A DNA stretch of 44,340 nt. It comes from Ectocarpus siliculosus. Its lineage: Eukaryota > Sar > Phaeophyceae > Ectocarpales > Ectocarpaceae. Made by a program: the position numbers and the translations under genes. Numbering within the stretch: the first letter of the stretch is position 1; each line of letters starts with the position of its first letter. The notes below the pieces were generated by a model, which saw nothing but the letters and a program-made list of their open reading frames with translations, was not told the origin of the DNA and did not search any database. Shown here piece after piece: positions 1 through 44,340 of this stretch. The stretch is from contig FN649751.1 in NCBI GenBank assembly GCA_000310025.1, positions 1,646,775 through 1,691,114 on the forward strand, in the 5' to 3' direction.

Positions 1-113
1 GGGGGGGGGGGCGTACTCTTATGTTTTGCATGCCTTAACGGTTAAACCATGATCACCCGTCCTCCAAAGGACGGAGCGAGCATTGTTCCCACAGGACCGA
101 ACACCGATGGCCA
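1..113 (+). repeat. Poly-G-headed dispersed repeat, copy 1
   Basis: The window opens with 11 G followed by CGTACTCTTATG and about 90 bp that align by eye, at roughly two thirds identity, with 11544-11645, which also starts with 11 G and then TGTACTCATAG. Shared islands are GCATGCC, a TTAAACCAT/TTGACCAT block and a GGACGGAGC block. It is probably a fragment of a dispersed element. Since the window ends in poly-G as well, the edges may coincide with repeat or assembly boundaries. Confidence 0.5.
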
Positions 114-124
114 ATCGTTCCTTC

Positions 125-338
125 CTACTTTGCCAAAAATTGCTCAAAAAATGTCTTCCCTAGTCTGTCTATCCTAACGATGTCCCTTCCCGCCTTTTCA
201 AACCACTTCCTACTCCCCACTACAGCTACCGTCCTCTCCTCTCTATTCCATGCCTCAAACATCTCCCTGTACGTCCCTTGTATTTTTCCCAGCTCAGTCA
301 TGTACACTTCCCTCTCCTCTTCGTACCACGGAGGGGCC
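125..338 (-). CDS. Possible terminal exon or coding relic, unidentified
   Basis: On the minus strand an acceptor-like TATTTAG at about 339 is followed by an open frame of about 70 codons ending in a stop at 125. The product starts APPWYEEEREVY and stays charged and protein-like to the end, with AVVGSRKWFEKAG in the middle. I do not recognise the family. No matching upstream exon was found between 340 and 4600 on this strand. It could be the last exon of a gene, or a fragment of a transposon protein next to the poly-G repeat. Strand alternation in this window would favour a minus-strand gene left of WDR82, but that is weak support. Confidence 0.22.
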
Positions 339-3300
339 TAAATATTCGGTGCGCGAAAATTCGGGTGGGCGGGGTGCGTCCCGTACCTACCTCCTGTCAT
401 ACGATGCGGTAAATTGTGTCCGCGACCGACCTTAATTCAAGCGGGGAAAGCCGTTGTTACTGCTTTTGTGCGAGGAGAAAACTAACTGAGAAAAGAGAGG
501 GAATCCCGTTTTTTTGCTGCGTACACCAGAAAGACGTACTCTTATGACTGATATTGGGCGGGGACAGAGCGGCCGGTGTGTGTCGACATTGAAGGAAGTG
601 GGATGAAAAATCATTGCTAGTCTGTGAAGGGCGCGGTAGGTTGTTCAATGGAGAAAATACGCTTCGGAAAGAGCCAGCAAAAGATGTGTAAGTGTCGAAA
701 ATATCTTACTATTGGGCAAGCTGCCCCGTGTTTACGTGAAAAGGAGGCAAACCACTCCCTCGTCTTGGCACCATGTGTCACATGCTGGTTTTTTCGCGCA
801 GAACAGAGGCCCGAGACGCTGTCGTCGGTTTTATTTCACTTCTTTCAAAAACAATGGTACACAAAAACAATACACAGGGTCTGTTGAAGTTAATTACCGT
901 TCTCAACAAAACACTGCACCACCGCAAAACAACGGGAAAGGACACGACACATATGCATCTCAACGGACAGGAACCACGCAAGAAAACGTCGACACGTACA
1001 CCGCTGCCTGGGGCTACTACACAAAAAACAGCGTGAGTATTCCCAAAACTGCCACACCTCGCCTGCCCTCCCTATCGCGACTTGTTTTTCGAATGGGTGA
1101 CCCAGCAGAGTGAGGCTATTTGAAGCAGTTTCAGGCGTGAGCTCAGTACGTCAAACAACCATGCAAAAGCTCTCTACACTACACCATCCATCAATACAAG
1201 AAAGCCGCAGGCCACGGACCCAACGTTATCACGCCAACAGATAAATTGAGGAGCAACTCACCGAAAATCCAACGATCATCAAAACAACCAAGCATCGGGC
1301 ACGATGCCTTCATACACGGTGCAACAGAGAGTGATCTTTCCTAAACGCTGACAACAAATACACCACACAATACCTCAGCATCCAGACGAGATTGCGGGGA
1401 CAACGCGAATTTCAAGCGGTCGTAGCAGGCAAGAAAAAACATGAGCGCGTCAGAATTTCCAGGCACGCACCAACTCATCACACGTTCGTTGCACCGCACA
1501 CAACGAGTTCAAGAGGTATGCTACGATTTCTCAACAAGTACGCACACTCGTGTTGACCCCACACCTCCACGCAACCGTTTGCGGCTTCCGCGACACAGAT
1601 CCAGGAATAGCAACACCAGCAATCATCCTTTGCCAACCAGGTTCAAGTCAATGGGAATCCAAGCAGCTGAGCCACCCGCATGACGTCAGCGTCGAACGAC
1701 CGCAAAACCACAAGGTCAAAATTGAACGGGGGAGTGGGTGAGGGGGGAGAATGGAGGTATTTCCCCGCATCATGTCCCCAGAAGCAGCTCGACAGCAATC
1801 GCTGTGCTATCGAAATGACGAATGCAAAAACGTCCAGTGCCAGGGGTAACCAAGGCGAAGACCGCAACGGGGCCGTGTTCAAGCTGCTGCATCTCGAGAA
1901 AAGTCAACGCCCTTCTTGCCCATCCTTTGTATTTGATGAGTTGCTCTTGTCAAGGATCAGGACGCGGTCGGGGGAAGCGGGGGAGGCCGCCAAAGGTAGC
2001 AAGCACCTGTTGGTAGATGGCACGAGAACGTCGGGGAAATGATTGGCCACTTGAGTGAGACACACGGCATCTTCATGTATCGGTCTCCGGAGAAAAGGTG
2101 GGCGACAGCATGTAGGCTTTGACTCAAATTGAAAAAGGTTTCAAGGACAAAATCCATCGTGTCGTCGGATACACTACGTGGGGAGAGAACACCCAAGTAA
2201 TGCAAGCTGAGCAAACTCATGGAGACAACACCCCTCCCCCCATCTCGCAAAGGGATTCCAAGTGCTAGCGAGAATGTCACCCAACTTTATTCGAATTATG
2301 TTCGGTAACTGCATGCAGCGTCCGTGAAAAGTGAAAAAAGAAGAGAGAGCGTCAGAAGTAGAGGATTTTCTCACGGTGCCTGTGGCACTCCGAAGGTGTC
2401 CTAAGTATTCTGTAACATCACCCGCTCTCTCTGTCTTGTTTCAGGTTTCCGAGGTGCACGCGTCAGTTGGACCAGTACGGACATCAGAAGGTACTGAGCG
2501 GAGAACGGAACGGTCGGTTTTTAATGTGAAGACGGCAACAATGCCCAAAAATAAGTTCACCGCCCGCTGCTCTGTGTGCTTTATGCTCCCGTGGACGTGA
2601 GCGAGAAAACATGGGATGAAAACACATGTTTGTACATCCTGCTGCTTTATTAAAATGCGCTCGACTGGTTTTCTGTCCCGCGTCCTCCTAAAAATTTGTC
2701 TACAAAATTCACCACGGATGGTATATGCAAGATGTTTTGGCATTTTACATCGATGGCACACAATTTTTTTAACGATCTTCAAGTACACCACGAAAGATCT
2801 TTGTTTTCCACGACAAATTCGACAACTGCATCAGACGAGAGCACCATCCAACATAACGTAGAGGCCATACTCTCGCTGGCGTCCCCACTTCAACGAAATT
2901 ACTTGGGTCCACATAATACTGAGAAAACAAAATGGACAGCTGCAGAAATGTGGGGGCTTGCTTCTCAAGAATCCCTTCCGGCCAACGCATTAAAAGAGGA
3001 ATCGATCCTGCGGTTGGGTGGAAAACAGATAGCTTCTTGTTGACCGGGTCTCCGACTCGACTCATTCAGCCTTGACCACGCAACAGGAAAGTGTAAAAGC
3101 CAGACATACGTAACTGCATGGGTTTACATCACATTACAGCAACATCTCAAGACTTACATTCTAAGTCGACACCATGTGCAGGAAGCACAACATGACCAGC
3201 AGCAGCAGCAGCAAGATGTGCATCCGTACGCGCCAGGGTACCAGAACACGCACGAAGAGTTGGCAGCCGTCTCGAGGTGCAACCAGCTCTCCTCTTATCG

Positions 3301-4671
3301 GCTTCTTCGAACGGCAGCACGCAAGCACCAAAGCAGCGACAAGAGCAAGGCAGGCAGGCGGGCGGGCAACAACACAAGCAGAACCCGAACAGGGAAACGC
3401 CGTACATGCAGCAGCTTCCTGCGCGACCCTGGTTTGAGCAAGCGAGCGTGACAAGCATCAGAGAGAAGAGCTGTATCTACCTCAAGTACAGCCTGCTGTG
3501 GGGCCAAAAGTCAAGGCGGTGCAATTGAAAAACGGGTTTGAGTGGCCACGACGAGAGGCGGGTCAAATTGGGCAAAGAAGACTCCGTTGTCTCCCAACTT
3601 CGGTCAGCCCTCTCAAGACCAGACGCACACTTGTGCTACCAAGATAAGCATGACCAACATGTCTTAACGCGGTGGCGGTACCAAGCAACCCCAAGGCGCG
3701 GGAGCAAAATGCCCGCGCTCTGCTTCCCACAGCACTCTTGACAGAAGACACACACATTCCGCCTGAAGAAACGAGACGCCAAACAACCACACGTCTGTCA
3801 CACGTACATTCCTCACCATTCCGCGCCCAAGCAAGAGACACAGGTCATCAAAGGGTGGAAGCCGTGGCGGCGGCAGCAACGCGGTGCATGTGCTATGCAC
3901 GCGTCAAGAGACACGTGCAACAGCAGTAGCAGCACTGGCAACCAAGAAGGGCGGGCGGGCGCATTCTCTTTTTTTGTCTTGTGAGCCACGGAAACGCGGC
4001 AGGTAATCCCCGTCGAGTTGGCGCCGGCACGGCGGAGGCGCCGACGCTGACTGCATTTCTATGCTGTGATGAAAACGGCCCGAGCGCCCGGCTAGGACTC
4101 CGAGAGGCGAAGCAGGAGGAGCGCACGCCGCCCGAGAGCGACGACACCCCACCTGCCACCACCACTCATCTACGCCGCATGTTGCCAGGGGCGCTCGAGG
4201 GTTGTTCCGGGTTCCGGATGGCACTCTCTGCCCAAGTATCCGGGGAATTTCCCCAGGCTAGACACCTCCTCCTCCCAGGGCTGGAGGGGTTGCAGCCTCT
4301 GGGGTGCAGGAGGAGGCCGCCCGATAGCAGTCCGTGCTGCGTTCCCGTGACTGAACAAGGGAGGGCCGAGCGAGGGGCGAGGGCGGCAATCCGAGGGGAT
4401 CAACAGATGGCTATGTAAATGTTGACGGGTACAAGCTGGTGGGGAAAAACGCGCTATCTGCGTTGCCTCAGCCGCCGTACCGACATACACCCACCGACTC
4501 CCTGCTCGCTGCCCTATGCTCTGAGCACTTGGTGGTTTGTTGCCCAGTAGGCTCGTCTTTCTGCCTACTTGTGTGTGCCTCGGGCGAGTTTGTTTCCAAC
4601 CGAAAATACCCAGTGTTTTTCGTGTGAAGGGCTCGATCGTGAAGTGAAGGACGAGGGACGACGATCATATC
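339..4671. other. Intergenic region, no recognisable gene
   Basis: I see no family-recognisable coding exon on either strand; the open frames are short, overlap in several frames and lack shared splice structure. The contents are one copy of a dispersed repeat (2462-2545), a short CAG run near 3200-3220, and a GC-rich stretch about 3940-4400 before WDR82 that probably holds its promoter or 5' UTR. The stretch 1130-1700 has an unusually A/C-rich plus strand and may be a decayed element, but I could not name it. Confidence 0.5.
2462..2545 (+). repeat. Dispersed repeat, copy 1 (pair at 28296)
   Basis: The segment from GTCAGTTGG to GTGAAGACGGCAACAA aligns along its length with 28296-28380. Shared words include GTCAGTTGGA, CAGTAC, CGGACAT, GATACTGAGCG/GGTACTGAGCG, GGAACGGT and TTTTTA(A/T)TGTGAAGAC. 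A shorter relative, TTTAATGTGAAGACAACAACAA, lies at about 19999-20020. The element type is unknown. Confidence 0.6.
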
Positions 4672-7600
4672 ATGGACTGGGAAGATCACGATGGCGGCTC
4701 TCCCGAGGAGGGCGAAGCTGGCAGGGACGATGAGGTACAGGGGGTCTTCAACGTCCCAGCGATGGCCATGGGGCAGGTGTTTCCGGGCGAAAGCGTCGTG
4801 ACGTCGATGGATTTCCATGAGGATGGGGAGCTCTGCGTGGCGGCGAACAGCGACAAGTGAGTGTAAAAGCTGCGCTTTCGATCCCTGCTGGCACCTTTCC
4901 ATTCAAACACCATTCCTGTGAAGGACGATCTACGGGGCTTGTATTTAGCTATTTGGCTGGCGAGATAGGCGGCGGGACGTGGGTGCACGTAACTTCGGTC
5001 TCGCATGGTGGAAACAACCCATGGTGGATGCTTGTGTTAAGTGTAGCAGGGCTTCGAAAAACAAGGAGGCAATCGGTAGCTATGCAATACCACCAATCCC
5101 TACCGGAGCAGGGCAGCAGTACTGCTGTAGCTCTGTCCGCGGCGTTTGCTAAAGCAATGCTCACACAACATGAGTCGTTTCTTTCGCCTTGAAGGGTAGG
5201 GAAGAGGTGCTGGTTAGCCGGATAGAGGCCAGTTCGATTTCTCAAGTGAATCAACAAACAACAATCGCCACCATCCGTGTTGCGTTGTACTATTTATATG
5301 TATATGCATACCATACATTCGTGGAGCCGGTTTTTCAAGTTTGGTTCTCTCTCGCGTGCATGTACTAGTACGGCTATTGTTATCGACCAATAAAACACGA
5401 AAAACAAAACGGAACCGTGTTTTCTTGAACACATATGGAGGCGTTTTTCCCCGAAAACGTGAAAAGAAGGAGCCGGGATTTTTGGGTAGAGCACCCATAA
5501 ATAGGGCATTTTTTTGTAAGACACGGAAGAACTTCCAACAATTATCTGTGTTTTAGAGGGGTAGAGCCGGGTAGATGCCTAACTCCCACCAATCACCCGT
5601 CGAGTTTGTAAGACATTTTGTAAGACAGAGACAGATGATTGGGCGATGGGCACGACGCTCTCGGCAGAATCACTGAAATCCTCTCGCACAGCAGCACCAT
5701 ACACATCACGTAGACAACATACGATACAACCAGCACAGCAGTATACGGACTGCTGTAGGCCAAGGGCAGCCAAAGGCATACATCATGGGAGGCGTTGGGT
5801 GGGACTCTTGCGGCCCTTTGCCTGCTGTCGGCAGCACAAGCGAGTGACGACGCAAGTCAACCCGCGGTCCGTCTGCATCATCACCCTCAACCTACCGATC
5901 TTTGGAGCTTCCCGCACAGACGCATCCCCACAACAGAGAAAACGAGGCCTACACACTGCTGTAGGCCAAGGCCGGCCAAAGGCACACATCATGGCTGGCG
6001 TCGGAAGCTATTTTTAGACCCCGAGGCCTACTGCTAGCAGCGTAAGCGAGGGAACACGCGAGTGCACACAAGTCAGATCTATGTCTGCTGTCTCTTCGTC
6101 TGCCGGCCGATCTTTGCTTCCACAACAGACGCACCCCAGAAACAGAGACAAGTGAGACGTACACAGCGCTGTAAGCCACGGGCGGCCAAATACGCACGTC
6201 GTTGGAGGGTTTGGCCCAATTTTTAGAGCCTGTTGCCCTCTGCTAGTAGCGAAAGCGAAGAAAGCAAGTGCGCACCCATGCACAGCAGCAAGCAGCAGCA
6301 GCAGCACTGCTGCCGCTGAGCTGATGATGATGAGAGCTAAACAGCTCTCCCATTCATCCCCTGATTGACTGGTGGTATCGGGTGAGGTGTGAGCGTGCGC
6401 ACTGGTGACCTACGTGGTGGCGTAGGTTCCATCCATATATATCTACGCTTGCTTTGATGTCTCTCTCCGACCCTTCTTTTCGCGCTTCGCGCGAAATAAT
6501 TTAATTTTTTTGTACCAATTCCGACGGTGGTTTGCCCCAACAAGTCAACGCGATCCACAGCAATTGAGACTTGGACGTGACCCACACCTCGTACTGTAAG
6601 TACAAGTCTCCACAGGTGGTTTTCTCAACCCTTGAAAACGCGCTTTCTCGGACCCGGGGGGGCAACTATACACCACGGAACACAGGCAATCGACAAGAGA
6701 AGCGCTGCTAGAGCTGGTCCATCCAGAAGCAAAATTTTTTGTCAGGCCGCCGCTGCCATACCCACCTCCAACCCTCACTGCTGGACGTGTGGAGTACTAT
6801 TGCATAGCGGTGGACGTCCTTTCTTTCTTGTTTCCCTCAATGGCTCAAAATGTTGACGCCTAGCCCTGTCCGCCGCATCTGCGCAATACTTCCACGTAAC
6901 CGTGCAATTTCCCATGCCTTGTTTTGCGCCCTGCTTCGCGCCCGGTCTGGCAGGAGCGTGACTCTGATCAACGCCGTGGAGGGTCGCAAGAGAAAAACCA
7001 TCCACACACAAAAGTACGGCTGCGGGGTGGTCCGCTACACTCACCACGATCAGGTGGGGGTACAGTAGAGGAGCCGCCGGTCGCCACCTTATCCTGCCGC
7101 CTTGTTGTCGTGCTGCGGCAACATCAAATATCCTCACTCGATGCTTTGGCCCGATCAAGGCCATCGTAATGATGGCGTGGTTATGCTAAATAGTAAGGTG
7201 TTTGTCACGCTGTGTGTGACGGACCGCGGGGGTCATCAAAGTTGTGTGGTATGTTCGATCGTATTTCTCTTCAAATCGTAGCTGCTGATACCCCGATGTG
7301 TTTTTAGCTTGGCAGTGCCGTGAATCGCGAACCCTCATGAACGTTTGCTTTCGCTCGCACGACTTCCGTTCCTTTGAGGTAAGGCCACCACTCAGGGCAC
7401 GGGGCAAACAATCGGACAGCCGACGCGCGAAGAGTTTGACCGCCATGATGCATTCCGTACTTTCGTGTTTTAGTTTCTATTGATCGGCGGATTTTGCTTT
7501 CCCACAGGGTCGGTGTACATCGCGGTATCTGCACGCCACCTACTTCTGCACAACACTACGTGCATGCTTCGTATTGAAGTCGGGTTCTCTCGGTACAAAC

Positions 7601-10600
7601 GATCCGGGTCACGCCCACTCCTTGGCCAACACGACAGAGTCCTCTTCTCTCACGTCTCTATCCCCATGCCTCATCCCCCCCTCCTTCTCGCCCTTATTAA
7701 TCGGCCGGCACCCCTCCCGACCCGAACATAGACCGTGCTGGTGAGCTCGGACGCGGACGGTGCGGACCATGCCGTGCGATACTTGTCGCTGTACGACAAC
7801 CGCTTTCTCCGATTCTTCACCGGGCACACTGACAAGGTTGTCTCTATCGCCATGAGTCCCACCGACGACCACTTCATGACCGGCTCCGCGGATAAGTGAG
7901 TGACAGTGAGAGAGACAGAGAGAGAGAATCGGGGACGCACCGAAACGAAAGAGAAATGTCGTGTGGAGACGGTTTTTTACAACTGCTTGCCACTACCAGC
8001 ACGCTTTCTGGGCACAGTAATGCGACCGACCAATCATTCTCCGACCTATTTAGCGAAAAACATGTTTGGACTGTGTTACCTGTACCGTTGTGCTCTAGCG
8101 AGCGTCTAGCACGTATTCCTTCAGACGACGTGCTCCCCCCCCCGTCTAACCCCACGGCCCCGCCCCGCTTTTCCGTTGTTCGTGGGTCTCTTCTCGGCCG
8201 GCACGATCGATTTCGTGGGGCGATCTCATCCACCGACCACGCCAGGACCGTACGATTATGGCACCTGTCGAGACCACAGTGCCTGGCGGTGCTGGAGTTT
8301 CCGCCTGGCCACGGAACGCCGTACGTGGCGTACGACCAGCAGGGGTTGGTCTTCGCGGCAGCTACCTCCACCGGCAAGGCCAACATCATCAAGCTGTACG
8401 ATGCACGAAATGTGAGAGTCTGGTTCCTGTTGCCAGCAGAGACCTTTTTGACTGATCCGCGGCGTGATTCATTGTGGTCATGACCACCGTTTTTGTGTGG
8501 GGTTTGATTTCCCGCATCGTTGGAATCTGCTTCAAGAGTAACATTTGTCGTTGTAGACGTCTGGTGCACTGCTCTTCATGGGACCCAAGGAGTACCTAGT
8601 TGGTGCTCGCGTCGTTGTCCTGTTATGACACGGACGATCGATTTCGTCGTGGTCGCTGTCGGTGGTTGCCTGTCGATTTTCGTAATCGGAATCGATGGAC
8701 CTGCCAACCCCGTCCTGTTGTGGTCGTCCATCTGCCCCGACTATTGTTCCGTCCGTGAAAAATAAATGTTAGTTCTGTTCGTGGTCCAAAAATACGCGAA
8801 ATGACCAAACGCTCACCTTGTTCGTTCGTTCGTGCATTCTCTTTGCGATACTGCTGTACCTCTCCTCGCGTTTTGTTTTTTACCATGGCGTTGCTGCCGG
8901 CGGACACGACAGTACGAAAAGGGCCCGTTCGACACGTTCACCGTGGAGCATAAGAAGGTACGATGCTGAGTACGGCGGCGCCTTGGAGCGATACGGTACG
9001 GTAGGGTACCGGCAGTCGTCGCGCGCTTGTCCGTTCAACTCGTTAGCATTGCATCCCTTTCCTATCGCCCGTGGTTTATACGCCAATGTCCCTTTTCCTC
9101 CTGCCCGTGGTGGTATGCCCACCAATCCTTGACGTCCGCCCCCTCCACGACAACAACAGCAGCTCCAGTCCGCGGCCGCGCTACTTAGTAGTTTCCTCTG
9201 CGGTGTGTGTTGGTATGTCTTGAATCTTTGGTCGCGGGTGTTGCGGCGTGTTTGTACTGCGCTGTACCGCTCAGGTCTGTGCCCCATGCGTTTTCTTCCG
9301 TGGCACTGCACTCACGAATACTGCTATGCTGACCTGTTTGTTTCTTGCCTGAGTGGTTTTCATCGCCGCTGCTGCGCCACTTCGTCGCACCCCGTGCACT
9401 TGGTTTTTCGCGAACGTCGCGGCAGAAAGTTTCTCGCGCAGCCTCGCAGTTTTTCTTCTGACCCCGAAGCGGGGGGCTCTGGGGCAAGACTTGAGTATTC
9501 GCACGCACCCTCGTCCTCCGTGCTTGCGGTCATCCTCTTGGCTGTGATCATATAATCGTGCACACGCACACACAGCTCGGACTCGGTACTTAAACCAAGG
9601 ATGATGAAGCAAATATTATTAATAAACCACGAAGGAGGAACAACAATGAAGCGAGCGAAAAGCGGGTAGCCGATAGTGATACAAAACGGCGTTCTGTTGC
9701 AACACGTGTGGCGCAAGGTGGAGGAGTTCATCGTGAAGTCGAAGGAGATGCGGTCGAAGAAGGCGAGGGCGCTGTCGCTCGCTCGGTGGAAGAGCATGAA
9801 GTTCAGCGCGGACGGACAGAGCATCCTGATCGCCACGGACGCGAGCCTGGTCCTGACGCTGCACGCATTCGAAGGCGACGTTAAGCAGGTGAGGTTGGTT
9901 TTGCCAGGAGTGCTGGTGGTGGTTGTGGTTGGGCATGCCTGTTTGCTAATAGTCGTGGTGGTAGTGCTTCTGGGTTCTGTGTTCACACGGCTTCTAAACC
10001 GTGCCCTTCGGAATCCGTCCTGGTGGCCTTGCCTGTCGACGGTTTCGGCGGTGGGGAAGATGAACCAACGGGACATTTCACCATGAACATTTTAACGACG
10101 TGGTAATTGTTTCGATCGTTGCTTTCTCTCTGTTAAGAGAAATTCCAGCTTGAAAGCACCGCGTCCGTTAGCCTTAAAAATAGCCGAACACGTTCAAGTA
10201 ATACTGCATCATAACTTGGAAATGAGGCGAGAGACTGGTCCCGGTTCTGTGCCACTCAACCATCGCCTGACGGCATTGATGGGGGGCGCGTCCTGTTTAT
10301 TGGGTACGAGACAGCCGCAACGTACAGCACGGGTTGTTTTTATGATCGACATGACGTTATGCTAGGTTTTATTCGAGCGAAGCGAGATTTCTTATCTGCC
10401 CTGAGGCCTCGCCGCAAAATAGGGCTCCATCCCCCCCAAAAAGTTTGCCACATCTGTTCGATTCATCTAGGTTTTAGACTACGGTACATCACATGATTTT
10501 AAAGGGGGTTCAGTCAGCACATTGTTTTTTTCAGACCACACAGCGGATTGCAGCAGAGAACACACGCACAGCAGACAGCGTACGCATAACAGGTGACACA

Positions 10601-12735
10601 CACGCATAGCGGGCGACGGCATCTGGGCTCCATGCCGCTGGACTCTCTGGGGTGTGATGAGGCTATATACATGTATTGCTGTCGCGCATGTGTTTTTTTT
10701 ACTGACGCGTTCAACTGCCAGCAATGTGAGCACAGCCCCACATTAGTTCTCGAATCCTAGGACGCCGATCGCCATCGCACCACTTCGAGCGTGTGCTCCA
10801 TTGTGGTGTCTCTGGGCGTGATAGTTGCGTTGGGTATGGTGCTGTATGTGGCGAGAGCATCGTGGCGATGTGAAACCCGGTTTGGCTTTTTCGCCTGGCG
10901 ATGCGGCCCGATTGCCCGGGCAAAAAAGAACGATTTGGATTCCACGCCGTCACGAAGGTCTCCCCACACACAGCACCCATGCCTAACACAACTGTCACGC
11001 CCCGAGATGTCGCGATGGAGCACATGCTCAATGTGCCATGACGATTAGTGCGCTAGGTGACGAGAACTGACTTGTGTCCAGCTGTTTCGCTGGCAGTTGG
11101 AAAAACACCGAACCGAAAAGAGGGAACAGGGGGTTCAGCAATAGGATGCGGGGAGTACATTTTTTTTTTTCTTTCTCTCATCATTGGACTCTGTCGACTG
11201 CCCCTCTGGCCCCCATCTTCCACTTCTACTAGCTAGACGACCCAACCGAGGTCACATACGAGGGGGGGGTTGGACCCCCTCCTGCGGTTCCTGCCTGAGA
11301 TATTTTTACCGCGAGAATGGTACAGCAATTCCTTCCCTCGCGACTTATGAAGTCGATTTAGTTTACTAACAACGAGCTTTGCAGCGCGTCGCTTCCAACC
11401 TAGACCAGGATTTATGTAGTGAGAAAAAGAACTCCCTTTGCCGGGACTCGAACCCATGACCTGGCCCTTAGCAGGCTGCGAGGGTACCCACTTGACCACC
11501 GGGGCGACCGGGGGTTGGATGACCACGAAAGCGGGATGTGGACGGGGGGGGGGGTGTACTCATAGTCGTGCATGCCGTAGTCGTTTGACCATTGACCTCG
11601 CATCCCTACAAAGCCGGGACGGAGCACGCCGGGTTCTCACCGGACCAGGCTCTTACATCACCAAGCGCGAAGCGCCGTGAGGTATTTGGCGAGTCGCATG
11701 AAGGGTGCGCTGCATCCTGCTAAGGGTGTTCGGCATCTTGTGCTTACTTCCTTGCGTACGGATGACAGCTACGTATGACTTAATTTATTTTCTGGTGCTT
11801 TCACTTCCAGAGACAGTTGTAAGCACTGTGTAACTGCCTCGAGGAAGCTTGACCATTTTGACACAACGTGGTGCGATCATCCCCCGTTGCGCGGAGTGAG
11901 GGTTCTCGACCCCGCACAACATGATCTACTCGACCACCATTCATGGTTACCGCCAAAAAAAAAAAAACGAGGTAAAAAAAAAAAAAACGGTAACCTGGTT
12001 GCCGAGTTCACGAAGTGACTTGGCTTGTTTTACAACGTCGTTGCCAAGCGACGAAAATGTGGACGGGGGGGGGGGTAACCGGTAGGTGAAAGTTAACGTT
12101 ACCACAGCTCTCACACCAGCGCACAGCAGGTAGGTGTAGTATTAAGTGTGTGGTGTTTGCCCTCTGTTTCCGCCCGTGGACGCACACGTCTGACGACAGT
12201 TACATCTATCAGCTGTCGCTCGTTGTAGCGACAGCTAGTATATCTTCACGCTACAGCAGTATCTAGAAATGTCACAGCTTTTTACTGCTTCGGGCCAGTA
12301 ACGGTGCCGCGAAACACGGCAGCACAACAGGAACCGCGTCACCGCAACATTTTTTTTATTTCCTGTGACAGTCACAGCATTGCGCGCTAATTTCGCAGTT
12401 CCCACCACGCCCTCCCCGCGATACTTTCACCTCTGCGCACCCGCTTGCTACCACGTACGCGCGACTGCAAAATGCAGGTGTTCACCGGGCACCAGAACGA
12501 CCTGCACTCGGAGCTGGACGCGTGCTTCACCCCGAACGCGGAGTACGTCCTGTCCGGCTCCGAAGACAGCGGCATCTACGCCTGGCGCGCGGAAGACGGC
12601 AAGCTGGCCAAGATTCTCAAGGGGCACTCGTCCGCGGTGGGCAGGGTGCTGTGCAGCCCCAAGTACGAGGTCATCGCGAGCGCGTGCACGAACACGGCGC
12701 TGTGGATAGACGCGGGTTTGGAGCCCGGGCAATAG
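4672..12735 (+). CDS. WDR82: WDR82/Swd2 WD40 protein (COMPASS and PP1-PNUTS subunit)
   Basis: Seven exons: 4672-4856, 6954-7053, 7732-7895, 8246-8411, 8913-8957, about 9670 or 9718 to 9888, and 12478-12735 (stop TAG). All junctions keep frame and alignment with animal and plant WDR82: VVTSMDFHEDGE in exon 1, QKYGCGVVRYTHHD in exon 2, RYLSLYDN then FTGHTDKVVSIAMSP in exon 3, TVRLWHLSRPQCL and IKLYDARN in exon 4, KGPFDTFTVEH in the 45-bp exon 5, KFSADGQSILIATD in exon 6, and FTPNAEYVLSGSED and SACTNTALW in exon 7. The family is a WD40 propeller that binds the Ser5-phosphorylated Pol II tail and recruits SET1/COMPASS (H3K4 methylation); it also serves PP1-PNUTS in termination. Predicted length is 362-378 aa against about 313 in human; the excess is an acidic N-terminus and a basic insert before KFSADG. 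The exon 6 acceptor is uncertain. The introns are long and repeat-rich. Confidence 0.93.
5735..6290. repeat. Three tandem copies of a 206-210 bp repeat
   Basis: The block CTGCTGTAGGCCAAGG.CGGCCAAAGGC, followed by CA(T/C)ATCATGG and a GGCGT core, recurs at 5750, 5956 and, more diverged, 6166. The remainder of each unit also aligns: an (A)AGCGAG box, a CCGATCTTTG box and a CACAACAGA(C/G) box near the end. The array lies inside WDR82 intron 1. Copies are clearly diverged, so the array is old. No coding potential is shared between copies. Confidence 0.75.
10712..11099. repeat. Fold-back (long inverted repeat) element
   Basis: The left arm begins CAACTGCCAGC and the right arm ends GCTGGCAGTTG, its exact reverse complement. 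Moving inward the arms keep matching: AGTTCTCG with CGAGAACT, GTGTGCTCCAT with ATGGAGCACAT, and GGGCGTGATAGTTG with CAACTGTCACGCCC, up to a centre near 10905. The arms are about 190 bp, roughly 75-80% identical by eye, with almost no loop. This structure fits a fold-back element or a MITE lacking a transposase, and its transcript would form a long hairpin. No target-site duplication was seen. Confidence 0.8.
11276..11509 (-). mobile_element. tRNA-derived SINE, copy A
   Basis: Read on the minus strand, the element begins GGTCGCCCCGGTGG and has an A-box-like TGGTCAAGTGGG and a perfect B box, GGTTCGAGTCC, in a tRNA-like head. The roughly 160-bp body and tail contain TCGCGAGGGAAGG and CATTCTCGCGG and end in CCGCAGGAGGG. 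Head, body and tail all align with copy B at 23618-23837. The T-stem does not pair fully, so this is not a working tRNA. It lies antisense in WDR82 intron 6. Confidence 0.75.
11534..11645 (+). repeat. Poly-G-headed dispersed repeat, copy 2
   Basis: ATGTGGAC and 11 G are followed by TGTACTCATAG and about 90 bp that align with the first 113 bp of the window and, in part (TTTGACCATT..CC..CCCT..AAAG), with the last 90 bp. It directly follows the SINE head at 11509 on the plus strand but is absent next to SINE copy B, so it is a separate repeat. ATGTGGAC plus 11 G occurs again at 12057-12075. Confidence 0.5.
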
Positions 12736-14255
12736 CTTTTGATCTGTGGGTGTTGTCTTTTTGTGAGGCTACGCCTGCTCTCTTCCGATGTTCGCATGAA
12801 GAGTCTCTGGCGTTTGATGGAACGAACCGTGTCTCGTAACTTTGTGCTGTTTATTACTCCTCTCTGTAACAATTATTTTTTGGTATTTTTTTTTGCCGGA
12901 GACTGTGCAGAACCCGCGGGTTTCACCGTGCAGGTCAACCGCGCGAGTCAGGGCCACAAATAGTGGCGGGTCGTTCAAAGTGACCCATGACCCGACCATG
13001 CTTTACGGGTCACGACCTTACCCGCGGATCAGTTTTTGACCCGTGGAATGGAAGGAGCACATACATAATGGTGAACGTTGAATGCAGTGTTCGGTTTTTT
13101 GCCGCGGCCATCTCGTCTGGTTTGTTTTCTGCCGCAACAGCTAGTGGTGCTATGCGGGCAACCTCTCGACTCCCTAGCGGCAGGTGTGTGGGTTCGATTC
13201 TCTCTCAGATGTTTTCTTTTCCAAGATTTATTTCCGGATAACCTGTGGTTAAAAGCGGTCTAGGTCGGAAGTAAACATACGTTGGCTTCACGGTCGACGA
13301 GGGAAGGGATGGCTGAACCCTTCTCGCGATGAAAACTAAGGCAAGCACGCACCGCAAGGGACAGGTGGGGCAAAAAAAATAATCTGAAAAAGCTCCTGTG
13401 TGGTGTCACCCCGGCTGATGCGTCAGGTACATACGCCGAAAGGCCTGTAACCGGCGCCAGAATAGATGGGACGAACAAGCATACACAATACGAAATGCTT
13501 TACCAACTGAGACGCCCCGAACCTGGCCAACCCTTCTCCCACTGCGATAGAGCTGTCAAATGGCGATGGGCGCCCGCGCTAATACCATGATTTTGCAAAA
13601 ATACCATGATCTGTAAAAATATTCCTCCCCCCCAAAAGGGTAAAGACAATCTTCTAGTCAGAAAGCGTGCACGCCGTGCTATCATACGACTCGATACAGA
13701 TGTACAGCACAAGCGGTCTACTGCAAAGGGGGTCCTACAGACTCCAACTTGAGCTTGATATTGCCGAGCACAAGAAGAAACTACGAAGAAAAATAGAAAA
13801 AACTTTTCGTCTGCTGCTTTACTAGTGAGAGCCGCCGTTGTTGTTCCGAAAGCGGGATTTTTTCATCCATCATCACGCTTCAATCATCGATACAAAGTGA
13901 GCGACTTTCTTTATCCGGGTAGAGCGCATACAAGGACACAAGCGCGCAAGTCGCGTACCAGTAGCTGCCACATCAACGCCAAACATACTGAGGCGCGTAC
14001 GCTCGCTCGCACGGACGGAACAATTATCACCAACCAACGGACCAAGAAATAAAACACAACTAGCCCATACAAGACGAGAGGGTCAACAGCAGGGTTGCCG
14101 AATGGCACCCTGGGGCAGACATGAAATCATCACACCAAAAATTATACAACACGTACAAAATACTTCGAGAATACGCGGCTTCGGAAGCCAACCAACGGCG
14201 TGGGACATGATATGCCATCATCCCATCCCTTGGTAGCCCACCCAGACATCATCAA
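12736..14255. other. Convergent intergenic region between WDR82 and the transporter
   Basis: This 1.5-kb stretch separates two stop codons facing each other and should hold both 3' UTRs. A 5'-truncated SINE copy is at 13255-13370. The last 400 bp before the transporter stop are A/C-rich on the plus strand. No coding exon is recognisable. Confidence 0.6.
13255..13370 (+). mobile_element. SINE, 5'-truncated copy C
   Basis: From GTCTAGGTCGGAAG through GTCGACGAGGGAAGGGAT, GCTGAACCCTTCTCGCG and on to CCGCAAGGGACAGG, this matches the body and tail of SINE copy A in the opposite orientation. The tRNA-like head is missing, the usual 5' truncation of a retroposed copy. Confidence 0.65.
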
Positions 14256-17200
14256 TCAATGGAATAACGTGTTTCCTCGCGCCAGGAACAGAAACGTCAC
14301 GAGCGCGCTCACGCAAATAAACGCGACGACCCCCAGAGCGACCGTCCAGGCCACGGCTTCCGTTGGCCCACCCATCGCCTCCAAAATTTTCCCCGTCCAC
14401 GACACCCCCACGACCCCGGCTAGGGTGCCGGCACCGTTCGCGATTGCCATCACGACCCCGGCATGTCGCGGTGCGATGTCCATGTGATTGACAGCCCAAC
14501 CCCCGCGTGACAAACCAAGCGCCGACAATGCCATGGTGGTGTACAAGACACCATCCCTCCAGTGGGTCGCCCGAGGCATGAGCAGGAGCGACAGGGGGGC
14601 CAGGGAAAAGCCCAGGGTATTGACGAACTTGCGGGAGAATACGATGGACCTGCCGAGGGAGACGTGCGCCCACGCGCCCAAGGACCCCCCTGCGTTCGAC
14701 GCTAGGAACATCATCACGTACGGCATCACCTGTCGACGTTTCGTGAGAGCGCAAGTTGCAGAGGAACAGCATTGAGAAAGGAAGGAGAGTATGAAGGAAG
14801 CAAGTGCGCGATCGTGTTGCTACCAAGTATCGCCACGGGCGTACAAGCAGGGACCGCGGGGACAGGCCGAGATATGCCTTTCGTCATTACTCCAATGACA
14901 TGGTACGCGGAACAGAAACACAGGCCACCATAGCCTGCGCGTTGCTTTGACGAGCTCGCACATGACCAGGAGAGTCTAAACAAAATGGCCAACGGTGTAA
15001 CGCAAAAATTCCACATTTTTCGCGAGGATCGACCATGCAGCTGCTATAGTACAGGCTGGCTTCATGTCCGTCTACCACGACCTTGAGCAAGCGGCACGGC
15101 GACAAGATATGATCCACGGTACCATGAACGTCCACCGGGCGACAGCGATCAAGCGACGTGGACTGAATTGTTCGCCGAAAAAAGAAAACGACAAGCTGAT
15201 GGCAGTATAAACACAATAAACATTGCAAGAAGCAGCAAGAGCGAAATTCATATCTACGCCGTTTAGGCCCACACAGGCCTCCCAAGCCTAGACATGGTGC
15301 GGATACAAGCCGTTTTTTGGAGGCAATCTTTTTGCCAAAACTGAAAAATAGATACGGGAAGAAACAGAAGTCATTCTAACGCTTGAGAACGCTTACCGTG
15401 TACCAATTGCTCATATCCGACAGCCCCACGCCGATGTGGTCCTGAAAATAGGTGGGCAGCCAGTTCATCAGGACGTACGTGGCGTAGTGAAAGGCGAAGT
15501 TGTTCGTCACGATGGCCCACACCGCCGAGCTCCGGATCAAGATCCCCCACGGAACGCCCGTGCCGCCGTCCCCCTTGCCGCAGCTCCTCCCGTGTTTGGA
15601 ATCTCTGCCTCCCCCCCCCCCCGCACCGCCGATGGCACCGCTGCTACTGCTGTGGCTGCCGTGGGAGTGCAGGAGCGGCATCGGGTCCTCCTTCTTGTTA
15701 AACGGCGGCACCGCCTCCATGCTCCCTTCCTCGACCCGGGCCGGTGAGTGCGACCCGCTGCTGCTGCTGCCGCCGCCGCCGCTTTCCGGCGGCTGATCAG
15801 ACCCCACCCTCCACCACGTTGTCAGCCACACCAGGGCCATGAGGCCGGAAACTTGGAACTGCATGCCGGGCCCGAATTCCTCCACGATGTAGGGCACGAA
15901 CAGCATCGCCAGCGCAGAGCCAAGGTACCTGTCGTTCGCCCGGCCATTGGCCGTGTCGCCGTGAAACAAGACAAATCAAAATAGGAGAGTGAATGGAAAG
16001 GGGAGCGATAGAGTCAGGTTTCGTTGGATAGCTGTTGATACATGTATTCTTTTGCCGAGAGTTATGCTGCGGTCAACCAACCATGGAGTTTGTCGCGTAC
16101 ATCAAGTTTCTCTCGTACTTCTGTATGTCGAATGCCATAGTTTGTATGCAGGTGGAAGATTCGGGTTTCGGTTTCCTTTGGTTGGAGCAGGCAGTTATTC
16201 CTGCAAAGAAAAGGCCGATGGATTAGGGTCCCATTCCCGTCGAGGCACGGTGTACGCTTTTCAGAAAACCAGGGTACAATTAAGTGCACGGACGTAGTCT
16301 TGGAAGGGTATTCCCCGTGCTTCTTACGGCAAGGCAGGGCGAAAGCGGACGTCGTCGACCAATCAGCTCAATATAATCGGCTCTAACGTTCGAAGACGGG
16401 AGTGTGTACCCGGCTCAGTCGCTTTTTCGCCAGGGTACCATGGTTGTGTCGTTTTATGCCCAACTTTTCACACGTCGGATAGATCATGATCTAGATGATC
16501 TGTGGTCTATAGATCAAGCGTTGGAAGTATCATAGATGATCTGTGGAGTATAGATGAAGAGCACGCAGGTATCATCGATGATCTATGGATTATAGATCAA
16601 GAGCGGCAGATACGTTCGGATCAATCTGTGGCTATGGGGCAAGAGTCGGAAATATCACCGATGATCGATGGATTATAGATCATGTACAGCAGACAATGTA
16701 CAGATCTATCTGTATAGGTCAAGAATGGTAAATGTCACAGATGATCTATGGATTATAGATCAAGAGCGTCAGATATGCTCGAATCAATCTGTGTCTATAG
16801 ACCAAGAGTCGGAAATATCATAGATGATCTGCGGATTATAGATCAAGAGCGACAAACACGTTCGGGTCTACATATATATCCGAATCCATGGATCAACACT
16901 TGAAAATGTCACAGATAATCTGTGGTCCTGTGGCCTACAGATGAAGAGCCAAATATGTGTTGTTGTTGTTGTTGCTGTCTTCGCATATAAAGTGTTCCGT
17001 TCTCTCTACCCAGTACCTTCCTCTGTCCGCACTATGTAGTCAAACACTCACGACAACACTTGACGCAGTCGATTCCCGTGGTCATGGGCCGACTTACCCA
17101 AAAAAGGTACAACGTGCGAAAACAATATGGATCCGAAGGGTCCAAAAGTCAATACAATTGTAGAAGTTCACGACACAAAGTCTTAAACTATCAAAAAAGT

Positions 17201-20200
17201 CGGGTCGTCCAAGGGGTAGGGCTCCCATCACCGGTCGGAGGGCTGGGGCTCCCATCATCGTCCACAGGGATAACCTCTTGGTCTGCAGCCGAGGCGGCTG
17301 CCGCCACTCATGCCTGCCATCCTAGGCGCGCGTGGCCTCTCGCGTGTGTGGGAGCTGTTGTGGTGTGTGGAAGGTGTGGAAGAGTTCTCTCGAGAAGCTG
17401 ACATGGCACGTGCCACACGGCACGAAATACCACCCGCATGATCTGTGGTCTACGGATGTAGAGCGGCAGGGATCACCGATGATCTGTGGTCTACAGATCA
17501 AGAGCGGCAGGGATCACCTATGATCTGTGGTCTACAGATAGAGAGTCGGGAATATCACCGATGATCTATGGATTATAGATCAAGAGCGGCAGATATGTTC
17601 GGATCTATCTGCGTCTATAGATCAAGAATCGGAAATATCACCGATGATATATGATATATGGACTATAGATCATGAGCGGCGGACAATCTACAGATCTATC
17701 TGTGTCTATAGATCAAGAAACGCAAGTATCGCAGATGATCTATGGATTATAGATCAAGAGCGGCAGATATGTTCGGATCAATCTGTGTCTATAGATCAAG
17801 AATCAAAAACATGTACAGATCGATCTGTATAGATTTTGGTGATCTGCGACCGAAATGATCTATGGCGATCTATAGCGATCTGATCTGTCCTATGTATAAA
17901 CTTTTTTGCCACGCGCCTGACCCCCACTCTTTTCTGGCTCAATTTTGAGAGTTGACACGCGGAACACAGAGTTGGCACGAACCGCACGGCCGAGAAAACT
18001 CGTCAACAGTAATCCCAGTATCCAGCTGGTTTGTTTCCCACTCCTGCCAAGACTTCCATTCCAACACATCCCCATCGACTGCTCTGAGGTATTGTCTCGA
18101 GCGGGTAATCCTTCTGTGATAGTGGGTACACGAAGAATGTTCGAACGAAGACTATCGAGCGTATGCCACCATGGCCATGTTCATCAAATCAATTACCCCG
18201 TATTCATCCCGAAACGGCACAAAAACGACGAAGTTACAGTAGTTAAACGTGGCGTCGCTATTGTTCACATTCGAACGACGACCGGATACTTGTCTGAGCG
18301 GCAATCTGTGCGGTTATTTCTTTCGGGGGCACCGACGACAGCGCTGCTCTTAGGTGTGCTCCCTTTCTTTATCGAGGTGCAACCCCGTCGCAAAGCGTGA
18401 AGCTCTCCATCTCCGTAAAATTACTGGAAATTATCCTGGGCTCTTATCTGTGGATACAAGATGGTTCGCTGTTCGCTGTGTTGGGAAGTAAGAACAAGTA
18501 GGTCGTTTCACGAAGTTTTCGGACCTCGCCCTCGCGTAGGTAGACTCCAAACCGGTGCCCCGGTACAGCACTACAGCAAAACCTGGCGGTATTATTGGCA
18601 CGAAATGCCAATTACTATTTCGGGTCCGCAGGCAACCCGCAGGCTCACCCAGTACCTCTTCATCAGAAGCGAAGCATTCACTACCACCTCGGGTATCGGG
18701 TACACCTCGCTGCCTCGGCAAGGCTTTTGCTTAGGCATGGCCCATAGCGCGCGGGGGGGGGTCTTTCTAGCATGGCTAGACTCACCCTCAAGGGACCGAT
18801 ACCTTCTTGCTACGGCGCACCCGCCGCGAGGTGTGCGTAGTGGTAGAGTTGGGTCGGCACTGGTGCGTCAGGTACAAAAATGCAGATGCGCGGGCCTCAT
18901 GGCCGTCGGTGTAGACAGCAATGTCCATCTCAGTTTTGTGCGCGGAGGCAGACGCCATCAGAAACGTGGACGGACACTATGTGCACGGCCCTCGGTTTGC
19001 TAGAGGGAGCTGTACTGTCTCAGTAACCTGGCTTCGCCATCAAAGAGGAGGAGGGAATATGTGGTGACAAGCTGAGTGGGCTGGTTGACCCTTCGGCGCG
19101 AGAATTTTCAGACCAAGAACCCTAAGTGCAACGAGGGAGAAAGCGAGGAACCGACTGGGAAGGACAGCAACGAGAGCGTGTACGGACGGAGCGGGTCGAG
19201 TTTGGTCGTGCTAGGACTGGCCGCAGCGACACCGGAGCAGCGGCATCGGAGCAGCGGCACCGGAGCACACGGACGACATCGAACCGTGACGCACGGACGA
19301 ACACTCGAATGGGTAGTCTTTCTGTGTGTGTAATTATTTTTTCTTAATTTTGTGTTGTCAAATATTTTCCGTTTTTTTTCCTGAACATCGGTGTTGGGTG
19401 TGTGTAATGACGTCACTGGTTTTGTAGAGAGACGCGGCAGAGATGGCGCGGATACCCCGGGTGCCGTTATTGTGTACCTGCATTGTGGAAGACCCCTCCC
19501 TTCAATGTGGAACGATTCCTAGTCAGTGTCGATTATTATCACTGCTGTGTCCAACACAGATAGATGATCCGGGGGTAGATTCGGTGATTGTCAAATGCAA
19601 TGATGGCTTTGGTTGGGTGTTCTCTTCACTTTATGTCCACGGACGCATTCTGACAGCACTTCAGACAGCAGTTGCGCGCCCCGAACTTGTGCCATGCCTA
19701 CCATGGTGTTATTTTACTGGCAGCACTCCAGACAGCTGTACGCTGTAGTCGCAAACATTAATTTGGTAAAGTGTGGGACAGGGGGGATGATGCTGCTGTA
19801 GTCGAATGTAGTGTGTGGACGGGTAGTTCAGTTTTGGGCACGCAAACGTGCCGCAGGGATGTATAGGTGTACCTCTTCGGGCTTGTGTACCCTTTTCTTG
19901 CTAGTTTGCGTGTTCTTTAGATCTTCTGGTGGCTCTAGCATTTTTGTGACCACGGACCGCTTCTTTGCTAGATTTTGGGATTAGCAACTGACACGAGTTT
20001 AATGTGAAGACAACAACAACAACAACAACAACACAAGAAGTGACTCTTGAGACGAAGCCCTATCGTCATGTAAGATTAGTAAAGCCAGAACGCCTATGGA
20101 TGAAAACACAAAGTAGGCCCCTAACCTTCTCTTGCAAGACTCGCGAAACTTTAAGGGGGACGCCCCCCTTTCCCATGCGATGCGCTCTGCAGCCGCAACG

Positions 20201-21031
20201 CACTTTCGCGATGCATGTACACGCCGCCGCGGGTGGATGCGATAGACTACCGGTTGATTTGTTTGAACAACGGATGCGATAGAGCTCTTTTGCTGCTGTA
20301 GTCGCCACTTGAACAACACGAACAACTGCTGTTCGACGAGGACAGCGGCAGTGCGTAACCATGGAACCGGTGAATGCTATGGTAGCATCCACGATGTGCA
20401 TTTCGTTCACGATGCATTGCTCCAAGAGTCCGCCTGGCTCTGCAGCACTGCTGTGCGGCGTGATTGCTCTGTGTATTGTTTGCTCCTTCTGACTGCTTTT
20501 CAGCTTGCTTGTACACCCAAGTATCATAGACCAAGACACCGCGGTGGTTCTCGGGACCAAAACTCACATGCCAGACATCGCCAGGGTGACCAATCGACTA
20601 CGTTCGTGTACAGGGATCCACTTGGCGAGGAGCGTGTGCGATGCAGGGATAAACATGCCCTGGCTGGCTCCAATGGCAACTCGGCAAGCCATCAAGATCG
20701 TCGTGCTGCCATCGTGAACGGTGCCCGGCATGACCATCGAGATGCTGCCCCACAGCGCGAAGGACAGGCCCAGGATGCGCGCGCCTCCGTGCCGCGCCGA
20801 GAGCCAGCCCCCCGGGAGCTGCATGACCGCGTACCCGTAGAAGAAGGCCGACATGACGGTTCCCTTGTCCGCCTCGTTAAGACTCGCCGACTTGGCGAGC
20901 TCGGTGAAAGCGATCGAAAAACCCATTCGTTCGAAGTAGCACGCCAGCGTGCACGCGAAGATCATGGAGACGATCACGTGCACGTCTCTCAGCCCCCAGA
21001 TGACCCTGCTCTCGCTGTCAGGATGCCTCAT
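14256..21031 (-). CDS. MFS anion/phosphate transporter, SLC17/PHT4-like
   Basis: Three exons on the minus strand: 21031-20568, 15928-15397 and 14729-14256; joined they encode 489 aa. Junctions are exact: GGCAT|GTGAGT to GACAG|GTACC restores SGMYLGSALAML, and TACACG|GTAAGC to CGACAG|GTGATG restores NWYTVMPYVMM. Family marks are CYFERMGFS (residues 31-39), QLPGGWLSARHGG (71-83), IPVHERSR at the end of exon 1, WLPTYFQDHIG in exon 2 and NHMDIAPRHAG (413-423). These are typical of the anion:cation symporter family, with 12 predicted membrane helices (SLC17 in animals, PHT4 in plants), which moves phosphate, organic anions or ascorbate across plastid or other membranes. A Gly/Ser/His-rich central loop lies between the two halves and contains a 12-base homopolymer. 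No clear targeting peptide is visible with the Met at 21031; an upstream exon is possible. Intron 1 is 4.6 kb and holds a large minisatellite. Confidence 0.9.
16480..17880. repeat. GATC-rich minisatellite with 41/83-bp units
   Basis: Two blocks (about 16480-16945 and 17440-17880) flank a unique spacer. Higher-order units start with GATCTATGGATTATAGATC at 16580, 16743, 17563 and 17737, spaced about 80-91 bp with diverged units between. Half-units of 41 bp are clearest at 17440-17562, where GATCTGTGGTCTACAGATC and AGAGCGGCAGGGATCACC alternate. Each half-unit carries an inverted repeat of the form GATCTRT...AYAGATC. Confidence 0.85.
19302..19331 (+). repeat. Exact 28-bp dispersed repeat, copy 1
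   Basis: CTCGAATGGGTAGTCTTTCT followed by GTGTGTGT is repeated identically at 22844-22871, exactly 3540 bp downstream. After it both copies continue with an AT-rich stretch containing TTAATT. Here it lies in the transporter intron; the second copy lies in the esterase intron. Confidence 0.7.
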
Positions 21032-21285
21032 GGCTCGCTCCGTGTGTGGCGACGAGCCGTCTCTCTGCTGCCACGCAGCCGGACAAGGGCACCGCCGCAC
21101 CGGACTCTCAGCACAGACCCAGCAGGGGGTTGCTCGTCCACTTCGCGAACCCAGAACCTACCGTTGACAGGGGTATGCTGTTATTGTCTGCGGGGTCCCA
21201 AGTGACGCGCGCGCTCCAAGTTTGTTCCTTTTCCTTTTCCTTGGAAAGCGCTCGCTCTCTCAATGTGTACTTGCGGCTTGCGGCT
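21032..21285. promoter_or_regulatory. Short head-to-head region, probable bidirectional promoter
   Basis: Only 254 bp separate the start codon of the minus-strand transporter (21031) and that of the plus-strand esterase (21286). It must include both 5' UTRs and core promoters unless one gene has a further 5' exon. A pyrimidine-rich CCTTTTCCTTTTCCTTGG lies near 21226-21243. No TATA box is evident. Confidence 0.55.
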
Positions 21286-24200
21286 ATGGAATGGCTCAGA
21301 AAGTACCCCCGAACAGTGGACGTTGAGACTGCGGATGGTGTAGTGCGAGGCTCCCTCCTGCGGGATCGCGAGTTCCAGAAGGTCATTGCGGTTTTCAAGT
21401 GAGCGCCAAGGAGGACGTCATGGCCTCATGTTTTGCCGAGGCACGGGTTGTTTGTCGAGCGAGTGATATTGTGATATTCTACAGATGAGACCCCCTATGT
21501 AGCAGACACCACCAGCGGTATAGTTGATGCAGAAAGTAACGGGCGGAGTGGTACTACTGTACCGCAAGCTCGTAAGGTGAAACGGGAGGCTTGAACGGCG
21601 CTGAAGGCGTGTCTAGCGAGAGAGGTTGTTGAGTTGATTTCATCCGACAAACTTTTCCTTTTTTTGCGCGTTGCAACCGTGAACGAACGCTTTGGACTCC
21701 CGTTTCCCCATCCTCCCTCCCTCCGCAGTGGCATCCCTTACGCTAGGCCCCCGGTTGGAGAGCTCCGATGGCAACCACCACAGCCCGTGGAGCCTTGGGA
21801 GGGGGTTAAGGTCACTCGTCGATACGGCCCAGAGGTACGTGATCGTTGTATATCGTCCTTGTTTCACCAGGAAGAAAAAAATAGGAAAATTTCGATGCTT
21901 TCGAATACGAGGTGTATGTTGTCTCGGATATCATGGGCTGATCAGTCTCTATCCACGGGCCGCGTCCTCTCAATTTAGAGTGCCTGCACTGGTGGGGGGG
22001 GGGGGTGTAGCACAGAGAGCGAGACAATGAGGGGCGGTCGGTACGGCGTGTTTCCCCCCTTGTTTAATCTATCCGCAAGCAGCAAGCAGCGTACCTCGAC
22101 CGCGTGCTGCTGCTGGTTGCTGCTGCTTCTGCTGTGTGTTTTCTGGATGTAGGATGTAAGCAGTGGCAAAGAGCCGTTACAGAGGATGACGCATGGCTCG
22201 TCACACATACATATGCTGATAGTGCCTGCCGCAAACCGCACACGCACGTATACAGGAGTAGTGTGTACTTAGCTTCTGACTATCAGCTGGCGTGGATTTC
22301 CCTGCTGTAGCAGCAGCAGCATCAGCAGAGTCCCGCCCGTTACTGTTCCGCACGCTCGTTTGCATCGTTTGCGCTTCGCCGCTTGTGCCGACTGAGATGG
22401 GCATCCTGCCTTATATACATGCAGAGAAAAAGGGGCAATATGAAGCAAACACGTTGTTGTGTACCATGATGGTATCTTGTGTACCGCCGTGCCTCGACCC
22501 TTTTTTCTGAATGCGCATCGGAAGAACTGGCTGTCGGCTGAACCGGACCTTACATGCGGAAAGCAAACGTCGTTGATGTTGGTGGTGCTAAAGGTTTGTT
22601 GTATTATCCTTTCAGCATGAATCTCTTGTTGACCTAAAACCATGTACTGCTGTACCTGGTACTGCTGCAGCTGTCCAGCACCTAAATTTATTACTTGCTG
22701 TCATACTCCTCCCGACGTTCACAAAGGAGGGAACGAAAACACATCAGGGGAAGACGATGATGCGAGACCCTAAAGAAATAGATTTCCAGATATCGTGTCG
22801 CTCGCTCAATACGACACCACATGCCGTTCGACTGTGGGTATATCTCGAATGGGTAGTCTTTCTGTGTGTGTTTATATTATTCCTTAATTAATAATATGCC
22901 GTTTTGTCTTCAATGCGGAAGTACGTTATCGCCGAAACGGAACCAGAATTTCCTGGTCTATTATAGTAGAAAATTCGGCAGGCTGGAGCGCTGTTAAAGT
23001 GGGTTCAATTCCTTGAGTGTCAATATCGTTCGGACGGGACGATAAAAAATCTCGAGGTTCTCCATCGCTTTTATTATGAACGGGCGATGTATTACGTACA
23101 CCCGGAAGCTAAACACTGTATTCATAGGCTTGCTGTTTCTCTTACCTCTGCAAAGCTATATTCCCAATGCCCTTTCGGTGCCGCAACCTCTCTACACTCC
23201 AACCCGTAGCGAGCAGCCTTAACAGTGTTTTTCGTATTATGTAAACATGCTGAATCAAGCACACAATCGGGGAAGTTGGGTTATAGGGAAGAGTTAGGGG
23301 ATAGGGTCTGCGTACCCCCTCCCTGTTCTATTTCCTCATACAAAGTATTATTCTCGCGAAGGCGGTCCACCGTAGCGTATCAGTGTTGTGTACTGTAGGC
23401 GAACGTAAGTAGCAGGAAGAAAAGGTGGCACAAAAACCACTTGGTGCTGCTGCTGTGACGTGCCGTTCGGACAGGAGCCGAGACGAGTGCGTCTCCTATC
23501 TCTGGGGATGTGGGTGGCCCGTTTTTTTTTTTTTTTTTGTTCTTCACTTCAAATCAGCGCTCACAGCACTAGTGCCGTTTATTCCAACCCGTGGTCACAC
23601 AGAAGAGCCTCTCTCTACCCTCCCCTCCTGCGGTACTTCGCCGTCAATTTTTAATGCGAGAAGAGTTTAGCACTCTCTTCCCTCTGTGTACACACGAACT
23701 AGCGCTATCCACTTGGCCAGGAGCGGAAGCGAGAGAAAAACTCACTTTGCAAGAAAAGCTCGCCTACGCCGGGATTCGAACCCCTGACCTGACCTCTAGA
23801 AGGTTACGAGGCTACCAACTAGACCACCGGGGCGACCGACACGTGGACCGATGTGAAACGTCTGGATGGAAAATAACTGCTGGATGTCTCCGTTTATATC
23901 GTTTCAACTGGGCGGCGAAAGAGATATGGAACTGTCATGCGTTTATCATCTCCTCGTTCTCCCGTACCAACAGTTGTCGGCCTTGCTAAGAACGTGTTGT
24001 ATGCACACGCACCCCAGGCTCCCTGTGTTTCCATCATGCACAGGCACCGACTGAGGTATACGCTGGCACCAGCTACTGTGTTCGTGCGATCGGACGGTAG
24101 CTACTCAACTCGATTGAAGATTGAAGACGTTTTCAGGTATACAGTATATATAAAGTACACATCTCTTATCTTTTGCGCCCCTCCCTGCCTCCACCCTCGC

Positions 24201-26900
24201 CCCTGCCTGCTGCTTTCCGCAGGCCCCCCAGCTGGGCATGGAGTTCATGGGCTTCCTCCGCGCCGCCGTACAAAAGCACGCCTTCGGCACCGTGCAAACC
24301 AAGGCCTACATCCACGGCGCGCGGTTGCTAAGAACAAGGCTCGCCGCGAAGCAAAGCGAGGACTGTCTGTACCTCAACGTGCGCACGGTAAGCCCGTCGG
24401 TGGTCGGGGACCTCGGTGCGCCGCCGGCCCCCCGCCGAGGCGATAGAGACGCTGGCGATTCCTGTCCTCCGAGCAGCGGGCCTGAGGAAACGCCGCCCAC
24501 CCCTACTACCCAAGGCACCGGCGTGGGGGCGCAAAGCACGGCTGCGGATGGTGGCGGTGGTGCTGCTGCGGGTGCTGCGGCGAGACTACCGGTGCTTGTG
24601 TACATTCACGGCGGCGACTACCACGACGGCGCGGGCGCGAGCAGACCCTTTTACTTGTCCAACGCGCTGCCCATCAAGGGCGACGTGGTGCTGGTGACGT
24701 TCAACTACCGGCTCGGTTTGCTGGGGCACTTCTGCCACCCGGACCTGTCGAAGGAGGCGGAGGCGGCGGGACGGCCGGCCGTGTCCGGCAACTACAGCAT
24801 CCTTGACCAGGCGAGCAAACTTTCTAGTCCTACTAAAAAGATGGCTGGATTCCCAGTTATGCAAGAATTTCCTTCTACCTGGGTCGTTTTCATCGGCAGC
24901 GCGAATGTGCTAACTATGTGGCAAGAATTCTGCTAGGGCGTTTCAGTTTGCAGCGTGAATGAATGTGCTTCGGTTGAGTGTAGAGTGCGCACCGAAGCTC
25001 AAGTGTTGTTGATATAATTGGGCCTGACGCTACACCCGTGACCTATTCTGAGCGTCGACGAATTACTTGTCCCAGAAAAGATCGTCTTTCTTTTAGCCAG
25101 CTTGAGTGTGTAACCCCGACGTTGTTGCTCTTTCCTGTAAACGTGCTGTACGCCAGATCGTTGTAAAGTACGAGTAGCTTTCCCCGACCGTGAAGGTCGT
25201 GGTTTTCACATCCTGCTGTAGGCAGACACTTTGTGATCTTTTATTCGTGTGTGTATGCAAATATTCGAAAATTGTTGACGAGGGATTGAGAAATGCTGAA
25301 CCCTTGCGCGAAATTTGAAGGGGGGCACCGCCGAAGAGACAGACCTTCCGTGTATCTCCTGACTCCGTACGTTAGGTAGATGGCCAGGGCCTTTCCTATG
25401 CGGCTATCACGCATAAACCCAAACGCTCATCGAGAACTATATGGTTGTGCAGGATCACTACGGGGAGAAGAAACGCGAACGCACCACAGCGGGCAGGTTT
25501 GTCCCGTGTGCCCTGCTTTCTCTTGCCACCGCCTTTTCCGCCAGCATGGTGTTTGACCGGGCATGAAACGCCCCCAACCCTTGATGCCCTGCCCTCATTT
25601 TTCCCTTCAGATTGCCGTGTTGCGGTGGGTGCAGCGGAACATCGCCTCCTTCGGCGGCGACCCGGAGAACGTGACGATAATGGGCTCCAGCGCCGGCGGG
25701 GAGAGCGTGCTGTACATGATGACGTCATCGCTGGCCCGGGGGCTGTTCCACAAGGCGATCTGCCAGTCGCCGGCCTGCACGCCGAACTCGCTGATGCACC
25801 TCCGGGAGCCGTTCGCGTGCTTCCGCCCTTCCGAGGACAACGGCGTGGACTTCGCGTTCAGGCTGGTGGGCGCGGACCGGGGCCAGGTGTCCCGCCTGCG
25901 GAACGCCCCGCTGCGTCAGATCATGAACGCCTACTACCAGGACGGCACCAAGCGGCCCGAGCCGAGGCAGCTCTTCTACCCCGTGGTCGACGGCCACGTG
26001 ATCCCCAAGCCGCCGGTCGAATCGTTCCTGCTCGGGGAGCAGGCGCCCGTGCCGCTGCTCATCGGCAACAACGCGGACGAGGGGAGCCTCTGCTACCCGG
26101 TCACGTACTCGCGGACGCGCGTCCGGGACGCGCTGTACCCGAGCCCGGTGCGGGAGGCCGGCAGGGAGGCGTACGGGGACGAGGGCGCGGCGGCGCTCGC
26201 GGACCTGTACGACCCCGCGTGGCGGGAGACCGGGGAGGGGGCGGAGGACGGGTCGCCGTCCGACTGCGACTTCTTCACCGACCGGGTGTTCGGGCAGAAG
26301 GTGCACTGGCTCGCGTCCCACCACCACCGGCTCCTGCGGCGGCCGACCTTCGTCTACGTGTTCGCGGCGGCCCCGCCGCGGGAGGGGCAGACCGTGGGCG
26401 CGTTCCACGGCGCGGAGGTTCCCTACGCGTTCGGGTCGCGGCCGTGGTTCATCGGGGGTCCCGAGGACAAGCGGCTCGCGTCGGCCATGCCCGACTACTG
26501 GACGGCGTTCGCCCGGGGGGGCGACCCGAACGGCACCCTCCGCCCGCGGGTGTTCTGGCCGTCGTTCGACTCGGAGCCCGGGAAGGGGCGGCTGATCGTG
26601 CTCGGCCACGCGATCGAGGCGAAGAAGATGGACCGCCTGGAGCGGTACGCCATCCTGCACACGCACGTGCGGCGGGTCCTCGCCGACCTCGAGAGCCTGC
26701 GGAAGTGGCAGGCGAAGCGCGAGCAGCACGAGAGGCGGGCGACCGAGCTGCGGGCGGCCGCCAGGGCGAGAGCGATCAAGAACGACCAACAGCAGGAGGA
26801 GGAGCGGGAGGAGGACGGCAGCGCCGAACGCGGGGAGGGGTTAGCGGCAGAGGCGCGGGTGCCGTTCCGTCAACTGCAGAAGCAGCGATCAAGCAGCTGA
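21286..26900 (+). CDS. Type-B carboxylesterase (alpha/beta hydrolase)
   Basis: Four exons: 21286-21398, 21729-21834, 24223-24810 and 25611-26900; the product is 698 aa. The order of family motifs is complete: [15 protein letters not shown] at the exon 1/2 junction, SEDCLYLNV in exon 3, the oxyanion motif [21 protein letters not shown], and GNYSILDQ joined to [11 protein letters not shown]. The nucleophile elbow is GSSAG with Ser296, where the family usually has GESAG. The acid is Glu426 in NNADEGS and the base is His535 in FHGAEVPY, so the triad is intact. The family hydrolyses carboxylic esters; the substrate is unknown. No signal peptide is visible, so it is probably cytosolic. Oddities are a roughly 60-residue Gly/Ala/Pro/Thr-rich insert between LNVRT and [10 protein letters not shown], a GC donor on intron 3, and a C-terminal charged segment rich in Arg, Glu and Gln that may form a coiled coil. 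Confidence 0.93.
22844..22871 (+). repeat. Exact 28-bp dispersed repeat, copy 2
   Basis: Identical over 28 bases to 19304-19331, in the same orientation and 3540 bp away. See that entry. Confidence 0.7.
23618..23837 (-). mobile_element. tRNA-derived SINE, copy B
   Basis: Read on the minus strand, the head GGTCGCCCCGGTGGTCTAG contains an A box TGGTCTAGTTGG and a perfect B box GGTTCGAATCC. The body and tail match copy A: AGGGAAGAGAGTGCT, CTTCTCGC, then CCGCAGGAGGGG. Outer bases TCGCC and GGCGA can pair like an acceptor stem, but the T-stem has mismatches, so this is a SINE head and not a functional tRNA gene. It sits antisense in esterase intron 2. Confidence 0.78.
25268..25335 (+). mobile_element. 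SINE tail fragment, copy D (tentative)
   Basis: TTGACGAGGGATTGAGAAAT followed by GCTGAACCCTTGCGCG resembles the tail of SINE copy C (GTCGACGAGGGAAGGGAT, then GCTGAACCCTTCTCGCG). It is short and diverged and lies in esterase intron 3. Confidence 0.4.
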
Positions 26901-29547
26901 CTTGTGTTCGGTGGAAAATTATAGCAAGCGTGCCGTTGGAACCTGTTTGCTTCGCTGGCAGAGTGGGTGGTGCTTCAAGAAGAGCAACATGTATTGTAAT
27001 TAAGTTTGAGCCCACCTTTCGTTTCCCGCTGAACGTGGTTTAGCGGCCGCAGTTCGAGACATAGACCTGCGTCCGAGATAGAGAGCTGGTCGGCTCCTTG
27101 TAGCAGCTGGACCGGGAAATATCACAGCCCCATAATGGCGTGCTAAACTGAGAAGATGAGTAAAAGAAGATAAGAGTACTCCACAGAGCCACTGGAAGCG
27201 TATTGTCAAGAGGTGGCGGTGCGTGTTGATGGCGGCCAACGCTTCATGGCGCGCGTTCAGCGGTAGAGCGGCCGGTTGCGGGGGGCAGGTGTAGATTTTG
27301 TTGATTGGGTCCTAAATGATACCGGGAAATCGTGAGTGTTGTGAAAGACGCGTTCGTCGCGAAGGAGAACCGAGTTGGGAGAGATTTATATTTCATTTTT
27401 TGTTGTTACGTCCCGTAAATCCATTTGGTGTTTGTCACATCCCCGAAAACTATTTTGCGTTGGGGGAGTCGGTGTGGTATATGGAGACTTGTTGATCCGT
27501 ACGTGTTGTTCGATGAGACGAAATACCGGAAAGCCCCTAGTTAGGTGTGCTGCGTCGCATATGTAGCAGGGGATGGACGGCGAAAGAAGAAACGCTTGGC
27601 TGCTGTAGGCCACGTTAACGTTAGCAGTGGCACCGGCGTGGGTGTCCTTGCTGTATCGTTCGAACGCCAAGTCGCGGCGTACACGTCCTTTGATGCGCTG
27701 CAAAAGAGGTCGTGGATGCGCGACCCAGGCTTGAGGATCCGATTTGTAATCCACTGGAGAGCGGTTGGGAGAGATACAACGTGGTGCTACAGTACATCGT
27801 ATATAATTGCGTGCGTGTCGATTTGTACAGTATATGGGAAAATCCGTCCGCGTTTCAAGGCACAGGGGAGGTCTTGGTTGTCGACCTCTCCAAATTCAGG
27901 GGTAGAAATTTGATGCTTTCATTTTTCAGTGGGGTGGGGAACCGGGGCAAAGCAATCATGGGAGGTTTGCCAGGGAAGGCGGCGGTGATTTGTTGTGCTT
28001 GTGTGGCGATTGTCGTAGACTGCGTCTTATGAGGGATGGAGGTTGCAGAGCGTCCGTAGCGACAGGGCATTTTCACGGTGTGCGGTTAGTTGGGCAGAAG
28101 CAGTGCATATGTATCATGCCACAATGTTAAATGTTGATCGATATTTTCATCTCGAAATGGCAGTCGAGAACGGTTGTTGGCGGGTGGGTAGAGCGCGAGC
28201 CAGATGCAGATGCGGACACCACAGACTGAGCTAGGCGTTGTAAGACAGTTCGTAGTTATTTGCTTTGGAATTAGAAGTAGAATCCACAGCCGTCCTCGTC
28301 AGTTGGAGCAGTACCAGAGTGCGGACATTAGAAGATACTGAGCGAGGACTGGAACGGTTTTTATTGTGAAGACAACAACCAAAGGTCCATTTCCCCGGCG
28401 TTGCTGCCTGGAATCTTTCTCCGTTGTGCCAAAGCTACTCCTGTGCTTGGAACACATTATGCATTAAGAGTCAAGAGTGAGAGTGGTTGATGCCTGCACA
28501 AGGGGCGCTTAACTCGCTGTTTGCACGGCAGATCAAGGCGAATGCATACCCTGACCTCCAATGCGATAAAAAAGAACAGAGGAGTATGCATTAGAGGGAA
28601 TCACGCCCACCAACCTGACGTTTCAGTCGAGTGTCAGTCCGTGAACAGCGTTTTTTCGTTAACTTTATTGCGTTATCACCGCCTGCCGCCGAACCGACCG
28701 CACGGTACTTGCGCCGTTCGTTCCCAACCTGTGGCCGGGCGCTTTTAACGCGTGCTATGACCGGTGGCCGTGTCGCGAGTGTGGCGTCACAACCCTCCCC
28801 CACGGTATCGGTGAAAACTGAAATCGGAGGAGCCACACGTAGATGCCCGCATATGGTCGTTGTGAGCTTGTCTGCCCGGAAAATATTGGCAGTAACGTGT
28901 TCGATCCTCCGGCTGCGGGGTTTATATGCACCGTTCCTTGGCCCCAGACCCAAAATTCCCAGGTTTATCAGGCAACTCCCCCGTCAGCGTCGCTGACAAT
29001 ACCCAACGCACAATGGCAATACGTATAGACACGTGAGAACCGGTGGTCCGAAAAGTAGGGAAAAACAAGAGGCTACCTTGCGGTGCTGTTGCAAATAACG
29101 CTGACGCTCTCCGCTCCTCTGCTACGGGATAACGAGAAAAGTGTCACAGGTTAAAGGTTGAACATGTCGAATGCATGTTGGTCACATCGGGGAGCGGTCC
29201 ACTAGCATACATAGCATAGGGATAGCATAGCATACACACGACAGAGCCAAGAGGCGACCAAACGACGGCCAGAGGCAGCCAGAGGGAGAGGCACATGGAT
29301 GGGCGAACAGGCTGTCTACCAAAACATCGACCCAATAATTTTCGAACAGCTGAAGAGCTACCGGAGACGCCGCCCACGACCACGCGACCGCAGAAGGAAG
29401 TGAAAACCCCATGCCCGCCATCATCTCGTCAAGCTAGCCGATACCGACGACGAGAAAAAAGCACGCGGCGACAGGGAGCGAGGAGGATGCGGCACGCGTA
29501 CAATCCCCGGAACGCATGGCGATGCGTAACTCCCCCCGTAGCGTCTC
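26901..29547. other. Convergent intergenic region, esterase to uridine phosphorylase
   Basis: This 2.6-kb stretch lies between facing stop codons. It contains copy 2 of a dispersed repeat (28296-28380), and open frames around 27545-28032 that do not resemble any family I know. It should include both 3' UTRs. Confidence 0.5.
28296..28380 (+). repeat. Dispersed repeat, copy 2
   Basis: Aligns with 2462-2545 in the same orientation, with a small insertion after CAGTAC. It ends with GTGAAGACAACAACC. See copy 1. Confidence 0.6.
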
Positions 29548-32395
29548 TCAGGGGTCACCGAAGGACGTGACGGCTCGTAAGGCGGCCTCCCCCGCTGCGC
29601 GCTCGATCCGTGAGATCCTGTCGATTGCGATAGCATCGTCTGCGATCCGGTTGGCAAGCTGGGTGCCAGAGGAAGAACAGAAGGTTCGGGGGGGGAGGGG
29701 TGAGCACGTGTGAAGTACAGAGCGAAAGGAGAAATAACGTCCCTTTCGCAGGCCGTGTTTTTTTCTCCAAGTCTTAAGAAAAGCTCCGGAACCAAGACAA
29801 GCTTTGTTGCCGAAGCCTCGTGCTGGAAAAAACACCAACAACCACGACACACGAGTGTGCCCATTTCCTCCACTCCAAAAAACACTGGGCGATACTTGTC
29901 GTCGCCGAACTACTCTCCCGCAACCTCTTCGCCGCTCTCACCACTATGGTTGCGGCCGACGCCTGCACCTTGCTCTTTCGACAGAGGCGAGCGAGGTGCA
30001 GCAGCTGAAACGTCTCCATCTCGAAGCTCCCCGCCGAGGGGTGTCGCTCTAGCAAACTCGACAAGATATCGCTGTTGCGGTCTTCGAAGCTTGGGTCGAG
30101 ACGGCCTGAGGCGACAAACGAACGATGGTTGCGAGAGAAGGGTGTCGGATGGAAAGAAATCGAAAGGTTGCTCAGAGCTCGTCCTCCGGCCTGCCTGTGT
30201 CACACCGGTCTGTGTGTGGGACCCATCGCGTGATCCTCGGGTAGGGTTGCGAAGTTACGCGTTACCTATGTTTGCAACAATTTTTTTTGTGACTACCTCG
30301 CCATCGAAAGAGCATCGTCCACGGGACCGACTCGTTTCGACGCCTCCCACACCTTGGCTGCTGTAGAAGCTGTCCGCCGAGGCATTCAAGCATCCCACCA
30401 CGGCCGTCCCACCACCACCGTCGCTGCCGCCCGCCTTGCCATCCAGCGAGCGCTTGAGTTCCTTCAGCAACGCTTCGGACAGCTCTTCGTCTGCGGGGGC
30501 CACCCCGTGGAACAGGTACGGCTCGCCTTGGGTTTCTCCTCTCGCGGCCGTCCCTTCCCAAGCGTCCGGATTTTGGCGAATCATCACGGAGCCCTCGCTC
30601 GCAACCGCCACGCTGCCGACGGGCAGGTCGGGGCGCAATCCGGCGCAAGACCCGAGGCGGACGATGCGGAGTGGTCCCGTCGTCACCGCCCTCACCTCCC
30701 GCACGAAGAAGTCCATGTTTGGGTAGCCCATGTTTATCAGCACGATCGACACGGGCACTCCGTTGTAGGTCCCCGTGTGGGTAACGAAGCCCCGCTTGCT
30801 TCGCCTGGTGGTTGTTGTTGTTGTGCTACTACTGCCGTTTTTGGTATTGTTGTCGTGGTCGTTGATGTTGTCGTTGTTGTCATCCTTCGGGGTGCCGGCG
30901 GCGGTAGTGGTGGTGCCGTCCAAGAGTGACGCAAGGATCTCGCCGCGCCCCTCGCTTCCGACCGTGACGATGTTGTTGGCCACTGCGCATGGATGCAGAT
31001 ATGTACGTAAATAGAGGCAGGCGTATAAATGGTCATGGGCATTCAAAAACGGGGAGAAGAGTATACTGGAACCAACACACTTTCCGCGGGCACGGTGCAC
31101 TTTTCTCGCTCCTGTCGCCGCGTAAGGCTTGCCGAGCCGTGTGGTCACGTGTTGTAAATTGCACCCAGTGCCTTTTATCATACACGTCTCGTCACACCTG
31201 TATTCTTAGCGCACCAGGCGAGCAAGAAAAATCAAATCAGCAAGTTTGGTCTTCTTACAGGAAAAATAAATACACTTCTGTACCTAAGACTACCACGCGG
31301 ACGGTGTACATGTATTTGTATGTGTATTGTAGCAGTAGTGCCAATCGGGAACAGAAACAATGAATCAGGACCTTGCTGGATTATACAGAAAAAATCTGTT
31401 CAGAAAAAAAAGCTCAAATGTTTACGAAAAATAAGAAACAAGGGCTAAGAAACTCAGCTCACTCTCGGCCACGACATAAGAAACGTCGCAGTAAGAAACA
31501 TGATCGGGCGATACCCTGAGACACAAGAAACAACGAATAGCTGAGGAAGCGTGCTGTCCAATAAGAAACCTCCCACTGCTGCTGCTGCCAGCTCCCACCA
31601 CTACCTATCTAGGCTAGCTCATCATGTAATTGTTTTTTGTAGTGAGTGATTATTTTCGCGTCGCCCCTCGGGCCCCCGCGCCGCGGGCTGCGCTACCCAC
31701 TGCTTGTTGTATTGCTGTACTGCCACAATCACGGGAGTCAGGAAGTTCAGGAGGAGGCGACAACCCCGATCAATCAATGTTCGTCACCACCGAGCTGTCG
31801 ATTGAAAATGTTACATGAAAAGGCTTGGTGTGTTGTTGGTTTCTTCGCCAGAAATAAGAAAAAAATAAGAGCAGCAGAATGATGCGACAGCCCAAAGGAA
31901 TTAAGAAATACTGGCCGACTTCGGCTGGTCCTTAGGGCGAAAATATGAAATTGAGGCTTGACCCGATTTTGACGTTTCTTATCTCCGGGCCCGTTCTGTA
32001 TTATTCCTCGTTCTCTCGCCATCAATCTGCCTGAGGGTGCATACCAAGACAACCACAAGGAAGGGTGGCAGCAGATATCATACCACGTTTCTCGCGGCTC
32101 TGTTGGCCGCTCTCTCCCTGCCTCGACTACTATGTAGCAATGGTGAAACAACGTCGTCACGGAACATACAGCTGCAGTATACAGGTACTTTCTGACGCTA
32201 TGAATCTGTCTCTCAGACTCTTTTCTATGATATGGTTTCGTTGCGTCATATTAAGAAAAAAAAAAAAAAACTTAGATGGTCAATTATTTAGACACACGCA
32301 CCTTCGCCGGACCGCAACTCGAGATGGAGCACTCTTCCGTCAGCCGTGAGCGGAACGGCATTGGCATGGAGAAGATAAAGATCAGTGGCGCTCAT
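29548..32395 (-). CDS. Uridine phosphorylase family protein (PNP/UDP superfamily)
   Basis: Four exons on the minus strand: 32395-32302, 30982-30353, 30105-29942 and 29658-29548; together they encode 332 aa. Junctions restore family motifs: RSGE|VANNIVTVGS, SSQ|GRLDPSFEDRN and AATIV|LANRIADDA. Other marks are INMGYPNMDFFVREVRAV, VRLGSCAGLRPDLPVGSVAV, NASADSFYSSQG and SFEMETFQLLHLAR; the Glu-Met-Glu at 270-272 is the ribose-binding signature. Members catalyse reversible phosphorolysis of uridine to uracil and ribose-1-phosphate in pyrimidine salvage, usually in the cytosol. The first exon (ADGRVLHLELRSGE) aligns with the N-terminal segment of the microbial-eukaryote subfamily, which supports the start. 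An insert rich in Thr, Asn, Asp and Ser (about 30795-30915) interrupts the region after LLDG and is encoded by trinucleotide-repeat-like DNA. Substrate preference within the superfamily is not certain. Confidence 0.9.
30983..32301 (-). other. Uridine phosphorylase intron 1
   Basis: This 1.3-kb intron has the octamer TAAGAAAC five times between 31432 and 31569 and a CAAGAAAC at 31524. It also has an A-run near 32252-32271. I see no exon in it. Confidence 0.6.
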
Positions 32396-32657
32396 CGAAG
32401 TGCGGGTGTTATGGATACGTCGGTGTGGACGGTGGGAGTGTAACTGGTGGTGATGGGCGTCGTGATGTGCCTGGTCCTCACTCGCTCACTGCGCGCTCAC
32501 TCGCTCACCTTCATGAATTCATGAACCGCGGTTGGTTCTGATTTGGAACCAAGTCCTTTCGGGTAATGAACTTCAAACAGGGCAGCACCAGCAGCGGCGC
32601 ACCGCACCTGCCAGCACCCACGAGGCGAGAGAAAGAGAGCGCGGTGTGTGTATAGCC
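32396..32657. promoter_or_regulatory. Head-to-head region with palindrome, probable bidirectional promoter
   Basis: The start codons of the uridine phosphorylase gene (32395, minus) and the rRNA methyltransferase gene (32658, plus) are 262 bp apart. In the middle are two exact copies of CTCACTCGCTCAC (32477-32489 and 32496-32508), followed at once by a perfect 16-bp palindrome TTCATGAATTCATGAA (32510-32525) and an imperfect GGTTGGTTCT..GGAACC inverted repeat. These are the best candidates for shared control sites. Confidence 0.6.
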
Positions 32658-33931
32658 ATGATTCAAGTGACAGGAAGACGGGCAGAAAAGGCTCTTCTGC
32701 TCCTGCTTTGCCTGGGGAAACGAAGCAGCACGGCTTTCCAGGTTAGAGGACCCGTCACAACCGCACGGCGGGCGACAGCAGCCGTACATGTTTGCCGCCC
32801 GAGGGCGCTCTCTTCAGTAGCCGGGGCCGTCGCAGAGCCAGGAACTACGGTGGCGTGTTCCCGCAAGCTCTCAAAAGCTGTAGTGGTCGCTCGTGGCAAG
32901 GCCCGATTATTTTGGTGAGTCTTGAGCGCGTAAGAAGGAAGCGGTGTGTGTACCACTTGTTTGCTGTTGCTCCCACAAACGCCACCCTCCACATGTAAGA
33001 CAGCAAGACAGCACTATGTATTTACCTGCGCCGTTGCATAACAGCACCCAGCTTGTGATTTGTTATGTTTTCGGGTTGAAACCTTGCTGAGCACTCAAGA
33101 AGGATATAAGTTGGCGAGACGCATACAACAAATGCGCGTGCTTGCGTACAAGGAGTCCATAGCAGTAACAGGGAGGGAGACCTTCTACTACAGCAGTACT
33201 GCTGTGAACTGCCTGCCAATGACACATGTGCTCGAAGACCCCTTTGTTGCACAATTTTCTCGAACGATCGACCTCCCGCGGAAAGATTGGGGCATACGAA
33301 TGAACAGAGGATAGATACCAGTTGCGTTCGAGGGCAGGGCAGATGCTATGCTGAAGACTTCCGGAAACACGGAGACGACGTCCGAAGCTATCTACTGCTG
33401 CTGTAGATGGAGAGGCCTGATACTTTGCGGGCACTCCTGCTCTGCACACGACACCATCGTAGACCTTCCTGGCGCGAAACATTCTGCCGCGTGTTGCTGC
33501 ATCGGGTTAACCCATCTTCGTTGCTCCTCAGGGACGGGAACCCTCTCGTGTATGGAGGGGCCGTTTCTCGCGTGGAAGGGGACCCCGCCGCAGGCGACGT
33601 CGTTGACGTCATCGATTCCAGCGGGAAGTTCATCGCTTGGGGTGAGACACGCGATGGTGCTGCGAGACCACAGGGGGGGGGGGGGGGGGGCAGGGAGAAA
33701 GTGGTAATCCATCAAACATAATTGAAAATGAGCTATCTCGCGGAGAGACCTGTTGTATCCTGTCTGTGCTCGCGGTTGGACCATGGAGGAAGTCACCGGT
33801 GTTTCTTCTCAAGCGTCATCGGGGAGAAATCGAACTCCAATATTGGACAGTTTTTTGGGTATTCTTGTGTGTACCAGAGAGAGATAGAGAGACAAACAAA
33901 GACAGGTAGACAGGTAGAAAGAGAGAGAGAA

Positions 33932-33992
<61 letters not shown>

Positions 33993-36900
33993 ACAGACAG
34001 ACACACAGGTTGGTCGTCTCCATGCAATAGACGCACATTTTTCCACACACCCTGTAAATTACCATGCCATCACCTCGGCCGCGCACCAACCAAGCCTTCA
34101 CACGAGACTCACTGATCGCGACCCACCCTTCCAGGAGTATACAATCCCGATTCGATGTACCGTGTGAGGATTCTGGCGAGGGAGGGCGAAGCGGTGTGTC
34201 ACGATCGAGACGTGGGCGCCGTGGTAAAGGAGAGGCTTTTGACCGCTCGCGACGCCCGACGAGCGATCGGCTTGCCGAACGCTAAGACCGACACCTACAG
34301 GTGGGTGGAAGACGGTGCGGCAGCAGAGTGCAACGTGCCTCGTAGCGCTGGTTTTGGAGTGCTGCTGGAGTGCAGGGGGTTTCGGGGGGGGTACCTGGGG
34401 CTCCATGGTGGTTGTGTTTGTTCGTCGTACCGCGCTTGGGTGAAGGCACACCGTGTCTGGGATGTTCCGGGTCACAAACATTAGTAGGGTGCAATGTCGT
34501 CATCATGCGCATTTGTTGCTGTCGCATACGGTTCTATTTAGTGCAATAGGTGGCATCATGGATTTCCTCATGATGTATGAGTACAGTGTCTGGATTACGC
34601 TTGTTGTAGGGTTAGTTCCAACGCAACTGTAGTTGACGAGCACCCCGTAAACGTGATTTACATCGGTCATCGCTCTGCAAACTCAACGCCTTCCACTCTC
34701 CCGCTGCAAACGGCCGGGTACTTGCAACCGCCCCTCCCCTCCCTTCGCTCAGGCTGGTCAACGGGGAGGGCGATCGCCTGAGCGGTTTGGTAGTCGACGT
34801 GTTCGCCGGCGTGGTAGGGGTTTCCTCGTCGGCGGTGTGGGTGGAGGCGTTTCGACCGGAGATCGAGGGCGCCCTTGGAGAAGTCTTTGGCGCCGACGCG
34901 ACCGAGATCATCTGGCGGCGGAGCGACGGACGCCTGCAGCAGGACGGGTGGAAGGGAAACAACCAAAGCTCGCCGGGGGCAGCGGTGGCAGAAACGACGG
35001 GTGCCGACGGCAAGGCGGCACGAGCCGCGGGCAGCTCAGAGGGGGTGGGGGTAGCGGGGGAGAAGAGGCTCAGGAGTGATGCGCCGTCCACTGTGGTGCG
35101 CGAGCACGGGCTGGAGTTTGAGGTTCGCCCCCAGTTCGGGCAGAAGACAGGTGAAAAGAACACAGCAAACGTGGGCACGGTGCTTGCTCAAGGGTTGATT
35201 GAGGGATTCACAGTCCGGCATTCAGGTTATGTGCTACATTGTAACTGACCCTCGTACCCAATGCCGTTGGAAATTTAAATTTCTCTCGTTGCGGGTGTGT
35301 TCGCTGCTCGCACCCCGCCTAGTGAAGTCTAGCCGTCCTCTCGGTAAAACCGCATGCCGATCACTGGCTCTTCTGTGGTTATGGATGCAGTTGCTGTTGT
35401 TGTTGTTTTTGGTCTTGTTTTGTTGCTTTTGTTGCTTTTGTTGCTTTGTCGACATTCGGAGCAGGATTCTACTGCGATCAGAGGGAGAGCAGACAGGCCG
35501 TTCGGGAACTCGGCGAAGGCAAGAACGTGCTCGACATGTAAGTCCAACCCCCCACCCGTCTTTCGGCTACCTTTGTATGTTGGTTGATGGGTCATCCTGC
35601 CCGACAACTTTGTCGTCAGGTGAAGAGGTTCCGGCAGAAGCGGTTGTTGTATACCGTACCGTCAAGCAAAGCTTGGTTTGTTATTTGAAGTCTACCAGCA
35701 ATTCGTTCACATGCGTACAGACGACATGCATACTACGTCTGTTTTTTCCCTCGGCAGTTTTCCCGCGTTCGGATGTTTCGCTGCTACAGCAGTACAAGAC
35801 GCATGCCTCCTTACATCGACTACGCTACAAGATTTCTCAAAGCTGTTCCTCACACGGTTTATTTCGTTTGCGATTGGTCGCTACTCAACCATTTGTCACA
35901 AGGTTCTGCTACAGCGGAGGGTTTGCGCTGAACGCCGCCGCTGGCGGAGCGTTGCGAGTCGTGGGCGTCGACTCGTCCCAGCCGGCGCTGGAAGAAGCCC
36001 AGGTTAACGCCGCTCGCAACGGACTCGAAGGACTGACGGAGTTTGTCAAGGACGACGCTCTCAACTTCATGAAGGCAAGCTGTTGCCGCCGTGCACCCGC
36101 CATCATCGCGCCCCCTCTTGCCCCAACACCAGACGGAGGGTAGACGTGCTTTGAGCGCCCTGCCTGTGTCGGGCTTGGTCACCTCATCATCTCTGAAACT
36201 CCAGACGATAGTGCCAGATTCCGACTCGGCATCGTTTTCATGTCTCCTGACGCGGCATAGATGCCATCGCACAAATCCGCCTACTTGGGGAAGGAACATT
36301 TTTTGCCTCTGCTTCGCGCCTTTGAGACCACCGACTGCTGTGCCAGGAGAGCCGACCGTTCTGTAGCCGTTTAGCCGTCGAGCAGGCATAGAGCAAAAAC
36401 GTCTGGGCTTTCGGGCTGCGCGTGTCCTCCGAAAGGCCCCCGAGTTAATAGAGTCGACACGGCCACGCAAGTGCCGCCGTTGCCCCTTTGCCCAAACAGA
36501 AGCCTGACTCGTACGTGTGAAGCCCTCCCTGACCTCATGTAAACCTCTCTGTGTCCGATGGCGGCGATGCTGTTGTTTCCGCCGAACGCGCGCGTGCGTG
36601 CGTGGGTGGGTGACAGGCCGCGAAAACCAACGGGGACGAGTATGACTTGGTAATCGTGGACCCTCCTAAGCTCGCGCCGAACAAGAAGGCGCTGCCGCGC
36701 GCGACCTCCCGCTACAAACGGATCAACGCGGCCGCCCTTGAGCTGGTCGCGCCAGGCGGGATCCTGCTGACATTTACGGTGAGGAGGTGCAATAGCGAGG
36801 GTGGGGGATGGGTGCGGGGGGGAAGACGTTCATGCCGCGGTGCGACAGCTACGGTAGGCTTCGATCGTGTGGCCGGTGTTTACGCCAGCTGGTGCGTCGA

Positions 36901-37562
36901 TCTGCAATTTTGCGGGGCAGGCGTCCGAGGGCGGTGTGATCTGTTTTGATGCTCGTGGCCCGCGGTGCCCCTTTTCCAACGTCCCTGTCGAGTATTCCGC
37001 GATAGTGTTGGCAATCTCCCTGGTCAAGGTCGCCGACGTCGCCCGCATTTCTTACTATAATAGCCAACCTCAACAGCCAGCGTGCAACGTTCAGCACATG
37101 TACAGATGAGGATGACATGAACGAGGTACAGCTCATCTGATGGGAAGAAGTGCACCACCCCTCACAGCAGCGGCTGAAACGACCCCCCTTGCAAAGGATA
37201 AGGTGGCGCACTTCTCCGCCCGCCCTCACCTGCAACCCGGCGGCAAGAAAATCGTTTACACAACATGGTCGTTTTTTTTTGGTCCTCTTCCGTATGCTAC
37301 TCGTCTCGCGTGCCGGCGCGCCGCTTATTTTTCCGCTGCTGCGGCGAACACTTGCTATGTTTGTGCCCTTTCAACAACGAAACAGTGCTCAGCAGCCATG
37401 ACGCAAGGAGGGGGGTTCGTCGGGGTCGTGCAGAGCGCGGCGGCGGCCGCAGGCAGGACGATCACCCTCCTCAAGACGGTCGGCCCAGCCGCGGATCACG
37501 TCACCAACCCCTGCTATCCGGAAGGCGCGTATCTCACCGGCGCGTTTTTCTACGTTGTCTGA
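32658..37562 (+). CDS. rlmI: RlmI-like 23S rRNA m5C methyltransferase, probably plastid
   Basis: Eight exons: 32658-32914, 33532-33641, 34135-34300, 34753-35150, 35465-35537, 35903-36074, 36617-36778 and 37386-37562; the product is 504 aa. All junctions keep frame and match bacterial RlmI (YccW). The N-terminal PUA part has [28 protein letters not shown] and [12 protein letters not shown]. Next come [17 protein letters not shown] and [14 protein letters not shown]. The SAM-binding motif is [14 protein letters not shown] (332 on), with [12 protein letters not shown]; then VDPPKLAP (406-413), LLTFTCSAAM with Cys447, and [14 protein letters not shown]. RlmI methylates C1962 (E. coli numbering) of 23S rRNA. 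The first 40 residues have a hydrophobic ALLLLLCLG run and then [10 protein letters not shown], resembling the heterokont ASAF plastid cleavage motif. A Gly/Ala-rich insert lies in exon 4, and intron 6 has a GC donor. A mitochondrial location is possible. Confidence 0.93.
33673..33992 (+). repeat. Poly-G tract and (GA)n microsatellite in intron 2
   Basis: Eighteen G at 33673-33690 are followed, after a short unique stretch, by a GA-rich region (about 33876-33991) ending in roughly 25 uninterrupted GA units (33941-33991). Both lie in intron 2 of the RlmI-like gene. The long open frames encoding Ser-Leu or Arg-Glu repeats across it are artefacts. Confidence 0.95.
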
Positions 37563-39250
37563 GGAGAGAAAAAAAAAAAATCGCGGCGTAGCCATCGCGG
37601 CCCTCGCGGCGTTTGCTCGCGGCGTTTGTGGGAACGGACGGAGGGGGAAATGGTTGTGTGCCGGCGATGAAAATGGTTTGGTAGGGAGAAGTAGTTCCCA
37701 ATGCTTCGGGTCCAGCGAGTTTCTTGGGTTGTGCTTCGTCCGTTTGCGTTTTTTTGTATCGGCATTGGGGTAATGGACCTACATGTTTGGGCACGATCGA
37801 AGCGTGTGAAGAAGCTCAACAGGCTGGATGAGTTGTGCAGGATTTTATCGCGAGCATCATGTCGTCGGCGTTTTCGTCTGAAAGGTCTTGCACATCATCC
37901 TGAAGGGCGCATGTGCTGAGAGCATATCGTTGACCGCGTGCCCAGAATCATTGTAACCTCGTGAGTGATCCGAAAGTACAGACGAATGACGGCCGTAGAA
38001 TACGACTGGGTTAGGTCTGGACATTATTTGACAACGCAGAACAACGCGCCCACATGAATCTTAACACCTACCTGGTAGATTATATCGTACTCGGCCGCAA
38101 AGACACACCCACATCAAGACAAGACACCCCGACGCCCGAGGTCACAAAAAACAGGTCATACGCCCCAGCAAATGGAACTCCAACCCCCTCCTTTCTTCGA
38201 CGTCCAGAGTTGAGAACAGTTGAGAGACGACGGCACAGGAGCTGTGATGCCCAACACGCAACAGATTGTAATGGTCCCCGCGTCCTTCGCGCTCCCAACC
38301 GCTCGCTAGCACCTCCACTAGCACAAACATGGTTTATTCTGGAGGGGCCTCTCCCAGATTCATCAATGCAAACCACCAACTCCGAACCACACTGCTACAT
38401 ATAAAGTGTACCCACACGCCCTGCCAAGCTTTACAAGAAAGCCCGTGCCAGGACAACTCACAGAATTTAAGAAATAATGCTATCGTACAACGCTCACGGA
38501 CCAGCCACCAGGCCGTCAGCGGTACATCTTCGGGCACAAACATGCAAAGCCTGCGTCACTGGGGCCGGCGATGATGGGCCATGTTCGAGGCCAATCCCAC
38601 TAAAAAAAACAAATCCGGACCTTTAGAGATGGCACAGAAACACTCTACATGCTCGGGGGGCGATAAGAAAAAGACGTGCCCACAAAGGTAGACCCACAAG
38701 AACAAAAAAAAATGCTACGAAAAACTCTCCCATGCACCGCCACACATCAAAGTGAGGGACGCTTGCAGCAGTGACTGCCATCGCGCCTATGCAAAATCGC
38801 CACGAAACGCCGTCTTGCACAGAGGCGCAACTAAACCTTTGATGGAAAACGAATGCCCTTCGATCTGATGGCATGACACGTGGGACAAACCAACGCCGTG
38901 TCATACAACCCAAAACAGCCACACACAAACAAGTCCCCCACCAACCTATTACAGCTTCCCGGTGTTGCCACCGTGCGTGCTCGAACTACAGTGCACTCAC
39001 TCCTATGAACTTGTGCAGGACAACAAGGTTGTGCCCACCAAAACAAACACAACCCCCCCCAAGACCTAAGACAACACGACGCGCACGAACAAGAACAAGA
39101 CAAGACAAGACACAGCAGGTGTAAGGGACGATCTTCCGCACGAGAGCAGCTCGAGAGCACAGAGACACGCGCCGCCGACCCCCCCAAAAAAAGCTCCCCC
39201 CCAGCCCCTCCCACCCACCAGTTACCCCTCTCTCTTTAGGCAGCCTTCCC
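37563..39250. other. Convergent intergenic region, methyltransferase to subtilase
   Basis: A 1.7-kb stretch between facing stop codons, with a 10-A run just after the methyltransferase stop. From 38050 on the plus strand is C/A-rich, probably the complement of a long subtilase 3' UTR. I see no coding exon. Confidence 0.6.
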
Positions 39251-42200
39251 TCACCCTTCCCCCGACAGCTGCCGGAAGAACTTTCGAGTGATGCCCACGG
39301 GCTTCTTCTCGTCCAGCTCTCCCGCCCGCTTGCGCGCCACGGGGCTGTAGGCCGGCTCCTTCGCTGACGGCATCACGGGACTGAAGACTGGCGGCGCGAG
39401 GCCCGACCCGAGCGCCCGGAGCTTGTCCGCCGTCAGCCGCTGCCCCACCGGGATGTGGTCCTCAGTGGAGACGCTGTGGCGGATGCGCCTCTGGTTTGCC
39501 ATGTCTCTCTCGCGCGCTGCTACTGCCCCCGGGACGCCCCTTCCCGGCGGAGCTTGAGCTTCATCGTCCTCGTCCATGCCCTCCTTGGGCAAGGTCGAGC
39601 GCGTGATGGCCCGAGAAGAGAGGGCCGACATTCGGTCGAGGCTCGACGTGCGGGTCAGGCTCCTCGTGGATTCGTTCTTCAGGAGTGTTCTTCCCGACCC
39701 TTCGAACCCGGGGGCCGTCTCCTCGAGACCGCGGCTCTGCTTGCGACCGCCGCTGCTGCCGCTCTCGTTCTTGGACCACGGCTTGCCCACTTCGGCTGAG
39801 CGCCTGCCTAATGTTTCGCCCGAAGACCGGCTGCCGCTGCCGCTGCCGCTGTCACCGCTGCCGCCGGCCCCGCGGGAGGGTCTGTACACCCTCGAGGCGG
39901 TTTCCCCGCTCCCGTTCCCTCTCCCGTCCCGCCTGTGCGAGAGGAGGCGGGGGAGGGGGCTTTTGCCCGAGTGCCCGCCGCCATCACCGCTAGCCTTGCT
40001 GCCGTCGTTATTCTTCCCGTGCGAGCTCAGGTCCCTGATCCGCGGGAGGCCGTCCCTCGACCCCCCGGGCTTGGACGAAGAAGACGTCGGCGAGCGGGAG
40101 TGGCCGGAGCCGGAGACGGATGGGTTTCCGGGGCTCCGTTTCGCTGAAGATCCCGATCGCCCCGAGCTGGTCCCCGACGCTCCGGCGGGAGAGCTCGAGC
40201 GGACTTGGGTGGGTGTCCTGTTGTTCCTGCCACCCCCGGCGGCCGCCGTGGTCACGACCACCGCCGTCCCGGCGACCGGAGCCTGGCGGTGCGTGGCAGA
40301 GGCGCGCCGGGCGCGGCTCGTCGGGCTAGTAGCCGACGGTGCCGGTTTCGCCTCGACCTCGACCGCGGATGCGCGGGCGTCCGCGTACGGGTTGCCCGTC
40401 ATCACCCTCCCCGGGACGTTCTTCGAGGGGGCCACCGCCACCACCGGCACGCCGTCGCCGTACGGGTTGCCGCCGTTGTTGACCGCCCTGGCCTTGACCA
40501 CCTTCAGTCCTGGCATGGGACCGTTCCCCGCCGCCGCCACCACCGCCGTCGCCGTCGGCTTCTTGCGGTTGGCCCGCCCGCCGTGCTGCGTCTCCACGTG
40601 CTTCACCAGCTGCACCACGTCGGGCAGGCGCAGCCCGCACTCCGGGCACGCCTCATGCGGCGGCGAAGCCGGCGCCGTCGCCGACGCCAACTGCCCAGGC
40701 ACCATCGCCCCCGCCCCCGTAAGCAGCGCCCCCCGCGCGCTCTGCTCGCTGCGCATGCTCCTCATGCTGCGGCCGCCGATGGACCCCGGCCCCGGCCGCC
40801 TCCAAGACTCCTGAAACCTCCCGGAACCGGACACGTAGAGCGACCCCGGGTTGCGGACGGGGCCCGGGTACGGCTGCGGGCGGGCCGGCGGGTTCGGCCG
40901 GAGCTTGCGCCCGGGGGCACCGCCGCCGCCGCCGCCCCTGTTGGCCGTGATCTCCCGGCGGTACCTGTTGACCTTGGACCTGTGCCTGCGGCTCTTGTTG
41001 CAGCTGCGGCACGCGCACGCCGCGGCGCAGCAGGCGAAGACGCCCAGGGACAGTGCCGCGGCGAACTTCCAAGTCAGGAGGGTGTCCGCAGCCTGGTCGA
41101 CGAGGTCGGCCCAGTCGCTAGGGTCCTGGGCGGTCGGCAGGGCGTTGGTCTTGATGAACTCGCCGTTCGCGATGACCGCGAAGTTTTGTGTGTCGTACTC
41201 GCTGAGCTCGTTGCAACTCACCTGTCGAGTCGTGCGTGTTTGTTGAGCAATTAATCGGGGCGCATCATTGAACGTGGAACGTGTGCGTATGTATTCGGGC
41301 GGAGCCAGTCGCGTCACGTAGTCAACCAACTCCACAGAGACATGGTAAAGGGTTCTACACACGGTTCTTCTAAGACGTGGACTTCCGTAAGCCGAACCAA
41401 CGAGAGGAGCACATACCACCTGCTGCATTGTAGCTTTATTGACAGCCAGCTCCCGAACTTAACTGTGAATAATCAATAGCGTACCACAGGAAAAAAACAA
41501 CACGAAAAAAACAAGTCGATACAGCAGTACCGACGAAACAAGGCCCAACTCCAACCAGAACTGACCGACTTCGAACAAAAAACGTGTTTCCGTTGCATCT
41601 CTAACTCCACCCACTCAAAAACCGCACCCACACCTGACCACAAATGACAAAAAAACAAGAAAAAAGTTTCCGCATTGTCCCGAAATCGCGACCTACCCGT
41701 ATGATGTAATTCTCGCCCTGGGTGGTGTCGGTGATGGTGATCTTCTCCACGTTGTTGACCGTGTCCGCCTCTTCCAAGCCGTTGGGGTAGTACTCTGTAC
41801 CTGTCGACTCCGCGATGACGACCAGGTCAAGGTCGTGGATAAGAGCTTCCGTCGACCCCACCGAGGCGGGGGGGTCCGTCCACACCAGCGTGATGCGCAG
41901 GTCCTGTTCGGGTTGCCAAAGTCGAAAGATGGAAAAAAGAGGGTGGAGGCAGTCAGAAGACGTACTTCTCCGTTACACAGAGTGGTGGCTCGAGGTGTGG
42001 GCAGTCAGAAGACTTATCTGTTACATAGCACAGAACGGTGGGTCGACAAAAATCGTTCTCAGCACACAGGCTGAGGGGGCAGAGCCTTTAGCTGATCCGG
42101 CCATGACTACCGCGACCTGAACTTGCACGACTGCTGCTGTCGCGCGGTCTGGCGGCTACAAAAATATTTCACCATGACCGCATCGGATCAAAGCCACACC

Positions 42201-44207
42201 AAACCAAACCAACCTTATCGGTATCCGCGTCCTCGTACAGCGACACGTCGTAGTCGATGGTCTCCCCCTCGCGGATCTCCACCCAGTCCTCGAAAAAGAT
42301 GCCCACCGTAGAGTTGATGTTGAGGGCGTTGATCATCGTCACACGGCCGAACCCCTGGGGGGCACGCGCAGAGCAGAAACGGATATTTGCGAATGTCAGC
42401 ACCACAACATCAAAGAGGGAACGTGGCGAGAACGATGTGTGATCGTAAATTAACCGTCCTTCGCTGATGCGAACCGCACGCAGGCAACAAACCTTCCACG
42501 TCCACGATAAGTCGCAAGCGCGCACCTGCTTTTCGTAGCTCTCCCTCACCTCACGCTATGCCAACCTGAAATCAATCTCACCTGGTGGGTATCCGGAGGG
42601 GTCGTGAGCGTCACGTCGAGCGTGCCGGAGTCAGGGTTTACCCCAGCGAAAGACATGCCCGTGGCCGAGTTGATCAGGACAGCCTTCAGCAACGCCCCCG
42701 ACGGGTCGAAACCCAGGCTCTCGTTCTTGCTGCCGGTGTTGTACCAGCCCTCCCGGAAGTACTGTCGGGCCATAGCGCCGTTGCCCGCCACGATGGGGGT
42801 GGACATGCTCGTCCCCTGCGGATAATAAGGTTTGCGTTCAAGGGTGAAGGAGGCGGAAAGAGACTCGGGACGTCGAGAATGGAAGGGACGGTACACAGCA
42901 ACACACACACACCACAAGTTCGTCCGAAGCAGACAGGGCAGCAACACGCAAACACACATGAACACACAAACACACACTATAATACCAAGACTGACGTCGT
43001 TTCATTGGTCAGCCGGTCAGCGCCGTCGATGCCAATGATCTTTTCAACCGCACTAAGACTGACGTCTTTTCATTGGTCCGTCTTATTCATTGGTCAGCAG
43101 GTTATGTAGTGCGGTCGATGCCAATAATCACAAACACACGCACATACACACACATCTACGGGAAAAAGGGCATGCCCGCTACCACCCCCGCCAGCAGCAC
43201 CGACCGCCCCGCACCCCAACACCCTGCGGGAAAAAGCCTCCCTTTCTCCCTCACCGTCTGGCTCCCGAACTCGCACGTCTCCCCCGTGGTGTCCGCCGCC
43301 GCCGACCAGGTAGGGTCCCCCGGCGCCACGACGTCGGGCTTTATCCTTCCGTCGATCGTCGGTCCCTTGGAGGAGAAGTACGACACGGTGTCCATGTCCT
43401 TGCCGGTAACCCCGCCGGACTCGGACGAGCCCACCGCCACGACGTTCTTGCCCTGGGCCGGGGAGAGCACGGTACCCTCGTCATCATCGAGGACGCTGCA
43501 GTTGTCGATCAGGTCGTCCGTCGACGTGTCGCCGCAGTTGCCCGCGGCGAACACCACGAGCATGTTCTGGGACAACAACGACGAAAAACAACGCGGCGGA
43601 ATGTGAGACAAGAGGACGACTGCTGTATCACTTGGTTTGTGTTAATTCTGTTCTGTGCTCTTTGTGAACTAACCGACGTGTTTCGTGCGCTTTTCGCGCA
43701 TGTGTTTCTGCATGCATGCATGCGCGTGACTATATCGAATCGATTGCAGACACTATTGCAGCGGCTGTGTAGTCAAACACTGCCGTGCCGAAAACAAAAA
43801 TCAACGCGCATCGAAACTACTACCGGTTTGATTTTTGCCTTGGAACGCGAGGTGCACACAGAGAATCCCACCTCCCAACTGTTCTTGTTTCAACCGATAC
43901 ACTCAGAAAAAATAGATGTGTACAGGTACACGACAGGAAAATAGCCTCCGCACATGACGAAGGACAAGTGCCCATCACCTTATGTCATTCCTGCCCTTCG
44001 GCCTGTATCTTAGTCGGACATGCTTGAAGGTTTAGAGACTGGCGGCCGTGTTGTAAGAACTTTCCGTGTCCCTGGATACAAAAAAAAAATTGAGACGGTG
44101 TCCGTCTCCACTCTGCAGCACCACCCCTCACCTGGTGGGTGTAGACAAACTCGTCCACCTCGTTGCTGAGGGCAGTATACTCCGTGCTCACGGTGTCCCA
44201 GGAGTTG
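39251..44207 (-). CDS. kP43-type subtilase with TM segment and C2H2 zinc-finger tail (5' part missing)
   Basis: Six exons lie in the window: 44207-44132, 43566-43255, 42815-42582, 42354-42214, 41903-41697 and 41221-39251 (979 codons plus stop). The N-terminus, with the catalytic Asp and His, lies beyond the right edge. Visible S8 marks are NSWDTVSTEY and DEFVYTHQ, then VVFAAGNCGD with the oxyanion Asn, KNVVAVGSSESGG, the GRIKPDVVAPG block, and GTSMSTPIVAG with the nucleophile Ser at about 42807-42809. A beta-rich domain follows (GFGRVTMINAL, DLRITLVWTDPP, LIHDLDLVV), as in kP43 proteases. Exon 41221-39251 then has a membrane helix (41009-41065), a Cys- and Arg/Lys-rich juxtamembrane stretch, a C2H2 finger CPEC..HVETQH with spacing C-x2-C-x12-H-x4-H (40583-40648), and about 440 Ser/Gly/Arg-rich residues. 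The protease should face outward or luminally, with the tail in the cytosol. Confidence 0.88.
40583..40648 (-). other. C2H2 zinc finger within the subtilase tail
   Basis: The segment encodes CPECGLRLPDVVQLVKH followed by VETQH. Spacing is C-x2-C, twelve residues, H-x4-H, within the C2H2 consensus. It is in the same uninterrupted open frame as the membrane helix, 120 codons after it, and downstream of a basic stretch that could act as a nuclear localisation signal if the tail were released. Confidence 0.75.
42986..43131. repeat. Tandem duplication with TGACGTC and CCAAT/ATTGG boxes
   Basis: AAGACTGACGTCGTTTCATTGG at 42987 recurs as AAGACTGACGTCTTTTCATTGG at 43056, and both copies end in GTCGATGCCAAT(G/A)ATC. 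The second copy has an internal extra CGTCTTATTCATTGGTC. It lies in the subtilase intron between exons 43566-43255 and 42815-42582, next to a CA-rich stretch. Confidence 0.75.
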
Positions 44208-44245
44208 CTGGACGACGGTAGGAGGCAGAGAATGGACCGGGGGGC

Positions 44246-44340
44246 GGGGGGGGGGGGGGGCCAACCCTTTTTTTGCTTGCCCTATTCTTTTGACCATTTA
44301 CCCCCCGTCCCTTTCAAAAGGGGGGGGGGGGGGGGGGGGG
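44246..44340 (+). repeat. Poly-G tracts and repeat fragment at right edge
   Basis: Fifteen G (44246-44260) are followed by about 60 bp including CTTTTGACCATTTACCCCCC, resembling the TTTGACCATT block of the poly-G-headed repeat at 11544-11645. The window then ends in 21 G. All of this lies in an intron of the subtilase gene, upstream of its exon at 44207. Confidence 0.45.

Follow-up and report, generated by a model that had tools for sequence, protein, structure and literature searches.

Six minus-strand exons between positions 44207 and 39251 of the window (the whole stretch of 44,340 nucleotides that was analysed), all with GT..AG borders, splice into a single open frame of 979 amino acids plus a stop codon. 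The frame joins most of a KP-43-type subtilase to a hydrophobic helix, a Cys/Arg-rich edge, a C2H2 finger pattern and a basic tail, and this order, described in the earlier note, was confirmed by Pfam and PDB matches, hydropathy and pattern. In the reading we prefer, with a probability of roughly 0.45, the protein is a type I anchored KP-43 subtilase of furin-like layout, whose tail finger would dock a partner that sets its location. The catalytic domain would face the cell surface or an endomembrane lumen, with the one helix as anchor and the tail in the cytosol; the single putative finger would most likely dock a sorting adaptor, ubiquitin or a vesicle GTPase, and the docked partner would set where the protease resides and for how long, as furin's short tail does through other motifs.

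All features lie on the minus strand. Exon 1, visible at 44132..44207 (acceptor AG, donor GT and frame), carries an NSW segment found as NSWGAV in paralogue C59 and as NSWG in 1wmd. The oxyanion Asn lies in exon 2 (43255..43566; FSSKGPTIDGRIKPDVVAPGD), within FAAGN (codon about 43537-43539), and is placed by PF00082 and the splice borders; exon 3 (42582..42815) holds the catalytic Ser in GTSMSTPIVAG (codon about 42807-42809), placed by PF00082 and the KP-43 alignment. The KP-43 C-terminal beta domain begins in exon 4 (42214..42354), according to the 1wmd alignment and the paralogues, and goes on in exon 5 (41697..41903; 1wmd alignment).

A Pfam search of the joined protein matched PF00082 over residues 6-187 (E 1.2e-24), and the alignments to the nearest solved structures, KP-43 (1wmd, E 2.8e-27) and SubHal (5fax), cover residues 1-326. 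Together with the GTSMSTP and FAAGN motifs, these matches support a KP-43-class S8 subtilase, the kP43-type class named in the earlier note. The 21 PDB sequences that matched at E≤0.001 were headed by KP-43 enzymes and included neither furin nor kexin, so that a kexin-type catalytic domain is not indicated; likewise the four Pfam families found at E≤10 in the joined protein included no ABC transporter part such as that of Tag proteases.

The 1wmd/5fax alignment crosses the exon 5/6 junction by three residues, and exon 6 (39251..41221; 656 amino acids plus stop) opens with the last strand of the beta domain, VSCNELSEYDTQNFAVIANGEF (41153..41221), followed by a linker, the membrane helix, the juxtamembrane region, the finger and the disordered tail. 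Joined in frame across the intron at 41222..41696 (GTAGGT...GACAG), the two exons restore this strand: its TQNFAVIANG matches QSYSLVVNG or QAYGVAAAG in the paralogues, and in bacteria it aligns by eye with QGYALAAAG or QPYSLVVVD (four of the five relatives read). The strand is encoded without a break in 6/9 paralogous loci and in 4/5 bacterial relatives, and since exon 6 supplies it here, the proposal that one gene spans 41697/41221 is well supported. A single-protein search of bacterial and archaeal genomes gave 29 stretches that fitted a pattern, and seven proved related to the protease part at 31-35% identity; none of the seven matched past query residue 324, and five of them, read by eye for up to 220 residues past the match, showed no helix-finger tail. 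Viral contigs gave one pattern-matching stretch and no relatives.

The membrane helix LLTWKFAAALSLGVFACCAAACAC (41009..41080) contains FAAALSLGVFACCAAACAC, with a mean Kyte-Doolittle value of 2.14 over 19 residues, the top value within the first ~574 residues, which was the range scanned. Acidic residues lie N-terminal of it and RSCNKSRRHRSKVNRYRR after it; a signal peptide was not seen with confidence. The Cys/Arg-rich edge CCAAACACRSCNKSRRHRSKVNRYRR (40955..41032), which overlaps the helix end, probably lies on the cytosolic side, where it may act as a positive-inside signal and possibly be S-acylated. Hydropathy peak and basic flank, read by the positive-inside rule, predict a type I topology with a cytosolic tail.

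The finger, CPECGLRLPDVVQLVKHVETQH (40583..40648), reads C-x2-C-x12-H-x4-H, is the sole match in the protein to a loose C2H2/C2HC pattern, and conforms to the classical C-x2-C-x12-H-x3-5-H with its core hydrophobics. When the 583-residue tail was shuffled, the strict pattern arose once in 100,000 sequences (about 1e-5) and the loose one 17 times in 100,000. Its cysteines are the only ones of the tail beyond the membrane edge, and the putative finger would be expected to bind zinc. Predicted from the single sequence by AlphaFold2, it folds as strand-strand-helix (beta-beta-alpha) with a mean pLDDT of 67.3, reaching about 85 over model residues 11-30; the other four models had mean confidences of 55-61. 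Pfam finger models stayed under their cut-offs, at ≤11 bits for the whole protein and up to 19.5 bits for a 36-residue piece (for the isolated piece, PF00096 at 16.7 against a curated 25.2 bits, PF13894 at 18.7 against 27). From the finger to the stop codon (39251..40582) the tail is basic, rich in Gly, Ser, Arg, Ala and Pro, and taken as disordered from its composition.

PDB sequence and fold comparison of the finger returned a mixture of DNA-binding, R2 retrotransposon and optineurin/NEMO fingers at similar scores, which favours neither a protein-binding nor a ubiquitin-binding role in particular. Descent from a retrotransposon, which the R2 likeness might suggest, is unsupported because the tail was found as one copy only: at E≤0.01 the exon 6 protein matched itself alone in its own genome, and a DNA search gave 12 matches, one to itself and the other 11 all inside query bases 1347-1394, where the sequence is simple and GGC/AGC-rich.

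The C-terminal ends of the family vary within this genome. Among nine paralogous loci, five have GPI-signal-like ends (as read from hydropathy and position), two finish with the domain itself, and one continues through a helix into a predicted cytosolic tail that bears a UBA-like domain; the end of C59 was not placed after reading 8 kb further, so that the counts of ends refer to eight. The finger was absent from all eight and appears private to this gene. The proposition that homologues consistently lack helix and finger thus held within the genome for the finger (0/8 ends) and failed for the helix, found with a long tail in 1/8. That one paralogue, C16, runs from protease end through stalk and helix to tail in one 514-residue open frame; its UBA_7 match reaches E 1.4e-5 and 25.4 bits for a trimmed 86-residue piece and E 2.3e-4 and 21.4 bits for the whole frame, under the Pfam cut-off of 27, and the same part matches solved UBAs of 'ubiquitin-specific protease 14' and USP5 at E 0.002-0.004. 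Within the stretches cut, GHGTH occurs in four of the nine loci, namely C59 and all three C22 loci, and was not found in the other five. A tree of the paralogues groups C26, C59 and C16b (support 0.946), with C26 pairing with C59 at just 0.569; it was built on query-centred pieces, 88 to 349 residues long, and is given little weight.

The preferred reading draws on the single frame with intact splice sites, the KP-43 homology across the junction, the third-position GC, the Ser and oxyanion Asn motifs, the four loci with GHGTH, the low chance probability and the model of the finger, and the C16 paralogue; the mixed finger matches, the eight ends without a finger, the UBA match under its cut-off and the five loci in which GHGTH was not found count against it. 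The first alternative is that the tail serves as a disordered cytosolic anchor or spacer, the finger being a small structural or relic element with no specific partner. We hold this to be unlikely, if the most serious of the competing views: it would suit the lack of a finger in the eight paralogue ends read, the low-complexity Gly/Ser/Arg tail, the Pfam scores and the moderate confidence of the finger models, whereas the full set of ligands with the hydrophobic core positions, the want of any further cysteine past the membrane edge and the beta-beta-alpha model obtained from a single sequence speak against it.

A narrower form of the docking reading, which we consider doubtful, is that the cytosolic tails of two family members read ubiquitin, one through the UBA-like domain of C16 and the other through an optineurin/NEMO-like finger here. 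The CPxC...LPD...L..HV pattern of CPECGLRLPDVVQLVKHVETQH is similar in those fingers, which are among the better single-finger PDB matches (E 0.06-0.14), and the optineurin match has 42% identity over 26 columns, at rank 40. However, they score no better against the finger here than DNA-binding or R2 fingers do, and the ubiquitin-binding fingers of optineurin and NEMO are CCHC, whereas the ligands here are C, C, H, H. If true, ubiquitin-reading tails in a family of cell-surface proteases that swap their ends would tie a protease acting outside to the inner ubiquitin sorting machinery, which none of the literature matches listed describes.

The earlier note had suggested a surface protease able to signal inward, perhaps by release of its tail. 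In the form considered here, the helix would be cut and the finger and basic stretches of the freed tail would act in the nucleus. We regard this as possible but unsupported, and as somewhat more doubtful still. The C2H2 fold with its nucleic-acid-binding neighbours, the basic clusters and a helix rich in small residues would agree with it; on the other side, a single C2H2 finger seldom suffices for specific DNA binding, and a lone finger in a tail suits protein binding better. The tail of furin, moreover, is used for sorting according to PMC12649860.

The gene runs on upstream of 44207 into a run of N (window-equivalent 44341-48004), so that the window begins inside the protease; the catalytic Asp and His would fall in this run, beyond 44340, and the gene start lies upstream of the visible part. 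Catalytic activity is therefore putative, and the protein might instead be a pseudoprotease, or the product of a gene whose N-terminal half was lost, that serves as a scaffold only. The hidden Asp, His and prodomain positions would allow this, as would two exon-like frames past the gap that lack a Pfam match or a convincing paralogue match, but the Ser and oxyanion Asn motifs are intact and the visible part of the gene has no frame breaks, so we judge it improbable. Those two frames were not used as the N-terminus: the frame at window-equivalent about 48250 gave two weak paralogue matches (E 0.74, and E 0.12 out of the expected order), and a genome search at E≤1 turned up no second copy of it; the frame at about 51163 gave a single paralogue match, at E 3.4.

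The coding character of exon 6 was examined on its own. GC at the three codon positions is 0.63/0.63/0.87 in exon 6 and 0.55/0.45/0.89 in exons 1-5, third-position GC staying high throughout the tail, a pattern that supports exon 6 as coding. With a codon table from exons 1-5 (323 codons), under which all scores were negative and the ranking alone is meaningful, its frame ranked first among the six, both overall and in each of three sub-segments, by a small margin in the middle sub-segment (-0.091, a reverse frame scoring -0.146). Of 2,000 first-order Markov sequences, 5 contained an open stretch of at least 655 amino acids. That exon 41221-39251 comes from another gene, or is just an alternative 3' end, seems to us very improbable: its stop-to-stop frame reaches upstream to 41458, a separate start in the proposed intron is formally possible because one in-frame ATG lies there, and the intron acceptor has no strong pyrimidine tract, but the exon opens in the correct frame with the very strand that the protease was missing.

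If the genome is that of a brown alga, it comes from a group in which multicellularity evolved apart from animals and plants. A surface protease family with one catalytic unit and exchanged ends (GPI-like, free, helix with UBA-like tail, helix with finger tail) would show the re-addressing of an extracellular enzyme within one genome; the type of tail may govern the enzyme's destination, and the family offers two testable cytosolic modules, the finger and the UBA-like domain. None of the literature matches listed (open-licence; titles and abstract openings) describes such an architecture.

Compared with known systems, the protein shares its catalytic and C-terminal beta domains with KP-43 (1wmd, 5fax; 326 residues aligned); 1wmd is a 434-residue chain and a free enzyme with neither membrane helix nor cytosolic tail, both of which are predicted for the protein here. 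Dictyostelium Tag proteases, with which the earlier note drew the comparison, are likewise eukaryotic subtilases with added parts, but those include an ABC transporter part that has no Pfam match here. Apicomplexan SUB2 joins a subtilase through a single C-terminal helix to a cytosolic tail, the layout predicted here, but its tail is to our knowledge short and without a finger; we know of no finger in the furin tail either. An anchored subtilase of this layout is already known in furin, whose type I chain runs, according to PMC12649860, from the subtilase through a beta domain and one helix to a cytosolic tail (residues 739-794) that serves trafficking. The order of parts predicted here is that of the furin/Kex2 proprotein convertases (S8B), whereas the catalytic part differs, being nearest to KP-43.

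The predicted subtilase gene occupies the minus strand, where six exons bounded by GT..AG (44207-44132, 43566-43255, 42815-42582, 42354-42214, 41903-41697 and 41221-39251) are joined in a single frame of 979 residues that stays open to the stop codon at 39253-39251. The window is located at C26:1646775-1691114 in the genome, and a run of 3,664 N (window-equivalent 44341-48004), flanked on the window side by homopolymer C, A and G runs, adjoins its end, thus hiding the N-terminal part of the protease and the catalytic Asp and His. The visible protease part contains the Ser in GTSMSTP and the oxyanion Asn in FAAGN; the protein matched PF00082 (E 1.2e-24), and KP-43 (1wmd) and SubHal (5fax) were aligned over residues 1-326, including the C-terminal beta domain.

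Elsewhere in the window, an RNase MRP RNA gene was detected on the minus strand at 3992-4345 (full-length RF00030 match in Rfam, scoring 79.2 bits where the gathering threshold is 50). By eye, we also recognised open frames resembling a carboxylesterase by its motif (25557-26900, plus), a nucleoside phosphorylase (30255-31205, minus) and, over one stretch, an rRNA-type SAM methyltransferase (35199-36143, plus). Two tandem-repeat clusters at 16492-17828, whose units measure about 41-42 or 83 bases, have in common a GATCTGTGG..ATAGATCAAGAG-like core.

Whether exon 6 is in the same gene as the protease, the main doubt of the earlier note, was answered by the homology of the last KP-43 strand. The exon starts with VSCNELSEYDTQNFAVIANGEF, aligned to VVVSAKGLLTDEQSYSLVVTGAI on contig C32, VLVYSNSLVTDSQSYSLVVNGAI at the C22b locus and VGVRARTLTESDVQAYGVAAAGGG at C16b. 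This strand shares one open frame with the preceding part of the domain at six of nine paralogous loci (C22b, C32, C492, C16b, C4 and C16a); at C22a and C22c it sits in a separate, following frame, therefore an intron is nearby there too, and at C59 it was not found. In four of five bacterial relatives read past the match, the frame carries on with QGYALAAAG or QPYSLVVVD, the fifth ending with its contig. Since the domain would miss its last strand without exon 6, we consider this exon probably part of the protease gene; as a counterpoint, its frame extends upstream to 41458 and takes in an ATG that would lie within the intron.

Over the three codon positions of exon 6, GC is 0.63/0.63/0.87, with third-position values of at least 0.80 in the six 300-base blocks listed. 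Its frame had the best coding score of the six, overall and in three sub-segments, although in the middle one it was barely ahead of one reverse frame (-0.091 vs -0.146), all frame scores being negative against base composition. By itself, the length of the frame says less about coding: 5 of 2,000 simulations gave an open stretch of 655 aa or more.

The predicted membrane helix (19-residue hydropathy peak 2.14) is followed by a strongly basic stretch. Basic flanks of membrane helices tend to lie on the cytosolic side (positive-inside rule), which would place the tail in the cytosol. This 583-residue tail begins with the last membrane-edge Cys, beyond which the two cysteines of the C2H2 finger (40583-40648, minus) are the sole ones. 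The strict finger pattern appeared in 1 of 100,000 shuffles of the tail, and its Pfam scores were below the cut-off. AlphaFold2, run on 51 residues without alignment, gave a strand, strand, helix order with pLDDT ~85 in residues 11-30 (mean 67.3; other four models 55-61). Foldseek returned 260 matches to this model at E<=10 and none at E<=0.001; the best 50 of the 260 were mostly C2H2 fingers, an R2 retrotransposon protein being first and optineurin ranking 40. Sequence neighbours included DNA-binding, R2 and optineurin/NEMO fingers, and because these classes score alike no single ligand is picked out.

The search of the genome (189 Mb, 492 contigs) gave PF00082 matches in at least eight places, the window included, and protein comparison gave at least 25 exon matches, which by location fall into the window gene and at least nine paralogous loci. 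Within the sequence stretches extracted, GHGTH was present at four of nine loci, namely the three on C22 and the one on C59. C-terminal ends were read as open frames, without splicing. In five of nine (L007, L008, L010, L013 and L014; three on C22, one on C4 and one on C16 at 5.33 Mb) a hydrophobic segment lies 0-9 residues before the stop, resembling a GPI signal. The three on C22 are consecutive; the one on C16 has a long stalk made up of Pro/Thr/Ser and Asp/His-repeat sequence. On C32 and C492 the stop directly follows the protease domain, unless spliced further, and C59 lacked a readable end. The finger was absent from all eight ends read.

The last open frame of the KP-43 paralogue L012 (4993-6537; C16, about 6.545 Mb) encodes a stalk that is acidic and rich in Gly, then a predicted membrane helix with a hydropathy of 2.07, and a predicted cytosolic tail with a UBA-like domain, whose match (E 1.4e-5 and 25.4 bits when trimmed; E 2.3e-4 and 21.4 bits over the full frame) missed the cut-off of 27 in both forms. 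Against solved chains, this part gave E 0.002-0.004 to three of 'ubiquitin-specific protease 14' and USP5; its third-position GC is 0.91, and a second copy of this paralogue was not found. With such a tail in one paralogue, cytosolic protein-binding modules seem to have been gained more than once in this KP-43 family.

Our main reading, to which we give a probability of roughly 0.45, is a membrane-anchored protease whose tail module would bind a sorting partner. The boldest reading, that both tails, the finger here and the UBA-like one on C16, bind ubiquitin, appears unlikely; UBZ fingers are an established class of ubiquitin binders (PMC7226360). Release of the tail followed by nuclear action, along the lines of the inward signalling proposed earlier, seems about as unlikely.

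Among the open-licence papers listed in the literature searches, none described such a protein architecture in its title or abstract opening. For an anchored protease sorted through its tail, PMC12649860 offers furin as a precedent: a subtilisin-like domain, P domain, Cys-rich domain and helix precede a cytosolic tail, whose acidic cluster is recognised by PACS-1 for retrieval to the TGN.
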